Virus record (IMG/VR): IMGVR_UViG_3300045282_000083
Coordinates: 1-64,000 of that record
DNA: 64,000 nt
Origin: a virus
Reading direction: 5' to 3' (one strand)
Within the stretch, counting starts at the first letter, position 1, and the number at the start of each line of letters is the position of its first letter. The translations under genes and the position numbers were made by a program. The notes under the pieces are model-generated. The model was not told where the DNA came from. It ran no database searches and saw only the letters and a list, made by a program, of their open reading frames with translations. Below are positions 1 through 64,000 of this stretch, in pieces.

Positions 1-740
1 AGGCTGATTGGACCGCCCAGCTGGGCTGGAACCCGCCTCAGTGGGATAACTCCTGGCAGCAGCAGTTGACTACGGATGCTCAGGGCAATATTGTTCCTGT
101 TCCTGGCGCTCCTGCTGACCTGGTGCACAAGTATCAAGCATACACCCAGTACCGCCAGACCCAGGCGGCAAAGATGCTTGATAATCCTGGCAAGTACATG
201 GAGCCGTACATTCGGCACATTGCTCAGGAAGTCGCCGCCCAACATGCTCAGTATAACGTCGGTCAGTACAAAGATCAACAGGAAGCCAACCAATTTATTG
301 AGAAACACAAGGATTGGCTGTTTGAGCAAGACGACAAGGGCGCGATCAAAACGACTCCAGTGCTCAATCCGTCCACTGGCCGGTATGAGGAGCAGCGCCA
401 GCTGGGTCAATACGGCCGGCTGTTTCTTAATGCTCTGACGGACGCCGCCAATAATGGCGTTCCGGTGAATCTTCAGCCGACGTATGCCATTCAGGCCGTC
501 CAGAACGCATATCTTGCTTCCGATGCGTACAGACAATCCGTCTTGGCCTCCGCCCAGCCCGCTCCGCAGGGCAGTGCAAAGGACCAAGCCAACCAGAAAT
601 TCACAGACAGGGCTAACCCTGCCCAGCCGCCTGCCCAGCCTAGCGGCAATGCCAAACCCGCCCCGGTGAAAGTCACTCGTGAAAATCTTGACAAGGTGAT
701 GTTGGAACGCTTTCGTCAAGAAGGTATTACCAACATCTAA
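1..740 (+). CDS. Probable scaffold or minor head protein, 3' part only
   Basis: The frame is open to the left edge, so only the C-terminal 246 residues are visible. They are helical in character and rich in Gln and Ala. A Pro/Ala/Gln linker follows (about the last 60 residues), and the end is a charged helix containing RENLDKVMLERF. The gene stops at TAA 738-740, 17 nt before the capsid gene, which has its own AAGGGG ribosome site. Position directly upstream of the major capsid gene, helical content and a basic C-terminal tail are what a scaffolding protein shows. No protease motif is visible in this part. The assignment is from context, not from a recognised motif; a minor head protein is the main alternative. 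Confidence 0.55.
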   Translation, partial: ADWTAQLGWNPPQWDNSWQQQLTTDAQGNIVPVPGAPADLVHKYQAYTQYRQTQAAKMLDNPGKYMEPYIRHIAQEVAAQHAQYNVGQYKDQQEANQFIEKHKDWLFEQDDKGAIKTTPVLNPSTGRYEEQRQLGQYGRLFLNALTDAANNGVPVNLQPTYAIQAVQNAYLASDAYRQSVLASAQPAPQGSAKDQANQKFTDRANPAQPPAQPSGNAKPAPVKVTRENLDKVMLERFRQEGITNI

Positions 741-757
741 CATAAGGGGCTTCACCC

Positions 758-1894
758 ATGGCTGATTGGGCACGGCTGGCGAATACAACGATCAATGAGT
801 ATATTCGCGGCGAAGAGGTCCAGGTGATGAGGAATCGTAAAATCCTCGCCCTGCTCCAGGATCGCGGTCGCGTGACGTTCAACCATTCCGGTCTGTTGCT
901 CGACTGGAAGGTTCGATACAAGCGCGCTCCGATGATTGGGTTCATCGACGGCGACACCCTGACCTTCTCTCGCCAGAACAGGTGGCGTACGGCGCAGCTG
1001 GATTGGCGCGGCTACGCCATGACCGACCAGATGACCGAATTTGAAAAGCAGAAAAACAAGGGCGATGCGGCAATCGTCAAAGTTTGGTCTGAGATGGCCA
1101 AGCTGCTGACGGATGACATCACCGATCAGTTCGGCGACGAGCCGTACGTTGACGGCGGCGCTGCTGGAAACAACAAGCGCTTCCACGGAATTGAATCGTT
1201 CATGGGCAGTTCTGGCGCCGGCACGAAGCAGCCCATTGGCAAGCCGAACTCGACGTATGCCGGCAACGTCTGCACGCTGGGCAATTACGGCGGAACCTGG
1301 AGTTCGACTGGCTCCACGGCTGACGCGCCTGGTGGCGACTGGCCGACTGGCACTGGCGAGGCCCATTTCGATTTCTGGAGCCCGCTGATTGTGGACTATA
1401 CGTCCGGCATCGTGACAGCGTCCTCGACCGGCCTGACTGGCTGGCAAGCATCCACGAAGACGTGGGCCAACACCTGCCTTGAGGCCGTCCGGTACGGAAT
1501 CATCAACAGCCAGAAGAACAAGAGCAAGAAGTCGATGTTGGACTTGATTGCTCTGGAGACTGAACTCTTCCGGCTGTTCAAAGATAAAGCCCAAACGGAG
1601 GAACAGCTGTTTGTCACGCGCGGCGACGACCAGGGCCTCTACAAGCTGGGCTTCAAGGACGTGGTCAACTTCGACGGCATTGACATCACGTCCGAATACG
1701 GCATCCCGCGCTACACCGGGTACGGCTGGAACATTGACGCCGTGGAGCTGTGCAGCCTTCTGGACGTGCTGTTGAAGAGCAAGGGGCCTGATTATGATAT
1801 GGCTGCCGACGCCTATCGGTTTGCTATCTTCATCATGGGCAATTTCAAATTCAATAATATTCGTCAATTCGTAAAGTTTAAGAACGTGACTTGA
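758..1894 (+). CDS. Major capsid protein (HK97-fold type)
   Basis: A 378-residue protein beginning MADWARLANTTINEYIRG. The N-terminal TINEY helix followed by a segment on lysine, tryptophan and aromatic residues (about 45-90), a long charged helix (DQMTEFEKQKNKGDAAIVKV, about 90-110) and a central G-rich domain match phage major capsid proteins of the 330-380 residue class. It has a good ribosome site and sits between the scaffold-like gene and decoration genes. It would form the icosahedral shell. A 434-residue open frame runs antisense across it and is a by-product of codon bias. The N-terminal motif recurs at the end of an unrelated right-arm protein (56629-57045). The capsid role is fairly secure; exact family not named. 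Confidence 0.85.
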   Translation: MADWARLANTTINEYIRGEEVQVMRNRKILALLQDRGRVTFNHSGLLLDWKVRYKRAPMIGFIDGDTLTFSRQNRWRTAQLDWRGYAMTDQMTEFEKQKNKGDAAIVKVWSEMAKLLTDDITDQFGDEPYVDGGAAGNNKRFHGIESFMGSSGAGTKQPIGKPNSTYAGNVCTLGNYGGTWSSTGSTADAPGGDWPTGTGEAHFDFWSPLIVDYTSGIVTASSTGLTGWQASTKTWANTCLEAVRYGIINSQKNKSKKSMLDLIALETELFRLFKDKAQTEEQLFVTRGDDQGLYKLGFKDVVNFDGIDITSEYGIPRYTGYGWNIDAVELCSLLDVLLKSKGPDYDMAADAYRFAIFIMGNFKFNNIRQFVKFKNVT

Positions 1895-1919
1895 CTTCGT
1901 AAACTTCTTTTGATACAGT
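1891..1919 (+). promoter_or_regulatory. sigma70-like promoter of HNH gene 1
   Basis: TTGACT (1891-1896), 17-nt spacer, TACAGT (1914-1919). The -35 overlaps the capsid stop codon (TGA 1892-1894). Expected transcription start is near 1926, inside the loop of the adjacent inverted repeat, so local transcripts would lack its left arm. Confidence 0.5.
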
Positions 1920-1942
1920 GGATTTTTCTTCTTCACTGTATC
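1912..1942 (+). repeat. Perfect 9-bp inverted repeat before HNH gene 1
   Basis: GATACAGTG (1912-1920) and CACTGTATC (1934-1942) flank a 13-nt T-rich loop. The left arm covers the -10 box. The right arm ends immediately before the AGGAG ribosome site (1943-1947). In read-through mRNA from upstream the stem would abut the ribosome site; in mRNA started at the local promoter it cannot form. Confidence 0.6.
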
Positions 1943-1954
1943 AGGAGAACTACG

Positions 1955-2422
1955 ATGAGGATTTGTGGTAAGTGCCAGGTGGCGTTGGAAGAAAGTTGCT
2001 TTGCCAAGGACGGGAGCCGCAAAGATGGCTTGCAATTGTGGTGCCGAAAATGTCATTCAGACTACGCCAAAACTCCAGAGCAAAAGAAGCGATGGAGCGA
2101 GCGGGCTGGGCGAGACTGGTCTAGCGGCAAGACTCGCAACTCGCGCTACCAAAAACTGTTCGGCATCACGTTAGAAGATTATGTCCTGATGTTTGCTGAA
2201 CAAAAAGGTTGCTGCAAGCTGTGTGGCAGAAGTGACACTGGAAGGAAATATGCCAAACATCTTTGCGTTGACCATTGCCACAAGACCGGAAGGGTACGCG
2301 GACTTCTCTGCAATCGTTGTAACGCAGGTATAGGCTTCCTGTGCGACGACCACGGTTTGGCCGACAAGGCCAGGGCTTATTTGGCTGAGAATCAAGAAAG
2401 TGACCTAAGAGGGCACGCATGA
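1955..2422 (+). CDS. HNH endonuclease, recombination endonuclease VII type (copy 1)
   Basis: 155 residues. An N-terminal zinc-ribbon-like pair (CGKC near residue 4, CRKCH near 30) is followed by a C-terminal Endo VII core: CKLCG, then LCVDHCHKTGRVRGLLC, then NRC. The DH pair carries the catalytic His and the CxxC pairs bind structural zinc. The ATG at 1955 is chosen because AGGAG lies 7 nt before it; the open frame extends 45 nt further. It ends in ATGA overlapping the next gene. Position between capsid and decoration genes, with its own promoter, suits a free-standing homing endonuclease rather than the Holliday-junction resolvase of the phage, though the family contains both. Confidence 0.85.
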   Translation: MRICGKCQVALEESCFAKDGSRKDGLQLWCRKCHSDYAKTPEQKKRWSERAGRDWSSGKTRNSRYQKLFGITLEDYVLMFAEQKGCCKLCGRSDTGRKYAKHLCVDHCHKTGRVRGLLCNRCNAGIGFLCDDHGLADKARAYLAENQESDLRGHA

Positions 2423-3282
2423 ATCCGGCAATTACGCTAGTGGTTCCAATGTCCATCTATCTTGGCCGGACCCCGTCCGGCAAGCCAGGACGGATGAACC
2501 ATTACACAGTCAGCGGCAGCGGCCTTCTGTCTGCCATCACGATTACCGCGCCGGCTGGCGTCGAAGTTTCGAACGATGGCGGCAAAACGCACCACAGCAC
2601 GGTTGGGGTCAACCTGTCTCCAGGCGTCTCGGACGTGGTGCCGAGCACCGTGATTTGTGTTCGCCTCAGCGGCTCCGGCACTGGTGAAATCGAAGGCAAG
2701 ATTACGCACTACAGCAGCGGCGCGCAGCAAGACTTGGCCGTCGAAGGCACAGTCGTCCCCAACCCGCCAACGATTGTTGTCGTCACTCCAGCGCCTGTTG
2801 TTAAGCCTCCGCTTGCGAAAGCTGTGCCAAGCACTTTGGACCTGGGCACGACGACTGTGGGAACTGCCGGCTCTGATAGGACATTCACGGTCAGCGGCAG
2901 CGACCTGGCTGGGCCACTTGTCGTTACTTCTCCAACCGGAGTAGAGGTGTCGTCCGACGGCGGCGTCACTTACAGCCACTCTATCAGTCTGGCTCCTGTC
3001 AGCGGCTCAGTGCCAGTTACTACGATTAACGTGCGAATTGTCAAACCGACCGTTGCCGGCACCATCAGCGGCAAAATCACCAACACTAGCGCCGGCGCCC
3101 CAGAGCAGGACGTGAATGTGACCGGCACGGTGACTGCGGTAACTCCGGCCCCGAAAGTTGTGCCGCACGCGGCGCCTCCGCCCACGACGCACACGCACAA
3201 TCTGCCGCACCCTCACAACCTGCCGCACACGCCGCCCGTGCCGCCGCACACGCCGCCGCACACGCCGCCGCATGGCTCTTGA
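2419..3282 (+). CDS. Two-repeat Ig-like virion decoration protein
   Basis: 287 residues. Two tandem beta-sandwich repeats of about 85 residues each (roughly 20-110 and 130-235) share YTVSGSGL / FTVSGSDL, APAGVEVSNDGG / SPTGVEVSSDGG, ICVRL / INVRI and the closing VEGTV / VTGTV. A Pro/Val linker separates them. The last 45 residues are a low-complexity tail of Pro, His and Thr with repeated PPHTPPHTPP units. Ig-like repeats of this kind are common on phage capsid surfaces and in bacterial surface proteins, so a head decoration role exposed to glycans is inferred. The start overlaps the HNH stop, so the insertion did not break it. Confidence 0.65.
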   Translation: MNPAITLVVPMSIYLGRTPSGKPGRMNHYTVSGSGLLSAITITAPAGVEVSNDGGKTHHSTVGVNLSPGVSDVVPSTVICVRLSGSGTGEIEGKITHYSSGAQQDLAVEGTVVPNPPTIVVVTPAPVVKPPLAKAVPSTLDLGTTTVGTAGSDRTFTVSGSDLAGPLVVTSPTGVEVSSDGGVTYSHSISLAPVSGSVPVTTINVRIVKPTVAGTISGKITNTSAGAPEQDVNVTGTVTAVTPAPKVVPHAAPPPTTHTHNLPHPHNLPHTPPVPPHTPPHTPPHGS

Positions 3283-3307
3283 CATCGCGGCCAAGACGTG
3301 ATAAAAT
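3279..3307 (+). promoter_or_regulatory. sigma70-like promoter of HNH gene 2, probably leaderless
   Basis: TTGACA (3279-3284), 17-nt spacer, TAAAAT (3302-3307). The -35 is a consensus match and overlaps the stop of the Ig-like gene. The ATG at 3314 lies 6 nt after the -10 box, so the transcript should start at or beside the start codon. A short inverted repeat (GGCCA 3289-3293, TGGCC 3307-3311) spans the -10. Confidence 0.55.
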
Positions 3308-3313
3308 GGCCTC

Positions 3314-3799
3314 ATGAATACAACAACCTCGGCTCTCGTGAAAACTTGTGGAAAATGCAAACAGACCAAGGAGTTTTCATTTTTCTACAGCAAAAGTGGT
3401 CCGCTGCGTTACGAAGGACGGCCAAGCGGATATAGTTCCAATTGCAAAGCATGCATTTCGGAGCTACACAAAACCGACAGGGTCAAGGAAAGGCGATTAG
3501 AGATCAGGAAGCTCGGTGGCGCCAGGAATAGTGAGCTAAAACGAGAATATGGAATAACTCTCAACGATTATTATTCCATGTTAGCTCTGCAAGGTGGCGC
3601 CTGTAGGATTTGTAAAAGAAAAGATAGTGGGCACATAACAAGGAAAAACCTCTGTGTGGACCACGATCACAGGACTGGGCGAGTTCGCGGGTTGCTATGC
3701 AACCGGTGCAATCACGCCGTTGGTCTATTCAATGACAATCCCGACATATGTTTGTCGGCGGCAGAATATCTAACCAATAAACTGCCGGAATTGACGTAA
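3314..3799 (+). CDS. HNH endonuclease, recombination endonuclease VII type (copy 2)
   Basis: 161 residues, same architecture as the gene at 1955: N-terminal zinc pairs (CGKCKQTKEF, CKAC), a basic middle, the YGITLNDYYSML helix, then CRIC, LCVDHDHRTGRVRGLLC and NRC. The DHDH form keeps the catalytic His. Sequence is clearly more AT-rich than its neighbours, a sign of transfer. No Shine-Dalgarno site precedes the ATG at 3314, in agreement with the leaderless promoter. The stop lies inside a perfect 7-bp inverted repeat. Probably a homing endonuclease inserted between virion genes; the next gene has lost a normal start codon. Confidence 0.83.
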   Translation: MNTTTSALVKTCGKCKQTKEFSFFYSKSGPLRYEGRPSGYSSNCKACISELHKTDRVKERRLEIRKLGGARNSELKREYGITLNDYYSMLALQGGACRICKRKDSGHITRKNLCVDHDHRTGRVRGLLCNRCNHAVGLFNDNPDICLSAAEYLTNKLPELT

Positions 3800-3805
3800 C
3801 GTCAA
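3791..3805 (+). repeat. 7-bp inverted repeat over the HNH 2 stop codon
   Basis: TTGACGT-A-ACGTCAA with a single central base; the TAA stop (3797-3799) lies in its centre. It may mark the right boundary of the inserted endonuclease cassette. Not a terminator: no T run follows. Confidence 0.4.
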
Positions 3806-3823
3806 GAAAGCACAGGTGCTACT

Positions 3824-4528
3824 ATTGCCAAGCAAGAGGAACTCCCCTTTCCAGTAGGGACCACTTATTTCGACGGCCAGACAGCAGACACTACCACTAA
3901 TACTGCCGTCAATCTTGAGGGCAAGGAATACTACTGCGAAGACTTGTTCTACGTGCCGGCCACATTCTCGGCGACGAAGACTCTGCGCACGGCGTACCTT
4001 AAAAGGATTCGCGTCATGCGCAACGTCGCCACGGTCGGCTTAGCTGGCGGATTCCTTGTAGAACCGCAGCAAAGCGGAACGGATGGCCGATTCTACCTTG
4101 GTCGTATCAACGGATATTCTACAGTCGGCAATACCGGCGCCACGAACAATCCGTCCTATGGCCTGGATGAATTCCTGCCAGCTGCTGGCGTTGCCGTGAA
4201 CGATCTGGCCTACGTTACTATCGAGGGGCCATTCCTTGGCAATGCATCGCTGACCGCTGGCGAGGTTCTTGGCACCGGAAATAGCATTGCTGCGGCCACG
4301 CCAATCAGCGTGGGAGACTTGCTGATCGCCGCCACAGCCGCTGCCAGCACGTTCGCCACCACTCAAACATCCACGATGACTGGTGGGCGTATCGCCGGTT
4401 TCTCTCTTGGAACTACTGGCGTCACGCTTGGCCTGAACATCATCGCCCGCATTGGTCGTGCGTTGTCCAACCTGACGACCAATCAGACGACCGGCGTTCC
4501 TTTGTTGATGTACTTTACTCACCTGTAA
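3824..4528 (+). CDS. Virion-associated protein of unknown function, apparent ATT start
   Basis: The reading frame is open from the HNH stop and reads like real protein well before the first TTG (3944): IAKQEELPFPVGTTYFDG and NTAVNLEGKEYYCED precede it. No ATG, GTG or TTG exists in that part, while an ATT at 3824 is preceded by AGGTG at 3814-3818 with suitable spacing. I therefore place the start at ATT, giving 234 residues. The body is a small-residue, Thr/Gly/Ala-rich beta protein typical of capsid decoration or tail-spike base proteins. The endonuclease insertion just upstream may have removed the original start. Function is not recognised. Confidence 0.6.
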   Translation: MAKQEELPFPVGTTYFDGQTADTTTNTAVNLEGKEYYCEDLFYVPATFSATKTLRTAYLKRIRVMRNVATVGLAGGFLVEPQQSGTDGRFYLGRINGYSTVGNTGATNNPSYGLDEFLPAAGVAVNDLAYVTIEGPFLGNASLTAGEVLGTGNSIAAATPISVGDLLIAATAAASTFATTQTSTMTGGRIAGFSLGTTGVTLGLNIIARIGRALSNLTTNQTTGVPLLMYFTHL

Positions 4529-4584
4529 GCGATCTGGGGGAGTAGCCTGAGAAGGGCGCCCCCTACTCCAACCCCGGAGAAGAT

Positions 4585-5298
4585 ATGGAAGAAGCTCGTT
4601 TTGAGATGCGCTACGGCACTCAGGATTCGGACGTTTTCAATGAGGTTGTCGTTGCCAATCAATACAAACTGCCTGACAAAATCCCGTCCGACAAATTAAT
4701 CATCGACGTGGGCGCCAACATTGGCTGCTTTGCTGTCGCTTGCCTTTTGCGAGGAGCAGAATCAGTTATCTGCTTCGAGCCGTGCCAAGACAACTTCACA
4801 CAGTTGTCAAAAAATCTATCTCCGTGGGAAGGAAAGGTTGCCGCATTCATGGCGGCAGTCTGGAGAAGTGACATAGAACAGGAAATTTCCATTTCTACTG
4901 TCAACGGCACAGCATCCTGCTCTTGCTTCCCCACTTCTCTCGTTAATCACAACGAGTCCCGCGTCAACGCCATTGGCCTTGATGAAGTTATCTCTCAAGC
5001 CACGGAAGATGGACGGCGAATCGGCCTGCTCAAAATTGATGCAGAGTACAGCGAATATCCGATTCTATTCAGTTCCAAAAATCTTGGCTTGGTTGATGAA
5101 ATCGTTGGTGAGACCCATGAGTGGGGACGTGACGGAATACATACCGATGGCTATTACAAGCACCCGGTATACAAAAATAACGCAGAGGAAGTTCATCGGT
5201 TTCTGCGCGACCAAGGCTTCGAAGTTACCTCCCAGCAAGAGAAGTACGACAACCAAACAAACACCCTGTTCTTCGCCAAACGCCCGGAGCAAAAATGA
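4585..5298 (+). CDS. FkbM-type SAM-dependent methyltransferase
   Basis: 237 residues. LIIDVGANIGCFAVACLL (about 38-55) is the SAM-binding motif I of FkbM methyltransferases; VICFEPCQDNF supplies the acidic motif II and LLKIDAEYSEYPIL the motif typical of the family (KID.EG-like). FkbM enzymes O-methylate sugars or small molecules. It has a GGAGA ribosome site and overlaps the next gene by ATGA, so it is co-translated with a glycosyltransferase-like protein. The pair probably modifies a glycan, either on the virion or on the host surface; substrate cannot be read from sequence. Confidence 0.75.
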   Translation: MEEARFEMRYGTQDSDVFNEVVVANQYKLPDKIPSDKLIIDVGANIGCFAVACLLRGAESVICFEPCQDNFTQLSKNLSPWEGKVAAFMAAVWRSDIEQEISISTVNGTASCSCFPTSLVNHNESRVNAIGLDEVISQATEDGRRIGLLKIDAEYSEYPILFSSKNLGLVDEIVGETHEWGRDGIHTDGYYKHPVYKNNAEEVHRFLRDQGFEVTSQQEKYDNQTNTLFFAKRPEQK

Positions 5299-6269
5299 CC
5301 CCAGCAAAACTTAATGTGTTCTTTGCCTTCTATCCGTACGGCGGCAACGGCTCCACTTCCAGTGAGCATCCCAACATCCGTAATTGGTTTGCCAAGACGG
5401 TACATCACTGCAAAAACGATTCCCGAATTGGCGAGTTAGTCACCAGGGATTTCTCGGACACGCCAATCACCATGACTCGAAATCAGTCGGTACTGATGGC
5501 CAGGAAGCTTGGCGCAGACGTTATTGTCATGGTCGATAGCGACCAGCATCTTGATTTGTACACCGGCGTCGAAGAGGGCGCCAAGGACTTCTTCCCTAGT
5601 TCGTTCGACTTTCTCTATGAGAGGAAGCTTAAGGGTCTGGTCACGGCAATTGGCGCGCCGTACTGTGGCCCTCCTCCGAGTGAATGCGTGTATATTTTCA
5701 AATGGTGCAATGAGGAAACTGGCCATCCGAATGTAGATCACAGGCTGTCTATGTACAGCCGAGAAGAGGGTGCTGTATTGGCCGGCATTCAGCCAGCTGC
5801 TGCTCTGCCTACCGGATGTATAATGTTCGACATGGCGCTGTTTGACATTACTGATCCGAAGAACGAATATCAGGCATTGCTTGCCAAATATGGCGAGCCA
5901 AAAATCGCTCGGGCGCTGACCAATCCGTGGTTTTATTACGAGTGGAAAGATATCTACTGCGGCGAGAAGGTTTCCACTGAAGACGTAACCGTTAGCAGGG
6001 ACATGGTTCTTTGCGCCTATGCCAAGCTTGGGTATAACTCGCTGTTCTGCAACTGGGACGCCTGGGCCGGGCACTGGAAGCCCAAATGCGTTGGCAAGCC
6101 GGTTCTGCTTACGTCAGAATCAATTAACGACAAATATCGCGAAGCTGCCTTCTCTGCCCGCAAGCCGGAGCATAAACTGCGCCTGCTTAAATCAGTCGAT
6201 ACCCATAAAGGCATTTTGCCTAGCAAAACCAACACCCCAGTAAACGACACCATCCTGGAGCCTGTATGA
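5295..6269 (+). CDS. Glycosyltransferase-like protein (GT-A fold)
   Basis: 324 residues. The N-terminus NVFFAFYPYGGNGS and the segment ITMTRNQSVLMARKLGADVI followed by VMVDSDQHLDLY (about 80-90) give a GT-A nucleotide-sugar domain with its DxD metal site (DSD). GCIMFDMALFD and a later EDVTVSRDM acidic motif fit the acceptor side. Overlaps the methyltransferase by 4 nt and the next small gene by 4 nt. Phages carry such genes to decorate virion proteins or alter host glycans. The fold call is fairly good, the substrate is unknown. Confidence 0.65.
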   Translation: MTPAKLNVFFAFYPYGGNGSTSSEHPNIRNWFAKTVHHCKNDSRIGELVTRDFSDTPITMTRNQSVLMARKLGADVIVMVDSDQHLDLYTGVEEGAKDFFPSSFDFLYERKLKGLVTAIGAPYCGPPPSECVYIFKWCNEETGHPNVDHRLSMYSREEGAVLAGIQPAAALPTGCIMFDMALFDITDPKNEYQALLAKYGEPKIARALTNPWFYYEWKDIYCGEKVSTEDVTVSRDMVLCAYAKLGYNSLFCNWDAWAGHWKPKCVGKPVLLTSESINDKYREAAFSARKPEHKLRLLKSVDTHKGILPSKTNTPVNDTILEPV

Positions 6270-6538
6270 TTTACATCAATCGCTCAACTGATTTGGAAAA
6301 AGATTCGTTTTGGGTCGCCGCAGAACTCAATGAAGAGACTAGGCGATGCCGGCAATTGTATCTAGGGAAAGACGTGAACGGCGCCATTGCCGCAGCGGTT
6401 GCAGCCGGCCTGCCCAAACAAGAAGCCATTAGTATGGCCGAAACTGCTAAGGCGCGCGAGCAAGTCGTCGATGATGTTCGCGCAGAACCAGATTTCTCAT
6501 ACAAGCCGGCCAAAGGTACGCATCCATTTGGCTATTAA
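6266..6538 (+). CDS. Small hypothetical protein in virion operon
   Basis: 90 residues, start overlapping the glycosyltransferase stop (ATGA). A beta-like N-terminus (MIYINRSTD) is followed by an Ala-rich helix and an extended C-terminus ending THPFGY. No recognised domain. Tight coupling to the genes before it suggests a structural or chaperone role, not a catalytic one. Confidence 0.6.
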   Translation: MIYINRSTDLEKDSFWVAAELNEETRRCRQLYLGKDVNGAIAAAVAAGLPKQEAISMAETAKAREQVVDDVRAEPDFSYKPAKGTHPFGY

Positions 6539-6547
6539 GGTATAACC

Positions 6548-7249
6548 ATGGCTCTTAGCACCGCCCTGTCTAACGCTCTAGACGCCTGCCTGCGTGGCAC
6601 CGGCAACGCCGAAGAATTAATCTCGTCCGTCAACAACGCCAGCGGCAGCCTGGGCGGGGCTTTGACGGCCACGGCGGCAGAAATCAATGTACTGCATAGT
6701 GTGACTCCTGGAACAACCGCTGCGAATAGCGGCCTGGTGGTAGGCGCCGCCAAGCAGACTGATTCTTTGGCCGTAGCCAATTTGGTTTCAGGAACAACTA
6801 CCACTCCGGGAGCGGCCACCCAAGCCATCACCACGATTGTCAAGAAGACGGCTATTGTTGACAATACGGCCACGTCGATCTTCACGGTGACGTGCCCCAA
6901 CACCACCCAGACGGCGGTTGTCGAAATCATCCTTCTGGCTGCCGTCAACAATGCCGGGGCTTTGGATTCTGCCAGAGTGGCTGTTGGCTACATTGTCTTT
7001 GACAGAGTGGCCGGGGCAGCATTAGTTGGCACGGCTGCCGCTCTCACAAACACAGCCATCGCCACTTCTGGCACGGCAACTTTGACCGCAGCTTATAGCC
7101 TAGCTGCCGTAGCAGGAACGGTGACGCAGCCAAATACCATTGACATTCAAGTCACCCTGGTAAAGACGGGCGGCACCAATCATCAGGTTGTAGCCCTGGC
7201 AACCATTATCAATAGCGAAGCGACTGGCATGACCATCGCGGCTGTATAA
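6548..7249 (+). CDS. Virion structural protein with NAEEL N-terminal motif
   Basis: 233 residues, very rich in Ala, Thr and Val. The N-terminal helix SNALDACLRGTGNAEELISSVN (split here only for reading: residues 6-27) resembles the C-terminal motif of the next gene product (GGRGNAEELVLCIADG). The rest is a beta-rich domain (about 80-233) ending in repeated short strands, as in phage head-fibre or decoration proteins. Good ribosome site (AAGG) and 10-nt spacing. No named family. Confidence 0.6.
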   Translation: MALSTALSNALDACLRGTGNAEELISSVNNASGSLGGALTATAAEINVLHSVTPGTTAANSGLVVGAAKQTDSLAVANLVSGTTTTPGAATQAITTIVKKTAIVDNTATSIFTVTCPNTTQTAVVEIILLAAVNNAGALDSARVAVGYIVFDRVAGAALVGTAAALTNTAIATSGTATLTAAYSLAAVAGTVTQPNTIDIQVTLVKTGGTNHQVVALATIINSEATGMTIAAV

Positions 7250-7258
7250 GGAGTTACC

Positions 7259-7570
7259 ATGGCCCGCACAATGTCCGATGCACTTAAGAACTCTTTGGAC
7301 CACGCTGTGGGCACCGGGTTTACCGTCAAGCTGTTGGCACTTATTAATTCAACTCATACCGCTCTGGACGGCCAAACCAGGGATGCAGTTACCAAATTTC
7401 TAGATGGAATTGGCGAAATGACTGCCTTTGAGGCTGCTTGCGCTGCCAATACGGCTGCTGCAACATTCCGGAACAACTATGCCATTGTGAACCGACTGGA
7501 GCATGAACTCGGAGGCAGGGGTAATGCCGAAGAATTGGTTCTCTGCATAGCAGACGGCACTGTGACATAA
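7259..7570 (+). CDS. Small helical virion-operon protein with NAEEL motif
   Basis: 103 residues: mostly helical with alanine runs (EAACAANTAAATFRN) and a C-terminal GGRGNAEELVLCIADGT like the N-terminus of the protein before it. It resembles in style the 99-residue protein at 16636. Possibly a trimerising or adaptor segment for fibres. Strong GGAG ribosome site. Confidence 0.55.
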   Translation: MARTMSDALKNSLDHAVGTGFTVKLLALINSTHTALDGQTRDAVTKFLDGIGEMTAFEAACAANTAAATFRNNYAIVNRLEHELGGRGNAEELVLCIADGTVT

Positions 7571-7578
7571 GGTGAAAT

Positions 7579-7998
7579 ATGGCTCTCGGCACAGCAGGAA
7601 CGTCACGCTACTACGGACGGCATAAGTTCGTCAATCAAGAGCCTTTGGCTATTGCGGCGGCTGGAGCCGATATCAACCACGCCAGCGGATCGGCAGCTGT
7701 GGTCACTTTGGTTCCGCCAACTAAAGATTCCGGAGCCGCTGCTGCCGCTCCAGGCATAGCCTTGGTTAGAATTGATCTTGGCTATCGCGTAGCTCCAACC
7801 GCAGGATCAATTCAGGCTTCTGACGGCACATTAACCTGGGGTCCGTTTACCATTATTCTTGGCGGATTGCAATCAATCGTATTCGACCCTCCTTTGCTGT
7901 TCACTGCCGGAGCCACCGTAACCGTAACCATGGGCGACGGAGGCCAGGCCAAAGACCTGCTCGCATTGGGATACATCGCTGGCAACGCCACCGTGTGA
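7579..7998 (+). CDS. Small beta-rich virion protein
   Basis: 139 residues, Gly/Ala/Thr-rich with alternating hydrophobic strands and the end TVTVTMGDGGQAKDLLALGY. No recognised family. Composition and place suggest a capsid or fibre decoration subunit. Ribosome site AAGGTG precedes the ATG. Confidence 0.55.
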   Translation: MALGTAGTSRYYGRHKFVNQEPLAIAAAGADINHASGSAAVVTLVPPTKDSGAAAAAPGIALVRIDLGYRVAPTAGSIQASDGTLTWGPFTIILGGLQSIVFDPPLLFTAGATVTVTMGDGGQAKDLLALGYIAGNATV

Positions 7999-8006
7999 GG
8001 TAAATC

Positions 8007-8285
8007 ATGCCTAGCTCCAGTCTTATAGACGCCCTGATGGGCACCAGCAACCAAGTGATCAACGGCACGAGCTTTAACCCGTACCAGCAATCGGCGCTCA
8101 ATGCGCTGGTGCCGCGTGGCGGCAGACCGAACGTCGGCGCCGCTCCGGCAGGTGCCGCAGTAGACCCTGGCTTGCCGCCTCCTCGACAGCTTTCCCCAGT
8201 GGAATTGCTACTCCAAGATCAGGAAAGGCGCCAGGTAGGCAGCTTCGCCCCAGGATATCAGCCGCCAGGCCAACCTCCGAGGTGA
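8007..8285 (+). CDS. Proline-rich small virion-operon protein
   Basis: 92 residues. Short N-terminal helix (SSLIDALMGTSNQV), then a Pro/Gly/Arg-rich, probably disordered tail ending PGYQPPGQPPR. The DALMGTS string also occurs in the internal protein at 32910, suggesting shared ancestry of a linear motif. Function unknown. Confidence 0.5.
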   Translation: MPSSSLIDALMGTSNQVINGTSFNPYQQSALNALVPRGGRPNVGAAPAGAAVDPGLPPPRQLSPVELLLQDQERRQVGSFAPGYQPPGQPPR

Positions 8286-8288
8286 ACG

Positions 8289-8594
8289 ATGACTTTTGCA
8301 GCCGCTTTGCAACCGTATCTGACCAGGCAAGACGTTGTTTCCAGCATCGATCCTGCCCATAAGGGCGATTTGGCGAAACTACAAGATTTGCTGGCTCAGA
8401 AAAATTCTCTGCGCCGTCGAATAGCGTTGCGTCTTTTGGAACATAGGGCCAGTCTTTGGGTTATTGACAACCTGACAGAGATTCCATGGGCCAATAGAAA
8501 GACATTCCAAATTGATTGGTCTGCCATACCGTGGCAGGAAATCATTATGGCGCTATTGAAAGTTCTTTTGATGCTGATGCCGTTCATTCTGTGA
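8289..8594 (+). CDS. Small protein with hydrophobic C-terminus
   Basis: 101 residues. Charged helical first two-thirds (KGDLAKLQDLLAQKNSLRRR), then a C-terminal hydrophobic helix of about 17 residues (IIMALLKVLLMLMPFIL). A C-tail membrane anchor is possible; a holin-like role is conceivable but there is no lysis gene beside it. The start follows a GGTGA ribosome site. Confidence 0.5.
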   Translation: MTFAAALQPYLTRQDVVSSIDPAHKGDLAKLQDLLAQKNSLRRRIALRLLEHRASLWVIDNLTEIPWANRKTFQIDWSAIPWQEIIMALLKVLLMLMPFIL

Positions 8595-8601
8595 GATTGC
8601 T

Positions 8602-8793
8602 ATGCCAGCAGAATCACAAGCCCAGCGGGCCTACCTGAATGCCAAGTTCGGGCACGATTGGGTCCGGCAACATCATTTTGACAATGCTGGCAAGCTGCCC
8701 GAACACGTTAAGAAGCCAGGGAAAAAGAAAATGTCGGCTAAGTCTCTGGCCCAGGCCGCAATGAAAAAGGCTGGAAAGGGGTTGCGAGTATGA
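8602..8793 (+). CDS. Small basic protein of the KGL family (member 1)
   Basis: 63 residues, strongly basic, ending AAMKKAGKGLRV. The N-terminus (SQAQRAYLNAKFGHDWVRQH) is a motif seen in small phage proteins next to terminase genes. First of four consecutive tiny basic genes that share a C-terminal K-x-GKGL or RGL ending. Possible DNA-binding or packaging accessory role, by composition only. Confidence 0.6.
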   Translation: MPAESQAQRAYLNAKFGHDWVRQHHFDNAGKLPEHVKKPGKKKMSAKSLAQAAMKKAGKGLRV

Positions 8794-8945
8794 AGTGGGG
8801 CTCCAATTTAGACGCTAACGTAACTCACGACCAAGATAAGGGCGACCCACGCTGGGCCAAGAATCCCAAGGGGAGAAAGAAAAAGTCATCGGCCAAGAAA
8901 GCCAAAGACACCATGGCCAAAATTGGGAAAGGACTACGGGCGTGA
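8790..8945 (+). CDS. Small basic protein of the KGL family (member 2)
   Basis: 51 residues; the start overlaps the previous stop (ATGA). Basic Lys/Arg-rich middle (GRKKKSSAKKAKDT) and ending MAKIGKGLRA, close to the endings of its neighbours. Below usual gene-calling length but coupled on both sides. Confidence 0.55.
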   Translation: MKWGSNLDANVTHDQDKGDPRWAKNPKGRKKKSSAKKAKDTMAKIGKGLRA

Positions 8946-9187
8946 ACAAGCGCAAGAAACAAGGCAAGAGTGACGCGCAGAGGTGCGACGAGTGGGGCAA
9001 TAGCGGCCCTCGCCATGTTGCTCCGGAGGAGCGACTCATTGGCACGCAGCACGTTGTGCCTGAGCATAAAATTAGCCAGGCCAGTCCACAGAAGGTTGTT
9101 AAGCCAAAGGACGGCAACGAGAAGGCCCTGAAGAAAGCCATGAAAGACCACCTGGCTAAGATGAACCGTGGGTTGAAGACTTATTAA
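8942..9187 (+). CDS. Small basic protein of the KGL family (member 3), GTG start
   Basis: 81 residues, GTG start overlapping the previous TGA (GTGA). Very basic (MNKRKKQGKS), ends KDHLAKMNRGLKTY. Contains a conserved-looking middle (GPRHVAPEERLIGTQHVV). Unknown function; see the neighbouring KGL genes. Confidence 0.55.
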   Translation: MNKRKKQGKSDAQRCDEWGNSGPRHVAPEERLIGTQHVVPEHKISQASPQKVVKPKDGNEKALKKAMKDHLAKMNRGLKTY

Positions 9188-9344
9188 ACCGTACAAGATC
9201 AAAGTCCCGAAAGAGCATGACGTTCAATCCGAGGACGTTGGGTATAAGGTGCGCGAGCCAAGGAAGGCCAAGCCCGTCCAGAAGATCAAGTCCGCTGCCA
9301 AGGTGAACATGGACAAGATTGGTAAGGGACTCAAAGCGTATTGA
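9183..9344 (+). CDS. Small basic protein of the KGL family (member 4), apparent ATT start
   Basis: A frame of 53 residues ending VNMDKIGKGLKAY, clearly a fourth family member. Upstream of it, in frame, a TGA lies at 9174-9176 and no ATG, GTG or TTG follows in the first 20 codons; the only candidate is ATT at 9183, overlapping the TAA of the previous gene (9185-9187). Translational coupling through that overlap is inferred. A GTG at about codon 21 is the alternative. Confidence 0.45.
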   Translation: MKPYKIKVPKEHDVQSEDVGYKVREPRKAKPVQKIKSAAKVNMDKIGKGLKAY

Positions 9345-9364
9345 AAGTTCTGTCCGGGGTGACT

Positions 9365-9404
9365 TAGCCGGGGAGGGGAGACCCTGTGATCCGGCTAGGT
9401 TTTT
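9365..9404 (+). terminator. Possible intrinsic terminator before terminase genes
   Basis: TAGCCGG (9365-9371) pairs with CCGGCTA (9391-9397), followed by GGTTTTT (9398-9404). The loop holds GGGAGGGG. It ends only 5 nt before the small terminase ATG, so it could also act as a translational switch. Confidence 0.45.
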
Positions 9405-9409
9405 GAACT

Positions 9410-9796
9410 ATGAGCGACCGACCTACAAGAACTCAGCTGATCATAGCCCGCACGCTAAAGAAGGCAGAGTTCCCCGACCTCAAAGCAATCCTTTGCCAGG
9501 TCGTGAAGAGGATGGGCGGACCCAAGGGCATAGCCAAGATTATGCTCCAGGAGTTCGAGACAGCCAAGCCTGGCTCAATGCAAAGAGCCATGCTTTTGCA
9601 AATGGTCATGCAGGGCGCCAAGTCGGTCAGTGCCAAGGAGAATGCCAGAGATATAGGTCTCATCTCGGACGACGATCTTGAAACCGAGATGCTTCGGTTA
9701 ATCGGAAAGCTACATGGACCCACGTCTGGAACAGATTCTGGCGGAGAGCCAGCAGCGAACGGGGATAAAGCCCAAGAAGCGGCGTCGGATCAATAA
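9410..9796 (+). CDS. Probable small terminase subunit
   Basis: 128 residues overlapping the large terminase gene by 83 nt. N-terminal helical domain (RTQLIIARTLKKAEFPDLKAILCQVVKRMGG) could form the DNA-binding helix-turn-helix; the middle is helical and the C-terminal 30 residues are Gly/Asp/Ala-rich and disordered. Length and position directly before TerL support TerS, which recognises the packaging site and stimulates TerL. No Shine-Dalgarno precedes the ATG, which lies just after a hairpin. Assignment rests on context. Confidence 0.55.
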   Translation: MSDRPTRTQLIIARTLKKAEFPDLKAILCQVVKRMGGPKGIAKIMLQEFETAKPGSMQRAMLLQMVMQGAKSVSAKENARDIGLISDDDLETEMLRLIGKLHGPTSGTDSGGEPAANGDKAQEAASDQ

Positions 9797-11402
9797 CGCC
9801 CCGTCCGCAGACGAGATAGCCGACTTGCAAGAGATGGCTATCGAGCAGTTGAAGCGAAAGATTGACGGGCTGAAGTTATACCAGCCCATGCCAAAGCAGC
9901 TGGATTTCCATGAATCGCAAGCCAAAGAGCGTCTCATCCGAGGGGCAAACCGTTCCGGCAAAACTACAGCCGCCGCCGTGGAAGTGGCGCGAGCTATTAC
10001 TGGGAAGGACCCCAGGTATCCCCAAGAAGGCATCGCGTACATAGTGGGAAAAGACGGCAAGGAAATGGCCAATGTGATGTACAAGCTATTGTTCCGCGCG
10101 GGGGCGTATAAGATCATCAGGGACGCAAAGACTGGCGAATGGCGCGCCTGGAACCCCTCCAACGTCGAGGACTTTCTTAGGAAGAAAGAAACCAAGTTGG
10201 CGCCCCCTCTGGTCCCTCCAAGGTACATCAAGAACACAGTTTGGGACAAGAAGGGCGCGGAGCATCCGGAACTCATCAGGCTGCATAATGGATGGGATGT
10301 ACATTGCTTCTCGTCCAACTCGCTGCCGCCGCACGGTACGCAGATCGACCTGGTGTGGTTCGATGAGGAAATCTTAAACCAATCGTGGTACACCGAAATG
10401 GCTGCCCGATTGGTGGACAGGGAAGGGTTCTTTGTGTGGTCAGCCACTCCACAGGCTGGAACCATAGGTCTGTACGAGTTGCACGAGCGGGCAGAGAAGG
10501 AGGCCGCGCTTCTTCCAAAGGATAAAAGGCGTATAGAGGAGTTTGTCGTCACCCTAGCGGAGAACTATCACCTCACGGACGAACAGAAGGCGTTGTTTGA
10601 AAGCAAGCTGTCGGCCGACGAGATTATGGTCCGCGTCCATGGCGAGTTCGCGGCCCAGGGATTCAGAGTGTTTCCAGAGATGAGCAAAACGTCTCACCTC
10701 TGCAAATACTTTCCGATCCCAGGAGATTGGACCACTTACGTAGCGATTGACCCCGGTAGACAAACGTGCGCCGCATTGTTTGTCGCCATACCCCCGAACG
10801 GAGAATACGCTTATGCGTTCGACGAACTCTATCTGCACCAGTGCTCAGCTGAACTCTTTGGGCGAGAAATGGCCAGAAAGTGCAAAGGACGGGCAGTTCA
10901 AGCGTTTATCATCGACCATCAGGAAGGCCGGAAAGTTGAAGCGGGTTCGGGCCGTACGATTGAAGAACAATACAGTGACGCCCTTGACAGGCACCGAGTC
11001 GCATGCGCCAGAACCGGCACGGGCTTCACGAACGCGGCGGCGGAACCCCGTGCGGGCGTCGAAGCGGTGAGAGAATGGCTTCGTCCCAGAGAACAGCAGG
11101 GGCCTAGGCTTCGCATACTGGAGGATACGTGCCCATGGTTTCTCTGGGAAATGACTCGGTATTGGTTTGAACGCACCAAGGATGGCATCACAGACAAACC
11201 CCGTGAAAGAGGTCCTGTACATCTGTGCGCATGCATACGGTACATAGTCCAGGACCGGCCGACGTATATTCCTCCAGAGGAAAAGAAGCCCCGCCCAAGT
11301 ATGGCTTATCAGTTCGCAAAGAAGCTGATGAAGTCAGAAGACAAGGGCAGGGCTCTTAATCTCGGACCAGGCACCCTGACAATTGGAGTAGGATTGCAAT
11401 GA
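9714..11402 (+). CDS. terL: Large terminase subunit (packaging ATPase and nuclease)
   Basis: 562 residues. Walker A GANRSGKTT at 77-85, Walker B IDLVWFDEE at 211-219, coupling motif SATPQ near 244, then a C-terminal RNase-H-like nuclease domain starting YVAIDPG (about 343) with further acidic sites at IIDHQEG (about 404). This is the motor that translocates and cuts concatemeric DNA at the portal. Length is normal for the family. It overlaps TerS and, by 4 nt, the next gene. Among the firmest calls in the window. Confidence 0.93.
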   Translation: MDPRLEQILAESQQRTGIKPKKRRRINNAPSADEIADLQEMAIEQLKRKIDGLKLYQPMPKQLDFHESQAKERLIRGANRSGKTTAAAVEVARAITGKDPRYPQEGIAYIVGKDGKEMANVMYKLLFRAGAYKIIRDAKTGEWRAWNPSNVEDFLRKKETKLAPPLVPPRYIKNTVWDKKGAEHPELIRLHNGWDVHCFSSNSLPPHGTQIDLVWFDEEILNQSWYTEMAARLVDREGFFVWSATPQAGTIGLYELHERAEKEAALLPKDKRRIEEFVVTLAENYHLTDEQKALFESKLSADEIMVRVHGEFAAQGFRVFPEMSKTSHLCKYFPIPGDWTTYVAIDPGRQTCAALFVAIPPNGEYAYAFDELYLHQCSAELFGREMARKCKGRAVQAFIIDHQEGRKVEAGSGRTIEEQYSDALDRHRVACARTGTGFTNAAAEPRAGVEAVREWLRPREQQGPRLRILEDTCPWFLWEMTRYWFERTKDGITDKPRERGPVHLCACIRYIVQDRPTYIPPEEKKPRPSMAYQFAKKLMKSEDKGRALNLGPGTLTIGVGLQ

Positions 11403-11872
11403 TCTTTGACCCATTTGCCGACCTCAACCGCACCGTCCGCGAGCGCTGCGAAAACGGCTACACTATAGTCGATCTCAGCCAGACCTGCCACGAAGTATAC
11501 CGGGCCATTCTCGGCGACGGCGCCATGATCCGGAATGTTCCTTGGAGCGCCCTTCCCGAGGGAGACCAGGAGCGCTGGGAACCCGTAGCACGCATGGCGA
11601 TGTGCCTCTTTGACCTGCGAGAGGAAGGCTCTGAGATTACCATCTCTGTCGCCGAAACGGCCAAGAACTTCTATAAGCAGTTCACGGCAATGTCGGACGC
11701 TACTGACTACACCAAGCTGCCGGAAATTCACCACATTGCCTGGCAAGCCATCGTGCGCCACCTGGGCAACATTGTTGATTCAGACGGCAAGATTGACCTG
11801 TCTGAAACTGAGCAACGTATTGTCGAGTGGGCGCGAGCCAAAGTAGGCTCTACGCAACTCGTTCTTTCTTAA
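11399..11872 (+). CDS. Hypothetical protein between terminase and portal
   Basis: 157 residues, helical and acidic, start overlapping the TerL stop. Two halves are apparent: MIFDPFADLNRTV to about 70 with EGDQERWEPVARMAM, and a C-terminal part with DSDGKIDLSETEQRIVEWA, which resembles an EF-hand-like acidic loop (DSDGKIDLSE). Calcium binding is only a suggestion. Role in head assembly inferred from place. Confidence 0.6.
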   Translation: MIFDPFADLNRTVRERCENGYTIVDLSQTCHEVYRAILGDGAMIRNVPWSALPEGDQERWEPVARMAMCLFDLREEGSEITISVAETAKNFYKQFTAMSDATDYTKLPEIHHIAWQAIVRHLGNIVDSDGKIDLSETEQRIVEWARAKVGSTQLVLS

Positions 11873-11885
11873 CCTCGGAGGGATT

Positions 11886-12161
11886 ATGTCCACCGCAGTT
11901 GCCACTAAACCTGAAGTCAAATCGGAAGTCAAGATGCCGGTCGTCCGTCGTGGCGACGTGGTTATCTGGTACGAAGGCGGAGTAAGGAACGAAGAGCGTT
12001 CGGCTCCAGCCATGGTGCTAAAGGTTCAGCACAACAGCCTGTCTCTCAGGGTGTTTGGTCTGGAGAACGATCTGCGCTTTGACTGTGTCAAGCATATGGA
12101 TGATCCTTATGCCAGGGAATACGAACGGGCGACCGAAGGCGGTTGGGACGTGAGGAAATAA
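11886..12161 (+). CDS. Small hypothetical protein
   Basis: 91 residues with a Lys/Val-rich start (STAVATKPEVKSEVKMPVVRR) and a beta-type core (GDVVIWYEGG, PAMVLKVQHNSLSLRVFG), like a small SH3-type barrel. GGAGG ribosome site. Unknown role near the portal gene. Confidence 0.6.
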   Translation: MSTAVATKPEVKSEVKMPVVRRGDVVIWYEGGVRNEERSAPAMVLKVQHNSLSLRVFGLENDLRFDCVKHMDDPYAREYERATEGGWDVRK

Positions 12162-12302
12162 ATGGACAAGAAACGCAGACGCCATGTGATTTGTGACATT
12201 CCACAAGGCGTTAAAGTGCTCAAGGCTTCAGAGACTACTCCCAAGGACGCCGTAGAGGCCAATAAGCTTCTCCGCAAATCTCTTGGTCTGCCGGAGAAAT
12301 AA
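12162..12302 (+). CDS. Small basic hypothetical protein (46 residues)
   Basis: Starts MDKKRRRHVIC and ends LLRKSLGLPEK. The ATG follows the previous stop directly (TAAATG) and its own TAA overlaps the portal ATG, so it is in a tightly coupled operon. Too short for domain recognition. Confidence 0.55.
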   Translation: MDKKRRRHVICDIPQGVKVLKASETTPKDAVEANKLLRKSLGLPEK

Positions 12303-14539
12303 TGGATAGCCCTTTCCGCAAGCTTACTCAGCAGTGGCTGGCGAAAGTCAAGGCTGCTAAGGACCAGAAGAAGGAGTTCTCGCGCGACGGCGAAGAATGC
12401 CTCAAATTCTTTCGTGGACCGTACGATTTCATGTATGGCCTGAAAGAGGGCGTTCCTCAGTCTGGAGACTTCATCTTCGTCGGCGAGCCTGGACATATGC
12501 CCAGGCCATCCGTCGCCATGACGCTGAATAAGGTTGCGGAATGCGTCCAGATTTTCGGTCCTACGCTATATCATAGGAATCCGATCCGGAAAGTCAATCC
12601 GCGCATGCTGCCGTCTCTGCCTCCAGAGGCGTTCGGTGATCCGAACGACCCGAACGTGCAGCAGATGGTACAGCAGATGATGGGCCAAGTCCAACAACAG
12701 CGGGGCAGGGACCAAACTCGTGCGTCCCTGCTCCAATGGTATCAGGACATGACGCCCACCGCGACCGATCTGAAGACCGAGTCGCGCCAGGCGATTGACG
12801 AAGCGCTGATTTTCGGCATGGGGGTTTTGTGGCCACAAGTCTGGCAACCGCCAGCCTTTCCAGGCAGAATTGTTGCCAGCTGCTTCGATAGCGTTATCCA
12901 CTTGCTTATCGACTCCGACATGGAGCATAGGAAAAAAGCCAAGTGGGTTGGTAAGATTTGCACTATTCCGGTCTGGGAATTTGAAGCTAAATTCCGCCTT
13001 CCTCCAGGAACTGTCAAAGGCACAGCTGAGAGCTATAGCCAGAGGGAGTTTCTGGAATCGGAAGGCGGATATGGGGAGATGGCCCGTAGACAAGGAAAGT
13101 CCAATGACCTGATTACGTATTACGAAATCTACAGCAAGATGGGGATGGGGACTTTGCTGTCAGGTTCGGTTGGCACAGCTGCAAGTTACAGCTACAACGC
13201 CGACATAGACCCCGAGAACAAACAGATTGACAGGTTTGGGCAGTATTGCTACCTGGTAGTTTGCAAAGAACTAGACTACCCAGCTAACCTGCCCAAGGAA
13301 ATTTGGAACGACGAGCAGGCCATTAGGCAGGCAGTTCAATGGCCTGTTCCATACTGGGCCGACGACGCTTGGCCGTTTGCTGAACTCGTGATTCATGACG
13401 TGCCCAATCAGGTGTGGCCGATGAGCCACTTCAAGCCTGCCATGGGCGAATTGAAGTTCCTCAACTGGGCAGCGTCCTTCCTGGCCACACGTATGAAGAA
13501 GTCGGCCAGAGACTTGCTTGTAATCGACAAGGCCGCTTCCGAGGAAATGCGTAGGGCTTTGCTCTCCGGAGAGGACTTTGAATTAGTTGAGTTAAGCAAG
13601 TCGCACAATAAGACCATCAAGGAGGTCGTCGAGGTCCTGCAATTTCCTAACGTCAATGGCGACGTGTTTAAAGTCATTGAATGGGTGACGCATCTGTTTG
13701 AGCAGCGCACCGGGCTTAGCGAGTTGATGTACGGCGAGTCAGCCCATCAGTACCGCTCCGCCGAAGAAGCCAACGTCAAGGGCCAGCAGCTGCATACGCG
13801 CACGGACGACATGGTCAATAAGACCGAAGACTGGATGAGCCAAGTAGCCCGCATGGAGGCGCTGTGCGCTCGTTGGGAGTTGGACCCTCAGAAGGACATT
13901 GCGCCAATCGGCGGGCCTGTTTATGCCCAATGGTGGCAGCAATTCATCACTCCGAGCGATCCTACGGAAATTCTCCATCAGATCGAATATCGCATAGAGG
14001 CCAACTCAGCTAGGAAGCCAAACCGTGACAAGGACATGGCGGATGCTGATTCGGCTATGCAGCAGCTGTTCCCTGTTCTCGTAGAAATAGCCAAGAGCGG
14101 CCAGACCGGCCCAGCTAATGCGTTGATTACCAAGTGGGCGGAATCCCACCAGTGGGACGCCTCTCAATTCATTCTGCCTGGACCGCCACCACCTCCGCCT
14201 CCGCCGCCAGATAAGCCCAAGATCAGCGTGGCGGTTGACTTCGCTACGCTTGATCCTGGAACCAAGCAGGCCATCTGGCAGCTTGCTGGCGTTCAAGCTC
14301 CTCCCCAAGAGCCGGCAGCAGATAATCAGGCCCAGCAGGCTCAAGAAATGGCCTTGGAGCAACAAAAACATGCCATGGAGATGCAGGCTCAGCAAGTAAA
14401 GGTGGAGCAGGAACGTCAGTACATGGCTCATAAGGAAGCCCATCATCAGCAAACTCTTCGTCATGCTCAGGAGAAACACAAGAACGACCTGAAGCTTGCC
14501 GAAGAGAAAGCCAAGCAAAAACCCCAGGGAAGCAAATGA
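12302..14539 (+). CDS. Portal protein
   Basis: 745 residues, the size of podovirus portals. Features: a helical wing region (SLLQWYQDMTPTATDLKTESRQAIDEALIFG, about 145-175), a central LITYYEIY motif, the clip and stem region around WPMSHFKPAMGELKFLNW, and RTGLSELMYGESAHQYRSAEEA near 475. A Pro9 stretch occurs near residue 625. The last 75 residues are a charged Gln/Lys/Glu coiled coil. It forms the dodecameric ring at one capsid vertex through which TerL pumps DNA. GGAGA ribosome site overlaps the previous gene end; placed after TerL as expected. Confidence 0.82.
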   Translation: MDSPFRKLTQQWLAKVKAAKDQKKEFSRDGEECLKFFRGPYDFMYGLKEGVPQSGDFIFVGEPGHMPRPSVAMTLNKVAECVQIFGPTLYHRNPIRKVNPRMLPSLPPEAFGDPNDPNVQQMVQQMMGQVQQQRGRDQTRASLLQWYQDMTPTATDLKTESRQAIDEALIFGMGVLWPQVWQPPAFPGRIVASCFDSVIHLLIDSDMEHRKKAKWVGKICTIPVWEFEAKFRLPPGTVKGTAESYSQREFLESEGGYGEMARRQGKSNDLITYYEIYSKMGMGTLLSGSVGTAASYSYNADIDPENKQIDRFGQYCYLVVCKELDYPANLPKEIWNDEQAIRQAVQWPVPYWADDAWPFAELVIHDVPNQVWPMSHFKPAMGELKFLNWAASFLATRMKKSARDLLVIDKAASEEMRRALLSGEDFELVELSKSHNKTIKEVVEVLQFPNVNGDVFKVIEWVTHLFEQRTGLSELMYGESAHQYRSAEEANVKGQQLHTRTDDMVNKTEDWMSQVARMEALCARWELDPQKDIAPIGGPVYAQWWQQFITPSDPTEILHQIEYRIEANSARKPNRDKDMADADSAMQQLFPVLVEIAKSGQTGPANALITKWAESHQWDASQFILPGPPPPPPPPPDKPKISVAVDFATLDPGTKQAIWQLAGVQAPPQEPAADNQAQQAQEMALEQQKHAMEMQAQQVKVEQERQYMAHKEAHHQQTLRHAQEKHKNDLKLAEEKAKQKPQGSK

Positions 14540-15120
14540 AACAGCGCATAATCTACTCATCCTCCGGAGAGAGGACATACGAAATCAACGACAGAGTTGT
14601 CACGGAGGAATATTTCCACTCCGTCACTCAAGGCCAAGATGAGGCCAAGCTTAAGGATATGCTCAAGTCTGGTGTCCCTCCCCAGGGAGTCAGCGATTGT
14701 ACCTTCATGAGAGACACGGCTAATGGACGACAATTCCAAGGACAAGAACACATTGGCAATCAGTACCGAGCCGTCGCTGAGGAGCACGGACAGAATGTCA
14801 CTGGAAAGAAATACATATCCGGCTTGGCCAGGTTCCCTGGCGATCCAGAAGCCTGGGTTGAAGGTCGGGGAGATGTTCAGAAGCTGGTCGAAAGTCGCGG
14901 ATGGGGCTGCGAGGGCACGGTGAACGTCAAGAAGCGAGAGCTTCTTAATCCCCCAGAGCCAGGGCCAGAAGTTGCTCCGGATTTGCTAGAGAAATACACG
15001 AACGTCATAGCTGATGCCCAGCCTATGCCACACCTAGTGGACAGGGAAGACTTGAAGGAGCAGGTCAAAGAACGTATCAAGCCCAAACATCGTCCCAAAG
15101 GCGTTACTAAAGCAGACTAA
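14536..15120 (+). CDS. Hypothetical protein downstream of portal
   Basis: 194 residues, start overlapping the portal stop. Basic and Lys/Glu-rich, with CTFMRDTANGRQFQGQEHI and YISGLARFPGDPEAWVEGRGDVQKLVESRGWGC in the middle and a basic tail (RIKPKHRPKGVTK). A head-assembly accessory protein is likely from position; no family recognised. Confidence 0.6.
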   Translation: MKQRIIYSSSGERTYEINDRVVTEEYFHSVTQGQDEAKLKDMLKSGVPPQGVSDCTFMRDTANGRQFQGQEHIGNQYRAVAEEHGQNVTGKKYISGLARFPGDPEAWVEGRGDVQKLVESRGWGCEGTVNVKKRELLNPPEPGPEVAPDLLEKYTNVIADAQPMPHLVDREDLKEQVKERIKPKHRPKGVTKAD

Positions 15121-16625
15121 TGCCATTCGCTCCATCAAATGGCCTGTATAGCCACATGGTCCACGCTCTAGGAGGATGGAGCGAGGCTCAGGAGGTGATT
15201 GACGCCATTAACGGCGCCGGATCGGGCACCGTGTCTAGCGTTGCTTTAGCGTTGCCAGTTAGCGTTTTTGTTGTGTCTGGTTCTCCGGTTACAACCACTG
15301 GCACTTTAACCGGATCGTTCGCCACACAGACGGCTAACACAGTGTTTGCCGGCCCATCGTCTGGTGGAGTGGCAACACCGGCGTTTCGATCATTGGTCTC
15401 AGCTGACTTTTCCGGTTTAGTAGTCAGCAGTTTCAATACCAGAACTGGCGCCGTAACCTTGACCTCTGGGGACGTAACCACTGCCCTGGGAGATGCGAAC
15501 ATTGCCTATACTGACGTAATCAATACATTTGCTGTTCGACAAATAATACAGTCGTCAACAGCAGCAACAACGTTACTTGTAAAAAACACAGCATCAGCTT
15601 CGCCATATGTTGCTGAGTTTCATGCAAAAGATGACAGCCCATATATATTTGCTGCTTTCAATGACACACTCTCATCGACAACGCCTGCGTTCGCGTATTT
15701 TGTGTGGAATACTGGAACTTTCTCGTCTGGTACTCCAGATGCACACGAGATGCGGTTTTTCACGAATGGATTCTTAAGCGACCGCATGATAATTACCTCA
15801 AATGGAATAGTTGGCATTGGAGTCACTGTCGCTGCCGCTGGCGCCGGCAGCACATTAGATGATACTCAGCTTCAAGTTCACCAAACAAGGGTACATCAGG
15901 CATATGTATTGTCGAAGCACGCCATTAACGATGATCCTTATATAATGGCTGCTTTCAATGACACATTCTCATCGACAACGCCTGCGTTCGCGTATTTTGT
16001 GTGGAATTCTGGAACTTTTGAGCAGGGGACAAACGCCAATTCCGACATGACGTTCTATACAAATGGTTTCTCTAACAACAGAATGGTCATTACTAAGGGC
16101 GGATTAGTTGGAATTGGTACTAATATAGCAGCGCTTGGGGGCGCCAATACAGTTGACTCGACGCTCCAGGTCCGCGCCTTTTCGACTTCTACAATCGGAG
16201 TTATCGTCCAAGGTCGGGCTTCTCAAACGGCTGTCTTGCTGCAATTAAAGGGCGAGTCGTCTGTACAAACGCGAGAGCAAGTAGACTTGGATAGTGCTTG
16301 GGTGGATTCAACTGATGCCACCAGGAAGTCAAGATTTTTGCTTCGGGTGTGGGACACGGCAGCCCGCGAAGTGTTGCGCGGAGAAGCCAGCGGCACGGCC
16401 CCAGCAATCGGTTTTCTTGGCTCGGCTGCCGCTGTGCAGCAAGCCAGCGGGGCCAACCTCACCAACAACGTCGTTGCCAGCGGCACTACGGACCAGATCG
16501 ACGATTTCACTAACTTGGTGGTCTACGCCACGGACGCCCAGGCCATCCACAACGATATTTATCAATTAGCCAGGAAAGTCAAACAGATCAACGATGCTCT
16601 CAGGCTTTATGGACTATTGACCTAA
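15120..16625 (+). CDS. Tail fibre or appendage protein with internal duplication
   Basis: 501 residues. The N-terminal third is Ser/Thr/Val-rich with the phage-fibre style TVSSVALALPVSVFVVSGSP and SFNTRTGAVTLTSGDV. Two repeats of about 100 residues follow, each with AAFNDT-x-SSTTPAFAYFVWN, a TNGF segment and a VGIG ending. At DNA level they share an almost identical stretch of about 80 bp (near 15651-15722 and 15950-16021). The C-terminus ATDAQAIHNDIYQLARKVKQ is a helical end often found on phage fibres. Probably trimeric host-contact appendage; receptor unknown. Confidence 0.65.
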   Translation: MPFAPSNGLYSHMVHALGGWSEAQEVIDAINGAGSGTVSSVALALPVSVFVVSGSPVTTTGTLTGSFATQTANTVFAGPSSGGVATPAFRSLVSADFSGLVVSSFNTRTGAVTLTSGDVTTALGDANIAYTDVINTFAVRQIIQSSTAATTLLVKNTASASPYVAEFHAKDDSPYIFAAFNDTLSSTTPAFAYFVWNTGTFSSGTPDAHEMRFFTNGFLSDRMIITSNGIVGIGVTVAAAGAGSTLDDTQLQVHQTRVHQAYVLSKHAINDDPYIMAAFNDTFSSTTPAFAYFVWNSGTFEQGTNANSDMTFYTNGFSNNRMVITKGGLVGIGTNIAALGGANTVDSTLQVRAFSTSTIGVIVQGRASQTAVLLQLKGESSVQTREQVDLDSAWVDSTDATRKSRFLLRVWDTAAREVLRGEASGTAPAIGFLGSAAAVQQASGANLTNNVVASGTTDQIDDFTNLVVYATDAQAIHNDIYQLARKVKQINDALRLYGLLT

Positions 16626-16635
16626 AGGAGACAAG

Positions 16636-16935
16636 ATGGCTGTCAACAATGCGGCAAAAATTAGCAATTTTCTATCTGGTTGCGTGGCTAATGCCGCCAT
16701 GATCAAACAGGCTAGGGATACCGCTAAGATACTGGCGGAAGAATTAGCAAGTGACGCGGTCCTTGCCGCAATTGCCGATACGGATTGCGTCGGAGCTAAT
16801 TCTCACCTGACGCGCACCATAGTTTTGAACTACCTTCAGGGAATCCAGCCGCCCTTGGAGGCGATGCTAACCAATGGCGCTGTGGCCACCATAAATCGCA
16901 TGCCAAATCTAATGGCTATGCTTAGCGGCAGTTAA
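16636..16935 (+). CDS. Small helical virion-operon protein
   Basis: 99 residues, helical and Ala-rich (NAAKISNFLSGCVANAAMI, AKILAEELASDAVLAAIADTD). Similar in type to the 103-residue protein at 7259. GGAG ribosome site. Function unknown, probably a fibre accessory. Confidence 0.55.
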   Translation: MAVNNAAKISNFLSGCVANAAMIKQARDTAKILAEELASDAVLAAIADTDCVGANSHLTRTIVLNYLQGIQPPLEAMLTNGAVATINRMPNLMAMLSGS

Positions 16936-16944
16936 AGGGAAACA

Positions 16945-17232
16945 ATGGCTGAAATCTTCACTAATGACGCCACGGACGCTCTTGCTGGCGACATAAACTC
17001 GTCCGCCACTACTATTGGTGTGGTGTCCGGAACCCAGTTCCCAGCCACCGGCAATTTCCGTATACGGATTGATAATGAAATCATGACCGTTACGGCGGTG
17101 TCTGGCCTGAACTGGACCGTTACCAGGGCATCTGAATCGCTGATGGGCCAACAGGTGGCGTCATCTCATTCCAATGGCACTATCATTTACGGCGTCCTTA
17201 CGGCTGGAGCCCTAATAGCGAGGTACGGATAA
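16945..17232 (+). CDS. Small beta-sandwich virion protein
   Basis: 95 residues with the pattern TTIGVVSGTQFPATGNFRIRIDNEIMTV and LNWTVTRASE. This strand-turn pattern (FPATGNFRIRIDNEIMTVT) recurs in many phage fibre and tail proteins as a stand-alone module. Probably part of a tail appendage. Confidence 0.55.
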   Translation: MAEIFTNDATDALAGDINSSATTIGVVSGTQFPATGNFRIRIDNEIMTVTAVSGLNWTVTRASESLMGQQVASSHSNGTIIYGVLTAGALIARYG

Positions 17233-17456
17233 TGCCTCTGGCGACATTCGAGACGTTCCCTCCATCCATACCGCCAGTCAACTTCCCAGCCATGCTAGGC
17301 CAGGCGGCTTGTAGACCGGGAGCCATGATCCTAGGCAGGGCCTCGGTGAAACTACTTACAATATACACTCCATACCGCGTTCCGGACGAAAGCGGCAACC
17401 CGGCCAACGTGGCGCTGACAGCAGCCACTCCGGCCCGAATTGTGGAGGAAGTATAA
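17232..17456 (+). CDS. Small hypothetical protein
   Basis: 74 residues, start overlapping the previous TAA. Pro-rich N-terminus (TFETFPPSIPPVNFPAML) and a C-terminus TPYRVPDESGNPANVALT. Last gene before a hairpin and a new promoter, so it ends a transcription unit. Unknown function. Confidence 0.5.
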   Translation: MPLATFETFPPSIPPVNFPAMLGQAACRPGAMILGRASVKLLTIYTPYRVPDESGNPANVALTAATPARIVEEV

Positions 17457-17504
17457 TACCCTGGCCTGGCGCGCAGCCATGCCGAAGTGGGCGGGGCCAG
17501 GGTA
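17457..17504 (+). terminator. Strong hairpin ending the first tail-fibre unit
   Basis: TACCCTGGCC (17457-17466) pairs perfectly with GGCCAGGGTA (17495-17504) around a 28-nt loop. No long T run follows, so either a factor-assisted terminator or an RNA-processing site. A promoter starts 20 nt later. Confidence 0.45.
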
Positions 17505-17524
17505 CAAAATACCAGTTTGTTATC

Positions 17525-17552
17525 TTGACTTTTTCGATGGATTTGATAGAAT
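17525..17552 (+). promoter_or_regulatory. Extended -10 promoter of tail genes, probably leaderless
   Basis: TTGACT (17525-17530), 16-nt spacer ending TGA, TAGAAT (17547-17552). TGN precedes the -10, the extended form. The ATG at 17559 lies 6 nt after the -10, so the first transcribed base should be at or next to the start codon. Confidence 0.6.
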
Positions 17553-17558
17553 AAGACC

Positions 17559-18713
17559 ATGAGGATAAGGCTTACAACGTACCAGGACGCCGTAGATCAC
17601 CTTGTTGATTACATTGGTGGTGATGAGGGGGACCAGACCGTCCGCTTCGCCCGCCGCGCCGTCCAGGATGCGTACAACCGTTTTGCGGGGTTACACAATT
17701 GGTCGTATTTGTATCGCCGTGGCCGTATCACTACGAACGCTCAGCAGACAGTGGGGACTGTACAGTATACAAACGCTACTCGTACTGTCACTTTGACGGG
17801 AAACACTTGGCCGAGTTGGGTCCTCCAGGCGGTAGTAGTGATCAACAATGTCCCATTCCAGATAGCCAGCAACCCGACGCCGACAACTATTACGCTGACA
17901 CAGGAGGCGAATCCTAATCAGGACGTAGTGGCTGGAACTTTGTACACTCTCTACCAGGATGCTTATTCAACTCCGATTGACTTTGTGTCCTGCGACGAAG
18001 TTCTGAACGTAAATTTCGGCTTGCGCATGACCTTTGAGCACCCGGCGCAGTGGCTGGTAATGCAGCGAATCTATCGTGGGCCAGCTACGCCACGTATATA
18101 CTCAATAATAGGCAGCACTGCTTACATGGGCACTATGTCCATGAGGTTCTATCCGCCGCCTGACGTTGTGTACTTCATGGATTTCGTGTACAAGAAGCGC
18201 CCAAGACCGTTAAGCATTGTCAACTATTCCACCGGCACAGCCGGAATGACGAGCGGATTGACAACAATCACGGGCAGCGGCACTCTCTGGACCCAGGCGA
18301 TGGTCGGCTCAACTATCCGATTCTCAGCAGTAGGTAATAGCGTCGTTCCGACCGGGCCTTCTGGAGAGAATCCGTTTGATATTGAGCGAGTAATTACCTC
18401 TGTCCAGAGCAATCTTCAGCTGACAGTGGACACCGATCCGGTCCAGACGGCAAGCGGGCTCACCTACTCCATCAGCGATCCTGTAGATATCGAAGAAGGG
18501 TCAATGCTGTCCTTCTTCTGGAGAGTATGCGAGAAGCAGATGCGGCGGGTCAAACGCATGGACCCGGTGCAAGGCGAAGAGGAAGCATATAGTCTGGCTA
18601 TGCAAGAGGCAATGGAAGCTGACAATCGGAGCACGATGAGGCAGGCTGTGGGCGCTGGCGGATATCCACGCCGTCTACGTGATTTTCCGGGCGGACCCGA
18701 TATGGGGGTTTAG
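17559..18713 (+). CDS. Tail tubular protein A-like head-tail adaptor
   Basis: 384 residues. The N-terminal helices (TYQDAVDHLVDYIGGDEGDQTVRFARRAVQDAYNRF with the LHNWSYLYRRGRI turn; read in parts) are typical of the gatekeeper/adaptor ring proteins of podoviruses. A beta insertion (about 65-130 and 225-300) carries Thr/Gly strands. The C-terminus has the helical KQMRRVKRMDPVQGEEEAYSLA. It would bind below the portal and contact the nozzle protein at 27395. No Shine-Dalgarno precedes the ATG, matching the leaderless promoter. Confidence 0.65.
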   Translation: MRIRLTTYQDAVDHLVDYIGGDEGDQTVRFARRAVQDAYNRFAGLHNWSYLYRRGRITTNAQQTVGTVQYTNATRTVTLTGNTWPSWVLQAVVVINNVPFQIASNPTPTTITLTQEANPNQDVVAGTLYTLYQDAYSTPIDFVSCDEVLNVNFGLRMTFEHPAQWLVMQRIYRGPATPRIYSIIGSTAYMGTMSMRFYPPPDVVYFMDFVYKKRPRPLSIVNYSTGTAGMTSGLTTITGSGTLWTQAMVGSTIRFSAVGNSVVPTGPSGENPFDIERVITSVQSNLQLTVDTDPVQTASGLTYSISDPVDIEEGSMLSFFWRVCEKQMRRVKRMDPVQGEEEAYSLAMQEAMEADNRSTMRQAVGAGGYPRRLRDFPGGPDMGV

Positions 18714-18735
18714 GTGGTCCAGACATGGGTATATA

Positions 18736-19149
18736 ATGGAACCAGTCCTTGATAAAAAGCTGTGGAAGCAATGCAAGAACCTTGTGGTTGGGATGCCGCG
18801 CAAGCCTGCCGTGCTTCCCAATCGCGTCGGTGCTATGGTGGGCTTGGAGAAGGACCCATACGACGTGACCATCGTCACCCTGGTTGACGGCGACCATGTG
18901 AAGATCAAGTACAACATGGACTTCACGGAAGTTGATACAGAGATGCATTGCCCGGATTTCGTAGAGGGCATCTGGATTGACGCTAATACGCCCATGAAGG
19001 AATGGCCGTTTTATCTGTACCGCGCCGCGCATGAGTACCGTGACATGTGCCAAGACCAATTGTCCTACGAAGTGGCGAAGGTGCGCGCCCAGAAGGGCGA
19101 GCGAGAACTGCGCATGGACGCCTGGAACGACCAAGGAAAGGCTCTGTAA
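18736..19149 (+). CDS. Small HE-motif protein (paralogue 1)
   Basis: 137 residues from ATG 18736 (the open frame reaches 57 nt further without a ribosome site). Shares with the protein at 19674 the order: PNRVGAMVGL / PFFLGALGGL, LVDGDHVKIKYNMDF / IVDGDKMRLEHDMDF, WIDANTPMKEWPFYLYRAAHEYRDM / YLDDRTTPDQWVPNLYHEAREYHLM. The TP-x(4)W then HE motif looks like a minimal zincin helix (HExxD here, HExxE in the paralogue), which is suggestive but lacks a clear third ligand. Genes sit in the tail operon. Confidence 0.55.
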   Translation: MEPVLDKKLWKQCKNLVVGMPRKPAVLPNRVGAMVGLEKDPYDVTIVTLVDGDHVKIKYNMDFTEVDTEMHCPDFVEGIWIDANTPMKEWPFYLYRAAHEYRDMCQDQLSYEVAKVRAQKGERELRMDAWNDQGKAL

Positions 19150-19334
19150 TGCCCCTCCCCGTCGCAAAGCCATCCACCGTGATCTACGATTTTCCTGGCC
19201 TAAGCGATATTCCCAGGTCAGCTGTCAATCAAGTTCCAGGCACGGCCGAGGAGCAGATCAACACCTGCTCAGTTATTGAGGGCGAACTGCTCGTTCGTCG
19301 TGGTATCCGCGAGGTTGCTTTCGAGGACATCTAA
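19149..19334 (+). CDS. Small hypothetical tail-operon protein
   Basis: 61 residues. The ATG overlaps the previous TAA (TAATG); the longer frame upstream overlaps the previous gene and is not used. Sequence PSTVIYDFPGLSDIPRSAVNQVPGTAEEQ then CSVIEGELLVRRG. Unknown function. Confidence 0.5.
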   Translation: MPLPVAKPSTVIYDFPGLSDIPRSAVNQVPGTAEEQINTCSVIEGELLVRRGIREVAFEDI

Positions 19335-19531
19335 TGTGTGTGTGCTGGTTTGACGGCGAATCCCGCGTGGCTTGCGACGGCTCGCCATGGACCAAAGATC
19401 GTGAGGCCAGGGAACGCTTTTGTCGCAGTCGATGGGTGGTTGAGAATGGCCGAAAGATCAGGAATCCTAACCGACAGCGGGCAATCGCGGAAGCTCAGAT
19501 GACAATGTTGGGCGAGGGCTATGGCCAATAA
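19334..19531 (+). CDS. Small basic hypothetical protein
   Basis: 65 residues beginning MCVCWFDGESRVACDG, with three Cys in the first 14 residues and a basic helical remainder (KDREARERFCRSRW). Overlaps the preceding stop. No recognised family. Confidence 0.5.
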   Translation: MCVCWFDGESRVACDGSPWTKDREARERFCRSRWVVENGRKIRNPNRQRAIAEAQMTMLGEGYGQ

Positions 19532-19534
19532 CAT

Positions 19535-19681
19535 ATGAAATTACCTATAACAGCCATTGGATCGCATCCGGAACTGGTCAAGCGCGTTCTCAAGCTTGAG
19601 CGTGCTCTGAATGAAATAGCCAAGTGGAAACCCAAACCAGACAAGGCTGCCCAGATTGCCAAAGAGGCCCTCAATGGCTGA
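19535..19681 (+). CDS. Small helical hypothetical protein (48 residues)
   Basis: ATG at 19535 three nt after the previous stop; ends TGA at 19679-19681 overlapping the next start. Sequence has an amphipathic helix ELVKRVLKLERALNEIAKW and basic tail. Coupled in the operon on both sides, which supports it despite its size. Confidence 0.5.
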   Translation: MKLPITAIGSHPELVKRVLKLERALNEIAKWKPKPDKAAQIAKEALNG

Positions 19682-20123
19682 GCTAGATCATGATCTCCTA
19701 ATGCACGTGAAGGCCCTGCTTAAGGGACGGGAGCATCGCCCGAGCAAGGTTCCGTTCTTCCTAGGAGCGTTAGGTGGACTGGACGCTGACGACCCAGGAG
19801 AGCCGACCAACGTATTTATCGTGGACGGAGACAAAATGCGTCTCGAACACGATATGGACTTCGTGGCCGGTAATAATTCCGAGGAACAGCCGTCGTGGGT
19901 TAAAGACCTTAATGGTGGAGATTGTGGTGCCCTATACCTGGACGACAGAACTACGCCGGATCAATGGGTTCCTAACCTCTACCACGAAGCGAGAGAATAT
20001 CATTTGATGTGTGATGGTAAAGAGTACGAGCAAGCCCACGAACAGGCCAATGCCGAAGAGAAACTGGTGCGTCAGCATATTGGCAGGGAAAGCGGCAAAG
20101 TCTACACCGTGGAGCAGTCATGA
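19674..20123 (+). CDS. Small HE-motif protein (paralogue 2)
   Basis: 149 residues. Paralogue of the protein at 18736. The segment YLDDRTTPDQWVPNLYHEAREYHLM contains HEARE (HExxE), and the C-terminal helix KEYEQAHEQANAEEKLV parallels DQLSYEVAKVRAQKGERE of the other. A minimal metal-binding helix is possible; enzymatic activity is unproven. Start overlaps the previous gene; RBS within the preceding coding end (GAGG). Confidence 0.55.
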   Translation: MAELDHDLLMHVKALLKGREHRPSKVPFFLGALGGLDADDPGEPTNVFIVDGDKMRLEHDMDFVAGNNSEEQPSWVKDLNGGDCGALYLDDRTTPDQWVPNLYHEAREYHLMCDGKEYEQAHEQANAEEKLVRQHIGRESGKVYTVEQS

Positions 20124-20398
20124 AAGACCTCAAAATACGCAAGGATGGCAGAGAAGGCACATTGAGCTATCGAGAGTGCCGAATAACACTGGTCAATACT
20201 AAGCATATAGAGGATGGCCAAAAATGGGAGGATGTTGAGCTAGGCGGCTTTATGATCTTCCCAAACCTATCGGACGAGATTAACGGATTCATATACCAAG
20301 GCCCATGCCACACTCTTACTCCGCCCGTGATACCTCAAGACTGGTATCACAACATGCGAATTGAAATGGTTAAGGAGGCCGGCTTTGAGTTGGCTTGA
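20120..20398 (+). CDS. Small hypothetical protein
   Basis: 92 residues, start overlapping the previous stop (ATGA). Mixed alpha/beta: LKIRKDGREGTLSYRECRITLV and MIFPNLSDEINGFIYQGP. No family recognised. Its end contains the AAGGAGG ribosome site used by the next gene. Confidence 0.5.
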   Translation: MKDLKIRKDGREGTLSYRECRITLVNTKHIEDGQKWEDVELGGFMIFPNLSDEINGFIYQGPCHTLTPPVIPQDWYHNMRIEMVKEAGFELA

Positions 20399-21773
20399 CG
20401 ATATTCGCGCGATGCTCGGCCAGGCCCAGGCTCCGCTGCGGCAGGGAGCCGAGGCCGTCGTCCAGAACGCTGTCCAGCCTGCCTTTGAGACGGGCATGAA
20501 CGCCTTGGGGGCTTCTGGGAACCTGGCCCGTGGCAGCGGTATGACCCTCGGCAGGCTCATTCAAGGAGACCAGGCCGGCGCCCAGGATATTGCCAGGCGC
20601 GCTTTCACCGGCATGGTTGACCCTAGCCAGCATATTTCCGGCCAAGAAGCCGTTGGCGGCAATGCCATCCTGTCAGACATTGCGACTGACCCATTGGCCA
20701 TGGGCGGGATCATGCGACTTGGCCAATCTGGCGGCAGCGCTCTGATGCGCCGACTGGGTAGCTCGGGCGTGGAGAACGTGGCGCCATCCTCAGCCAGTTC
20801 GTTGCGCAGTCCTGGTCTGTCCACATACTCCCAAGACGCAGCTGGCAATTTCCAGGTAGCTCGTCCTGGTGGCCCAGCTAGCAACTGGACGCCGCAGAAT
20901 ATGTCGTCTGCTGCGCTCGGAGAAGCCGAAGGGTGGACTGGAAGACCTCTTAGCAACATACAACAATCCCCCGTAGCCACTCGACTACAGCGTCCAGCCT
21001 CCAGTGTCGGCTTACAGCCTTACGAAGCTAATTTTGAGCGTCAAGGCAACGCTCTTGAACCATCTCTACAAAGACTGCTTGGTAGCGAATCGACACGCAC
21101 TGGATTATTTATGGGCGAGAGGGCTGGCCCTCTCAGTTCGGTTAATGCCAATGCTCCTGCTTCTTTAAGAGGATTTAATGTAGTTCACGATGTTGGAACA
21201 GACTTGGGACGGCCATCTTACGGCGCTGCCAACCGCCCTCTGAATCGACAGTCGGTAGAAGCCCTCAACGAATTTGTAGAATCCGGCAATAGGGGCCAAT
21301 ACTTTCCATCAGCTGGTCCAAGGGGAACAATATTTTTAAGCGAAGTCGCGCCTGATTCGACACTTGGCCACGAAGCCAACCATGCCATAACTAACGTCGC
21401 CAGAAGAACGGGGCAAATTAATCTGCTGCCAACCGCCCAAGGCAGACTGGCCGCGAGAATGCAAGAGGCAAGCAGCCCACTTGTGAATGGCCTGGGCGGA
21501 CTATTAGAGGAATCTCAATCTCAGGGCATCAGTCAAGGCAGAGGATTTCTGCGCAACTTGCAAGGCCAATTGAATTTTGCGATGAATCCCCATCCCGCAT
21601 ATATAGACTACGCTTCGTCTCCTGGACTGTATAGATATGGGTTGCAATCCATGAGCCCTGGCTCTCCAACAGCAGGGCAGATATACGAAGGCGCTCCCGC
21701 CCTGCTTAAAATGTTATACGCCGGCGGAGTCGGCGCCGGCGCGGCTGGTATCGGTGCTATAGGAGGTCAATAA
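20385..21773 (+). CDS. Large virion-associated protein with zincin (HExxH) domain, TTG start
   Basis: 462 residues from TTG 20385, chosen because AAGGAGG (20372-20378) lies 6 nt before it; the frame opens slightly further up. N-terminal helical, Ala/Gly-rich region (QAQAPLRQGAEAVVQNAVQP) as in internal or ejection proteins. Near residue 330 a beta segment GTIFLSEVAPDSTLGHEANHAITNVA carries HEANH, the HExxH motif of zinc metallopeptidases. The C-terminus is Gly/Ala-rich and hydrophobic (AGGVGAGAAGIGAIGG). Likely an internal virion protein with a peptidase module, possibly acting on cell wall or on virion proteins; third zinc ligand not assigned. Confidence 0.6.
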   Translation: MSWLDDIRAMLGQAQAPLRQGAEAVVQNAVQPAFETGMNALGASGNLARGSGMTLGRLIQGDQAGAQDIARRAFTGMVDPSQHISGQEAVGGNAILSDIATDPLAMGGIMRLGQSGGSALMRRLGSSGVENVAPSSASSLRSPGLSTYSQDAAGNFQVARPGGPASNWTPQNMSSAALGEAEGWTGRPLSNIQQSPVATRLQRPASSVGLQPYEANFERQGNALEPSLQRLLGSESTRTGLFMGERAGPLSSVNANAPASLRGFNVVHDVGTDLGRPSYGAANRPLNRQSVEALNEFVESGNRGQYFPSAGPRGTIFLSEVAPDSTLGHEANHAITNVARRTGQINLLPTAQGRLAARMQEASSPLVNGLGGLLEESQSQGISQGRGFLRNLQGQLNFAMNPHPAYIDYASSPGLYRYGLQSMSPGSPTAGQIYEGAPALLKMLYAGGVGAGAAGIGAIGGQ

Positions 21774-22291
21774 TGCCAGGATATGCTGGATTGGTTCCGC
21801 TGAACAGCGCGATATCTAAGGTGGTAGTTTCCAAGAACGCTAGTTCGGTTCCGACCGACGCCGACGCCCTGCCGACGTACAGGATTTACTCAGTCAGCGG
21901 CTTTCTACTCTCGGGCAGCCTGGGGCTGCTAGACAGCACCGCAATTACCGGGGCCACGAACGCCAGCCCTACGGTCATTACTTCGGTTGGACACGGTCTG
22001 GACACCGGAGTAAAGGTAACGATTGCCAATGTCGGCGGCAATACTGGAGCCAATGGAACGTGGGACATAACCAAGATAGACTCCAACAGATTCTCCATTG
22101 CCGTGGATACGTCAGCGGGCAGCGCATACACCAGTGGCGGAACGTGGCATTCGACTGGATTGTATAACTTTACCATCACCCCAACCATTGGCCTGAATTT
22201 CCTTAGCGGCAGTATTTACTCCGTAGCAGTGTACTGCAAAATCAGCACCGTGGTAAACATACTTGAGGAGTTCGAGTTCCAAGTCACATGA
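21773..22291 (+). CDS. Virion protein with GHG beta-repeat module
   Basis: 172 residues. Central module (about 55-130): ITGATNASPTVITSVGHGLDTG then ANVGGNTGANGTWDITKIDS, the same module seen in the nozzle protein at 27395 (ITSAGHGLLTGAIVKV, GVGGNTAANGLWTITV). It is a compact beta domain common in phage fibre proteins. Overlaps the previous TAA. Structural role in the tail inferred. Confidence 0.6.
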   Translation: MPGYAGLVPLNSAISKVVVSKNASSVPTDADALPTYRIYSVSGFLLSGSLGLLDSTAITGATNASPTVITSVGHGLDTGVKVTIANVGGNTGANGTWDITKIDSNRFSIAVDTSAGSAYTSGGTWHSTGLYNFTITPTIGLNFLSGSIYSVAVYCKISTVVNILEEFEFQVT

Positions 22292-22437
22292 AAATCACCA
22301 CGTACATTTGCCGGGACAAAGGAATCTGGCGCACAGTAAGCGATTATTTTGATTTCCTAGTGGACGTTGGATTCCAAGCAATGGACTTCGTCTTCGATCC
22401 GGATGGATATGAAGAATGGACGCCAAGAAGTCGGTAG
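22288..22437 (+). CDS. Small hypothetical protein (49 residues)
   Basis: ATGA overlap with the preceding gene. Sequence KITTYICRDKGIWRTVSDYFDFLVD, mixed alpha/beta, ends with EEWTPRSR. Overlaps the next start by 22 nt. Below normal calling length, supported only by coupling. Confidence 0.45.
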   Translation: MKITTYICRDKGIWRTVSDYFDFLVDVGFQAMDFVFDPDGYEEWTPRSR

Positions 22438-22604
22438 AGCAATTGTTGGAAATGTACGAGACGCGCCTGCGGTTCGTTGACGTGTATGATGCCCTGGTGG
22501 AGAAGTTGACTGTGTTTGTTGAGGAGGCGATTCAGGAGGAGCGCTCGAAAGCCGCGACTCCCGAGACTCCTACTGAGAAATATTGGAACGGTTTTGGTTC
22601 ATGA
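22416..22604 (+). CDS. Small helical hypothetical protein
   Basis: 62 residues, one long amphipathic helix (VEQLLEMYETRLRFVDVYDALVEK...EEAIQEERSK). Coiled-coil-like; ends overlapping the next ATG. Function unknown. Confidence 0.5.
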   Translation: MDAKKSVEQLLEMYETRLRFVDVYDALVEKLTVFVEEAIQEERSKAATPETPTEKYWNGFGS

Positions 22605-23017
22605 GCTATCTCGGCAGGTTCCAAACTGGGCAGTCGGTTCCCCTGTACCTACGGTGCCAGGACACTACCCACGCCCCGCTTCTGCCAGACCGACCGCCGC
22701 TGGCCAGGATATTCAGCGGCACGACTCTGATTGATCAGCATTTGCTTCCGATTGAGGACCGCTACGTTGTCACAGGCCAATTCAGACTTCCTTTGTTTCT
22801 TGGACGCTTATACGCATCAGGCCGCTACAAAGTCGTCTACTCCTATAACATCGGAAGCTTCCACGGACTCTCTGAAGACTGCTTTGACATCGTGGATGGA
22901 GGAGATATACGCGGAGCCTGTATCTCCGCCTACTTCTACGAGCGGCCTGAAGCCAATTACGTGGTTCAATCACTGGAGAACGGGTCTATAATTAAAGGGC
23001 GCAATCCAACCGTATGA
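22601..23017 (+). CDS. Beta-rich tail-operon protein
   Basis: 138 residues from the ATG overlapping the previous TGA. Pattern of a virion Ig-like domain: GQSVPLYLRCQD, PPLARIFSGTTLI, LPIEDRYVVTGQFRLPLFLG, GRYKVVYSY, then DCFDIVDGGD. Resembles small tail proteins that cap or join fibres. Overlaps the next gene by 4 nt. Confidence 0.55.
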   Translation: MSYLGRFQTGQSVPLYLRCQDTTHAPLLPDRPPLARIFSGTTLIDQHLLPIEDRYVVTGQFRLPLFLGRLYASGRYKVVYSYNIGSFHGLSEDCFDIVDGGDIRGACISAYFYERPEANYVVQSLENGSIIKGRNPTV

Positions 23018-23217
23018 AAGACCTCAAAGCACTAGCTGCTGTGTATGAAGCCGAGTGTGATAGAGAATGGATGTTCTTCGAGGAGCATGCTGAAGAGTTG
23101 GAAAGCAAGATTGAAGGCATCAATGACGACATGGTAATCCGAGCCATAACCCTGGTAATAGTACAAGCTTACGTTAAAGGCATGAATCGAACATTCGAGG
23201 AGTTGGATGAGAGGTAA
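23014..23217 (+). CDS. Small acidic helical protein
   Basis: 67 residues, predominantly helical and acidic (EECDREWMFFEEHAEELESKIE type sequence). ATGA overlap upstream, 11-nt overlap downstream. Unknown. Confidence 0.5.
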   Translation: MKDLKALAAVYEAECDREWMFFEEHAEELESKIEGINDDMVIRAITLVIVQAYVKGMNRTFEELDER

Positions 23218-23701
23218 CGTTATCATCCGTGGAGTTGGCCTGCTAGCCTGCTGGAACCCAGACGGCAGCATTTCTTGGCGGCATCCGTTCAAAAACGGCG
23301 TCACCAATCCCGGCCTGGATTACCTTGGCGCAGCCGGGTTCAGCAATGGCGCGCAGATTGCAGCCTGGTACGCCAGCCTGATCGACCAGGTTGGATTCTC
23401 CTCCCTGAACATAAACGACACTATGTCCAGCCACGCCGGCTGGGCAGAATTCACCGGCTTTAGCGGCGCTCGGCCCCAGTGGGTTAACGCCGAAGCCGGC
23501 CAACAAGTAGCCAGCAACGGCAGCTTCAGCTTCCCTATTACCGTCAATGGCATTGTCCATGGCATGTTCATTACTAGCTCGGTGACAAAAGGCGGTACTA
23601 CCGGAACCTTGTGGGCGACAGCTGAATTGCCATCCAACTCGGTAGTTAGTGTAGGCCAGGTAGTTACAGGAACATACGCCATCCAGTTCTCTGGAGGGTA
23701 A
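23207..23701 (+). CDS. Phage tail-associated structural protein
   Basis: 164 residues. The order LGAAGFSNGAQIAAWYASLID, DTMSSHAGWAEFTGFS and the strand-rich C-terminus VNGIVHGMFITSSVTKGG are a pattern I recognise from many small structural proteins encoded beside phage fibres. Forms a beta-sandwich, likely a fibre or baseplate-like component. Overlaps the previous gene. Confidence 0.65.
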   Translation: MRGNVIIRGVGLLACWNPDGSISWRHPFKNGVTNPGLDYLGAAGFSNGAQIAAWYASLIDQVGFSSLNINDTMSSHAGWAEFTGFSGARPQWVNAEAGQQVASNGSFSFPITVNGIVHGMFITSSVTKGGTTGTLWATAELPSNSVVSVGQVVTGTYAIQFSGG

Positions 23702-23702
23702 T

Positions 23703-23915
23703 ATGGAAATGATTCCTGGGCCACCAATGCCGTGGGCTCCGTGGTTTAAGATCAAATATAGGTTCAATGAGTTCTCTGGGTTCAGCGTAGCCCCTCCTGC
23801 TCCGGAGAATTTTTTGCCCGCTATCGTGCAGCACGTATCTGTGAAATCTGAGTTCTCTGCCAATCCTGGTGTTCTTGCTTCGGGCAGGCGCCCGGAGCGG
23901 CCAGAAATTCCTTGA
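23703..23915 (+). CDS. Short PPxPxAPWF-repeat protein
   Basis: 70 residues. Starts MEMIPGPPMPWAPWFKIKY and ends NPGVLASGRRPERPEIP. Both ends recur in the LamG protein at 26070: four copies of GPPxPGxPWF and the end SGVLATGRRPERPG. Short linear motifs of this type suggest docking on a common partner. No catalytic feature. Confidence 0.55.
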   Translation: MEMIPGPPMPWAPWFKIKYRFNEFSGFSVAPPAPENFLPAIVQHVSVKSEFSANPGVLASGRRPERPEIP

Positions 23916-23930
23916 AAGGAACCGCTCCCC

Positions 23931-24680
23931 ATGTCCACTCTCGTTTTGCCCGCCTGGCCGAAAAGCCAACCGCGTACGTTCAAGCCGCTCGCCAACCTGC
24001 GCTACGGCAACGAAATCAAAAGCTACAGCCGCTCCGATTTGGCTGCCATTATGGCGGCAGACGGCAAACGTCGAACGTCAGAATCGCTGCGCAATAGTGC
24101 TACGACCGGCACCTGGACGGAACTGTTGTTCCGGAACAAAGGCGACTTCACCGCCATGTCCACGACTGGCTCGGAAACGTCGTTCCTGTCTGGGCAGAAC
24201 CAGCAGCCGACTATTCCAGCCCTATTCTTCGACCAGGTTCCGCTCCGCGCCATCGGCATCCTGGCCCGTGGCATTCTGACCACGACCACTGGCACGCCCA
24301 CATTCACCTTCCAGGCTCGCCTTGGCAGCACCATCGGCGTCTCGACTCTTTCCGGCACGTCCGTTGGCGTCTCGGCAGCCATCACCTCCACAACGGGTGT
24401 GACCAACGTGTGGTGGGAAATGCGGCTGGACCTGGTTTGTACGGTTGCCGGTCAGGGCTCGGGCAACGCCACCCTTTCGGGCGCCGGGTACGTCATGAGC
24501 CCAGCAGGCTTCGCCACGCCGTTCGTCTATCCTCTGGAGCCCACGACGCCAAACACGGCAACGTGGACAGCAACGCTGGATGACTCGGTGACTCAGTACC
24601 TGAATCTTTCCGCTACGCTCCAGGCCACTGGCGCCCCAGCGCTCACATGCAAACAGCTACTTGTTTTCGGTTTCAATTAG
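23931..24680 (+). CDS. Virion structural protein
   Basis: 249 residues. N-terminal PKSQPRTFKPLANLRYGNEIKS, then a Thr/Ser/Gly beta domain (GNKGDFTAMSTT..., TFTFQARLGSTIGVSTL, WWEMRLDLVCTV) and a strand-rich end TCKQLLVFGFN. Typical of head or tail decoration proteins of large podoviruses. GGAA ribosome site. The -35 and -10 of the next gene overlap its 3' end. Confidence 0.6.
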   Translation: MSTLVLPAWPKSQPRTFKPLANLRYGNEIKSYSRSDLAAIMAADGKRRTSESLRNSATTGTWTELLFRNKGDFTAMSTTGSETSFLSGQNQQPTIPALFFDQVPLRAIGILARGILTTTTGTPTFTFQARLGSTIGVSTLSGTSVGVSAAITSTTGVTNVWWEMRLDLVCTVAGQGSGNATLSGAGYVMSPAGFATPFVYPLEPTTPNTATWTATLDDSVTQYLNLSATLQATGAPALTCKQLLVFGFN

Positions 24681-24688
24681 TGTATAAT
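24661..24688 (+). promoter_or_regulatory. Promoter of HNH gene 3
   Basis: Perfect -10 TATAAT (24683-24688) with a weak -35 TTGTTT (24661-24666) at 16 nt. The expected start is near 24695, within the left arm of the following inverted repeat. Confidence 0.5.
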
Positions 24689-24689
24689 A

Positions 24690-24720
24690 TGTGCAAGTGG
24701 CCGAAAAAGCCACTTGCACA
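24690..24720 (+). repeat. Perfect 12-bp inverted repeat before HNH gene 3
   Basis: TGTGCAAGTGGC (24690-24701) and GCCACTTGCACA (24709-24720) around a 7-nt loop, ending 5 nt before the ATG. Read-through mRNA would bury the translation start region; mRNA from the local promoter would lack part of the left arm. No T run, so not a simple terminator. Confidence 0.65.
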
Positions 24721-24725
24721 GTAAC

Positions 24726-25316
24726 ATGAAAAAAGCAGTTAACACTTGTGGGCATCCCGACAGGCCGCACTGCGGACGTGGCATGTGTCGAAGCTGCTAC
24801 ACCGTACAATGGCATAAGGCCCATCCAGAATTAATCAGAAAGTTAAAATACAATGATTATCGAAGGATGCGCAAGCGGCTTTCCAAAGACGCCGACAAAT
24901 TGAAAGCGTTCAAGGAAAAGGGTCGCCTCCAATCAGCCGCGTGGAGAGAAAATAATAAGGAGAAATACTTGGAGTGCGCCCGCAAGCTTCAGAATAAGCT
25001 TTACCACAATCCTGACGGTAAATTAAAGCGTAAAATTCGTGGGTACAAACTTAAACAGTTTGGGATGACCCACGAAGATTATGAAGCAATGCTGGCTTCT
25101 CAAAACGGCGTCTGTGCCACCTGCAAGAAGCCAGAAAAAGTTAGGCAAGGCTATGGCTTAAAACACTTGGCCATTGATCACGACCATCAGACTGGCAGAG
25201 TGAGAGGCTTGCTTTGCCAAAATTGCAATCTGATGATTGGCCACAGCCACGACAGTATAGAATTGTTGCAAGCCGCCATCGACTATCTGAAAAGCAAATG
25301 TCATGAGCAGCCTTAA
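24726..25316 (+). CDS. HNH endonuclease, recombination endonuclease VII type (copy 3)
   Basis: 196 residues from ATG 24726. N-terminal zinc segment with CGHPDRPHCGRGMCRSCY, then a long basic helical linker (rich in Lys/Arg, about 30-110), then the Endo VII core: FGMTHEDYEAMLASQNGVCATC, AIDHDHQTGRVRGLLC, NCN. Longest of the three copies because of the linker. Lys/Asn-rich and more AT-rich than neighbours, a sign of recent transfer. Overlaps the next virion gene by 14 nt. Homing endonuclease likely. Confidence 0.83.
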   Translation: MKKAVNTCGHPDRPHCGRGMCRSCYTVQWHKAHPELIRKLKYNDYRRMRKRLSKDADKLKAFKEKGRLQSAAWRENNKEKYLECARKLQNKLYHNPDGKLKRKIRGYKLKQFGMTHEDYEAMLASQNGVCATCKKPEKVRQGYGLKHLAIDHDHQTGRVRGLLCQNCNLMIGHSHDSIELLQAAIDYLKSKCHEQP

Positions 25317-26070
25317 AACGGTGCCACAACCGCTTCTGCATTTTCGTGCTTTTTGTTTGGATTGCAAGAAGTTCCACGATGCAGAGGTGGAATGTGGCAC
25401 CCCAATGATACGGGAAATGGAAAGCTGGCAATACAAACATGCCGGTCATGAGGTGGAATTCAATTCCCGCTATAGGAAGGTTCCACGAGACATTGACGAT
25501 TCCCTCTTCGAAGCCAAAGGTGAGGCGCCGTGGTGGCTTAATCCCCATTTCCATGGCTTTACAGAGAACACCAACTTCCAGTTCTCCTTCAATGCGTCAA
25601 TCAATTTGACGTATACGTCTCTAAACAGTCTGGCTACGGACGCCAACCTCCTAGCTGGGGCATCAAGCTTAGTCGTTGATAATGGCCCCACAGCTGCCAA
25701 TCTGGAGATCGGCATTAAGGCGTTGGTCAAGAACAATGGTTCGTCAAACCCAACGGCTGGCAAAGAAATTGATTTGTATACTTACGACGCTATTGATGAC
25801 ATCCCAACGTATCCAGACACAATTGCCGGCACAGACGCTCTCAAAACTATCACCACTGCCAATATCTTAACGTCTGGATTCAGGCTAATGGCGTCATTAT
25901 TTGTGGCTGCCACTCAGAACCAAGTCAACCCAATGGCATCGGTTGCCCTGTCGCAATTGTATGGAGTTATGCCACGGTATTGGGGCGTATTCGTTGTGCA
26001 TAATAGTGGACAAGCTCTGAATGCCAGCGGCAACCAATGCACCTATAAGGGCGTATACGTGGCTGGTTAA
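25303..26070 (+). CDS. Virion structural protein with short Cys N-terminus
   Basis: 255 residues. N-terminal 50 residues contain CLDCKKFHDAEVECGTP and a His (possible zinc site); from about 75 a beta domain begins (FNASINLTYTSLNSLATDANLLAGASSLVV) that I recognise from phage virion proteins, ending with CTYKGVYVAG. Starts inside the end of HNH 3 with no strong ribosome site, so the original start may have been displaced by the insertion. Structural role inferred. Confidence 0.55.
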   Translation: MSSLKTVPQPLLHFRAFCLDCKKFHDAEVECGTPMIREMESWQYKHAGHEVEFNSRYRKVPRDIDDSLFEAKGEAPWWLNPHFHGFTENTNFQFSFNASINLTYTSLNSLATDANLLAGASSLVVDNGPTAANLEIGIKALVKNNGSSNPTAGKEIDLYTYDAIDDIPTYPDTIAGTDALKTITTANILTSGFRLMASLFVAATQNQVNPMASVALSQLYGVMPRYWGVFVVHNSGQALNASGNQCTYKGVYVAG

Positions 26071-27395
26071 TGAAACCGCTGTTCCCCTTTATCCTGAACG
26101 TCGGCAGCCCACAGGCTAAAGGTCTGCTATTCTGGGGTCCGGGCGGACCTGGCAGCGGCAACATGTTCGATTTCTCTGGCCGTCAGGATAACGGTCAGCT
26201 GAATGGCACTGTTCCTACAACCGGCTTCTGGGTGCCCGGAGTTGACAATGGCAAAACCGCCGTTCAGTTTGATGGCGGCACCATTTTTGTCAGCCTCACT
26301 AAATCAGACACGCTCCCAGTATCGTCTGCCGTCTCTGTGTCGTGTTGGGTCAAAACGTCCAACATTGCCAATTACAACTATCTTATTGCCAAATGGGGCG
26401 TAGCCAACGGCACCGATACCTTCCAGCTTCGTATTGATCAAACCACCGGATTCGTTTATTGGACAGTATCGTCTAATGGAAACTACCAGCCAGCTAATGA
26501 CCTCAACGGCACCACTAGCGTTGCCGATGGAAAGTGGCATCTTATCACCGCCACTTACGATGGCACCACATCCAATGTCTATGTGGACGGATTATTGCAG
26601 TCCTCCTTGGCCGTGGCTGGCGCCCTATTTGCCACTGCCAGCTTCGTTCGTCTTGGGGGCCTATCGGACGGCAACCTAACTGCTAACTGGCTTAACGGCC
26701 AGATGGACGATCCCAGGATTTATAATTACGCCCTGTCGGCCAAAACTATTGCCGACATGTACAAACCGGCAACGCGATGGACGCTAAGGACAAACAGAAG
26801 GCGGCTGTTCACTTCGAAGTCAATTCCGGCAATCGTCGTCATGCCGGAAGTTCGTACCGGCGTGCCAAGGCCAGGGTCTCCATGGTTCCAACTCCGCGCT
26901 TTGACTTCGAACCAGATTGCTCCAATCATTATCCCGGCAGACAACTCGTCGCCCAGCCAGGCTACGATCACCGGCCCTCCGCGACCAGGCTCGCCATGGT
27001 TTCGACTTCAGCCACAACAGAATATCGTCACCATCGCGGCAGCAGCACCGCCAGCCGCCGAACGAACTCCGTCTCCCCAAATGTTCGTTGGCCCTCCTTT
27101 GCCAGGCGCTCCGTGGTTCGTATTGATGCAGCAACAGGGGATTGTCGTAAGGGACACGCCCCCTCCAATAAAACCTCAGCCAAATCAGCCGGACAAGAGT
27201 TTCAGTGGACCTCCCTTGCCAGGGGCGCCGTGGTTTGTTTTACGTGCCCAGCAAAGTATAGACCTCACTAGGGCGCCTATACCGGATTTCAACATCGTGC
27301 AAAAAGTCATTTGTAGCTCACGAGCGACCTTCAACTCGGGTGTATTAGCAACCGGCAGACGACCTGAACGACCTGGTATAGGTGCGGATCAATAA
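26070..27395 (+). CDS. LamG/concanavalin-like fibre protein with PPxPGxPWF repeats
   Basis: 441 residues. Residues about 25-230 form a LamG-like jelly roll: FDGGTIFVSL, VSVSCWVKTS, DGKWHLITATYDG, NVYVDGLL and QMDDPRIYNYALSAKTIADMY, the standard strand order of this carbohydrate-binding fold. The C-terminal 180 residues hold four spaced copies of (T/V/S)GPPxPGxPWF followed by L-x-x-QQ-x-I, in Pro-rich linkers, and end SGVLATGRRPERPG. The same motifs occur in the 70-residue protein at 23703. Probable host-glycan binding appendage with a multivalent docking tail. Confidence 0.65.
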   Translation: MKPLFPFILNVGSPQAKGLLFWGPGGPGSGNMFDFSGRQDNGQLNGTVPTTGFWVPGVDNGKTAVQFDGGTIFVSLTKSDTLPVSSAVSVSCWVKTSNIANYNYLIAKWGVANGTDTFQLRIDQTTGFVYWTVSSNGNYQPANDLNGTTSVADGKWHLITATYDGTTSNVYVDGLLQSSLAVAGALFATASFVRLGGLSDGNLTANWLNGQMDDPRIYNYALSAKTIADMYKPATRWTLRTNRRRLFTSKSIPAIVVMPEVRTGVPRPGSPWFQLRALTSNQIAPIIIPADNSSPSQATITGPPRPGSPWFRLQPQQNIVTIAAAAPPAAERTPSPQMFVGPPLPGAPWFVLMQQQGIVVRDTPPPIKPQPNQPDKSFSGPPLPGAPWFVLRAQQSIDLTRAPIPDFNIVQKVICSSRATFNSGVLATGRRPERPGIGADQ

Positions 27396-29680
27396 TGGAT
27401 AGCTATCTAGAAACTCCTGAAGGTCTTTTGCTCGTCGTTGACGGCTTCGATCCTATGTTGCTCTGGGACGGGCAGTCTGCGCAAATGGTTCCGGCCGGCG
27501 TAGCTCCTCCTCCCGACCCAACTACCATGTCTCTCTCCGGCTCTGGAGTAGGCGGCATCGTAGGCACATACAATGCCTACGTTAGATTTGTTGATAACCT
27601 GGGCTTCTTTTCCAACCTATCCGGCATCTCCCCAGATTTCACCGCATTAAGCTCTGGAACTAACGGCAACATAACCGATGCCAGTTTTGCGGCGCCAATC
27701 CAAATCACATCGGCTGGCCACGGGCTCCTCACTGGAGCAATCGTTAAGGTTTCTGGAGTCGGCGGGAATACAGCTGCAAACGGCTTATGGACTATTACAG
27801 TTACTGGCGCCAACACCTTCACCTTGGACGGCTCGTCCGGAAACAGTACATATACTGGCTCTGGAACATGGAATGCAGGTATTTCAACTATCACATACAA
27901 CGGAGTCCCAACAACCACCGACCCCAAAGTAGTCCGCAGGCAGATTCTTCGTAATACCGATGGTGAGGAAATCACGTATTATGTTGACGTTGATACGACC
28001 GACCTATCATCGACTACCTTCTCTTCGACCCGCACGGACGCGGAACTTATTGTCCAAGAAAGCCAAGCCATCCTGGACTCGGACGGCTTGCCGTTGGCCA
28101 ATCTACACAGCGTCCCGCCAACTACCAAAACCTCCCTGGCGGCGGTATTGGGACGAGTGTTTCTTGGGGGTCAATACGACGAAACCAGAGGCGCAGTCGT
28201 CGTCACCACGGGGAGTAACATTGTCCAAGGCATTGGAACAGATTGGGTGTCTGGGCTGGCAGGACGTGTTCTATACGTTGTTGGCGCGGTTAATAACTAT
28301 ACTATAAGTAGCGTTGACGTATTGCTCCAGCAGATAACTCTAACTTCGTCTTACACGGATGCCAGCGACGAGTTCGGGGTGTACGCTATTCGCCCTCAGC
28401 CGGCCGAAAGACGCCTAGTTTACTACACTCCTCCTGGGCAGCCTGAATCTTTCCCACCAACGCAGGCGTTGTCTATTCAAGAGGATGACGACGAAATCAC
28501 CGGCCTGATGGCGCGCGGAGCGTTCTTGTACGTGCTTGAGCGGCGTCATATTTACAAGATAACCTTCCAGGATGACCCAGCTAAAGACGGAGGTGTGTTC
28601 CTGGCAGCAAATAGGGGCTGCATTAACAACCGCTGCTGGCAGCTAGTGGACGGCGATGCGTACATGCTCGACGAATATGGTATACATAAGTTTACATCAG
28701 GTGTGCCTGAGCCATTATCAGACGATATCCAAGAAATCTTTAGGCCAGGAAGCCTGTACAAATTCAACATCAACTGGACCGCCAGTCGCCACTTCTTTGC
28801 TGTCACAAGTAGACCTTATGAGATTATCAGGTGGTTCGTCGCCCTTGAGGGGGACTACCTGCCACGCCATTGTATCGCCTACCACTATAGACTTAAGCGG
28901 TGGTGGTTGGAACGATACCCATTCGCAGTAGGGGCTGGCGTATCGGGCCATATCAACAACATCCCGGTCACGTTCCTCCTTGGAGAAGGAACAAAGGTCT
29001 ACGCAATGTGGCAAGGAACAACCGACGTAGCTAATCCAGAACTTGGAACGATTAGAGGAACGGTAACGTCTTCTGGCATAATCACCCTGACTGACAGCAC
29101 GGCGTCGTTCTGCACATCAGGCAAGGGGAGTGTAATTAACTCCCCGGTGGTTATCTTTGATGGCACGGGCAGAGACCAAGTGCGCCGCGTGGTCTCTGCC
29201 ACGGCCACCACTTTGACCATGGACATGCCATGGACTGAGTCTTTGGATATCACAAGTACATATCAGGTAGGCGGCGTGGTATGGAATTGGAGGTCAACTT
29301 GGATGAGGCTAACCGCCGTGGATAAGAACCAAGAAAGGCAGATTGAAATACTCTTTGAGCCGACGATTAAGCCGGCCCAAATGGACTTCTCGCTCACCTA
29401 TGACTTTGCCAAGCCAGAACTCACACAGGGACGCATGTCTTCTTCCCAAGGAGGAGGAGTTAGAAGCGACGTTAATAAGCCCAACCGAATCATCGACCTG
29501 ACCAAGGCCGACAGCGTTGTCCAGATTCGCACCCCTGGCCATCGCCAGCGGTTCACAGATGGCAGGCGCTACGTGCAAATTGCTCTCGGAGGAGCCTCCA
29601 ATGAGGATTTGGTGGCTGTCTTTGAGATGATCCTGGAGGGCTTAGGCAATGTGGCAACCGTCTCGCAATCTCAGCAATGA
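27395..29680 (+). CDS. Tail tubular protein B-like nozzle
   Basis: 761 residues, mostly beta. Start MDSYLETPEGLLLVVDGFDPMLLWDG is typical of podovirus nozzle proteins. A GHG module (about 95-165; ITSAGHGLLTG, GVGGNTAANGLW) is inserted in the first third. Propeller-like strands follow (RRLVYYTPPGQPESF, GLMARGAFLYVLERRHIYKITF, DGDAYMLDEYGIHKF). The C-terminus has RTPGHRQRFTDGRRYVQIAL. Would form the hexameric tail tip below the adaptor at 17559. Start overlaps the previous TAA. Confidence 0.65.
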   Translation: MDSYLETPEGLLLVVDGFDPMLLWDGQSAQMVPAGVAPPPDPTTMSLSGSGVGGIVGTYNAYVRFVDNLGFFSNLSGISPDFTALSSGTNGNITDASFAAPIQITSAGHGLLTGAIVKVSGVGGNTAANGLWTITVTGANTFTLDGSSGNSTYTGSGTWNAGISTITYNGVPTTTDPKVVRRQILRNTDGEEITYYVDVDTTDLSSTTFSSTRTDAELIVQESQAILDSDGLPLANLHSVPPTTKTSLAAVLGRVFLGGQYDETRGAVVVTTGSNIVQGIGTDWVSGLAGRVLYVVGAVNNYTISSVDVLLQQITLTSSYTDASDEFGVYAIRPQPAERRLVYYTPPGQPESFPPTQALSIQEDDDEITGLMARGAFLYVLERRHIYKITFQDDPAKDGGVFLAANRGCINNRCWQLVDGDAYMLDEYGIHKFTSGVPEPLSDDIQEIFRPGSLYKFNINWTASRHFFAVTSRPYEIIRWFVALEGDYLPRHCIAYHYRLKRWWLERYPFAVGAGVSGHINNIPVTFLLGEGTKVYAMWQGTTDVANPELGTIRGTVTSSGIITLTDSTASFCTSGKGSVINSPVVIFDGTGRDQVRRVVSATATTLTMDMPWTESLDITSTYQVGGVVWNWRSTWMRLTAVDKNQERQIEILFEPTIKPAQMDFSLTYDFAKPELTQGRMSSSQGGGVRSDVNKPNRIIDLTKADSVVQIRTPGHRQRFTDGRRYVQIALGGASNEDLVAVFEMILEGLGNVATVSQSQQ

Positions 29681-29879
29681 ATTTGTCTTCCGAGCGACCT
29701 CGGATGTATATACTGTCAAAGAGGTAGACTGCGATATCGGCGGCAGAGCGTTCAAGGTGTGCGGCAAGAACGTAGTCTACCATGTCAGAGTTAATCCCGA
29801 CGAATGCGAATGTATGGGTTTCCTGAAGTACGGAACCTGTCGGCATCTTAAGGGCGTATTGGAGGCGCTGTACGAATAA
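29649..29879 (+). CDS. Small SWIM-type zinc finger protein
   Basis: 76 residues. C-terminal CECMGFLKYGTCRHLKGVLEAL is the SWIM zinc signature (CxCx(n)CxH), preceded by strands VYTVKEVDCDIGGRAFKVC and VYHVRV. SWIM modules bind DNA or proteins. It overlaps the nozzle gene by 32 nt. Unusual inside a virion operon; possible regulatory role. Next gene also encodes a small Cys/His protein. Confidence 0.65.
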   Translation: MWQPSRNLSNEFVFRATSDVYTVKEVDCDIGGRAFKVCGKNVVYHVRVNPDECECMGFLKYGTCRHLKGVLEALYE

Positions 29880-30106
29880 TGCTGTTCAATGTTCAAACCT
29901 GTTGGTGTGGCCAAAGAGTAATTGCTATTGGTTTGTGTCGCGATCACTATCTGGACGCATTTACACCGTCTGGTAATCCCGAGTGGGCAAACATCAAAAC
30001 CGCTAGAGAGCGCTGGAAGGTGGAATTAGAACGCACGAAGGACAAGACGGCCAAAAGCGCCAATGAATACGGCAAGCTGTACGACCGTCCGGAGGAGCAC
30101 TACTAA
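29879..30106 (+). CDS. Small Cys/His zinc-binding-like protein
   Basis: 75 residues: N-terminal CWCGQRVIAIGLCRDHYLDAF gives CxC...CxxH ligands, followed by a charged helix (KTARERWKVELERTKDKT). Overlaps the SWIM gene stop and the next start. Could act with the SWIM protein. Function unknown. Confidence 0.55.
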   Translation: MLFNVQTCWCGQRVIAIGLCRDHYLDAFTPSGNPEWANIKTARERWKVELERTKDKTAKSANEYGKLYDRPEEHY

Positions 30107-30456
30107 TGGCTTTCATGTGGGATCAGCGGGAGCGACTGCTACGCGACGACGACTGGACTGCGCCAGCCTTGGCTGAAGAGTTGTATTGCATGTTTGGACC
30201 CCAAGTGCCAAACAATACCGAGGCCCCGGTTAACGTCAGCCTGCCCACCGGCAGCCAGGTTCCGCCGTTTCAGATAAGCAACGCACCGCTTGATAATATT
30301 CCGATGTTCGATTTCCATCATGCGGACGGCACGCCTGGCGGGAATATCTTCTTCTCTGGCGGCAATTTCTTCTTCCAGGGTCCAGGGAGCCAACCATCGT
30401 TAATGGGTGGTGGTGGCGGGGGTGGCGGTGGCCCCACAGTTCCGGTGTGGGGGTAG
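30106..30456 (+). CDS. Glycine-rich fibre protein, N-terminal part (likely frameshifted with next)
   Basis: 116 residues in this frame: helical start (WDQRERLLRDDDWTAPALAEELYCMFG), then a Gly/Phe/Asn-rich segment and a run of nine Gly, ending PTVPVWG before TAG 30454. Removing one G from the GGGGG run at 30449-30453 would join it seamlessly to the next frame, giving one 266-residue protein reading PVWGSNGGFTAF. Either a homopolymer sequencing error, a real mutation or a programmed +1 frameshift. Confidence 0.6.
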   Translation: MAFMWDQRERLLRDDDWTAPALAEELYCMFGPQVPNNTEAPVNVSLPTGSQVPPFQISNAPLDNIPMFDFHHADGTPGGNIFFSGGNFFFQGPGSQPSLMGGGGGGGGGPTVPVWG

Positions 30457-30904
30457 CAACGGAGGTTTTACGGCTTTCCCTTCTGGTACGCCGATCATTG
30501 GCAACACTCTGACAGATGCTGTATTTGATGTTTTCCCTGAATATTTCACCGGACCAATAACTGGACAGCCGTTTAACGCCGGAGCCGATGCGCAGAATTA
30601 CGTCCTAGGTTCTTTGGCTTTTACGTTCGGCCACACTTTAGACAAGCCGGCTGGCTGGACCAATGATGTAACCGATTTTAGCGGGGTGTCTGGTGGCAAC
30701 CAAGTCCGTACGCCAAGGATGGCAGACGGATCATCCGGACCAATATTCGCCAGCCCTTCCGATGCCCTGGATGCTGCCAACGCTGCCATTACAGCCATAT
30801 TGGCAGCTGCAAGCACCATTAAGTACGGATCGATTATCCGGTTATTTGATGATGGCATGGGTGGACACGGGTACGTTTTTGGTTTAGCCCATGGAATCCC
30901 GTAA
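30407..30904 (+). CDS. Glycine-rich fibre protein, C-terminal part (no own start)
   Basis: Continuation of the preceding frame after the G5 run; the frame begins only at a GTG inside the poly-Gly coding stretch with no ribosome site. Useful sequence begins SNGGFTAFPSGTPIIGNTL and continues through FSGVSGGNQVRTPRMADGSSGP and an Ala-rich helix (ALDAANAAITAILAAAST) to LFDDGMGGHGYVFGLAHGIP. Reads as the C-terminal domain of a fibre or spike protein. Confidence 0.55.
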   Translation: MVVAGVAVAPQFRCGGSNGGFTAFPSGTPIIGNTLTDAVFDVFPEYFTGPITGQPFNAGADAQNYVLGSLAFTFGHTLDKPAGWTNDVTDFSGVSGGNQVRTPRMADGSSGPIFASPSDALDAANAAITAILAAASTIKYGSIIRLFDDGMGGHGYVFGLAHGIP

Positions 30905-30911
30905 AATTATA

Positions 30912-30940
30912 TTGACAAAACCTTCTGGATATGGTAGAGT
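30912..30940 (+). promoter_or_regulatory. sigma70-like promoter of internal-protein genes
   Basis: TTGACA (30912-30917), 17-nt spacer, TAGAGT (30935-30940). AGGTG ribosome site and ATG 30959 follow after a short leader. Starts a new unit for the internal virion proteins. Confidence 0.6.
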
Positions 30941-30958
30941 GGTATTCGAGGTGAATCA

Positions 30959-31654
30959 ATGCCAGGTTTCTATACAAACACGCTGGGCAACACCGGCATA
31001 GCCGGAACCGAGACGAACCGTGGTGGCGCCCTGGGCATTACGTCCCAGATGCGCAGCTACGACCCCACTGAACTGTCGCAAGCCCAACTCATGGAAGCCC
31101 AGCGGGCGCAGATGCCCGAACAACTTGGCATCCAAAAAGAGCTTGCCCAGAACCAACTCCAGCAAACAGCTGACAAATCCGCAAGATTCAATGCGGTTAT
31201 GGGGGCTCTGAGCGGCCAACTTGGCAAGCTAAACGGAGGAGTGTATACTGCTGGTGGACAAAACACCGCACCTCCGCCTATTACAGCTGGCCCAGTGTAC
31301 AACTCCCAGCAAATGCAGCAGATGCAGAATCAAAATGCTGCTCAGCTTCAACAGGGGGCTGCTGGGCAGGATGCCAGGACCTCTGCCAGCTTGGCAGGCA
31401 GGGGCTTTGGGGCCAATAGTCCGTTAGCCATGGCCCTGCAAAGCGCCAATCAGGCCAATACCAGGGGCCAAGTGGCCGGGACGAACACCCAGCTTGGATT
31501 GAGTGCGGCCCAGGCCAATGCTGGACAATTGCTCAATAGTCAACAGGCACTCAGTAATCAGTGGGCCACTGGCAACCAATTGGATATACAGCGTAGGACG
31601 CCCCTAATCCAACAGCAGACAGCAATTCTACAAGCTCTCGCCGGTTTAGTATAA
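30959..31654 (+). CDS. Internal virion protein-like, Gln/Ala-rich
   Basis: 231 residues, dominated by Gln, Ala, Asn and Gly with long helices (QAQLMEAQRAQMPEQLGIQKELAQNQLQQT, QQMQQMQNQNAAQLQQGAAG in parts) and a C-terminal IQRRTPLIQQQTAILQALAGL. This composition and the place before the 1,121-residue protein fit the small internal or ejection proteins of podoviruses that leave the capsid ahead of the DNA. Good promoter and ribosome site. Confidence 0.6.
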   Translation: MPGFYTNTLGNTGIAGTETNRGGALGITSQMRSYDPTELSQAQLMEAQRAQMPEQLGIQKELAQNQLQQTADKSARFNAVMGALSGQLGKLNGGVYTAGGQNTAPPPITAGPVYNSQQMQQMQNQNAAQLQQGAAGQDARTSASLAGRGFGANSPLAMALQSANQANTRGQVAGTNTQLGLSAAQANAGQLLNSQQALSNQWATGNQLDIQRRTPLIQQQTAILQALAGLV

Positions 31655-31666
31655 GGATGTATATTA

Positions 31667-32257
31667 ATGGAGTATGTTGAAAGCCATGTAGCGCCTATTG
31701 GCAAGAGATTTGGGCGCCTAACAGTTCAAGGCGTCAAATTCTCGGTATCAAGCGGATCGCAATCTCATTCTCATGTTGTGGTTTTATGTGACTGTGGGAC
31801 ATATAGAGCATATCCAATTAGCTCTCTCGTCAGGGGCCGATGCACCAGTTGCGGCTGCTTACGTGGAAAACACCCCAATGTAGCACAATGGAAGCACGGT
31901 GGGCGAGGCACGCAGCTTTATTGCCTTTGGAATAGCATGAGGCAGCGATGCAATAATTCAAATGCAAAACAGTATAGCAACTATGGTGGCAGGGGTATAA
32001 AAGTTTGTGATGCGTGGAATGATTTTGCTGTCTTTCGCGACTGGATGACTGCATCCGGTTATCATCCTGGCCTTACTCTTGATAGAATTAATCCGGACAA
32101 AGGCTACTCTCCAGATAATTGCCAATTACTCACGCGGGCAGACAATGGCCGCAAGGCACACACTGACCGCGAAGCCAAACTCGCCTCCAAAGACCACCTA
32201 ATCGACTCTTTAGCGATAGCTCTGGTTTCAGTATTGGGGGCAACAAAATGTTACTAG
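31667..32257 (+). CDS. HNH endonuclease of the zinc-ribbon/AP2-like class (copy 4)
   Basis: 196 residues, a different HNH family from the three Endo VII copies. N-terminal GKRFGRLTV segment and CDCG / CTSCGC zinc pairs, then the signature LYCLWNSMRQRCNN, YSNYGGRGIKVCDAW, and LTLDRINPDKGYSPDNCQ. These are the markers of the common free-standing phage HNH family. Good ribosome site (AAGGA). More AT-rich than neighbours. Probably mobile; the next gene begins inside its last codons. Confidence 0.85.
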   Translation: MEYVESHVAPIGKRFGRLTVQGVKFSVSSGSQSHSHVVVLCDCGTYRAYPISSLVRGRCTSCGCLRGKHPNVAQWKHGGRGTQLYCLWNSMRQRCNNSNAKQYSNYGGRGIKVCDAWNDFAVFRDWMTASGYHPGLTLDRINPDKGYSPDNCQLLTRADNGRKAHTDREAKLASKDHLIDSLAIALVSVLGATKCY

Positions 32258-32523
32258 TCGCTGCTCTGATTTTTCTACTTTTGGGGGTAATTTACATGTT
32301 AGCAGAAGTACAGTCTCTGAAGGACCAGGTCGCCGTCAGTGTTGCTGCGGAAGCTGCGGCTATTGCCAAGGTTGGCGCCCTGACGACCCAGGTCACTGAT
32401 TTGACCGCTCAGCTTGCCGCCGCAGTGGCGAGCGCGATTACCGCTGAAGACAAAGCGGCCATCGTCCAGGCCACGACCGACCTGAAAACGTCGAGCGATG
32501 CTCTGACGCCAGTGGTTGCGTAA
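32248..32523 (+). CDS. Membrane-anchored or internal coiled-coil small protein
   Basis: 91 residues from ATG 32248: a hydrophobic segment LLVAALIFLLLGVIY, then a coiled-coil region (QVAVSVAAEAAAIAKVGALTTQVTDL). A second ATG at 32296, after GGGGGT, would give the 75-residue soluble form similar to small helical proteins next to phage internal-protein genes. Both starts are preceded by a TTGGGGG-y-AA string, a small duplication at the endonuclease boundary. Which start is used is unresolved; with the first, a spanin- or holin-like membrane role is possible. Confidence 0.5.
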   Translation: MLLVAALIFLLLGVIYMLAEVQSLKDQVAVSVAAEAAAIAKVGALTTQVTDLTAQLAAAVASAITAEDKAAIVQATTDLKTSSDALTPVVA

Positions 32524-32548
32524 ACTAACTTAACCCCGGAGCAATACA

Positions 32549-32908
32549 ATGGAAAATTTTGCCGATGTAACTTCAGAAGACCTTCTCCGAAGTCGTGTCA
32601 CACTTCTGGAGTGCGAAGTTAAGAGCCTGCGCGCACTGGTTGGCGCCCTTCCAAAAGCAGCTATGCCGTTCGAACCTGGAAATTTGGCCTTCCCTCCTGG
32701 AGATAATATTCCTAAGCGGTCAAACCAAGACTATAATGTCGGTCTGACATTCGCTGGAACCAAGGACGGGGAGGCCATTCCTTATCGCGTGGTGAAGAAC
32801 GATACGTACGCTCCACTGGTTGCCGGGCAGGAATTTGGCGGCGGAATCGTGGACACCAAGCTGACGGTGGTGTGCGAGCCAAACAATCTGTGCTATGTAG
32901 AGTTGTAA
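32549..32908 (+). CDS. Hypothetical virion-operon protein
   Basis: 119 residues. Helical N-terminus (SEDLLRSRVTLLECEVKSLRALV) then a beta part (DYNVGLTFAGTKDGEAIPYRVVKNDTYAP) and LTVVCEPNNLCYVEL. CCGGAG ribosome site. Possibly a fibre or internal accessory; not recognised. Confidence 0.55.
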   Translation: MENFADVTSEDLLRSRVTLLECEVKSLRALVGALPKAAMPFEPGNLAFPPGDNIPKRSNQDYNVGLTFAGTKDGEAIPYRVVKNDTYAPLVAGQEFGGGIVDTKLTVVCEPNNLCYVEL

Positions 32909-32909
32909 C

Positions 32910-34172
32910 ATGGCCGACATAGATGAACTTCAGAATCCGGAACTGTCCCCCCAGGGCCTAGCCCTGCTTAGGCAAATACGCGCCTCTAGAGGCCAGGCCG
33001 CGCCATCGGCTTTACAACTGCAAGCCCAGAATGTCACCCCTGGGGCCGCTCCTGCTCCGCCTGGGTGGAGAGACGTTCCCCAAGCTGGACAAACCCCTCC
33101 TCCTCCTCCAGGAGGCAGCTACACATCAAACCCGATTGGCGGCGGCATGCTTTCCGGAGCAGGTAGGGACGCCCTTATGGGCACCTCTCAGGCTACGCAG
33201 GCTCAGGACCCTCTCGCAGCCCTCCAGGAGCAAATGGGGGTAATAGAAAGGCTGTCAGGACGCGAGCAGCAGACTCCACAAATAGGCACCGTGCTTGATC
33301 CAGGGTCTCCGACATATGGACTGTTGGGCTTGGGCGGTCGCATGGTTGGCCCACAAGTGGCTCCCAGCCTTCGACCATTTGAAACCGACGTTCTCCAAGG
33401 CCAACAAGCCCTGGCAGCCAATAGGCAGCGCCCAACCGAAGCTTTGCTTGGCAGGCTTGGTGAAATGGGCCGGCAGGCAACGGCCCGTGGCAATCTGGCT
33501 CTGGAGGAAATGCGCCTGCGCGGCACTGGCGATCTTCCCGGCCAGCTACAAGTCAATCAATCGCAAATTGAGGCCAACAAACTGTCCACGCAGCAAGATT
33601 TGCAGCTGGCCAATGATTACAGAACATTCATGAACGACCCGGCCAATGGCCGCAACCGGGCTGAAAGACAGCGAGCCTGGGACGCTAGCAACATGCCAAC
33701 TCCTGGATATGCTGGCGGGGCTCAGGCCCCCGAAGAGGGAGGTACTCCACGGTCCAGAACCAGGCCATCAACAGAAACGACGCCAGAGTCTACAATACAA
33801 TCGGCCTACGGCGACGTTGAGACTCGTTATGCCCCAGAGACTAATGGCCGGAGGGGGCCTATCCCGGCCGGAGACGCCACAAACAACGCCATAACCGAGA
33901 TGGTGACACGTCTTAATCAAGACCCGCAATTCATTGGACAAAACCGGCGCGGCGTCATGGACTTCCTGACCTCTAAGTTTGGCCAGCTGGCCATGCAGGG
34001 CTGGGCCGAACAAGCCGCCAACAGCGGACTTAATGGACTAGTGTCCACTGCTCACGGCAGGGCCTTGCGGTCTTTGAATCCATCAGGATTTTCCAGGCTG
34101 CCCACCGAAGAGGAAATACGGACTGGGGTCGGGAGGCGGATCAATACGCCATCTTTCCTTGGCCCGCAGTGA
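32910..34172 (+). CDS. Internal virion protein, Pro/Gln-rich
   Basis: 420 residues, Gln/Ala/Pro/Gly-rich, with helical segments (ALQEQMGVIERLSGREQQ, ARGNLALEEMRLRG, QVNQSQIEANKLSTQQDLQL) and disordered Pro/Thr linkers. Contains GRDALMGTSQAT, a motif shared with the small protein at 8007. By composition and location a second internal/ejection protein acting with the 1,121-residue one. No enzymatic motif seen. Confidence 0.55.
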   Translation: MADIDELQNPELSPQGLALLRQIRASRGQAAPSALQLQAQNVTPGAAPAPPGWRDVPQAGQTPPPPPGGSYTSNPIGGGMLSGAGRDALMGTSQATQAQDPLAALQEQMGVIERLSGREQQTPQIGTVLDPGSPTYGLLGLGGRMVGPQVAPSLRPFETDVLQGQQALAANRQRPTEALLGRLGEMGRQATARGNLALEEMRLRGTGDLPGQLQVNQSQIEANKLSTQQDLQLANDYRTFMNDPANGRNRAERQRAWDASNMPTPGYAGGAQAPEEGGTPRSRTRPSTETTPESTIQSAYGDVETRYAPETNGRRGPIPAGDATNNAITEMVTRLNQDPQFIGQNRRGVMDFLTSKFGQLAMQGWAEQAANSGLNGLVSTAHGRALRSLNPSGFSRLPTEEEIRTGVGRRINTPSFLGPQ

Positions 34173-34175
34173 TTT

Positions 34176-34376
34176 ATGGGATACCGAATCTGGATTGTCG
34201 AGGACCCTCAAGGCAAACTGTGGCAGTTAACCACGGAGACAGCCGCCATTGAGGAGGCGTTGTACGTCTGGAAGTCGCCGAGATACAACCCGCAAGGCAT
34301 TCCTTGGGAACGAATCGAACTTTTGCCTGAGCAGTTTCCGACAGGATTAAGGCAAATATTCGCCGAATCCCCTTGA
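34176..34376 (+). CDS. Small hypothetical protein
   Basis: 66 residues with a beta-type start (GYRIWIVEDPQGKLWQLTTE) and ending LRQIFAESP. The following promoter starts inside its last codon. Function unknown. Confidence 0.5.
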   Translation: MGYRIWIVEDPQGKLWQLTTETAAIEEALYVWKSPRYNPQGIPWERIELLPEQFPTGLRQIFAESP

Positions 34377-34400
34377 CGATTTTCGGAAAATCCATATACT
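34373..34400 (+). promoter_or_regulatory. Promoter of the 34.4 kb non-coding transcript
   Basis: TTGACG (34373-34378), 16-nt spacer, TATACT (34395-34400), in front of about 320 nt without coding potential. Expected start near 34407. Confidence 0.55.
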
Positions 34401-34406
34401 GACACG

Positions 34407-34690
34407 TAGCCCCAGACTGGCAGACCGGGTTTGAAAGTCGTAACGCCACCCACAGCCGAGGCCATCAGGTACAGCGACAAGAGCGGGCAGTCTTAGCAGC
34501 CACGATATGCTCTCCCAGACTCCGGTCGTGGCGACCGACACCCAGCAATGGGTTTGCTAGGCGTTGTGTACGGATGCAAGCCGGGTGAACAACGTTAAAA
34601 AACCACTCTCGGCAGGGCGGACACCTCACGATAACGGGGACGACCCAACGCATCTGACTCCTGCACGGAGTCGGTGCGTTTCCTTCTCCT
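34407..34690 (+). ncRNA. Probable structured non-coding RNA (about 285 nt)
   Basis: No frame on either strand looks like protein here, in a genome that otherwise leaves few gaps. Bounded by a promoter and a strong terminator-like hairpin. Internal pairings seen: GCCACGA (around 34499) with TCGTGGC (around 34526), 7 bp; AGACTG (near 34413) with CAGTCT (near 34488), 6 bp long-range; ACCC-AGCAAT-GGGT; GCGTTGT with ACAACGT, 7 bp; GTCG with CGAC. Some overlap in pseudoknot order. I do not recognise a known RNA class: no tRNA cloverleaf, tmRNA ends or riboswitch core. Could act as a regulatory RNA, an anti-defence decoy or a leader of the next gene. Confidence 0.45.
34647..34690 (+). terminator. 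Intrinsic terminator-like hairpin of the 34.4 kb RNA
   Basis: AACGCA (34647-34652), one bulged T, CTGACTCC (34654-34661), loop TGCAC, GGAGTCGG (34667-34674), TGCGTT (34675-34680), then pyrimidine-rich TCCTTCTCC. Fourteen pairs including one G-T; the T run is interrupted, so efficiency is uncertain. Confidence 0.5.
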
Positions 34691-34718
34691 CCAAGGACCT
34701 GTACTCAGGTCAGCAGTC

Positions 34719-35000
34719 ATGAACCTGTCTGAAGCTGATCAATGGTTCTCAACAGTAGTATCCCATAGTAAGTCTACCAGGGATCATTGGATTACCAGTG
34801 TCTTCCCTGATCCTGGTACACCCTACTGGGTGTTCAGGATAACCTATGGTAAGAAGAAGCCGAAAGCAGTATTCAGACTGGTCAGGTCAGATGAAGTATC
34901 AGTAGATACCATCTGTGATGTAGCTACCAAGCTGACCAATGACCTACGGTGCCCTGCACACCTGAAAGCGTCAGATTGTCAGGTTCCACTACTGGACTAA
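34719..35000 (+). CDS. Orphan small protein with atypical codon use
   Basis: 93 residues from ATG 34719 (the frame opens 45 nt earlier across the terminator). Starts MNLSEADQWFSTVVSHSKST, has WITSVFPDPGTPYWVFRITYGKKKPKAVFRL and ends DCQVPLLD. Codons GTA, ACC, AGT and CAG dominate while GGC and GCC, favoured elsewhere in this genome, are absent, which suggests recent transfer or special selection. A 6-bp hairpin (35000-35014) overlaps its stop. No ribosome site is obvious. Possibly tied to the RNA in front of it. Confidence 0.5.
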   Translation: MNLSEADQWFSTVVSHSKSTRDHWITSVFPDPGTPYWVFRITYGKKKPKAVFRLVRSDEVSVDTICDVATKLTNDLRCPAHLKASDCQVPLLD

Positions 35001-35014
35001 CGGCAGCCTGCCGT
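35000..35014 (+). repeat. Small hairpin after the orphan gene
   Basis: ACGGCA (35000-35005), loop GCC, TGCCGT (35009-35014). Six perfect pairs directly at the stop codon. No T run follows. Confidence 0.35.
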
Positions 35015-35037
35015 GTACCTATATACGCTGGATAGCT

Positions 35038-38000
35038 ATGGTCTTCGATCCTAACAATCCGTTCGCCATTCAGGACCCTTTCAGTGTCTTTGGGCGCCAG
35101 CAAACAGCGGCGACGCAACAGACGATGCCTCCTCTTACGCATGAGGAGGAAAAGAGCCTGATGGACAAGATAGGAGCAGCTGGCTTGGGTGGGCTTTCCT
35201 TCATTGGAGGGATACTCAACAAGCCAGGCCGCGTGGTCAGGGGTCTGCTCGGCGGCACCCCACGAGAGGCGCTTAATGTCATTCCATTCTCTGACGCACT
35301 TGGTATCACTCGCCCGGAAGACGAAGTTCGCGGACAAGACCTCCTTGGGGCTAAGGATGCGCCCTTCTTTTCCCCAGAGGGCATTGCTGGATTCGGTCTT
35401 GACGTGGCAACGGACCCCCTTACGTACCTGTCTTTTGGTGGCCATGCTCTGTCTAAATTGGGACAAGCCGCTAAGCGGGCGTCAGTATTGCCAGAGACTG
35501 TTGCAGGTCGGGTGGCTGGTGTGGCGGGCTCTGACGCTTACCGTTTGGCCAAAGCAGCGAATCCGGCAGAATACGCCGCCAACCCCATCTTCGCCGCAGC
35601 GGACGTGGCCGGACAGAAACTTGGTGGACATATTGGAGTGGGCCTTCCTGGTGGTGGTAACGCTGCCACTATGGACCTTGGACCTCTCGGACGTGCGCTT
35701 GGACAAGGAGTTTCTACAGCCGCCTCATTCGTACCTGGGGGATCAGCTGCACTTGACATCGCTGGACGCGGGCTGGGAGCCGCCAAGGGTCTATATAACC
35801 GGACAATTCCCCCATTGTTCGAAGCAGCTGTAATGGGAAGGCAGACCCCCAACGTCCAGGAGGCCGCACGGGGCATAACTGGGGCCATTCCTGGTGTCGA
35901 AGCCGGAGCCAGGGAGATGGGGATGGGCCTGGCCAAGCGGGCGGTAGAAAACAGCCTGGCAGACGAAGCCGGCGGCAAGCTGATTCGCCACCTACAGGAA
36001 CTGCCGCACGTCGATCCGTTTACAGCTGCTAGGGAAATCGGGAACTTTTCGCCGGAACAAGTCAACGCGGCGAAACAAATCGCCGACGAAATGTCTGGCA
36101 CCTACCAGGATTTCCTCAAGAGGAGAGTAGCCGGGGGCCGCGAAGCACCACTTTTAACTCCTCAAGAGCTAAGAAGTGGAGCCGGAGAGGGAACTCAGTT
36201 AGGCTACGCTTACCGCCAGAAGACGGAGCTAGAACCGCCCACGTTCCGGGACTACATGCGTACGAAGTCGCCTTCGTTGGAAGGCGACGAGTTCCGGAAG
36301 GGCTGGACTGAAGGGCTGACGACCCATTCATTGAACACCATGGCCAAGGAGGACTTGTCCCTCGGTAAGAATGCCAACCTTTGGAATGATCCTGCTAAAA
36401 TGGACGCATTCTCCAAGCTTAACCCCACGGAGCAGGTTAAGCAGGTCATTCTGGATAAATACCTGGGCGGTCAGAAGCTGGAAACGGAGATGACTCAGCT
36501 TCAGAAGGCCATCTCAGCCGATGAGGCGGCGCACAACATGGTTGTGACGCAGCCAGAGTTAGGTGAACAGCTTCTTGCTAAACAGGCCGAATATGCTGCG
36601 GTCAAGCGCCAGGCTGCGGCCCTTGCGGACATGAAGGTCAACAACTCCCTGCCTCAATTCCTCAATCATCCGATCAAGGACTTCGTGAAAAAAGTCACGA
36701 TGGAGGAGATTAACTTCCTGAAACAGGACGGGATGTATACGGCCCTGGCTAAGTCTGCCGTGGCGCCGGGTGAAGGAACCATGCCAATCATGGAAGGTCT
36801 GGGCAAAGCCTGGAACCCCACGGAAACGGCAGGAGAAAGCATTACCGACCAAGCAGGCAAGCTGGTAGGCCACGAAGCCCCCCAAGGTGCGCAGGTGCAG
36901 ATGGCCAAAGCCCTTGGTACGACAGTGGACAAGTTGTCCGAATTTCACGTCCCACAAGAGGTGGTGAACGATCTTAATGGCCTGTCCCGAGCGCGCAGCT
37001 ACGCCGGCATTAATGACCTTGTGAAGATTTTCGACTCAGTTACCAACCTGACTAAAGCCGGGCAAACCATGTTTCCGGCCACGGTCGTTCGAAACGCTTC
37101 TCAGGACATGTTTAACAAGGTTGTTTATGGCATGTTCGACCCGGCGTTTAGCAAGCTGGACCCACGGCGCTATACGCAGCCGATGGCAGAGTGGTACAAG
37201 ATCGCCAACGGCGGCACGGTAGACGGCCTGGCTGAAAAGCTGGCGAAAGCCGGCGCCAACGGTTTTGCCGGTCTGAATGACGTTCAGGCGGCGGATAAGC
37301 TGCGCCAGATTCATGCCGCTTGGGACGTAAGTCGAAGTGGAGCAAAGCGGACTGCGGTGGGTGCAGAGGAAATCATCGGCACGGCGAAGGCTCAAACCGG
37401 CCTGGAAAGCCTTATGCCCACTTCGGAGCAAGCTAATCCTTTGTATGCTTACGGAAAGGGATTCAAAGAAGGCAGCTTTGCCCCCTCGGCTATACCCAAA
37501 GTGGCTGGAGTTGCTGGCCAGACAGAGGACGTATTCGCGCCAGTGAAGGCTGCCAGGTCAGCTAGTAGCGCGAGCGATAGCCTAATGAGGGGCAGTTCTT
37601 GGTATTCTAAGCTGCTCCAAGGGCACTCAGAAGAGAGCGCGTTCAAGGAGATGATGAAGGCCCATTATGACTTTAGCAATATGTCTGGATTCGAGAAAGG
37701 AGTGATGAGAAGGGTTCTGCCCTTCTACAACTGGGCACGCCAGAACGTCCCGGCAGTTACCAAAGAGATAGCGGAGCTACCAGGAGGCGCCTTGGCAAAC
37801 GCAGTCAAAGCCACGGTAGCCATGAAGGGCGAGCATCCCGGCTTTATCCCAGGGTACATCGGCGAGGGCGTTGCCGCCCCCATTGGGGAGGAGCAGGATG
37901 GAAAACAGCGATTTCTTACCCATCTGGGTCTTGGTTTCGAGGACCTTGGCCAACTTGCTGGTCCAGGTGGACCTCTTGGAATGCTCAATCCTCTCATCAA

Positions 38001-38403
38001 AGCGCCAATTGAGCAGGCTACTGGAAAACAACTGTTCACCGGAAGGGACATTAGAGACCTTCATTCACGGCTTGGGGATTTGACAGGAGCGCCGCTTCCA
38101 GCCGTTGAGAATGCGCTTCTAAATTCGCCCGCAGGGCGCGTGATATCGACTGCTGGGACGCTTGCGGACCCAAGGAAGACAGCGCTTGATAAAGCAGTGA
38201 ATTTGATGACCGGAGCACGTCTATCTGATGTTGACGTAGCCTCTGCGCGCAAATCAGCGATTCTGGATTATATTCGGGAAGCTCTACGTGGTCCAGGGAT
38301 ATCTCGTTTTGAGGATATAGCGGTTCGTCGAGATCAGATTCCTCAATTATCTCCGATGGAGCAGCAGCTGTTTCGCTTGTACCGGACTCAACAGGGTCGT
38401 TGA
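35038..38403 (+). CDS. Large internal virion / DNA-ejection protein
   Basis: 1,121 residues, last gene of the rightward arm. Long helical protein with Gly/Ala-rich hydrophobic stretches (KIGAAGLGGLSFIGGIL near 40-60, GIAGFGLDVATDPLTYLSFGG near 115-135, PGGSAALDIAGRGLGAA) that may insert in membranes. Later segments include FPATVVRNASQDMFNKVVYGMFDP and VMRRVLPFYNWARQNVP, which recur in large internal proteins of environmental podoviruses. It probably forms part of the core or ejection channel. No transglycosylase or protease motif is visible. It ends head-on with a leftward gene. Confidence 0.65.
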   Translation: MVFDPNNPFAIQDPFSVFGRQQTAATQQTMPPLTHEEEKSLMDKIGAAGLGGLSFIGGILNKPGRVVRGLLGGTPREALNVIPFSDALGITRPEDEVRGQDLLGAKDAPFFSPEGIAGFGLDVATDPLTYLSFGGHALSKLGQAAKRASVLPETVAGRVAGVAGSDAYRLAKAANPAEYAANPIFAAADVAGQKLGGHIGVGLPGGGNAATMDLGPLGRALGQGVSTAASFVPGGSAALDIAGRGLGAAKGLYNRTIPPLFEAAVMGRQTPNVQEAARGITGAIPGVEAGAREMGMGLAKRAVENSLADEAGGKLIRHLQELPHVDPFTAAREIGNFSPEQVNAAKQIADEMSGTYQDFLKRRVAGGREAPLLTPQELRSGAGEGTQLGYAYRQKTELEPPTFRDYMRTKSPSLEGDEFRKGWTEGLTTHSLNTMAKEDLSLGKNANLWNDPAKMDAFSKLNPTEQVKQVILDKYLGGQKLETEMTQLQKAISADEAAHNMVVTQPELGEQLLAKQAEYAAVKRQAAALADMKVNNSLPQFLNHPIKDFVKKVTMEEINFLKQDGMYTALAKSAVAPGEGTMPIMEGLGKAWNPTETAGESITDQAGKLVGHEAPQGAQVQMAKALGTTVDKLSEFHVPQEVVNDLNGLSRARSYAGINDLVKIFDSVTNLTKAGQTMFPATVVRNASQDMFNKVVYGMFDPAFSKLDPRRYTQPMAEWYKIANGGTVDGLAEKLAKAGANGFAGLNDVQAADKLRQIHAAWDVSRSGAKRTAVGAEEIIGTAKAQTGLESLMPTSEQANPLYAYGKGFKEGSFAPSAIPKVAGVAGQTEDVFAPVKAARSASSASDSLMRGSSWYSKLLQGHSEESAFKEMMKAHYDFSNMSGFEKGVMRRVLPFYNWARQNVPAVTKEIAELPGGALANAVKATVAMKGEHPGFIPGYIGEGVAAPIGEEQDGKQRFLTHLGLGFEDLGQLAGPGGPLGMLNPLIKAPIEQATGKQLFTGRDIRDLHSRLGDLTGAPLPAVENALLNSPAGRVISTAGTLADPRKTALDKAVNLMTGARLSDVDVASARKSAILDYIREALRGPGISRFEDIAVRRDQIPQLSPMEQQLFRLYRTQQGR

Positions 38404-38536
38404 CGCATTTCTGAACGGCCTTGTGAATAAGACCGTGGATTCTGCTCCAACAACTCCACCTCCTCGGACCACCTGTCAGGATGGAGTATTCGCCAAATGC
38501 CACTTGGGATAGGTCTTCAATTTCTTCGTTGCTCAT
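38051..38536 (-). CDS. Small leftward protein running into the ejection-protein gene
   Basis: Start ATG 38536 has GGAG 6 nt before it and overlaps the upstream gene's stop. The first 45 residues (SNEEIEDLSQVAFGEYSILTGG, IHGLIHKAVQKCVN) read as real protein. The remaining frame to 38051 lies antisense to the last 353 nt of the internal-protein gene and looks like chance open frame. Formal length 161 residues. Either a tail-to-tail overlap or a gene that lost its normal stop. Confidence 0.45.
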   Translation of the reverse strand: MSNEEIEDLSQVAFGEYSILTGGPRRWSCWSRIHGLIHKAVQKCVNDPVESGTSETAAAPSEIIEESDLDEPLYPQNEISLDHVELPEYNPESLICAQRLRQHQIDVLRSSNSLLYQALSSLGPQASQQSISRALRANLEAHSQRLEAALLSNPQAVNEGL

Positions 38537-38679
38537 TGCTGCTCCATGATTAGTTTCTTGGCCCTGACGAATGCCAGGTAGTGCTTGCCTGGTATTGACC
38601 AATCATTTCTATCATTATACAGATGTTTAAGGAAGTCAGCACAAGCCATCGCTAACTTCGAGATTTCTTTGTCGGTCAT
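38533..38679 (-). CDS. Small hypothetical protein (48 residues)
   Basis: MTDKEISKLAMACADFLKHL, then YNDRNDWSIPGKHYLAFVRAKKLIMEQQ. ATGA overlaps on both sides. Pattern of a helical protein; unknown function. Confidence 0.5.
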   Translation of the reverse strand: MTDKEISKLAMACADFLKHLYNDRNDWSIPGKHYLAFVRAKKLIMEQQ

Positions 38680-39071
38680 GACCGGCTCCGGCGTCGTGGT
38701 TGCGGAACGTGGGGCGGCTGAGGGTCATCGTAAGCCGAGCGCTCGTTCACATCCCTCCCCCCAATGGTGGTCCAGTTGCCCTTTCCGTCCGTGGACTGGA
38801 TAATGTGGCTCCAGGTGAGCTTAGTGCTCTCCACCATGGCCTCGGTAAGGGTCTCGAACGATAGAGTTTTGCTGTCGCCAACGATCTTGGCGTTGACCTT
38901 CTTCGCTGGCAAGGGCTTCTGTTGCCCTAAGAACCCAAGGGCATCAGCCTCCATTTCCCGCCAGAAGGCGGCTTCAATGGTCTGGCGGCGAGCCTCTTCG
39001 TTGGGAAACGTCTGATTGGCAAAATGCTCCCTCATGTTGGCCATGGTAAGACGTTCGGTTTGTGCAGGCAT
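38676..39071 (-). CDS. Hypothetical protein
   Basis: 131 residues, strong GGAGAG ribosome site. N-terminal helices (ERLTMANMREHFANQTFPNEEARRQTIEAAFWREMEADALG in parts), then a strand SKTLSFETLTEAMVESTKLTWS and a basic, disordered tail ending RRRSRS. No family recognised. Confidence 0.55.
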   Translation of the reverse strand: MPAQTERLTMANMREHFANQTFPNEEARRQTIEAAFWREMEADALGFLGQQKPLPAKKVNAKIVGDSKTLSFETLTEAMVESTKLTWSHIIQSTDGKGNWTTIGGRDVNERSAYDDPQPPHVPQPRRRSRS

Positions 39072-39074
39072 AAT

Positions 39075-39242
39075 TCACTCTCCAAATAACGGGTTAAGAA
39101 ATTGAAACATTTTCCTGTACGTATCGTTGCACTTGATCCAGGCCACGGCGTCAAAGGTTATTGCTGTTCGCTGCCAACTTGGCCCATACAGCACATCGCA
39201 AAGGCTGTAAGCAGCATGTTCTGCTAGAGTATATTTACTCAA
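39075..39242 (-). CDS. Small hypothetical protein, TTG start (55 residues)
   Basis: TTG start at 39242 is preceded by GAGG at 6 nt and lies in the last codons of the gene before it. Sequence SKYTLAEHAAYSLCDVLYGPSWQRTAITF (in parts) and ends FLNPLFGE. Likely translated by coupling. Function unknown. Confidence 0.45.
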   Translation of the reverse strand: MSKYTLAEHAAYSLCDVLYGPSWQRTAITFDAVAWIKCNDTYRKMFQFLNPLFGE

Positions 39243-39864
39243 TTGTCACCTCATAAAAGCCTTCGGAAAGCGGCACGGCCCACGTCGGTGGTGCCACTCT
39301 GATTTCAAGCGTGCCGGTTTCGGTTGTAGTCGCCCCCTCACCGATAACAAACTCCCCGCCATTAATTCTTCCCATTAGTGTTCCGTATCCAATAAGACCG
39401 CCAAAGGTGGATGGCGCACCTTTTGGTCCAGTAAGATACTGTCCAGGAGTCTGCGGGAAGTGATCAATGGTTCCGGTTGCACGAATGTTTACCTTTCGAT
39501 ACTGCTTTCCTATAGACTTCCAGCCATCCTCCAGCCGCAGCTTGACAGTCTTTTTGCCGGGCTGTACGTGGAATTTCACTATCTGGTTAAACGGGATGTC
39601 AGCCTTGCCCAACACGCTCACCCCAGATAGCTTAACATCCTTCATTAGGCCCTTGAGATCACCACCTGGCGTGGTGATGACCACTGGATAGCCAATCAGC
39701 TTCTTGTTCTCCACGACGGATTTATCCACCTTCATCTCCGCAATGTCCATCAAGGGCACTTTCAACTCCCCGTACTTCGTGGCTAGCGTGAATACGGCCT
39801 CCTTCTCCACTTGGAACATAAGTGAACTACCGTCCAGCAACATAAGACAAATCGTTATCAGCAT
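39235..39864 (-). CDS. YGxLxVPL-type beta protein
   Basis: 209 residues from ATG 39864, which follows AAAAGGAGAAAGCC. N-terminus has MLLDGSSLMF then AVFTLATKYGELKVPLMDIAEMKV, a repeating beta motif I associate with small Sm-like or PilZ-like domains in environmental bacteria, especially Planctomycetes. Middle part is VVITTPGGDLKGLMKDVKLSG; the end is strand-rich. Own promoter upstream. Function unknown, possibly a host-derived surface or assembly protein. Confidence 0.5.
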   Translation of the reverse strand: MLITICLMLLDGSSLMFQVEKEAVFTLATKYGELKVPLMDIAEMKVDKSVVENKKLIGYPVVITTPGGDLKGLMKDVKLSGVSVLGKADIPFNQIVKFHVQPGKKTVKLRLEDGWKSIGKQYRKVNIRATGTIDHFPQTPGQYLTGPKGAPSTFGGLIGYGTLMGRINGGEFVIGEGATTTETGTLEIRVAPPTWAVPLSEGFYEVTIE

Positions 39865-40570
39865 GGCTTTCTCCTTTTGGCGATGGAAAAAGCCTAGCAC
39901 ATATTTTCCGTCTTGTCAAGTTCTTCATGAGAATTTTCTGGACCATGTTGGCAGTCCAAGGTTTGCCCGACCGTGAAGACCAGCCACGTTCGTTAAGCTT
40001 CTCGGCGATGCGATAGTGGGGCAGCAGGTTCATGGCGATAATCTGCTCCAATATGGCCATTTCCTTCTCGTCAGTCACTAGAATCCCGCCTTGCCACTTG
40101 GTGCCATACGGAGCTATGCCACCACAAACGCCAGTTTGTGCCTTCTTGGCCTCCAGAGCCGACTTGGTTCGCTCTCGGATCATGCCCCGTTCCAACTCAG
40201 CAATAGCTGAGAAGATATGGAACATTGCTTTTCCGTAAGGGGAGGACATATCAATGTGCTCCCGGAGTGAGATAAGGTGAATCTTGTTCTTGCACCAATT
40301 GTCTATTGTGACCACTGCATCGCACATGGACCGGAACAAGCGGTCGATTTTCACGACCACTACCGTGTCATCGGGGCGTAGCATGGCAGTCATCTTGCTA
40401 CCAGCTGGGCGTTCGTCAAGCGCTATGCTGCCGCTCACACCGTCGTCAGTGTGCCATTGGAACCTGCCCCCAGTGGCGCTGTGTTGCATCCAATCGTCCA
40501 GCTGTTTGTTTTGGGCCGCGACCCCAAGGTCTTGCTTGTCAGTAGAGACTCGGACATAGAGGTGCAACAT
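39827..40570 (-). CDS. Serine recombinase (resolvase/invertase family)
   Basis: 247 residues from ATG 40570 (after GGAG and AGGG); the frame opens further up. Catalytic N-terminal domain: LYVRVSTDKQDLGVAAQNKQ with the nucleophile Ser in VRVST, VVVVKIDRLFRS with the conserved Arg, and AIAELERGMIRERTKSAL, the E-helix. C-terminal HTH: LLPHYRIAEKLNERGWSSRSG. The size fits small serine recombinases with a short DNA-binding end. It could resolve multimers, invert a segment or integrate; no matching inverted or direct target sites were seen nearby. Ends over the next promoter. Confidence 0.8.
   Translation of the reverse strand: MLHLYVRVSTDKQDLGVAAQNKQLDDWMQHSATGGRFQWHTDDGVSGSIALDERPAGSKMTAMLRPDDTVVVVKIDRLFRSMCDAVVTIDNWCKNKIHLISLREHIDMSSPYGKAMFHIFSAIAELERGMIRERTKSALEAKKAQTGVCGGIAPYGTKWQGGILVTDEKEMAILEQIIAMNLLPHYRIAEKLNERGWSSRSGKPWTANMVQKILMKNLTRRKICARLFPSPKGESHADNDLSYVAGR
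39891..39919 (-). promoter_or_regulatory. Extended -10 promoter, leftward
   Basis: On the minus strand: TTGACA, 17-nt spacer ending TGC, TAGGCT. Same TGC-TA-GCT shape as the promoters at 49399 and 51668. Drives the gene starting at 39864 and lies inside the end of the recombinase gene. Confidence 0.55.
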
Positions 40571-40776
40571 ATCCCTAGCTCCAAGAGTTCTTGTGCGTGC
40601 ATCCAAACCCAATCGCCATCCACTGGCACACTCCGCATTAGTTTGCCACAAATACATACGGATAAGTCATGGTTCTTGCTGGCGTCCCAACTCTCACCAA
40701 ATCGCCGTCGCATGTGTTCGATACCTGCTGTGCAGGGCATTGGTTCTCCAGTATAGCCAAAATTTTGGCGTGCCAT
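40435..40776 (-). CDS. Small Cys-containing hypothetical protein
   Basis: 113 residues. MARQNFGYTGEPMPCTAGIEHM, then DLSVCICGKLMRSVPVDGDWVWMHAQE, a possible small zinc-binding module (C...H...C-x-C). Its last 45 residues overlap the recombinase start and resemble shadow sequence. The start lies inside the previous gene with no strong ribosome site. Moderate support. Confidence 0.4.
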   Translation of the reverse strand: MARQNFGYTGEPMPCTAGIEHMRRRFGESWDASKNHDLSVCICGKLMRSVPVDGDWVWMHAQELLELGICCTSMSESLLTSKTLGSRPKTNSWTIGCNTAPLGAGSNGTLTTV

Positions 40777-40868
40777 CTAGACCATTGTAATCCGTGCCAT
40801 AGGTCGTCTTCGTAAACCAGTAAGTAAAGCTTATTTGCCAATAGGCGCGCTCTCTGCCTGTTGTTCAT
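40638..40868 (-). CDS. Small basic hypothetical protein
   Basis: 76 residues from ATG 40868 after GAGGGA. First 40 residues (NNRQRARLLANKLYLLVYEDDLWHGLQ) look genuine; the rest overlaps the next gene by 139 nt in another frame and may be shadow. A frameshift joining the two is possible but not shown. Confidence 0.4.
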   Translation of the reverse strand: MNNRQRARLLANKLYLLVYEDDLWHGLQWSRWHAKILAILENQCPAQQVSNTCDGDLVRVGTPARTMTYPYVFVAN

Positions 40869-41284
40869 TTGTTCCCTCTGATCTCCAAAGACGTTTGGCA
40901 CTCGCTACCGAAGCCCTCGGCCGCATAGACCGCTTCGTAAGCCCGGTTCAGCATCCTGGTAGATTCCGCTAATGCCGATACATACCGATTGTTCAATCCG
41001 GCCCGCTGGGCTGCGGTGGCAATGAGAAGCAATGCCGACGCTCGCCCCAAATCCCCCGCCGCGTCCATCATGGCATTATGCATGGCTGCTCGTGCCCCGA
41101 AGTCCGCGTTGGGCATGGAATTATACCAATCCTCCAGGGAATAGAGATAGCTCTTAATTCCCTGCAAGCGCTCCTGAGCCATCTGCACTGGCGAGCGTAA
41201 TTGCACTTGATGCTCTGTGCGCATGTGCCCGACAATGTCGGCTGACACTGGGCTGGGGCAGATTCTAATCTCTAATTCGGTCAT
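40865..41284 (-). CDS. Helical hypothetical protein
   Basis: 139 residues with GGAGG site. Helix-rich and Ala-rich: MAQERLQGIKSYLYSLEDWY, NAMMDAAGDLGRASALLLIATA, RMLNRAYEAVYAAEG. Possibly a four-helix bundle. No family named. Overlaps neighbours by a few bases. Confidence 0.55.
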   Translation of the reverse strand: MTELEIRICPSPVSADIVGHMRTEHQVQLRSPVQMAQERLQGIKSYLYSLEDWYNSMPNADFGARAAMHNAMMDAAGDLGRASALLLIATAAQRAGLNNRYVSALAESTRMLNRAYEAVYAAEGFGSECQTSLEIRGNK

Positions 41285-41432
41285 TTAATGCCTCCGTGAT
41301 TGCCTTGTTGAGTCGGTCGCGCCACCTGTTTCGCAAGCGAATATCAGGGATGCTGGACCGGGTTGTCGTTCGGTAAAGAATACGCCATAGCGTCTGTACG
41401 GTATTTTCAACCAAATAGTCCACGTCGATCAT
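41265..41432 (-). CDS. Small hypothetical protein (55 residues)
   Basis: ATG 41432 after AGGAGG. MIDVDYLVENTVQTLWRILY then basic helix RLRNRWRDRLNKAITEAL. One of five consecutive 50-60 residue genes, each with a strong ribosome site and overlapping ends. Confidence 0.55.
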   Translation of the reverse strand: MIDVDYLVENTVQTLWRILYRTTTRSSIPDIRLRNRWRDRLNKAITEALNDRIRD

Positions 41433-41587
41433 AATGGCCTCCTGATACAATCCTCTGCTCTGGATACCATTTTTCTCCAAACGAGACTTCTGTTTGCAGG
41501 CTGCCAAAGCGAGGCTGTTCCCCAAACCACATTAATCATCTCTATCAACGCCGCATACGCCGCGTTGTAGATGTCAGATTCTGTCAT
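41429..41587 (-). CDS. Small hypothetical protein (52 residues)
   Basis: ATG 41587 after GAGAGG. MTESDIYNAAYAALIEMINVV then SLVWRKMVSRAEDCIRRPL. Similar in layout to its neighbours at 41265, 41584 and 41763 (short helices, aromatic residues, basic end), perhaps a small family. Confidence 0.5.
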   Translation of the reverse strand: MTESDIYNAAYAALIEMINVVWGTASLWQPANRSLVWRKMVSRAEDCIRRPL

Positions 41588-41766
41588 AATTGCCTCTCGA
41601 TTAGTTGTCTACAACGACATTCAAGTCTTTCGTATAGATTGAGTCTGGAGATTCCGCCTAAATCCATATACCAATTCGCCCATCCATTGTGGGTAAGTCC
41701 CACCAGCTGGCTCAGTGCATCTTCACAAACCTTTGATATCCACTTGGCCTGTTCGTATTCGTTCAT
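41584..41766 (-). CDS. Small hypothetical protein (60 residues)
   Basis: MNEYEQAKWISKVCEDALSQ, then GWANWYMDLGGISRLNLYERLE and CRQLIERQL. GAGGGA site. Shares the RLIE/QLIER-Q-L type ending with the gene before it. Confidence 0.55.
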   Translation of the reverse strand: MNEYEQAKWISKVCEDALSQLVGLTHNGWANWYMDLGGISRLNLYERLECRCRQLIERQL

Positions 41767-41921
41767 AATTGTCCCTCAATTAGACGTTTGGCGCGATCCC
41801 TGATTGCGTACCAAGCAGTATTTATGTCTCTCGCGGTCCAGTCAACCGTTGGCCCATGCAGGGTGATCAGTAGATAGTTGGCCGCTTCACCAGCAACAGC
41901 TAGGAGTTGTCCGTGTCCCAT
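41763..41921 (-). CDS. Small hypothetical protein (52 residues)
   Basis: MGHGQLLAVAGEAANYLLIT, then TVDWTARDINTAWYAIRDRAKRLIEGQL. Ends with RLIEGQL, close to RQLIERQL of the next gene, so a tandem duplication is likely. Start inside the 3' end of the ATP-grasp gene. Confidence 0.5.
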   Translation of the reverse strand: MGHGQLLAVAGEAANYLLITLHGPTVDWTARDINTAWYAIRDRAKRLIEGQL

Positions 41922-42657
41922 TATCCCACCTTATGCAATGTTCTGCGTACTTATCGACTCCGCCAGGAGTAATCCCTGGCCCAGTGTTGACTTCTAATAC
42001 AAATAATCCGCCCCACTTGGAACGAACTATATCCACAGCCCCAAAGTCCAGCCCAAGAGACTCGATAGCCTTCTTGGCCAGATGGTCTAGCCAGGAGAAC
42101 GGGGATTCGCATTCCACTAGCACCCAGCCCCTATTTTCGCTCCAAATGTTTGGGTCGTTCTCCACGCCCCGCTTGCGTCGTTTTCTCTGCACGCGAATGA
42201 CTTCGCCACGGAAAACGTGGACACGGTATTCCTCAAACTTCCGTATCCATTGGATGGAATAATCGTACCATTGGGCGTGATAAGGCGGACTTTCTCCTTT
42301 TGACACAATGATCGGCCCGTCACTTGCCGCGTGCCGAGTCATTTTTCTGAACACACGCTTATAATCGGTCACTTCGTCCCACGGATTCCAGATGTTAAGC
42401 TTAGGGATTCTGACACCTTTCTCCTCCATGGTAATCAGCGCCCCCAGCTTATGGGAAGCCAACTTGACAGCTTCCCAGCTGTTCAGGGATGTTCCTTGGC
42501 AAGGATACTGACTGCCATAACGGACAAACCGTGCGCCAGGACGGCCACGTGCCCGTCCGCGTGGCTTGCAGAACGATCCTTGCAATTCTGTAATCTTTGC
42601 CGCCAAAGCCCTAGCTGACGTGGCAGAGCAATTGGCATAGAGCACGAAGTCAATCAT
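41887..42657 (-). CDS. ATP-grasp ligase (RimK-like)
   Basis: 256 residues. The ATP-grasp fold is shown by KLGALITMEEKGVRIPK, the lysine segment DGPIIVSKGE, the strand pair EEYRVHVFRGEVIRVQRK, and the metal-binding C-terminus LDFGAVDIVRS then LFVLEVNTGPGITPGG with its E-x-N. Enzymes of this fold join a carboxylate to an amine through an acyl phosphate. Encoded in the same leftward operon as the amidoligase (45370) and glutamine amidotransferase (44381), six genes downstream of the latter. Substrate is likely a peptide or protein end; unknown. Confidence 0.8.
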   Translation of the reverse strand: MIDFVLYANCSATSARALAAKITELQGSFCKPRGRARGRPGARFVRYGSQYPCQGTSLNSWEAVKLASHKLGALITMEEKGVRIPKLNIWNPWDEVTDYKRVFRKMTRHAASDGPIIVSKGESPPYHAQWYDYSIQWIRKFEEYRVHVFRGEVIRVQRKRRKRGVENDPNIWSENRGWVLVECESPFSWLDHLAKKAIESLGLDFGAVDIVRSKWGGLFVLEVNTGPGITPGGVDKYAEHCIRWDNGTRTTPSCCW

Positions 42658-42818
42658 CTAAGAACCACGTAATTAGTGTCATCTTGAACGTAGAAGCAGC
42701 CGGTGTCTAATAGAATCTTTTGGATTCTACCGTGAAAAACGTCATAACTGTCGTCAAAATTGCAGCCCATTCGGGTCATTTTGCTCATAATACCGCAAAC
42801 ATAGCATAATTCATCCAT
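42654..42818 (-). CDS. Small Cys protein (54 residues)
   Basis: ATG 42818 after GGAGGTG. MDELCYVCGIMSKMTRMGCN, then DDSYDVFHGRIQKILLDTGC. A CxxC pair plus two later Cys might bind zinc. TGATG overlap with the ATP-grasp start suggests coupled translation. Confidence 0.5.
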   Translation of the reverse strand: MDELCYVCGIMSKMTRMGCNFDDSYDVFHGRIQKILLDTGCFYVQDDTNYVVLR

Positions 42819-42876
42819 ACTCACCTCCCGATTAGTTGCGGCGGGCCAAAGTCATCCATGACGCCGGCCCAGCACA

Positions 42877-43032
42877 TCAAACCGCAGAGACAACCTCAAG
42901 CTGGTCGTTGTAGCGGCACCCTTGGTCAAGCAGAGTGCGCCTGGCTCTCGTCATCCACGTGAACCATTGGGGAACAGCGTACACTCCGAGAAGGTTTTCC
43001 AGGGAGTCAGCAGCGTATCTGGCCAGACACAT
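42877..43032 (-). CDS. Small hypothetical protein (51 residues)
   Basis: ATG 43032 after AAGGAG. MCLARYAADSLENLLGVYAV then basic ARRTLLDQGCRYNDQLEVVS. Unknown. A 58-nt gap with a short CGGCG/CGCCG stem follows. Confidence 0.5.
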   Translation of the reverse strand: MCLARYAADSLENLLGVYAVPQWFTWMTRARRTLLDQGCRYNDQLEVVSAV

Positions 43033-43034
43033 AA

Positions 43035-43619
43035 TCACTCCTTGGCATGACGTTCGATGATTTTCTCAAGGACTTCAATGTCCTCCGCCGAGACCTTGTC
43101 AGGAACCGTATCTGTTGACCCCAGCACAACTTCCAATTCCTCCATTCTACGATCTACTTCCTCCGGTGGCAACTCATTTCCGGTGTCCCAGCAGTACATG
43201 CAGGTCGGTTCTTCATCGGGCAAGGGTGGCCAGTCCACAAGCAAATGGTCGCACTTGCCGCAGGTATATTTGTCGCTAACGAGCATTGTCACCCCTTTTT
43301 TGAGTAACGCCTTTATTAGGCGCTTGGATTCCTTCTTGGAATGTCCATCGCTACGCAGGATGGACAGCATGTGTTGTTTCAACTCCCTATCCTTCACGTA
43401 TTTCTTCTGGAGTCCACTTTTGCATATGCCGCACAGACAATTCGCGGCATGGTGTTGTCGCTTGCCCGTAGAGGCGATAGTTTTCGTAGCGTGACTCACT
43501 TCTAATCCTCCGGGTTCTGTCTGCGAAAACGAACCGTTCCAAGCGGCGACGGACTCTTCTTCTCCTGGCTGCAATTTCCGCCGCCGAAAGAAGTAGCTCG
43601 AAAACTTCTTGGACCACAT
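43035..43619 (-). CDS. Zinc-ribbon protein
   Basis: 194 residues from ATG 43619 after GGAGG. Cys pairs at CLCGICKSG (about 62), CGKCDHLLV (about 130) and CMYCWDTG (about 148), with a basic helix between (KQHMLSILRSDGHSKKESKRLIKAL). The two later CxxC pairs form a zinc ribbon. DNA/RNA or protein binding likely. Sits between the amidoligase genes and the ATP-grasp gene. Confidence 0.6.
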   Translation of the reverse strand: MWSKKFSSYFFRRRKLQPGEEESVAAWNGSFSQTEPGGLEVSHATKTIASTGKRQHHAANCLCGICKSGLQKKYVKDRELKQHMLSILRSDGHSKKESKRLIKALLKKGVTMLVSDKYTCGKCDHLLVDWPPLPDEEPTCMYCWDTGNELPPEEVDRRMEELEVVLGSTDTVPDKVSAEDIEVLEKIIERHAKE

Positions 43620-43909
43620 TAAACCTCCAAGGGAACCATGTATTCCCATAAATAGCTGTTCTTGTCAAAGGCACACCGATAGGAATGCCTCCTCTTGCCC
43701 CATTTGCAGAACTTCATGCCAGCGACAACTTTGACAATGGCCGCTCCGTCTTTGAAGCCGTTCCAAAATCCTTTAATTAGCCTACCTTGGCGAACGCTGT
43801 ATATCTTTTTGGTTCGCCTCTTGCCGCCACGGTCTAGCCGGATTGCTTTGTTGTCCACCAGCGCCAGTAACCTTACTTCCTTGTAAGGAGCCAACTCATT
43901 GAGCTTCAT
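43619..43909 (-). CDS. Basic hypothetical protein
   Basis: 96 residues, very basic: NELAPYKEVRLLALVDNKAI, LDRGGKRRTKKIYSVRQGRLIKGFWNGF, FCKWGKRRHSYRCAF. SH3-like beta pattern in the first half. Overlaps the next start by TAATG. Confidence 0.55.
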   Translation of the reverse strand: MKLNELAPYKEVRLLALVDNKAIRLDRGGKRRTKKIYSVRQGRLIKGFWNGFKDGAAIVKVVAGMKFCKWGKRRHSYRCAFDKNSYLWEYMVPLEV

Positions 43910-43917
43910 AACACTCC

Positions 43918-44310
43918 TTAGAAAGGAACCTCAGGCTGCACGTTCCCACCTCTGGCAATGACGTTCTCCACATCTCTCCGGAACATGGTGAACGTATTGT
44001 CGCTGTCAATCGCTTCCCTGTCGGTGATTTCGTCCGCCTCCTTCTCGGGTTTCAGCGTTACGCCAATGTACACGCCAAACCGGAAAGCGCTGGCTGGCAG
44101 GAGATAGCCATTCTCAGGAATGCCTTTCATGGCATAAACCAGGGCGTGAGTTTTGCCATTGTACCTTGACCGGCCAAGCCATTTGCATTCGATTTTGGTT
44201 CCTTTCCGCAGACTGACCGCCCTACTCCGTTGGTCAACGACCGTCGTGTCTTTGATTACGGTAGCGTGTACGGTCCTTCCACGCTTGATGTCTTTGTCGT
44301 GCAATTGCAT
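43918..44310 (-). CDS. Hypothetical protein in amidoligase operon
   Basis: 130 residues, AGGAGG site. Beta-type N-terminus (GRTVHATVIKDTTVVDQRSRAV, GTKIECKWLGRSRYNGKTHALVY) and an acidic middle (KPEKEADEITDREAIDSDN). Not recognised. Preceded by a hairpin leader. Confidence 0.55.
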   Translation of the reverse strand: MQLHDKDIKRGRTVHATVIKDTTVVDQRSRAVSLRKGTKIECKWLGRSRYNGKTHALVYAMKGIPENGYLLPASAFRFGVYIGVTLKPEKEADEITDREAIDSDNTFTMFRRDVENVIARGGNVQPEVPF

Positions 44311-44348
44311 ATTATCCTCCTATGTCCGCTGGGTTAGGCCATCGCCGT

Positions 44349-44369
44349 CCGGCTGGTGGGCACAGCCGG
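44349..44369 (-). promoter_or_regulatory. Hairpin leader between glutamine amidotransferase and next gene
   Basis: Minus strand: CCGGCTG and CAGCCGG form 7 bp around loop TGCCCAC, in the 70-nt gap. One of a family of intergenic hairpins whose loop contains CCCA. No T run. Confidence 0.45.
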
Positions 44370-44380
44370 TCAGCGAGGGT

Positions 44381-45379
44381 CTACATCACGAGTTTAGCGA
44401 ATTCGGCAGACACTTCAAGCAGGGTTGGCTCACTGATTTTGTCCTTGATCTGCTGAAGAGTGCCACGAAACGTGTCCGCAGACAGTGCATTAGCCTTATT
44501 CCGAGCCGCAATGACCTTTTCCCGAAGTATCCTCCGGTTAAGTGCCCGTGCGGTGGCGTTGTCGCAAAACAACTCGCCTTGCAAATCGTCCCTTGGTCCG
44601 TCATCGTTGGCGGGCAATTCATCGGCCTGACACCCTAATTCCTCTACGTCGTTTTTGCCGTAGTTGGTGGCCGTTTGGGACTTTTTTGTTTCCTGTTCGT
44701 AATACTCCTTCCAGGAAGCCGCACAGTGCGCGTCACGCAAGTAGGTGCTGCGGTCCTCGCAGCCTACTGCGCGGTGCACGTTGTTGTAATACGTGGCATG
44801 GCTGACACGGCCATCATAGCCGGTGTAAATCTTGGTCCCCCAGGGCTTGTACGTGTCGTTGGAGTACCAAATGCCGTCGTCCCATGTGCCCTGCTTCTCA
44901 TTGATGATAGTGGTTTTGCCTTGACCATCCATGATGACCAGCTTGGAGTGGCCGATGTAGTCAGAGATAAACTCCCTGATAGCGGCGTTGCGGTGAAAAT
45001 TCCTGGGCAGAATCTTCAGCATCGTGTCCACGAATACCCGCGTATCGCTCTTGTTCTTGTCATTGGCATACGCACATCGGCCAATGATGCCGTTGTGGGC
45101 CAAGGCCAACTGGCCATGCTGAGGAATTAGGAATGGATGGCAGTTGTCCAAATCCGTGGTGCCATGCGTGGCGATACGGGCGTGGAAGACCACGGGCACA
45201 CGGAGATTGCGGAACCAACTCCAATTCTGGCGGAACTCCTCCGCTTTCATGCCCTTCATGATCTGAAGCTTGCCCTCCGCTGGCCACATGGCTCCCCAGC
45301 CGTCCTTGTTCCTGTCCATGGCAGCCGCAAGATGATTCTTGGGGATATTGCCCTCCGGGGAGTAAATGATTATGCACAT
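44381..45379 (-). CDS. Class II glutamine amidotransferase
   Basis: 332 residues, AGGAGG site. Starts MCIIIYSPEG: Cys2 becomes the N-terminal nucleophile after Met removal. Conserved pocket residues: RIATHGTTDLDNCHPF and LALAHNGIIG. The N-terminal 190 residues form the glutaminase (Ntn hydrolase) domain; the C-terminal 140 are helical, acidic and of unknown role. It releases ammonia from glutamine, here presumably for the amidoligase encoded just before it (10-nt overlap). The domain is not fused to an asparagine synthetase or GlmS part. Confidence 0.85.
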   Translation of the reverse strand: MCIIIYSPEGNIPKNHLAAAMDRNKDGWGAMWPAEGKLQIMKGMKAEEFRQNWSWFRNLRVPVVFHARIATHGTTDLDNCHPFLIPQHGQLALAHNGIIGRCAYANDKNKSDTRVFVDTMLKILPRNFHRNAAIREFISDYIGHSKLVIMDGQGKTTIINEKQGTWDDGIWYSNDTYKPWGTKIYTGYDGRVSHATYYNNVHRAVGCEDRSTYLRDAHCAASWKEYYEQETKKSQTATNYGKNDVEELGCQADELPANDDGPRDDLQGELFCDNATARALNRRILREKVIAARNKANALSADTFRGTLQQIKDKISEPTLLEVSAEFAKLVM

Positions 45380-46230
45380 GACGGAACCTCCTGGTCTTCG
45401 AGATGCTGGAGCACACGCAACTCCAAAAGATACTTCGTGAGATTAGGATACGTGGTGGAATGGCGACCGACGTAGTTCGCAAAAGCCGAGTCAAGCTTAC
45501 CTGGCTTGTGCAGCTTGGTGGAGATAACTTCTTTGTAATCCACGTTCCGCGTGAACTCTACCGCCGCAATCACTGCTTCGATGGCTTTCCTGACACGGTC
45601 CTCCCGCATGTTTCCCCGGAAGATGCGAACTTCCAGGGTATTGGCGGTGATGTTTGTAGCAATGTAGCGAGTGTCCTGGTAGCCAATCGTGTGAAAGGTG
45701 GCTGCCTTCACGTCCACCTGCCGTGCCCATTGCCCGCATGTTTCCTTGTCTCGCTGGGACAGCCGTTGGAATAACGCCCCGTTGATAAGCTTGGCGAACC
45801 AATACAGGTGCTTCCTACGCAATTGCCTCCTGGCAATCTGGCCGGCATTGATATTCCTGCGAATTTGGATACCTTCGAAAGCTGGCCAGGAAACGTGGAT
45901 ATGCAATCCACATCGGCCGGACGTATGGGAAGTATACCCCATCTTCCGTAGCTCGTCAATAAGCTTGAAGAACGCCCCAACAGGTGTTTTCTTGGGGCGT
46001 TGCTGAAGCCACAGCTTTCGGGAGATTGGTTGAGTAACCAACTCCCAGCCATATGAACTCAAGCTGCCATCGTGCTTGGCAAAGCACCACTTGGGTTGCT
46101 TGAGAACCCCTAGACCGTCACATTTCCCTTGGCTGTCCTTAGCTTCCACTTCTAGCTCAATCCCCAGCCAATACGAATCTTTCCCAAAGAAACGTATGCT
46201 GGGTTTGTAGTCATGTTCATGCTGACGCAT
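45370..46230 (-). CDS. Amidoligase (glutamine synthetase / GCS fold)
   Basis: 286 residues from ATG 46230 after GAGGG; the frame opens 105 nt earlier. Motifs of the amidoligase family: WLGIELEVEA (metal Glu residues), KHDGSLSSYGWELVTQP, GLHIHVS, and NTLEVRIFRGN near the end. These enzymes form an amide between a carboxylate and an amine at the cost of ATP. First gene of the operon after a strong extended -10 promoter and a hairpin leader. Together with the following glutaminase and the ATP-grasp ligase it predicts a small peptide-bond-forming pathway. Confidence 0.85.
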   Translation of the reverse strand: MRQHEHDYKPSIRFFGKDSYWLGIELEVEAKDSQGKCDGLGVLKQPKWCFAKHDGSLSSYGWELVTQPISRKLWLQQRPKKTPVGAFFKLIDELRKMGYTSHTSGRCGLHIHVSWPAFEGIQIRRNINAGQIARRQLRRKHLYWFAKLINGALFQRLSQRDKETCGQWARQVDVKAATFHTIGYQDTRYIATNITANTLEVRIFRGNMREDRVRKAIEAVIAAVEFTRNVDYKEVISTKLHKPGKLDSAFANYVGRHSTTYPNLTKYLLELRVLQHLEDQEVPSCA

Positions 46231-46277
46231 GACTAAACCCTCGCAACATAGGCCAGCCAACCCGGCCACAGGCGAGG

Positions 46278-46293
46278 GGCTGGTGGGACAGCC
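46278..46293 (-). promoter_or_regulatory. Hairpin leader of the amidoligase operon
   Basis: Minus strand: GGCTG-TCCCA-CCAGCC stem-loop in the leader between promoter and amidoligase start, again with CCCA in the loop. Then a GGCC-rich segment and GAGGG ribosome site. Confidence 0.45.
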
Positions 46294-46323
46294 GCTCACA
46301 TGGGGTCGAAATCGAACCAAACA

Positions 46324-46351
46324 AACATACCACAAAAACGCGGGAAGTCAA
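46324..46351 (-). promoter_or_regulatory. Promoter of the amidoligase operon
   Basis: Minus strand: TTGACT, 16-nt spacer, TATGTT, with TGG before the -10. The spacer and downstream bases (TTTTGTGGTATGTTTGTT) are shared with the promoter at 47960, so both belong to one regulated class. Confidence 0.65.
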
Positions 46352-46357
46352 ATCAAA

Positions 46358-46528
46358 TTATCCTTCTCCCCCGTAGTCTCGCAATATGCTGTCAAAGTGA
46401 TCCGGATTAGGCCGCTGGACGAGGACGTTGTACAATGTCTCACCGTCCTTGAGACGGATGGCGGTGATTTTCCCATAGACGATGCTGCCGTCAGCCATTT
46501 CGACCGGGATAATGTCCCCTACTTGCAT
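46358..46528 (-). CDS. Small beta protein (56 residues)
   Basis: ATG 46528 chosen because AGGGGGG lies 6 nt before it; a second ATG 24 nt up has none. MQVGDIIPVEMADGSIVYGK then ITAIRLKDGETLYNVLVQRP: a small SH3-like barrel. Possibly a nucleic-acid or protein adaptor. Confidence 0.55.
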   Translation of the reverse strand: MQVGDIIPVEMADGSIVYGKITAIRLKDGETLYNVLVQRPNPDHFDSILRDYGGEG

Positions 46529-46926
46529 TTGTTGCCCCCCTTGGAACGCCATTTGATTGCTTCAGCTTCTAGGAACCTGCGATGGAACTTCCGCAGCCAG
46601 TTTTCCATGCCGTTTCGATTCAGGCGCCGCGTGGAGATATGCTCCAATACGCTGGCGACGGTCTGATCGGACAGCGGATTCTTGGGGTCGCTCGGCGTGA
46701 AGTCTGTTGATGCATAGACAACAGCTGGACCAACATAGCTGCTACGGCTTCTAACGCCATTGCTGGCCAAGTCTGAAGCTTTCCTTGTACCCCCTGGATA
46801 GCCGGTCAGCACAATGTGCATTGTCTGCTGGCTGGCTTCGTCCAATTGTCCAGACGGATAGGCCATGGATAACGAAAACGATGGCCCATTTTCATACGGA
46901 CGCATACGTATCATCCGCGTTTTCAT
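46519..46926 (-). CDS. Hypothetical early-region protein
   Basis: 135 residues from ATG 46926 with AAAGGAGAG. MKTRMIRMRPYENGPSFSLS, a strand PAVVYASTDFTPSDPKNPLSD, and a basic C-terminal helix (RNGMENWLRKFHRRFLEAEAIKWR). Not recognised. Confidence 0.55.
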   Translation of the reverse strand: MKTRMIRMRPYENGPSFSLSMAYPSGQLDEASQQTMHIVLTGYPGGTRKASDLASNGVRSRSSYVGPAVVYASTDFTPSDPKNPLSDQTVASVLEHISTRRLNRNGMENWLRKFHRRFLEAEAIKWRSKGGNKCK

Positions 46927-46994
46927 CGCGTACTCTCCTTTAAGCAGGCGAACAGCAAAAACGCACACACTAAGAACGCGACCAGATAGTCCAC
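46923..46994 (-). CDS. Tiny transmembrane peptide (23 residues), GTG start
   Basis: GTG 46994 after AAGGAG; MDYLVAFLVCAFLLFACLKE followed by STR. One membrane helix with a short basic tail, then TGA overlapping the next ATG. Coupling and ribosome site support translation. Could be an inner-membrane effector acting early. Confidence 0.5.
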   Translation of the reverse strand: MDYLVAFLVCAFLLFACLKESTR

Positions 46995-47012
46995 GTACAA
47001 TTCTCCTTGCCC

Positions 47013-47074
47013 GGCACTGGGCGTGATGCCCCACGTTCACCATGGGACATCACCCAAGGTCGCAACAAGCGCCC
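47013..47074 (-). promoter_or_regulatory. Structured leader, GCCCAGTGCCGG class (a)
   Basis: Minus strand order: TTGCGACC, then GTGATG-t-CCCA ... TGGG-g-CATCAC hairpin, then GCCCAGTGCCGGG and AGGAG. The same order occurs at 50351-50427. Reads as a repeated RNA element in front of short genes. Confidence 0.55.
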
Positions 47075-47090
47075 CTGGCTCCAGGGTGCA

Positions 47091-47327
47091 TCAAAACCAT
47101 TCCAAAATGGATTGTTCTTCCAGTCCTTGGTATTCCACGTATTCCGCGTTGGTAACTGGCAGCCCTTCTGTGAATATTCCAGAGGCCAACGCATCCTCCC
47201 CGCAGCCGTGGCAAAGGTAAATCGGGTACTTGCTGTCCACGGTCAGGTTGGTGAACGGCCGGACATTGTGACGCCGGCAACGTCCGTGGCAAGCTGGACA
47301 GTGGGCATCAGAGCATTCACAAGTCAT
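47091..47327 (-). CDS. Cys-rich zinc-finger-like small protein
   Basis: 78 residues. CECSDAHCPACHGRCRRHNV gives at least two zinc sites, and a second pair is YLCHGCGEDALASG. Ends YVEYQGLEEQSILEWF. Strong ribosome site. Possible nucleic-acid or host-protein binding factor. Confidence 0.55.
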   Translation of the reverse strand: MTCECSDAHCPACHGRCRRHNVRPFTNLTVDSKYPIYLCHGCGEDALASGIFTEGLPVTNAEYVEYQGLEEQSILEWF

Positions 47328-47329
47328 GA

Positions 47330-47503
47330 CTATACCTCCGACGTAGGTTCAGGAATGTGCTTAATCCATTTGCAATCCTTAACGTACAGGAAATCTTCCC
47401 CTGTACCCATGATTTCGCAAGTGTCGTTTTCTTCCCAGAGCACGACCTGAAGCCGGTTGCTCCACTTGTCCTTGACCCACCAGTAGCCAACTTTGTCAGG
47501 CAT
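47330..47503 (-). CDS. Small hypothetical protein (57 residues)
   Basis: ATG 47503 after GAGG. MPDKVGYWWVKDKWSNRLQV then VLWEENDTCEIMGTGEDFLY: a small beta barrel in character. Starts within the previous gene. Confidence 0.5.
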   Translation of the reverse strand: MPDKVGYWWVKDKWSNRLQVVLWEENDTCEIMGTGEDFLYVKDCKWIKHIPEPTSEV

Positions 47504-47633
47504 GTTCCCTCCTCGCGGGGTAAATGGTCCACAGAGCGATGTTAAGCAGACAGAACGCCAGGAAATCGAACGTCCCCGATGCTATCGTATGAAACGTGCC
47601 GATGAGCAGCAAGGCGACAGACAAGGCTTGCAT
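47496..47633 (-). CDS. Small two-helix membrane protein (45 residues)
   Basis: ATG 47633 after AAGGAGG. MQALSVALLLIGTFHTIASG and DFLAFCLLNIALWTIYPARR form two membrane helices with a turn. Early-type membrane effector or holin-like peptide; no lysis genes nearby. Confidence 0.5.
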   Translation of the reverse strand: MQALSVALLLIGTFHTIASGTFDFLAFCLLNIALWTIYPARREHA

Positions 47634-47646
47634 AGCGCCTCCTTAA

Positions 47647-47680
47647 TGCACTGGCCATACTCCCGGTGGGCCGGGAGAGT
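47647..47680 (-). promoter_or_regulatory. Structured leader, GGCCAGTGCA class (d)
   Basis: Minus strand: CTCCCGG-CCCA-CCGGGAG hairpin, then TATGGCCAGTGCA and the ribosome site of the membrane peptide gene. Follows directly on the stop of the gene at 47694. Confidence 0.55.
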
Positions 47681-47693
47681 AGCGAAAGCATTA

Positions 47694-47927
47694 CTAGGGC
47701 AGGCAGATCGTGGCCGGATTGAGCCACACTTTTGTCAATTCGGCTGCCATTTTGTTAAGCTCGTCCGCCTCCTTGGCAAAAAAACCAGGATCGTTGCCAC
47801 GTCCGATTGCAGCGTCACTGACATCCTCCTTGACTTGGGCAAACACCTCCACGGACAAGTTGCGGAACTTGCTTATAAGTTCCAGGAGTTCAGAGGACAG
47901 AGATTGGGCTTTTTTTGCAAGGCTCAT
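47694..47927 (-). CDS. Small helical protein
   Basis: 77 residues from ATG 47927 after GGAG. Helical: SLAKKAQSLSSELLELISKF, VEVFAQVKEDVSDAAIGRGN, EADELNKMAAELTKVWL. Coiled-coil possible. Directly behind the promoter at 47960. Confidence 0.55.
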   Translation of the reverse strand: MSLAKKAQSLSSELLELISKFRNLSVEVFAQVKEDVSDAAIGRGNDPGFFAKEADELNKMAAELTKVWLNPATICLP

Positions 47928-47959
47928 AATAGCTCCAAAGAAAAGTTTCCGAACGAACA

Positions 47960-47987
47960 AACATACCACAAAATCCGCGAAAGTCAA
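47960..47987 (-). promoter_or_regulatory. Leftward promoter, same class as 46324
   Basis: Minus strand: TTGACT, 16 nt, TATGTT with TGG before it, and TTTTGTGGTATGTTTGTT in common with the amidoligase promoter. Overlaps the stop of the gene upstream. Confidence 0.65.
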
Positions 47988-48148
47988 GAAAATTTTTCAG
48001 TGTACAGCCATCGTCCTTGGCCAATGGAGTTCCAGCGGCATAACACCGCATGGAACTCTTCCTCCGCACGCAAGCACACTTCGCCCGTGCCTGTGCGTCC
48101 TGTTGGGATGTGCAGCCAATTAAAGGCAAATAGTCTTCTCATGTTCAT
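47984..48148 (-). CDS. Small hypothetical protein (54 residues)
   Basis: ATG 48148 overlaps the previous stop. MNMRRLFAFNWLHIPTGRTG, then VCLRAEEEFHAVLCRWNSIGQGRW. Unknown. Confidence 0.5.
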   Translation of the reverse strand: MNMRRLFAFNWLHIPTGRTGTGEVCLRAEEEFHAVLCRWNSIGQGRWLYTEKFS

Positions 48149-48372
48149 GCCTTTCTGTTCACCTTCCGGTCTATATCGGCAAACCACATTGACCGTTTAA
48201 TGCGCTTGCACAAGTGCCTAATCATGTCCTTGCCCCACGGATAGAGAGGGCTAAATTGTAGGCACTGTTGTTTAATGGCCTTGCGCACCTGGGGGTCCAA
48301 GCCTTCATAGTGGCTCAAGGCGCACAAAATAGTGCATATGTCTTTGTCGTTTAGACTGATCTTGTAGTCCAT
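48145..48372 (-). CDS. Small hypothetical protein (75 residues)
   Basis: ATG 48372 after AGGAA. MDYKISLNDKDICTILCALS, then HYEGLDPQVRKAIKQQCLQF and MIRHLCKRIKRS. Helical with a basic end. Not recognised. Confidence 0.5.
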   Translation of the reverse strand: MDYKISLNDKDICTILCALSHYEGLDPQVRKAIKQQCLQFSPLYPWGKDMIRHLCKRIKRSMWFADIDRKVNRKA

Positions 48373-48373
48373 G

Positions 48374-48763
48374 TCACGTTCCTGCCTTTCTGGGAACCAG
48401 CTGTTCGCTGTACCCCCAAACGTAATTGCCGTTCTCCAGGCGTATACCGTATTGCTTGCGCCCCTTCCATTCGCTAATCTGCTTGACGTTGCCACGTACA
48501 GAGAATTCCTTGGCATAGAGACCACGGAACCACACGGGGGCGTTGAGAGCGAACTCGCTCTTTAGCGGCCGGCCAGGGTAGCAGCCTAGCCAAAGCAGGT
48601 AATTACGGTATTCCAGCGCCTCAGCAGGCCCAAAACGCTGGCGAATATCGTATAGCTGTTGGGATAACAGCCAGCGTGTGCCGGGCCGGCTTATCCACGT
48701 TGCCGCCCATGTAGAAAACAGTTTGTCCTTGGGGGCATAGCGCCCTATTATAGCTTCACCCAT
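48374..48763 (-). CDS. Hypothetical early protein
   Basis: 129 residues from ATG 48763 after GGAGG. MGEAIIGRYAPKDKLFSTWA, then RPGTRWLLSQQLYDIRQRFG and a C-terminal strand part GRKQYGIRLENGNYVWGYSEQ. Rich in Arg, Tyr and Trp. Not recognised. Confidence 0.55.
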   Translation of the reverse strand: MGEAIIGRYAPKDKLFSTWAATWISRPGTRWLLSQQLYDIRQRFGPAEALEYRNYLLWLGCYPGRPLKSEFALNAPVWFRGLYAKEFSVRGNVKQISEWKGRKQYGIRLENGNYVWGYSEQLVPRKAGT

Positions 48764-48818
48764 ATGTCCTCCGTCTGGCGCGGGGCGCCACCCAAGCGCA
48801 CTTGGATGGCACCACGAG

Positions 48819-49049
48819 TCACAACGAGTGGTCGTGCGGAACAACTTCGAACCTATCAGCATCCCATACGTAGGGATAATATGGCGACCCATCTGGCTCT
48901 AGAATGTACGACGCTTTGGTTATTTTGGTCGGACTAATGGCATAATCCGTGCCACGTTCTACTTGGACTGCCACAGTATAAACACGGCCAACTGTCAGCC
49001 CTGCTGATTGGTGGCCACGGATGCACTTGACCTTAAGATACCTGGTCAT
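48819..49049 (-). CDS. Small beta protein (76 residues)
   Basis: ATG 49049 with GGAGG at 6 nt; a TTG 6 nt further up is less likely. MTRYLKVKCIRGHQSAGLTV then GRVYTVAVQVERG and RFEVVPHDHS. SH3-like pattern common in small phage proteins. Confidence 0.55.
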   Translation of the reverse strand: MTRYLKVKCIRGHQSAGLTVGRVYTVAVQVERGTDYAISPTKITKASYILEPDGSPYYPYVWDADRFEVVPHDHSL

Positions 49050-49128
49050 TATCAACCTCCTCTATGAATGAGTAAATCGCCGCAACGGCAATACATACGA
49101 TGATTGTCACGGATACCAACGGTTCCAT
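49033..49128 (-). CDS. Single-helix membrane peptide (31 residues)
   Basis: ATG 49128 after AAGGGGCG. MEPLVSVTIIVCIAVAAIYS then FIEEVDNDQVS: one membrane helix with an acidic tail. Translationally coupled to the next gene. Confidence 0.5.
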   Translation of the reverse strand: MEPLVSVTIIVCIAVAAIYSFIEEVDNDQVS

Positions 49129-49138
49129 GATTCGCCCC

Positions 49139-49342
49139 TTATTCCCAAATTGGTGTAGCGTGGCAGAACGCCTGCAACGCTGGATGTCCTGTTGGATTGA
49201 CAATATCTTTGGCAATCTTCTCCGCATGCCTGGCACTAACTATGCCTTGTACGGCACTGTCCAGATAGAACAAGGGTATCTGATGGTACATAGTGCCATG
49301 GATATCCTTGCTCTCCACTGAAGCGTAAATGGCGTACTTCAT
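49139..49342 (-). CDS. Small hypothetical protein (67 residues)
   Basis: MKYAIYASVESKDIHGTMYH, then IPLFYLDSAVQGIVSARHAEKIAKDIVN. Alternating strands and a helix, GGAGGG site, behind promoter 49399 and a short hairpin leader. Confidence 0.55.
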   Translation of the reverse strand: MKYAIYASVESKDIHGTMYHQIPLFYLDSAVQGIVSARHAEKIAKDIVNPTGHPALQAFCHATPIWE

Positions 49343-49371
49343 TGTCCCTCCGGGTTATGCACTCTCCGCAA

Positions 49372-49388
49372 GGCCGGGTCCCCCGGCC
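49372..49388 (-). promoter_or_regulatory. Hairpin leader GGCCGGG/CCCGGCC
   Basis: Seven perfect pairs around a 3-nt loop in the mRNA leader between promoter 49399 and the start at 49342. Followed by GTGCATAACCCGGAGGG, similar to the GTGCA segment of the other leaders. Confidence 0.45.
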
Positions 49389-49398
49389 AAGCAGAGAA

Positions 49399-49427
49399 AG
49401 CATAGCACGCTTTCTTGGTTTTGTCAA
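49399..49427 (-). promoter_or_regulatory. Extended -10 promoter, leftward
   Basis: Minus strand: TTGACA, 17-nt spacer ending TGC, TATGCT. Nearly the same -10 region as at 51668 (GTGCTATGCTT). Confidence 0.65.
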
Positions 49428-49660
49428 GCAAACACTTTGGCCGCTTGTGGCGTAGTTACGGTGAAGCTCGTCGCCTTAGGGAAATATCGCGCCAGGCTGA
49501 CAAGCTTCCGCCCCACATAGCCTTCCGAGGCGTGGGTGGTGTAAATGGCGGTCTTTCCAATGTTGACCGAAATACCGAACGACCGGCCCAATCCGTAGGG
49601 CAGCCGCACGTCGCGACCCTTGGGCGTTTTGACACGGGGCGTTTTGACGCGAGTGAACAT
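49424..49660 (-). CDS. Small basic beta protein (78 residues)
   Basis: ATG 49660 after AAGGAGG. N-terminal repeat RVKTPRVKTP, then GRDVRLPYGLGRSFGISVNI and SFTVTTPQAAKVF. Not recognised; its 3' end overlaps the promoter at 49399. Confidence 0.55.
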   Translation of the reverse strand: MFTRVKTPRVKTPKGRDVRLPYGLGRSFGISVNIGKTAIYTTHASEGYVGRKLVSLARYFPKATSFTVTTPQAAKVFA

Positions 49661-49727
49661 ACGTACCTCCTTCAGGGTTAGAGCCGGGGCGTATGGGGAG
49701 CGTCCAATCTCCCCAAGCACCACGTAC

Positions 49728-49931
49728 CTAATCCTTTGGAACGAAGATACACCCCGTGCCAACATTCACAGCGACCAATGGTCGCGGAATAGCAGGACTT
49801 TTAGGGGGGCGGAGTAAGCAATACCACTCAGTGCCAATCCTAACCCTGCCGTTAGGACGCCACCCGTGCCTCATGGCACGCCCCATAGTTTTTACATAAT
49901 CCGTACGCCCTCCTTTCGGCCAAGGATACAC
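49728..49931 (-). CDS. Small basic hypothetical protein, start uncertain
   Basis: 67 residues if GTG 49931 is used; an ATG at 49886 would give 52. Neither has a well-spaced ribosome site, though AAAGGAGGG lies between them. Core MRHGWRPNGRVRIGTEWYCL and PRPLVAVNVGTGCIFVPKD look genuine. Confidence 0.45.
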   Translation of the reverse strand: MYPWPKGGRTDYVKTMGRAMRHGWRPNGRVRIGTEWYCLLRPPKSPAIPRPLVAVNVGTGCIFVPKD

Positions 49932-49955
49932 ATCGTCAAGCGTCAGGCCGCTTGC

Positions 49956-50020
49956 TAGGGCATTAGCCCTAGTGTCCGGCTGGTGGTGGCGGGGTGTCCG
50001 AACCCCATCGCCACTAGTCG
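49956..50020 (-). promoter_or_regulatory. Structured leader, TTGCGAC class (c)
   Basis: Minus strand: TTGCGAC at the end of the gene at 50014, hairpin GGCGATGGGG...CCCCGCC, then TAGGGC-TAAT-GCCCTA. Shares TTGCGAC and the GATG element with the leaders at 47013 and 50351 but lacks their GCCCAGTGC box. Confidence 0.4.
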
Positions 50021-50172
50021 CAACACGGAATTACTGGCGGGGTTAGGGCGTACCATTGCCCTGTATAGAATACCCCATTGAGCCTACAGCACACCACTAC
50101 AGCTATCCCGTCTTGCGGTTCGCACTGATTACGCACTGGATTCCATGCGTAGCGGGTAAACCAGGTTAGCAT
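50014..50172 (-). CDS. Small Cys/Trp protein (52 residues), paralogue of next
   Basis: ATG 50172 after GGAGGG. MLTWFTRYAWNPVRNQCEPQ, then VFYTGQWYALTPPVIPCCD. The GQWY...PPVIP end matches GQWF...PPIIP of the gene at 50166, suggesting duplication. Confidence 0.5.
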   Translation of the reverse strand: MLTWFTRYAWNPVRNQCEPQDGIAVVVCCRLNGVFYTGQWYALTPPVIPCCD

Positions 50173-50306
50173 ACTCCCTCCGGGATAATTGGCGGTGATA
50201 CAGCCAGTGCACTAAACCACTGGCCACGGTTATTATGCCACACTACGCCCAACCAGTAGCTATCCTGGTGTGGGACCATGTACAACGTCCACGGATTGTC
50301 ATTCAT
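50166..50306 (-). CDS. Small protein (46 residues), paralogue of previous
   Basis: ATG 50306 after GGAGGG. MNDNPWTLYMVPHQDSYWLG, then NNRGQWFSALAVSPPIIPEG. Probable early host-interaction peptide; function unknown. Confidence 0.5.
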   Translation of the reverse strand: MNDNPWTLYMVPHQDSYWLGVVWHNNRGQWFSALAVSPPIIPEGVC

Positions 50307-50350
50307 AGCACGTACCCTCCAAGAGCACAATAAGCTCCTAACTCCGATCC

Positions 50351-50427
50351 GGCACTGGGCGTGATGCCGGGTGGGGCGTGGATCAAACACGCATCCTACT
50401 GCCCGGCATCGCACCTAGGGTCGCAAT
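50351..50427 (-). promoter_or_regulatory. Structured leader, GCCCAGTGCCGG class (b)
   Basis: Minus strand: TTGCGACC, GATGCCGGG (50410-50402) pairing perfectly with CCCGGCATC (50371-50363), then ACGCCCAGTGCCGG. Same order as the leader at 47013. Confidence 0.6.
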
Positions 50428-50621
50428 CACTCCCAGTAAACGCCACCTAACGCACCACGTACTTTGACCAGGCCAAGGGAACGCATGGCCTCATCGCGGG
50501 CCTTGCGGCGTTCACGCTGTTTGGCTAGACGCTCAAGCCTCTTGGCCACGTCGGCGGTCAGGCCGGGCACGCACCCTGCCTCAAGCATGGCATACTCCGT
50601 AGCGGACAATCGTTCACTCAT
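50427..50621 (-). CDS. Small basic helical protein (64 residues)
   Basis: MSERLSATEYAMLEAGCVPG, then a strongly basic helix KRLERLAKQRERRKARDEAM and KVRGALGGVYWE. GGAG site. Possibly nucleic-acid binding. Confidence 0.55.
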   Translation of the reverse strand: MSERLSATEYAMLEAGCVPGLTADVAKRLERLAKQRERRKARDEAMRSLGLVKVRGALGGVYWE

Positions 50622-50640
50622 GGCGATACTCCGTGGGTTC

Positions 50641-50700
50641 TGTGCTGGCCCTATGGCCGTATCCGGCCAAGGGGCGAGAACAGGGCATCCTTGCCCCGCA
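50641..50700 (-). promoter_or_regulatory. Structured leader, GGCCAGCACA variant
   Basis: Minus strand: GGGGCAAGGATGCCC and GGCC-GGATAC-GGCC stems followed by GGGCCAGCACAGAACCCACGG before the start. The box differs from GGCCAGTGCA by TG to CA. Confidence 0.4.
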
Positions 50701-50705
50701 CGGAG

Positions 50706-50900
50706 TTAGTTCATCACCGTATCGCATACCGATGCATGCGGCGTGGCACCTTCCACTGTCCACCCACTAATAGCGGCCTCTTGCATGGCCTCTGCGGCCG
50801 ACACATAGTACAGCGTAACCCACTGTCGGCCAATGAAGCCAAAGAGGCGGTACTTGAGGTATGGGTGCCATGGTGCCGGGCCTAGTTTCACTGTATGCAT
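50706..50900 (-). CDS. Small hypothetical protein (64 residues)
   Basis: ATG 50900 after GGAG. MHTVKLGPAPWHPYLKYRLF, then GRQWVTLYYVSAAEAMQEAA and VEGATPHASVCDTV. Unknown. Confidence 0.5.
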   Translation of the reverse strand: MHTVKLGPAPWHPYLKYRLFGFIGRQWVTLYYVSAAEAMQEAAISGWTVEGATPHASVCDTVMN

Positions 50901-50920
50901 AGCTGTACTCCGTGGTATAC

Positions 50921-50963
50921 TGCACTGGCCATCACCCCAGTGGGCTGGGGTGGTAGCCATGGC
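50921..50963 (-). promoter_or_regulatory. Structured leader, GGCCAGTGCA class (b)
   Basis: Minus strand: GCCAT, CCCCAG-CCCA-CTGGGG hairpin, ATGGCCAGTGCA, then ACGGAG. The outer GCCAT/ATGGC pair extends the stem. Confidence 0.55.
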
Positions 50964-50966
50964 AGG

Positions 50967-51377
50967 CTACTTGGCGGCGACAAGCTGCTTGCCATTCTGG
51001 CTGGCCTTGTACGCTGCCTCTTCCGCGTCACGCTTGGCCTTCTGTGCCCGCAGGATGGCCTGCACTTCCGGTGTGCCAGTGGCAGCCGCTACGCTGGCTT
51101 CGCTGCCCTTCTCCAGGCCCTTCGACGCCTCTGCCTGGCTCTCCGTGGGCAACTCCTTGCTGCCGACCAAGGTGATGTTCAGGCCGACCTGGCACGTCAC
51201 GGGCACGCCGTCCACGGTGATCTGCACTTTCTGGCTCAGGTTCCAGCCCAGGCTGTCCGTGGCGAACTGCCGTGGCGACAGGGTGAAGTCCTGCCCTGCG
51301 ATACGCACGATGACGTTGGTGGCCTTGGCGGTGAACTGCTTGCGGCTGACGGGGCACGTGGTCTTGGTGAAGCTCAT
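50967..51377 (-). CDS. Early protein with Ala/Lys helical tail
   Basis: 136 residues from ATG 51377 after ACGGAG. MSFTKTTCPVSRKQFTAKAT, a beta part (NVIVRIAGQDFTLSPRQF, KVQITVDGVPVTCQVGLNIT), and a C-terminal helix TPEVQAILRAQKAKRDAEEA. The CP and MSFTKTTC start recalls a metal site. Not recognised. Confidence 0.55.
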   Translation of the reverse strand: MSFTKTTCPVSRKQFTAKATNVIVRIAGQDFTLSPRQFATDSLGWNLSQKVQITVDGVPVTCQVGLNITLVGSKELPTESQAEASKGLEKGSEASVAAATGTPEVQAILRAQKAKRDAEEAAYKASQNGKQLVAAK

Positions 51378-51400
51378 ACTACTCTCCGTTAGGGTACTGG

Positions 51401-51431
51401 TGCACTGGCTGTAGGGCTGGTGGGCCAGCCC
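51401..51431 (-). promoter_or_regulatory. Structured leader, GCCAGTGCA class (a)
   Basis: Minus strand: GGGCTGG-CCCA-CCAGCCC hairpin (7 bp), then AGCCAGTGCACC and ACGGAG. Same loop and box as at 47647 and 50921. Confidence 0.55.
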
Positions 51432-51444
51432 AGCGGCCATGGCA

Positions 51445-51606
51445 CTAGCGTGCCTCTTCCATGCGGCTGGCAAGGTCGTCATGGAACTCCTGGTCGGCAC
51501 GCTTGGCGTAGACCTTGTCAAGCGATACGTACCGTGCCAGGCGTTCAGCCGGTGTGGGGCTAGGCACATTGTGCTTGATGGTGTACAGCGTGGTGGTGAT
51601 CTTCAC
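51445..51606 (-). CDS. Small acidic/basic protein (53 residues), GTG start
   Basis: GTG 51606, 8 nt after CGGAG. Sequence KITTTLYTIKHNVPSPTPAE, then LARYVSLDKVYAKRADQEFHD. First gene after the promoter at 51668; probably early expressed. Confidence 0.5.
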   Translation of the reverse strand: MKITTTLYTIKHNVPSPTPAERLARYVSLDKVYAKRADQEFHDDLASRMEEAR

Positions 51607-51667
51607 GGCATATCTCCGTCCGGCAACCGGCCGGGTCAGGTCGGGCCGAATTTCGGCCGACACCGGA

Positions 51668-51695
51668 AGCATAGCACACTTTTTTTGCCTGTCAA
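51668..51695 (-). promoter_or_regulatory. Extended -10 promoter at the head of the early block
   Basis: Minus strand: TTGACA, 16-nt spacer ending TGC, TATGCT. Follows a 580-nt non-coding region. Downstream leader contains GGCCGAA-A-TTCGGCC, a perfect 7-bp palindrome. Confidence 0.65.
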
Positions 51696-51721
51696 ATTTT
51701 TTTTGTGATGCTCAGTATATC

Positions 51722-52304
51722 GCGCGGGCGCGCGCAAAAGGTCAAAGAAAAGTGAACAATCGTCCAGAGTCAAGGAGCAACCGCGCGGGTGCGCGTGATC
51801 CATAGGCTGCTGTGCACCGGCATCCAGTCACCGTACGCAAATCCTGTGCCAAAAGCCACAGAAGAGCATGGTACTGTAGGTGTATGTACCCTCCAGATAG
51901 GGGAGAGAGACGTGGTCAGCTATGCCCGCAGGGTGCTGCTGCCCCACCACCTGCTGATGCAACCCTTACTATCCCATCCCATTGGCATGGTATTTGCGTG
52001 GGTGCCTATTGGGTCGATGCGGAAATGGTGGTTTCGGGCTGACGCAAAACGTGGTGTACTATGGAGGGGGTAAGGATGGGGGTAGGGGGCACCGGGGCAG
52101 GCCCCCCTAAGCGGCCGGAGGTGGTACTCATATGGCGTCCGCAGGATTTCATGCCATGGGGGTTTCGCGAAATGACGGGTATTGGTATGCAGCCCATAAG
52201 CCACCAGATCGCCTAGAATCGATCCGGATGTACCTGGGAACCATAAGAGCCACCCATGTGATTGAATGGCTCCTACGGCTTTTGGAGGGCTTCTGAGGGT
52301 ATTG
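51722..52304 (-). other. Non-coding region with GC palindromes
   Basis: About 580 nt with no frame that carries a ribosome site or protein-like composition on either strand. Contains GC-only palindromic clusters (CGCGCGGGCGCGCGC at 51721 and CGCGCGGGTGCGCG near 51782), Gly-type G runs and a TTGTTAACAA palindrome at 52302-52311. Located between replication-type and early blocks upstream of a promoter. A replication origin or an unrecognised RNA are the options; I see no direct iteron series. Confidence 0.4.
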
Positions 52305-52763
52305 TTAACAAATGTTAAGGGTTTCCAGTGACTCTAGGGCGTTCTGGGGTACAAACCATGCTTCCTCCCTGCCGCCATGGCTAGCCAGCCACTCTGACTT
52401 TTGAGCATCTTTGCCCATGATCCAGCCGACTATCCGGAAGGTGTTTTCGGATTCCTGTACGACTAGGACGTAGGGCGAGTCTGGGTTGTCGTCTTTCCGG
52501 ATGATTAAATCGTGCCAAGGCTGGGAGCGGCCACGTATCTCCAGGTTGCGCAGGTCTGGCTGGCTTCTGAATGTGTTAACAGTTGCCATGTATGGTAGGC
52601 ATAAGCCCTTGGCGGCGGCGAATTCGGCTTTGGCTCCAATATCATGGACCCTCTGAGAGTTGCCCTCCTGGCAGCCGTGTTTGTTGGCCAGATGCGGTTG
52701 GTTCCTGGCTTTTGCCAAAGTAAATGCCGCGTCCATTTCTTCGGGGGTTAAAGTCACTAGCAT
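52305..52763 (-). CDS. PD-(D/E)XK-like phage protein
   Basis: 152 residues from ATG 52763 after GGAG. Pattern AKAEFAAAKGLCL (helix), SQPDLRNLEIRGRSQPWHDL (D...E-x-R core), YVLVVQE, RIVGWIMGKDAQKSEWL and WFVPQNALESL is a layout I recognise from phage proteins with restriction-endonuclease-like fold. The catalytic Lys is not clear, so activity is uncertain. Confidence 0.55.
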   Translation of the reverse strand: MLVTLTPEEMDAAFTLAKARNQPHLANKHGCQEGNSQRVHDIGAKAEFAAAKGLCLPYMATVNTFRSQPDLRNLEIRGRSQPWHDLIIRKDDNPDSPYVLVVQESENTFRIVGWIMGKDAQKSEWLASHGGREEAWFVPQNALESLETLNIC

Positions 52764-52990
52764 CACACTATCTCCTTGAGAGCCTTCAAAACTGCTTCTT
52801 GGTTTCCGTACATTATTATCGACTTGATAACCTTTAGCATGCTGCAAGCCTTGCTGCCGCCTCCACCTGCACCGCAGATGCACATGGCTGCGCCACCTAT
52901 GCCTGGCTTGTGGTACATATTGCATGCCTCTCGCAGGGCATGCCAGTCTTCAAACAGCCGCTTCTTCTCTTTCTCGTCTAGTTCCCACAT
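52763..52990 (-). CDS. Small Cys/Gly hypothetical protein (75 residues)
   Basis: ATG 52990 after GAGG. MWELDEKEKKRLFEDWHALR, then MCICGAGGGGSKACSML and a C-terminal helix GNQEAVLKALKEIV. TGATG overlap with the next gene. Confidence 0.5.
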   Translation of the reverse strand: MWELDEKEKKRLFEDWHALREACNMYHKPGIGGAAMCICGAGGGGSKACSMLKVIKSIIMYGNQEAVLKALKEIV

Positions 52991-53172
52991 CAGTACGGCC
53001 TCACTTGTAATTCTTCGTACAGCTTGTCGGCTTCTTTGTCTCGAAAGACGTGAATTGTTTTGTCTACCATCTTGACCTGGGCTCCTTCGTCGAGCCACTT
53101 GATCCAAATGATATGGCGCAGGTTCATGGTGACTTCGTCGTAATGCTCGTCGGTTAGGGTTATGAAGTCCAT
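52990..53172 (-). CDS. Small hypothetical protein (60 residues)
   Basis: MDFITLTDEHYDEVTMNLRH, IIWIKWLDEGAQVKMVDKT, DKEADKLYEELQVRPY. Small beta protein; resembles host-derived short LytTR-like or flagellar FlbD-like strands only loosely. Confidence 0.5.
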   Translation of the reverse strand: MDFITLTDEHYDEVTMNLRHIIWIKWLDEGAQVKMVDKTIHVFRDKEADKLYEELQVRPY

Positions 53173-53345
53173 AACGCCCCCTGAACGTAGCCAAGGCCGT
53201 CCCTAACGCAGCCTTGAGACAATAGAATGCGAGCGCACCTGTCGCGAGTGGAGAAGTATACGTAGCTACTAACCTCTACTAGTCCCAAGGCTTGGTAAAG
53301 TCCGCAGGCGGCGAAATGTGCCAAGCATGCTTCTCTAGGAGTCAT
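53160..53345 (-). CDS. Small hypothetical protein (61 residues)
   Basis: MTPREACLAHFAACGLYQAL, then SYVYFSTRDRCARILLSQGC. Four Cys. GGAG site. Unknown. Confidence 0.45.
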   Translation of the reverse strand: MTPREACLAHFAACGLYQALGLVEVSSYVYFSTRDRCARILLSQGCVRDGLGYVQGALWTS

Positions 53346-53361
53346 TAGTGCTCCATTAGAA

Positions 53362-53781
53362 CTAGTGTTCTAATATCCATTGGGCCATCTGCCACCTGTC
53401 TATCTTGGCGTGCCGGAACTTCCCAGCGGTGGACAGATTGTGCTTCACGTCCGCCTTTTTAACTTCCACTGCAATCCCGCCGTGCCTTTTTACTCTCAAG
53501 AGGTATTCGAGGTATGGCTCGTTGCGCTTCCTTGTCAGGACCACCACGGCGCTGACTACCTCTAGAGGAAAGCCTTCATTGATCAGATCAGTCTTGGTTA
53601 TGTGTGGGCAGTCTTCTAATACGTCGTGCAGCCAGGCGACGGCTTCGTATTCCTCTCCCAGGTGACGTACTAGTCCGGCGACGGCTTCAGGATGTGTGAT
53701 GTAAGACTCTCCGCCCCAGCGCAGTTGCCCGAGATGTGCTTTGGTTGCAAAAGCCGAAGCGGAGAGTGGGGGTGCGCTCAT
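53362..53781 (-). CDS. HD-domain hydrolase (RelA/SpoT-like hydrolase fold)
   Basis: 139 residues from ATG 53781. HLGQLRWGGESYITHPEAVAG supplies the first His, VAWLHDVLEDCPHIT the HD pair and the E of the HDxxED motif, and VKKADVKHNL the final Asp. This is the compact (p)ppGpp hydrolase-type HD domain with no synthetase part. It could degrade alarmone or another nucleotide during infection. Neighbours include SLOG and MazG-like genes. Confidence 0.75.
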   Translation of the reverse strand: MSAPPLSASAFATKAHLGQLRWGGESYITHPEAVAGLVRHLGEEYEAVAWLHDVLEDCPHITKTDLINEGFPLEVVSAVVVLTRKRNEPYLEYLLRVKRHGGIAVEVKKADVKHNLSTAGKFRHAKIDRWQMAQWILEH

Positions 53782-54113
53782 TGTATTTTCTTGGCCTCTA
53801 TCTTCCAAAACCATCTTTCGAATGGAGGCACTCCAATGTGCTTCCATATGAGCATTCCAGGAGAATTGCTCTTCAAGATGAATTCCTTGGCTTTTTCAAT
53901 GGACGAGAATAGGCCCTTGGAAGTTTTGTACCCGGTGGAGTGGTAAGTTAGCTCGTAGACCGTTTTACCGGCAAGCCCATTGACCTGGCTTTCTTTATCA
54001 GGTCCTTGTAGTTCGGGCCTTCCGGGAACACCAGAACCAGGTCTGGCATTTGGTTTAGCGCCGCCGTTATATTGGAACAGGCTGTTATTAGAACGTTTCT
54101 TCGTCTTGCCCAT
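53778..54113 (-). CDS. Hypothetical protein, start unresolved
   Basis: The credible part is the last 60 residues: VYELTYHSTGYKTSKGLFSS, KAKEFILKSNSPGMLIWK, FERWFWKIEAKKI. It would begin about 53951, but the frame has no ATG, GTG or TTG there. ATG 54113 exists but lies 165 nt inside the SLOG gene. Could be a non-standard start or a frameshift from the SLOG gene. Confidence 0.4.
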   Translation of the reverse strand: MGKTKKRSNNSLFQYNGGAKPNARPGSGVPGRPELQGPDKESQVNGLAGKTVYELTYHSTGYKTSKGLFSSIEKAKEFILKSNSPGMLIWKHIGVPPFERWFWKIEAKKIQ

Positions 54114-54265
54114 TGGTCTGCGTGGTATGCCACGCCCTCGCTGCCGTCATGAATGATTTCAGTTATTGGCGTGCGATCATGTAGCTTCTTCAATGCCAAC
54201 CGGACTTCCCGTTTAAGAGTCGGCAGGAACGTCTGATGCACATGACCGCACACCAATACTCTCAT
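53948..54265 (-). CDS. SLOG-family protein (YpsA/DprA-like)
   Basis: 105 residues. MRVLVCGHVHQTFLPTLKRE, IIHDGSEGVAYHADQWARRR, LVLVFPEGPNYKDLIKKARS and GLPV follow the SLOG Rossmann-like pattern: Gly-rich nucleotide loop, GA-type motif, then VFPEG. These proteins bind nucleotide-derived signals. No effector domain is fused. Sits beside the HD-domain gene. Confidence 0.65.
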   Translation of the reverse strand: MRVLVCGHVHQTFLPTLKREVRLALKKLHDRTPITEIIHDGSEGVAYHADQWARRRNVLITACSNITAALNQMPDLVLVFPEGPNYKDLIKKARSMGLPVKRSTS

Positions 54266-54526
54266 TTACGCAACCTTCGTCATGAGGTTAATCCCGAAGT
54301 CGGCCGTCAGGTACTCGCCGGCCTGGGTGAACCAGATGCACGTGACCACGTCGCCATCGGGATAGATGTACCCAACCTTCATTCGCGGGCTGTTGCCCAC
54401 CGTCACGTTGTCGCCCAGGGAGAACTTGATGTTGTTCCGGTTGGCCTGGGTCTGACGGGTTTTGCCCTTCCGGACAATGCCGTTGCCAAAAGCGGGCTTC
54501 TGAGACAGAACAGCGGTAAGACTCAT
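54266..54526 (-). CDS. Small beta protein (86 residues)
   Basis: GGAGGA site. MSLTAVLSQKPAFGNGIVRK, FSLGDNVTVGNSPRMKVGYI, TCIWFTQAGEYLTADFGINL. SH3-like beta barrel pattern; first gene after the promoter at 54556. Confidence 0.55.
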   Translation of the reverse strand: MSLTAVLSQKPAFGNGIVRKGKTRQTQANRNNIKFSLGDNVTVGNSPRMKVGYIYPDGDVVTCIWFTQAGEYLTADFGINLMTKVA

Positions 54527-54555
54527 GGTCTTCCTCCGAGGTTGGCCTATCCTTT

Positions 54556-54583
54556 ATCCTAGCAACTTACCAGGAAAAGTCAA
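54556..54583 (-). promoter_or_regulatory. Extended -10 promoter, leftward
   Basis: Minus strand: TTGACT, 16-nt spacer ending TGC, TAGGAT. Directly after the terminator at 54589. Confidence 0.6.
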
Positions 54584-54588
54584 GGCGG

Positions 54589-54676
54589 AAAAATTGGTGG
54601 GCCTAGGTCGCCATTTATTCCCCGGCCAGGGCGACTCCACGGCTGCCGGGCAAGATGTTCCCATGTCAACCCACCT
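54589..54676 (-). terminator. Terminator after the MazG-like gene
   Basis: Minus strand: GGTGGG pairs with CCCACC around an inner stem CCCGGCAG ... CT(G)GCCGGG, followed by AATTTTT (54593-54589). Ends the replication-region unit; a promoter starts within 6 nt. Confidence 0.55.
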
Positions 54677-54693
54677 GGGGAACCAGCGGTCGC

Positions 54694-55083
54694 TCATTGA
54701 TTCGCTCGGCCGTGTAGGTGCGGCCGGTTTTGATTGTACCACATCTTGGCTGCCAAGGCATGCCCAATGTAAAGGTTATGCTTATACCCAAGGTCCATTA
54801 TCCTGATGACCGCGTCGGCCAGTTCTTCTTCTAGTGCAGAAAAGTCTGGTATTTTCTTGCTGGGCAGCTTGCCGTCCCTGACAGCCTCGCTGGCTTCGCT
54901 GACTTCGCTGTGTATGCGAAGTAGCTGGGTATTAATGTCCATGCCGGTAAAGCCGTGATTCGTTGCTGTTGTATGTGCGGCAAGAGACATGCGTTGCCAC
55001 GAGTCCACGAAGTCCGGCTCGTCTCCGGGGTCCAATGTTGGTAGGCATGGGAACGAACACGTTGCTGGTTTATCTTCAAACAT
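54694..55083 (-). CDS. MazG-like nucleotide pyrophosphohydrolase
   Basis: 129 residues from ATG 55083 after GGGAGA; an ATG 21 nt up lacks spacing. Helices INTQLLRIHSEVSEASEAVR and LEEELADAVIRIMDLGYKHN carry the E-x-x-E ... E-E-x-x-D metal pattern of all-alpha NTP pyrophosphatases. Likely cleans or shifts nucleotide pools, or degrades ppGpp-like signals. C-terminal YNQNRPHLHG is common in phage versions. Confidence 0.75.
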   Translation of the reverse strand: MFEDKPATCSFPCLPTLDPGDEPDFVDSWQRMSLAAHTTATNHGFTGMDINTQLLRIHSEVSEASEAVRDGKLPSKKIPDFSALEEELADAVIRIMDLGYKHNLYIGHALAAKMWYNQNRPHLHGRANQ

Positions 55084-55477
55084 GCTTGGGTCTCCCAGGG
55101 CCATTGATGATACTGCGGTTCTGCCGCATTTCCTTTATCCTGTGCGTTCCCATGTAGTATTGCCAGGAGTCGGTCACGACCCTTTCCAGGGCTTCCTTTG
55201 GTTCGGGCTCCGGTATGGGGCCGGCAAACCATCGCCAATCGTTCAGGGTTCCGTCACGCTTAACGTCATCAGGGTGCAGTCCATTGACGGTTCTAACCAG
55301 CCTGACAACCCTTGGCCACCTGCCTGGGCTCTGGACGAAATACCATCCAGGTTCAACCGGCCTTCGAGTTGTGTACCGAAAAGGGAACTTCACCTCCGGG
55401 AAGGATGACCGTGGAGATACAGGGGCCTCTGGTGTATAGAATGCTTTTGAGTAACACTTCTCTACATGCTTGCTCAC
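55076..55477 (-). CDS. Hypothetical protein, GTG start
   Basis: 133 residues from GTG 55477, 6 nt after GGAG. Pro/Arg-rich: FPEVKFPFRYTTRRPVEPGW, then WRWFAGPIPEPEPKEALERV. The motif EPGWYFVQ with WRWFAGPIPEP resembles small DUF551/phage leader-type proteins. Overlaps the gene at 55353. Confidence 0.5.
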   Translation of the reverse strand: MSKHVEKCYSKAFYTPEAPVSPRSSFPEVKFPFRYTTRRPVEPGWYFVQSPGRWPRVVRLVRTVNGLHPDDVKRDGTLNDWRWFAGPIPEPEPKEALERVVTDSWQYYMGTHRIKEMRQNRSIINGPGRPKHV

Positions 55478-55565
55478 TGTTTGCTCCACACACAAATTTC
55501 CAAGCGTCCACTGGGCTCCATCGAAACCAGCCGTTCCACTTGTGGTACTCTATGGCTCTGGCCAT
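55353..55565 (-). CDS. Small hypothetical protein (70 residues)
   Basis: ATG 55565 after GAGGAA. MARAIEYHKWNGWFRWSPVD, WKFVCGANSEQACREVLL. The last 45 nt-coded residues overlap the next gene by 125 nt and may be shadow. Start overlaps the upstream stop. Confidence 0.45.
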   Translation of the reverse strand: MARAIEYHKWNGWFRWSPVDAWKFVCGANSEQACREVLLKSILYTRGPCISTVILPGGEVPFSVHNSKAG

Positions 55566-56062
55566 ATTCTGTTCCTCATGGTAATCAGGGACGAAATCAA
55601 TTTATCCGCCCGCTCTTTTGTTAGAATATCAAGTCCAACCGGGTTTGTCAACTGGCTTCCTGACAAAATCACAGAAAATTGATGCCGGGTGGCATTGCTC
55701 ATCGGGGTGGTCAGGTCCACATCCACGAAGTCTGCCGGAGCGTACTTAACGCGATCATGAGGTTTCTGCGACGTTTGCGTCTCTCGTTCATAGTCTTCTC
55801 GTCTTTTGGCGAGTCTCTGAGGTGGCCAGTCTTCTTCCTCTCCTCTTCGGAGCCATTCCATGAGCGCTTCTGGGTCTCCGTTCTCGACTTGCGCTTCGAG
55901 TTCATTCTCGTCATCCTCATTAGCCACGATTATCCAGGGCACGCCGTCTTCTGGTTCAACGAACGCCGCGTTTTGATTTCTGATCCTGTCTATCTCGGCG
56001 TCGGAGAATATCAGGAATACTCCTTCCAAAACATCCTCATCGACTGTTGTTAGCTTCATCAT
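55550..56062 (-). CDS. Acidic hypothetical protein
   Basis: 170 residues, acidic (EVENGDPEALMEWLRRGEEE). MMKLTTVDEDVLEGVFLIFS, then KYAPADFVDVDLTTPMSNAT, and a final helix RADKLISSLITMRN. Not recognised. Confidence 0.5.
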   Translation of the reverse strand: MMKLTTVDEDVLEGVFLIFSDAEIDRIRNQNAAFVEPEDGVPWIIVANEDDENELEAQVENGDPEALMEWLRRGEEEDWPPQRLAKRREDYERETQTSQKPHDRVKYAPADFVDVDLTTPMSNATRHQFSVILSGSQLTNPVGLDILTKERADKLISSLITMRNRIWPEP

Positions 56063-56285
56063 CCCACATCCACCTCCTTGCCTCCCATTCTGTTTCGCTA
56101 AGCCTGGCTTGCCCGCCGCCTAAGTCTTCCCAATTTTCGTTCTTCCAGGCGTAGTGTTTTAACCAATATGCTCGACATGGAATGCAAATCCTATAAAAAT
56201 ATTGATGGAGACCGTGCGACCAATCGCTTGTTCTGATTCTGCGTTTGGTTTCCCTGCCGCAATCATAGCAATGCAATACTGTCAC
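56037..56285 (-). CDS. Small zinc-finger protein, GTG start (82 residues)
   Basis: GTG 56285. LHCYDCGRETKRRIRTSD and YRICIPCRAYWLKHYAW give two CxxC pairs of a zinc ribbon, followed by Trp-rich acidic helix. Overlaps the nuclease gene stop. Confidence 0.55.
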   Translation of the reverse strand: MTVLHCYDCGRETKRRIRTSDWSHGLHQYFYRICIPCRAYWLKHYAWKNENWEDLGGGQARLSETEWEARRWMWDDEANNSR

Positions 56286-56629
56286 GCCAGCATCCTTTCG
56301 ATCTTATCCCAATCGTCCGGAGACCAAAGGGCCACAGTGTTGCCCGCTGCCGCGAAAGCGAACAGCCAGTCATACTGATCCTTAGTCGGTTCCTTCCCAG
56401 GCATCTTCAACTCCACGACCATCGTCTTCGTCCCACGGAGCAATATCAGGTCCGGAAAGCCCTTCCCAGCCCCCTGATACGGGGTAATCCACCGGCGATT
56501 GATCATCATCCCAGGGAGGAAGTGGACAATCTTCCACCCCTTCTTCTGGGCAGCTTGTATCACTTCCTTGGTGAACTGGCGTTCCCCATATTTTCTTGGC
56601 GAGCCACGCCGTGATCTCAAGCGTGCCAT
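56282..56629 (-). CDS. VRR-NUC nuclease
   Basis: 115 residues. EVIQAAQKKGWKIVHF, GAGKGFPDLILLRG (D), TMVVELKMPGKEPTKDQYDW (E-x-K) is the complete PD-(D/E)XK signature of stand-alone phage VRR-NUC proteins. These cut branched DNA such as Holliday junctions. Next to the helicase, fits recombination or replication. TAATG overlap. Confidence 0.82.
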   Translation of the reverse strand: MARLRSRRGSPRKYGERQFTKEVIQAAQKKGWKIVHFLPGMMINRRWITPYQGAGKGFPDLILLRGTKTMVVELKMPGKEPTKDQYDWLFAFAAAGNTVALWSPDDWDKIERMLA

Positions 56630-57045
56630 TACGTAGTCCGCCTGGTAAGCGTTCGCTCAATGTCCTCGCGTCTTGCTCTGAGGTATTCATTGATTGTGTT
56701 GTTGGCCATTCTTGCCCAGGTGCTTTGTAGTGCTCTGGTGGTCTCACTTGGCTCAGGGGTAGCCACTGTACTTCCCTGTCCCAAAACAGGACTTGGATCG
56801 ACCGGACCCTCCTCTGGAGGATTATTATAAAGTCTACAGTCAACCACTGTTCTTCCATCTCTTCTTTCCACTGGCAAGACTCTGCCTTCGAAATCTGTCC
56901 ATCTGGCTGAAGGTCCGACGTACCAATCTGGAAAGTCAATGTTTTCAAAGCGATTCATTCCATGGCTACAATTGCTTCCGACGAAGGAGCAGACTCCGAC
57001 TTTTTTCCACGCTCCTTCAACGAGATGTTCATAAAACGCTATCAT
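56629..57045 (-). CDS. Hypothetical protein ending in a capsid-like helix
   Basis: 138 residues. First 60 residues alpha/beta (FPDWYVGPSARWTDFEGRVL), a Pro/Thr linker, and the C-terminus TWARMANNTINEYLRARRED. The last segment matches the major capsid N-terminus (DWARLANTTINEYIRGEE) in 10 of 13 core positions. Function unknown; an interaction with the capsid pathway, or simple coincidence of an adhesive helix, are the options. Confidence 0.5.
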   Translation of the reverse strand: MIAFYEHLVEGAWKKVGVCSFVGSNCSHGMNRFENIDFPDWYVGPSARWTDFEGRVLPVERRDGRTVVDCRLYNNPPEEGPVDPSPVLGQGSTVATPEPSETTRALQSTWARMANNTINEYLRARREDIERTLTRRTT

Positions 57046-57334
57046 GCTTCGCCTCCATACACCTGAGCATTTTCATTAGGCTGAGGATGCTATCGGCCAA
57101 ATGCGACACCGCTGTATCGTACGTGTACTGCTCCTCAAACAGAGCGGACGCGCCGTACTCGCTTAGTATTGTTTTTTGTAGGCTCTGCATTCTGCGAACC
57201 AAGTCTAAAGCTGACAGGAGACATTTGTTCCGGAACGATTCGATCCGAGCTATCTCCTGGACACACTCTTTCATCAGGTCGATACCATCCGGGAACTTCT
57301 CCGTGGAAGACTCGGTTTTTGCATCGTCCTTCAT
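57029..57334 (-). CDS. Helical hypothetical protein
   Basis: 101 residues from ATG 57334 after AGGAGG. DGIDLMKECVQEIARIESFR, ALDLVRRMQSLQKTILSEYG, SHLADSILSLMKMLRCMEAK: a helical bundle. Not recognised. Confidence 0.5.
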   Translation of the reverse strand: MKDDAKTESSTEKFPDGIDLMKECVQEIARIESFRNKCLLSALDLVRRMQSLQKTILSEYGASALFEEQYTYDTAVSHLADSILSLMKMLRCMEAKHDSVL

Positions 57335-57473
57335 GGGCCAGCCTCCTGCACTGTCCACAAACCGTCCTGTGCAAGTTAAACAGAACCACTTGCTTGGCTA
57401 ATTCAGGCTCGTGTTTGTCCACCATCAGGAAAAGCTTGCACAGTCTCCAGCATACGGGGCACACTACCATTGC
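57135..57473 (-). CDS. Small Cys-pair protein overlapping next gene
   Basis: ATG 57473 after GGAGGA. MVVCPVCWRLCKLFLMVDKH and CGQCRRLAHEG give a zinc ribbon in the first 50 residues; the last 66 residues overlap the next gene by 200 nt and look like shadow. Real C-terminus may be near 57330. Confidence 0.45.
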   Translation of the reverse strand, partial: AMVVCPVCWRLCKLFLMVDKHEPELAKQVVLFNLHRTVCGQCRRLAHEGRCKNRVFHGEVPGWYRPDERVCPGDSSDRIVPEQMSPVSFRLGSQNAEPTKNNTKRVRRVRSV

Positions 57474-58936
57474 TTCCTCCGACAGAAGTTCGGATACACT
57501 TGTGCAACCGGCAAATCCCAATTGCATTCCGGCCAGGGGCGGACATTCACTGGAGATCGTCCCAGAGTTCTCTGTGCAACCCAGAAGGCTTGGTTGAAAT
57601 TCCTTCCGGTAGCCCCGCATTTAAACAATGCTGCGGTCCAATGCCTTTGGTCGTCAGACATTCGATTTTTTCGCTTAACGGCTTGGCCCACCATTTGAAC
57701 CAGTCGTCCATCGACCATGCGGACAGGTCTGACCGAGTCAGAGTGTGTGTGTCCACAATGAGGGCACGTCGGTCCTCGCCGTCTGATTCCGCCACACTGT
57801 GGACAAGATATGTCTTCATTTATTTTCCCTTCTTGTAACGCCTTTTGCCTTTCCTTTTGCAACGCTCTGTCGCTAAAGTCCAGCGTCCACTCGTAGTCGT
57901 CGTTGGGCGACCCGTGACGCCACCATGTTCCCGAATGGTCTTGAAGAATCGCGTCATGCTTACCTTCGTACGCGCGTAGGATTCTTCCAACCATCTGTAT
58001 AAATGTGCTGTACGCTCCGCACACTTGGACCATGATGCCGTAGGATAGCCATGGCCAATCAATGCCTTCCCGAAGGACTCCAAAGCTAGAGACAACTCGG
58101 ATATCGCCTGACTCGCTGCCTTCCCTGATTCTATTGCGTTCCGCTTCGGGGGTTTTTCCGTCGATGTGCGCTGCATTGATGCCCCTCCGGATGAATTCAT
58201 CAACAAGCCATCGGCTCTCTGGTACTCCTGGAGCCCACAATACCGTTGGCCTCTCCACCCCTCCATGCCGCATCCAGGCATCAAATATATCGGCGAACAC
58301 AGTACATTGCATGACACGTTTGACCATGCCGTCATAGACGTACTCTCCAAGGGAGTTCATGCGCACCCCATCCATATCCGGCTCGGGAGCGGAGAACACG
58401 GTGCAGGGAACCAGTGCACCGTGCTCCCGCCCTTCCGCCTTCGTGCCGGCTATGATGAGTTCGTCGTACTTCTCAGACATTCTAACCGGAGTGGCGGTCA
58501 GTCCTATAACCGCCACGTCCGGGTTTAGTTGCCGAATCTTCTCCGTGACAGCGTCGAAATCCCTGTTATGGGCTTCGTCGATCAGAATCATTCCGAAATT
58601 CGGCAGCGCCAGCCGTCCATTGGCTATCCTTGCACGCACCGTCTGCGTGCTCATAATGAGCATCGAATGGAATGGGTTAAACCCATGCTCAGCTGAGATA
58701 TATCCGTAGTTGATCCCAGCCGCCGTGAAGCGGTCGCCGGTCTGCTTGGTTAGCAGGCGGCGGTTGGTAAGAAGGCCCGTCCGTGAGCCCTTCTCCAGAG
58801 AGTATAACGACAACCCCTCCAGTACCTTGCCCTTGCCCATTCCGGTAGGGGCCTGGATGCAGATTCTCTTGACCCCGTTCTTGAGGAACTCTATGGCCCT
58901 GTTAATCCCAAATCTCTGCCAAGGCCACAGGTTCAT
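57464..58936 (-). CDS. Superfamily 2 DEAH-type helicase
   Basis: 490 residues. Walker A APTGMGKGK at 29-37, DEAH at 120-123, TATP at 147-150, motif V FGVLREGIDWP and motif VI QMVGRILRAYEG; a C-terminal zinc ribbon CPQCGG...CPHCGHTH near 395. Homologues resemble UvsW/Type III restriction helicase subunits. Probably unwinds branched replication or recombination intermediates with the VRR-NUC encoded downstream. Two tiny genes precede it with overlapping ends. Confidence 0.88.
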   Translation of the reverse strand: MNLWPWQRFGINRAIEFLKNGVKRICIQAPTGMGKGKVLEGLSLYSLEKGSRTGLLTNRRLLTKQTGDRFTAAGINYGYISAEHGFNPFHSMLIMSTQTVRARIANGRLALPNFGMILIDEAHNRDFDAVTEKIRQLNPDVAVIGLTATPVRMSEKYDELIIAGTKAEGREHGALVPCTVFSAPEPDMDGVRMNSLGEYVYDGMVKRVMQCTVFADIFDAWMRHGGVERPTVLWAPGVPESRWLVDEFIRRGINAAHIDGKTPEAERNRIREGSESGDIRVVSSFGVLREGIDWPWLSYGIMVQVCGAYSTFIQMVGRILRAYEGKHDAILQDHSGTWWRHGSPNDDYEWTLDFSDRALQKERQKALQEGKINEDISCPQCGGIRRRGPTCPHCGHTHSDSVRPVRMVDGRLVQMVGQAVKRKNRMSDDQRHWTAALFKCGATGRNFNQAFWVAQRTLGRSPVNVRPWPECNWDLPVAQVYPNFCRRKQW

Positions 58937-59055
58937 TTCTGTTTTCTCTTAGCCAACTTCTCGCGTTCCCGTTTGGCTCCGACGTTTTTTCCGAGACGCC
59001 AATCAAGTTTGGCTATTTGTTCTTCTGGAGTTGGTTTTGCTTTCCTAATACGCAT
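58933..59055 (-). CDS. Tiny basic protein (40 residues)
   Basis: ATG 59055, 4 nt after CGGAGGGAG. MRIRKAKPTPEEQIAKLDWR then LGKNVGAKREREKLAKRK. Very basic; stop overlaps the helicase ATG. Confidence 0.5.
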   Translation of the reverse strand: MRIRKAKPTPEEQIAKLDWRLGKNVGAKREREKLAKRKQK

Positions 59056-59194
59056 TCCACTCCCTCCGGAGGCCACAGTCTGGGCATATAACCACGCCGA
59101 CCAATTTTGTCATGCCCTCTCTCATCACTTCTGCGTTTCTATGATCGCATTTTTCTGTTTTGTTGTCTGTAACTTTATCGCCATCATCTTTCAT
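59045..59194 (-). CDS. Small zinc-binding-like protein (49 residues)
   Basis: ATG 59194 overlaps the previous stop. KCDHRNAEVMREGMTKLV then ICPDCGLRREWNAY: one C-x2-H and one CxxC pair, a small zinc ribbon. Confidence 0.5.
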   Translation of the reverse strand: MKDDGDKVTDNKTEKCDHRNAEVMREGMTKLVGVVICPDCGLRREWNAY

Positions 59195-59820
59195 AGCAAC
59201 TCCACAACTTCGTTGATCTTACTAAGCTCTGGCATTAGTTTCTCGTAGTACCCGATATTATCCAGAGCGCGTACCATGTGCACTAGCGCAGACCTGGCTT
59301 TTCTGATCGGGTTGGTTTTGTCTACCTCTCTGTTTGGGCCTGCCGGCTCCTCTGTCTCCACTCCCGGTAATTCTCGTACGTGGAGTTCCTTATGTTTTCT
59401 GAACGAAGCCACGGTATAAACCCGAACATTACACAGTCTCGCGATATCTGAGTCTGGGAGGGCTGAGATCGTAGGGTCAAGTAGGCATCGTGATAATATC
59501 GTCCGAATCGACTCTGCGTCTCTGCGGTAGCCATGACAATGGTTGACGCCCAGAGAGGCAAGGAAAGCCGCCCGATAATCTCCGTCGTATATATCGGCGT
59601 TGATCGTCGTACGATTACATTTACGGGCCGCTCCCACTCTGGCGAATCCATCGTATAGCCAGTATTTCTCTGTGTCATTAATGATGCTCACAGGTGGAAG
59701 TTCGGTCCCCGCCCTCATTTCGGCCGAGAGATAGCGGAGGTATTCGCTGTCCACTGGCCGATGCTGAAGGCGAGGATCACGAACTATCTGGTCAATACGG
59801 ATCGTCTTGATCATGATCAT
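59191..59820 (-). CDS. ParB/Srx-like nuclease-domain protein
   Basis: 209 residues. TIRIDQIVRDPRLQHRPVDS, then LPPVSIINDTEKYWLYDGFARVGAARKC follows the ParB N-terminal fold (DG-x-R-x-AA motif). The middle has an HTH (SDIARLCNVRVYTVASFRKH). C-terminal part acidic and Pro-rich. Acts as DNA-binding regulator or partition-type CTPase; phage ParB-like proteins often regulate. No ribosome site is visible. Confidence 0.7.
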   Translation of the reverse strand: MIMIKTIRIDQIVRDPRLQHRPVDSEYLRYLSAEMRAGTELPPVSIINDTEKYWLYDGFARVGAARKCNRTTINADIYDGDYRAAFLASLGVNHCHGYRRDAESIRTILSRCLLDPTISALPDSDIARLCNVRVYTVASFRKHKELHVRELPGVETEEPAGPNREVDKTNPIRKARSALVHMVRALDNIGYYEKLMPELSKINEVVELL

Positions 59821-59896
59821 GTTGGGTGAAGTACAGAATCAAGAAGACCAACAGAAACAAGAAGCCCAATTGTATAAGAGTTAATGCGATTAGAAT
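59792..59896 (-). CDS. Membrane peptide (34 residues) with apparent ATT start
   Basis: ATT 59896 is 7 nt after GGAGG, an excellent ribosome site, and no ATG, GTG or TTG lies nearby in frame. The product LIALTLIQLGFLFLLVFLIL then YFTQHDHDQDDPY is a single membrane helix with an Asp/His tail. It overlaps SSB and ParB genes. Third ATT candidate in the window. Confidence 0.5.
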   Translation of the reverse strand: MLIALTLIQLGFLFLLVFLILYFTQHDHDQDDPY

Positions 59897-60633
59897 GGCA
59901 CGTCCTCCGGCTGGTTAATCACCTTTTCCTGCAACTCAGCAATGGCGCTGCTAGCCGCGCCTTCCGTCAACTGCTTGGGGTCCTTGATGCCGAACCGTTC
60001 CGCCAAGTAGTTGACCAGCTTGGCTTCCTCCCAGTTCAGCTTCTTGCTGAACTCGGCAATGAGTTCCAATTGTGAATTCTTCACTGGAACTGGGGGAGTG
60101 AGATTTAATCCCGAGCGGTTGGCCTCAATGAATAGGCTATGAGCAGTTGCAGCAACTGACTCATTGAATCCTTCCACGCCCGCATCCTTCCATATCTTGA
60201 GGGCCGCTCGGGCAGCAAGTCCCATGGTATAAACCAATCTGTCCCATTGATCTTTACCTGCTCCTGGCGGAGTTGTGGTAGCTGGCGCCGTCCTGGCTTG
60301 GGCCGTAACTTGTCCTTGGCCCACCAACTCCACAGTGGTAAACTTGCTCTTGCCGTCCTCGCGCTTGGTGAATCGTAATTGGGCACCTGGCTTGAGTAGC
60401 GAGTAGCTTCCGTTGCCGTTACGGTCTCCAATCACGCCGATCTTCTTCAACTCCCCCTCCAGAGGAAGCGGAAGAAAAACCTTGGAGACGTTGCCTTCGA
60501 AGTTGCCAGCCACAACTACTTGATCCTGCTTCGGCCTGCCATCCGGCCAGGTGCCCTGCCCAGGGGCCAGGGAGACTTGGGCCAAGGTGCAGTTGACTGG
60601 TACGTTAGTTTGCAGTTGAATGTACGAAGCCAT
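59890..60633 (-). CDS. SSB-like protein
   Basis: 247 residues from ATG 60633 (good GGAGG site). N-terminal 90 residues: TCLAQV-type strands, then PDGRPKQDQVVVAGNFEGNV, SKVFLPLPLEGELKKIGVIG and QLRFTKREDGKSKFTTVELV, an OB-like fold I recognise in phage single-stranded DNA-binding proteins. A Pro/Thr linker is followed by a helical C-terminus ending with acidic PEDVPF, as expected for SSB-type interaction tails. Preceded by promoter and attenuator-like terminator. Confidence 0.65.
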   Translation of the reverse strand: MASYIQLQTNVPVNCTLAQVSLAPGQGTWPDGRPKQDQVVVAGNFEGNVSKVFLPLPLEGELKKIGVIGDRNGNGSYSLLKPGAQLRFTKREDGKSKFTTVELVGQGQVTAQARTAPATTTPPGAGKDQWDRLVYTMGLAARAALKIWKDAGVEGFNESVAATAHSLFIEANRSGLNLTPPVPVKNSQLELIAEFSKKLNWEEAKLVNYLAERFGIKDPKQLTEGAASSAIAELQEKVINQPEDVPF

Positions 60634-60650
60634 TTGGTTCCTCCGAGTGT

Positions 60651-60683
60651 AATAAAAGCCGGGGGCTCGCCAAAACCCCCGGC
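60651..60683 (-). terminator. Attenuator-like terminator before SSB gene
   Basis: Minus strand: GCCGGGGG (60683-60676) pairs with CCCCCGGC (60665-60658), followed by TTTTATT. A complete intrinsic terminator placed between a promoter and the SSB start, so the gene is probably controlled by antitermination or read-through. Confidence 0.65.
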
Positions 60684-60740
60684 CGCAGGGCTTCAACCGA
60701 CGAGGTTGAAATTTGTTGAGCCTTCATCTCAACGGATTCG

Positions 60741-60769
60741 AGTCTAACGTATCGAAAGAAGAAATGCAA
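60741..60769 (-). promoter_or_regulatory. Weak promoter before SSB attenuator
   Basis: Minus strand: TTGCAT, 17 nt, TAGACT. Fits distance but the -35 is poor; lies at the end of the HNH gene. Confidence 0.35.
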
Positions 60770-61055
60770 CCATCTGATTGACAGATTCTTGGTTTTTTTT
60801 ATCTGCACGCTGGAGTATATAGCACTCACGTTTAAGTACAAGGCTCATCAAAAAAGTATTGAACTCTGCCGACTGCTGTGCTTGGTGATGACAAGTCCTG
60901 CACAGAGAAATCAGATTCCACGGCACGTCCATACGGCTCCCACCTCCGAAACCTCGGGTAGTCAGATGATGCGGGTCGCTCGGCGGCGGGCTCCCGCAGT
61001 TCTCGCAAGGCTGGTGCCGGAACCACGTCATCACATTGTTGTCTTCGTATCTCAT
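60744..61055 (-). CDS. HNH nuclease domain protein
   Basis: 103 residues. MTWFRHQPCENCGSPPPSDP, HHLTTRGFGGGSRMDVPWNL and ISLCRTCHHQAQ form the treble-clef HNH with two CxxC pairs and the catalytic HH. GGAGGG site. Not Endo VII type. May be a packaging-associated or homing nuclease; place near SSB and helicase suggests replication-associated. Confidence 0.75.
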   Translation of the reverse strand: MRYEDNNVMTWFRHQPCENCGSPPPSDPHHLTTRGFGGGSRMDVPWNLISLCRTCHHQAQQSAEFNTFLMSLVLKRECYILQRADKKNQESVNQMVAFLLSIR

Positions 61056-61188
61056 TGTGAACCGCCCTCCTTATGTCGTCCCATTCAATTGCGCCGTGGG
61101 CGTTGCCAAAATCGGGCGTTCCGCGCCTAATAGTCATAAGCCAGTCTGCGGCCACGCACTCCAATCTAAACAATTCTTCTGGGTTCAT
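60832..61188 (-). CDS. Small hypothetical protein overlapping HNH gene
   Basis: ATG 61188. Real-looking first 50 residues: MNPEELFRLECVAADWLMTI, then GAIEWDDIRRAVHNEIRRQQ. The last 75 residues overlap the HNH gene by 224 nt and look like shadow. Confidence 0.45.
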   Translation of the reverse strand: MNPEELFRLECVAADWLMTIRRGTPDFGNAHGAIEWDDIRRAVHNEIRRQQCDDVVPAPALRELREPAAERPASSDYPRFRRWEPYGRAVESDFSVQDLSSPSTAVGRVQYFFDEPCT

Positions 61189-61349
61189 ATCTTGGCATCC
61201 TCCGGGTGAAAAACGGCGTAACCGTTTCGGAAACGCCAACTCATCAAATCTATCTTATCATTTGATCCGGGCGGAAAGCAAGTGGGAAGCGGCGGAATTG
61301 GCCGATGTTTATTTAGGCACGAACCTAACGGTCGGCCGCGCTTCTTCAC
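61185..61349 (-). CDS. AT-hook-like small basic protein, GTG start (54 residues)
   Basis: GTG 61349 overlaps the previous TGA (GTGA). Begins KKRGRPLGSCLNKHRPIPPL; KRGRP is the core of an AT-hook DNA-binding motif. Ends SWRFRNGYAVFHPEDAK. Short but coupled. Confidence 0.5.
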   Translation of the reverse strand: MKKRGRPLGSCLNKHRPIPPLPTCFPPGSNDKIDLMSWRFRNGYAVFHPEDAKI

Positions 61350-62116
61350 ACAACTTTCCCGCTGACTATCCGCTTGTTCGACATGAGAAAGTCCTTGCTC
61401 CGATCCACTTCGACTATCGCGAATCCCAGGTTCCATTTGTTTATTAGTCTCCAGTGAGGGGATAGGTCGCAGGCGCAACCTACGGTCCAGGTTGCCGCTA
61501 TATAGCCCAGCAGTGTGCGTTCGTGGTGCTCCGAAGTGCGATGACAGTGACCCATGACGCAGCAATCGCCAGCTTGGCTGTACAGCCAGCGCGCTGGACT
61601 GACTCCACCTCCTCCAGAGCCGCCGAATTCATGCCCATGAATAGTAGGCAGCTTGCCGAGTTTAATGATCGTGCCGCTGGGAAACCATTCCACTCTGGCG
61701 TCTTTCATCTTCAAAAAGGACGACAGGTTCATCCCTTCCAAGCCCTCCAGGGCGTCGGCTTTGTTGTCGATGTACTTCTCAAGCCTCTGCTCGTGATTGC
61801 CCTCTTTGTAAAGAATTCGCGCTTTCGGGAAAGTCTCCCTTACATGTCGAAGAAACGAAATTCCCATGCTGATTTCGTCGCGATACTTTATCGCTGAATT
61901 GTGGCGTTCGTGCCGCGAGATTTGCGCAGAATCCAATATGTCGCCATTCAGCAGGATGCCAATGGCGCCCATGCGCTTGGCCGTCCTCAGGGCAAGATTG
62001 ATTGTGTTTTCGTCGTGATGGGGGAGGTGGGTGTCGGCTAGGATCAGCCAGACGCCAGGGTTGTTGATTTCCACTATTTTGTGCGGTACTGCCAGAGATT
62101 TAGGCAGTGGGGTCAT
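61346..62116 (-). CDS. Calcineurin-like metallophosphoesterase
   Basis: 256 residues. Five metal motifs in order: ILADTHLPHHDE, LLNGDILDS, KEGNHEQRL, TIHGHEFGG and VMGHCHRTSEHHE. Complete two-metal phosphoesterase, size normal. Probably acts on nucleotides, DNA ends or phosphoproteins; phage homologues are often beside recombination genes. AAAAGGAAA site. Confidence 0.85.
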   Translation of the reverse strand: MTPLPKSLAVPHKIVEINNPGVWLILADTHLPHHDENTINLALRTAKRMGAIGILLNGDILDSAQISRHERHNSAIKYRDEISMGISFLRHVRETFPKARILYKEGNHEQRLEKYIDNKADALEGLEGMNLSSFLKMKDARVEWFPSGTIIKLGKLPTIHGHEFGGSGGGGVSPARWLYSQAGDCCVMGHCHRTSEHHERTLLGYIAATWTVGCACDLSPHWRLINKWNLGFAIVEVDRSKDFLMSNKRIVSGKVV

Positions 62117-62270
62117 AGGGTTTCCTTTTCCGCAGTTTGTCCAAGCAATCCTTGCAGGTCACTTCCTTGAGTTTGAACGTAAACTGTACTGTCTCCGCTG
62201 TGCCGCAAATAGATTCTGCGGCACAACGGGGCTTGCGACAGTAATGGATTAACGGGGGTTTCTTAGCCAT
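62100..62270 (-). CDS. Small zinc-binding-like protein (56 residues)
   Basis: ATG 62270. HYCRKPRCAAESIC and VTCKDCLDKLRKRK: three or four Cys pairs as in a small zinc finger. Overlaps both neighbours. Confidence 0.5.
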   Translation of the reverse strand: MAKKPPLIHYCRKPRCAAESICGTAETVQFTFKLKEVTCKDCLDKLRKRKPYDPTA

Positions 62271-62838
62271 TGAGGTTGAATGGCGCCTTGTATCCCAGCG
62301 ATTCTTTTCTGCTCTCTTCTTCGTTCCATTCGCGGAACTTAATCAAGGCAATGATGCTGTACGCCGCCAAATCCAGCAGGCTATCTTCGACGCCTTCGTT
62401 TCTAAGCTTGCCGTTCAAACAATAGGCGTCAATGCGCTTGACTTTGTCTCTGGCGCGAAGCCACGCGCCTTTCCAGGCCGGGATACCAATGGCTTCCGAC
62501 GCCGAGATGTTGGCGAATACGTCTTCATTGCTGCCGTAGTCTGCGGCCTTGCGCAGATGAAGCTCTTTAATCTCCTCAAGAATGTTGATGAATTTAACCG
62601 TTCCGTACGGAACTTTTTGGCCATCCCGAATGAATGTCACATTGGTTCCATAATTCGGCTGATCTTCGATGGGCACATTGGCCACCGGCGGCCCGCTTTC
62701 GTCGCAAGCCTGATCGCGCCACATCTGATGGCCATGGTCTGGGTTGGTACAAAACGTTCCGGCGCGCTTGCGAATTTCTTGCGCCTTTTTCTTGCTGGCA
62801 ACGTATCCTTGATAAGACTGACCCGCCAAATCATTCAT
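62263..62838 (-). CDS. DUF1599-like nucleotide-metabolism protein
   Basis: 191 residues. The C-terminal part has ELHLRKAADYGSNEDVFANI, ARDKVKRIDAYCLNGKLRN and EDSLLDLAAYSIIALI, the pattern of the DUF1599 family seen next to thymidylate and dNTP genes in phages. N-terminal 80 residues contain CTNPDHGHQMWRDQAC. Function not settled. Confidence 0.6.
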   Translation of the reverse strand: MNDLAGQSYQGYVASKKKAQEIRKRAGTFCTNPDHGHQMWRDQACDESGPPVANVPIEDQPNYGTNVTFIRDGQKVPYGTVKFINILEEIKELHLRKAADYGSNEDVFANISASEAIGIPAWKGAWLRARDKVKRIDAYCLNGKLRNEGVEDSLLDLAAYSIIALIKFREWNEEESRKESLGYKAPFNLNG

Positions 62839-63221
62839 ACTGCCACCGCCTCTCTAATGTGAGATTCCATGGGTCCAAGAATGTCATTGTCAATCCACTC
62901 GACAAGGACTTCCAAATTGTAAAACACGAAGATGCCGTGCTCCATAGCGAAGTTGTACTCTTCCCGCGCGCCTTTAGAACGCTCCCAGCCGTCCAAGAGA
63001 AACACCGCATCGCAGCGACGTATCATTTCCAGATCGCCCGCAATGAACTCGTCGTGGGTAAGCGCTCCTCCCCAATGCGCCGTGTTCTTGTGCGGACAAA
63101 TCGCCGCCGCCCTGGTTGTTTTCCAAATCTCCAAAGCCGCCGCTTCGGCTTTGGCGATGTTCAGCTGTACTTCGTATTCGGTTGGTGCCGAATACGGACC
63201 CGCAACGTAAATTAGCTTCAT
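62835..63221 (-). CDS. Nucleoside deoxyribosyltransferase-like protein
   Basis: 128 residues. IYVAGPYSAPTEYEVQLNIA, AICPHKNTAHWGGALTHDEF, GDLEMIRRCDAVFLLDGWER and SKGAREEYNFAMEHGI give the Rossmann-like fold with the catalytic E region of DUF4406/NDT proteins. Could transfer or hydrolyse deoxyribosyl groups, or act as phosphoribosyl sensor. GGAGG site. Confidence 0.75.
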   Translation of the reverse strand: MKLIYVAGPYSAPTEYEVQLNIAKAEAAALEIWKTTRAAAICPHKNTAHWGGALTHDEFIAGDLEMIRRCDAVFLLDGWERSKGAREEYNFAMEHGIFVFYNLEVLVEWIDNDILGPMESHIREAVAV

Positions 63222-63496
63222 TCTTCCTCCGAGAGATAGGATTCCTTCACACGATCAACGATCTTATCAAATCCGTACACCATGCACACGGCAAGAATGT
63301 TCACTAACGGGTCGAAAGTCGAGTTGATGTAGAAGGCGTGCGCCATGTCCTTAAGCGCGTACATTGCGCTATTGAAGACTTCCGGTTCATCCTTGGACAA
63401 TCGGATCATGTTTTGAAACAAATCTTCAAACACCTGGTCATTGCTGGCCGCAATCGCCGCGTTCTCTACGCTGGCCATATTTTCTTCAAACGTCAT
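63218..63496 (-). CDS. Hypothetical protein (92 residues)
   Basis: AGGAGG site, helical: TFEENMASVENAAIAASNDQ, FEDLFQNMIRLSKDEPEVFN, FDKIVDRVKESYLSEEE. Unknown. Confidence 0.5.
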   Translation of the reverse strand: MTFEENMASVENAAIAASNDQVFEDLFQNMIRLSKDEPEVFNSAMYALKDMAHAFYINSTFDPLVNILAVCMVYGFDKIVDRVKESYLSEEE

Positions 63497-63754
63497 TTAG
63501 CCTCCTAGGCACAACCACAGTGCCGTTCCGAGACAGGCCCCCAGAGCAGTGGATAGCGTTATCCAAGCCCTACTCCGGAAGTCCTTATGCTCTACAAAAC
63601 AATGATGCCACATGAAACCAAGTGCGTACAGCCCAACTAGAGTGGTGACTGCCCCAACCATCTTGCGATCTCCGCAAGCTTGGATGTGCCAAGTCTGTAG
63701 AAGATCGTAGGCCAGGCCCTGGAGGAAAATCGCTATGCATTGCCTCCACAGCAT
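63497..63754 (-). CDS. Membrane protein (85 residues)
   Basis: Hydrophobic segments WRQCIAIFLQGLAYDLLQTW, VGAVTTLVGLYALGFMWHHC and AWITLSTALGACLGTALWLC: three potential helices. Function unknown. Confidence 0.55.
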   Translation of the reverse strand: MLWRQCIAIFLQGLAYDLLQTWHIQACGDRKMVGAVTTLVGLYALGFMWHHCFVEHKDFRSRAWITLSTALGACLGTALWLCLGG

Positions 63755-63803
63755 GGCCTACCTCTTTTGTATGGATTTGCTCAACAGAGTCAAGCAGATT
63801 TGA

Positions 63804-64000
63804 TCATTTTTTGCAACAATCTTTCCCGGTTTTGCAAGTGCAATTTGGGCAGAAGCATTCTCCGCCAGAGGTGCAGTCGCAAACTCCATTGGCGCAATTG
63901 CAGGACAGGGCGCACGGCGTGGCGTGATTAACAGCCATGGTGGCTCCTGCCAAGATGGCCAGGCCGATAAAACAGCCGAGGAAAAGAAACGCACAATCGG
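63804..64000 (-). CDS. Metallothionein-like Cys-rich protein, possibly with signal helix
   Basis: ATG 63938 after AGGAG gives 44 residues with twelve Cys in C-x-C and CC pairs: CALSCNCANGVCDC, CFCPNCTC and DCCKK. The frame is open upstream to the window edge and encodes a hydrophobic stretch FLFLGCFIGLAILAGA, so a secreted or membrane-anchored longer form is possible. Metal or zinc buffering, or scavenging, is inferred. Partial at window end. Confidence 0.6.
   Translation of the reverse strand, partial: DCAFLFLGCFIGLAILAGATMAVNHATPCALSCNCANGVCDCTSGGECFCPNCTCKTGKDCCKK

Follow-up and report, generated by a model that had tools for sequence, protein, structure and literature searches.

The locus considered here raises the question of what a phage might gain from three dissimilar enzymes encoded nearly side by side, and whether those enzymes belong together at all. 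It lies in a window that covers bases 1-64000 of a virus record 67,750 bases long. On the minus strand, a promoter-like site is followed in order by genes encoding an amidoligase, a glutamine amidotransferase, five small ORFs, and an ATP-grasp ligase (Table 1). A preliminary description of the sequence had the three enzyme ORFs at 45370, 44381, and 41887 on that strand, and there they are. The 10-nt overlap that it reported between the amidoligase and the amidotransferase is real as well (45370-45379), and a zinc-ribbon-like protein and small proteins do lie between the enzymes, as it said.

Table 1. Features of the locus, in the direction of transcription (positions in the window)
Feature	Position	Strand	Basis
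Promoter-like site, TTGACT-16-TATGTT, extended -10 TG	46324..46351	-	sigma-70-like, 9/12 to consensus
Amidoligase_2-type ligase, short form, 286 aa	45370..46230	-	PF12224, phrog_16683, motifs, model
Class II glutamine amidotransferase, N-terminal nucleophile Cys2, own tail of ~130 aa	44381..45379	-	PF13230, residues, profile
Small protein, 130 aa, no family match; unconserved in related modules	43918..44310	-	
Small protein, 96 aa, no family match; unconserved in related modules	43619..43909	-	
Zinc-ribbon-like protein, 204 aa, three CxxC-type motifs (by eye)	43035..43649	-	no family match
Short ORF, 53 aa, 4-nt overlap with zinc-ribbon gene	42877..43038	-	
Short ORF, 56 aa, 4-nt overlap with start of ATP-grasp gene	42654..42824	-	
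RimK-like ATP-grasp ligase, 256 aa	41887..42657	-	phrog_2599, AlphaFold2, Foldseek, residues

The set had also been placed behind one strong promoter. A sigma-70-like site with an extended -10 does precede the genes, but since it agrees with the consensus at 9 of 12 positions, "strong" overstates the case. Sites of the same shape (TTGAC..., TATGnT, extended -10) occur 5 times in the whole window, where 0.24 would be expected. Four of them, all on the minus strand, are spread from 46.3 to 51.7 kb (46324-46351, 47960-47987, 49399-49427, and 51668-51695) and fall in the early region.

The first enzyme belongs to the Amidoligase_2 family. Its ORF reaches upstream to a TTG at 46335, but the ATG at 46230 is more likely to be the start. 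In the family search that the preliminary description had proposed for the three enzymes, it matched PF12224 (E 2.6e-4) with 21.4 bits, slightly below the curated gathering cut-off of 22, and phrog_16683 with an E of 1.5e-16. The 15 relatives aligned with it match PF12224 as well (the best at 8e-54), and thus all 16 members of the alignment do. Along with the profile match, the protein carries the GxExE, DGS, HxH, and ExR motifs: alignment to 41 amidoligases shows that it keeps G23xE25xE27xE29, D54-G55-S56, E63, and H110xH112, and also R138, Y189, N193, and E200xR202. Structure modelling drew on sequences from the window and IMG/VR only, and the model of this protein is of modest confidence (pLDDT 68). 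Foldseek returned only two matches below 0.001, both YbdK-type ligases, followed by Dop, glutamine synthetase, and glutamate-cysteine ligase, so far as the model goes the fold expected of the Amidoligase family. The protein begins 22 residues ahead of the catalytic motif, without the usual N-terminal zinc-ribbon extension.

The second enzyme exceeds the cut-off of PF13230 (E 2.4e-6), and its profile matches the structures of GlmS and PurF. It has what is expected of a class II amidotransferase: a cysteine directly after the initial methionine, a conserved arginine, an Asn-Gly pair, and an aspartate. Compared with 20 other amidotransferases, it keeps C2, R68, G73, H81, N96, and G97, of which C2, R68, H81, N96, and G97 are invariant in the 21 sequences; the window has D112, as do all 18 sequences of the first alignment. 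Loss of catalytic residues had been named as an observation that would count against the proposed pathway, and in the amidoligase and the amidotransferase every active-site position examined is intact.

With the ATP-grasp, the same question has a divided answer. The protein matches phrog_2599 (E 1.1e-30), annotated as 'ribosomal protein S6 glutaminyl transferase', and a search with its family profile retrieves RimK structures (4e-12). The AlphaFold2 model (pLDDT 85) is nearest to RimK, LysX/ArgX, Ddl, and graspetide macrocyclases, the best Foldseek match being RimK (E 9.4e-12). In comparison with 41 ATP-grasps, K70 (the linker lysine), R104 (the basic residue of strand 2), E143xR145, K159, the acidic D209, and E222xN224 are invariant, but the glycine-rich loop is degenerate, reading RHAASDGPI where nearly all relatives have GHSGxGI, and for this reason the activity of the enzyme is less certain. 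Proteins of the R2K clade of ATP-grasps lack the linker lysine and have instead a second Lys/Arg in the loop (PMC4431377). Membership in that clade was considered and rejected: K70 is present and is invariant in 42 sequences, and the Pfam R2K matches are below cut-off. The nearest relative, 38% identical over 251 residues and with a similarly degenerate loop, is encoded on a Planctomycetaceae MAG contig and may hint at the host group of the phage. It is a lone copy, with neither amidoligase nor amidotransferase in reach on a contig that is short (6.3 kb). A gene resembling, by eye, a TraG/VirD4-type ATPase is near it (L101, 1238-2032).

The resemblance to RimK brings up the possibility that the product is a modified protein. 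The target to which the ATP-grasp adds amino acids would be a ribosomal or regulatory protein of the host, or else a virion protein, and the amidoligase and amidotransferase would cap or trim the tag. The top structural match is in fact RimK bound to ribosomal protein S6, phrog_2599 is named after the modification of S6, related phage peptide ligases have been proposed to act on host proteins, and the amidoligase model resembles Dop, an enzyme that handles Pup. However, the fold of the ATP-grasp matches equally well LysX, Ddl, and MdnC, ligases that work on small molecules or carriers, and no conserved small tag or carrier protein was found beside the module. We regard protein modification as unlikely, but it is a live rival to the cell-wall target considered below.

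The company kept by related ATP-grasps bears on whether the three enzymes belong together. The amidoligase or the ATP-grasp, used as a single-protein query against IMG/VR, found no relatives, and no close DNA relatives of the window were found among phage records. The alignments of the amidoligase and the amidotransferase had diverged too far to serve for scanning. A scan of IMG/VR led by the ATP-grasp yielded 449 relatives, and 80 loci were retained. With six duplicates and known phages left aside, the 50 loci with at least 4.5 kb of upstream sequence were counted. Both the amidoligase and the amidotransferase lie within a few kb of the ATP-grasp in 48 of these 50, a sample chosen by the ATP-grasp and including near-identical contigs, hence not 50 independent events. 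Since the same set recurs in dozens of unrelated phages, the trio is not a product of chance, and on this point the preliminary description is supported. Judged by gene neighbourhoods, the three enzymes form a conserved module and belong together.

Perhaps, nonetheless, the genes were acquired independently and merely lie side by side. This would accord with phages that have an amidoligase and an amidotransferase but whose records nowhere encode an ATP-grasp: MEP401, ctgrD200, ctUh1700, PV036454, and Marvin. Because of these five, the trio cannot be considered obligatory, and the occurrence of one gene without the others, named beforehand as evidence against the pathway, does in part obtain, although it leaves the trio in nearly all the loci found through the ATP-grasp. 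Independent acquisition was already disfavoured by that count, and with genes that overlap or adjoin one another and are consistently ordered across unrelated phages, it is most improbable.

The loci fall into two architectures. The extended form adds a COOH-NH2 ligase to the three enzymes; it often includes a further gene as well, and in some cases a gamma-glutamyl cyclotransferase. The compact form has the three enzymes. Twelve of the 50 loci are compact, with neither COOH-NH2 ligase nor cyclotransferase, and 11 of the 12 keep the window's order of amidoligase, amidotransferase, and ATP-grasp. In phiEco32 and LUZ24 the module is of the extended form, and its core genes follow one another as in the window (amidoligase, amidotransferase, small genes, ATP-grasp), in agreement with the earlier surmise that phiEco32-like phages carry similar genes. 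The window's own record has no match to PF14395 (COOH-NH2_lig), in a search that does find it in phiEco32, LUZ24, KZY1, and ECO319P1, nor to PF06094 (gamma-glutamyl cyclotransferase), which five relatives and nine controls do match. Since the 12 compact relatives also do without both, the COOH-NH2 ligase is treated as defining only the full form. In many extended cassettes the amidotransferase precedes the COOH-NH2 ligase and is not beside the amidoligase, which weakens the idea of a fixed partnership for ammonia and leaves the pairing unproven. On a Desulfuromonadaceae MAG contig (L103, 9004-10071), a single ORF matches the profiles of both the cyclotransferase and the amidotransferase, possibly a fusion within the module.

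The cyclotransferase, though near the module in only 9 of the 50 loci, is pertinent to a different product: a soluble peptide-like metabolite or a modified nucleotide, with neither wall nor protein modified. In the fuller cassettes, that enzyme would fit a scheme in which a gamma-glutamyl group protects an intermediate and is later released, and small amides are commonly built by GS-like and ATP-grasp ligases. However, the window's genome has no cyclotransferase, and there is no direct evidence for such a product. We consider this second live rival quite unlikely.

The small genes between the enzymes had been suspected of belonging to the pathway. This found no support: no homologues of the window's intervening proteins were found among the ORFs of the related phage loci searched, and the position is occupied by different genes from lineage to lineage. 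They are probably local insertions. PADLOC, which searches for anti-phage defence families, gave no match. Around the module are minus-strand ORFs of about 50-60 aa (41429-41921, 38533-38679, and 39075-39242) that are weakly similar to one another, an apparent paralogous family (profile E of about 0.005 for the added members).

The zinc-ribbon-like protein admits a more specific idea. In those compact-set amidoligases that were examined, the N-terminal region carries at least two CxxC motifs. Perhaps the window shows a fused architecture that has been split, the amidoligase having lost its zinc-ribbon part while the separate protein, which ends in Glu, would act in trans, either as a scaffold or as a carrier resembling LysW; on that carrier the LysX/RimK-like ATP-grasp, whose loop is unusual, would assemble the product. 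Zinc ribbons being generic, the pattern is only suggestive, and we think the idea very unlikely to be correct.

As to the rest of the genome, the record begins and ends with the same 146 bases apart from 3 mismatches (window 1-146 and L020 7606-7751), although no end repeat is noted for it. Because of this overlap, the contig of 67.75 kb probably represents a phage genome that is nearly complete and either closed or terminally redundant. Downstream of the module is a gene for a serine recombinase (39827-40657, minus strand; PF00239, E 7.7e-34), from which the phage may be temperate or DNA-inverting. Small ORFs resembling HNH endonucleases, identified by eye from their translations, are scattered among the structural genes (1910-2422, 3314-3799, and 24714-25316, plus strand).

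How the module might work can be pictured from the chemistry of the families to which its enzymes belong. It would be expressed from the replication-side (minus-strand) gene region. The amidotransferase would split glutamine and hand the ammonia to the amidoligase, its translationally coupled neighbour, which would phosphorylate a carboxylate in the style of glutamine synthetase and so form an amide. The RimK-like ATP-grasp would then proceed through an acyl-phosphate to attach an amino acid, probably one resembling glutamate, to that molecule. We infer that the steps run in this order: ammonia, amide, further amine. Among possible targets, we favour the peptide side chain of the host's cell-wall precursor, which would be altered early in infection, and the benefit to the phage may be, for example, to hinder superinfection; target and benefit are both hypotheses from the literature. 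This account, from ammonia to amide to an amino acid added to a cell-wall precursor, is the one we prefer, while putting its chances a little short of even.

PMC5498523, PMC6256558, and PMC11945000 call the phage cassette a 'peptidoglycan modification' module, citing Iyer 2009 and Hardies 2013; as they relate it, the module was predicted in 2009, protection against superinfection has been proposed as its role, and action on peptidoglycan is a hypothesis there too. The work of Iyer and colleagues on amidoligases, to which the preliminary description referred, is real, as these citing papers attest. No substrate or product of the module has been demonstrated in the literature found on the cassette. 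Since related phages carry the module and the literature already has a name for it, the locus is not a discovery: it is the compact, three-enzyme form of a known phage module. The value of that form is that it reduces the problem to its core, which would be easier to reconstitute than a seven-gene cassette. Also, the module is widespread in phages, and wide sampling separates the core from the accessory parts.

The closest described counterpart is the cassette of RIO-1-like, phiEco32-like, and LUZ24-like podoviruses. As described in PMC5498523 and PMC11945000, its three enzymes are the same, form one cluster with the gene order and orientation seen in the window, and lie outside the block of structural genes; the window differs in lacking PF14395, PF06094, and the N-terminal extension of the amidoligase, and in its changed glycine-rich loop. 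The compact IMG/VR phages (L008-L011, L047, L050, L078, L083, and others) have, like the window, only the three enzymes in the same order, and their amidotransferases are 31-32% identical to the window's. Unlike the window's, however, their amidoligases are about 520 aa in length, with two CxxC motifs ahead of the catalytic domain, and in several of these phages the amidotransferase and ATP-grasp genes abut or overlap. Methylophilales phages MEP401 and MEP402 and mycobacteriophage Marvin have, as in the window, adjacent amidoligase and amidotransferase genes, in MEP401 with an identical 10-nt overlap, but MEP401 and Marvin have no ATP-grasp. Beyond phages, the ATP-grasp of the window shares its predicted fold and its main catalytic residues with the RimK/LysX ligases, while being 17-18% identical to RimK over the model.
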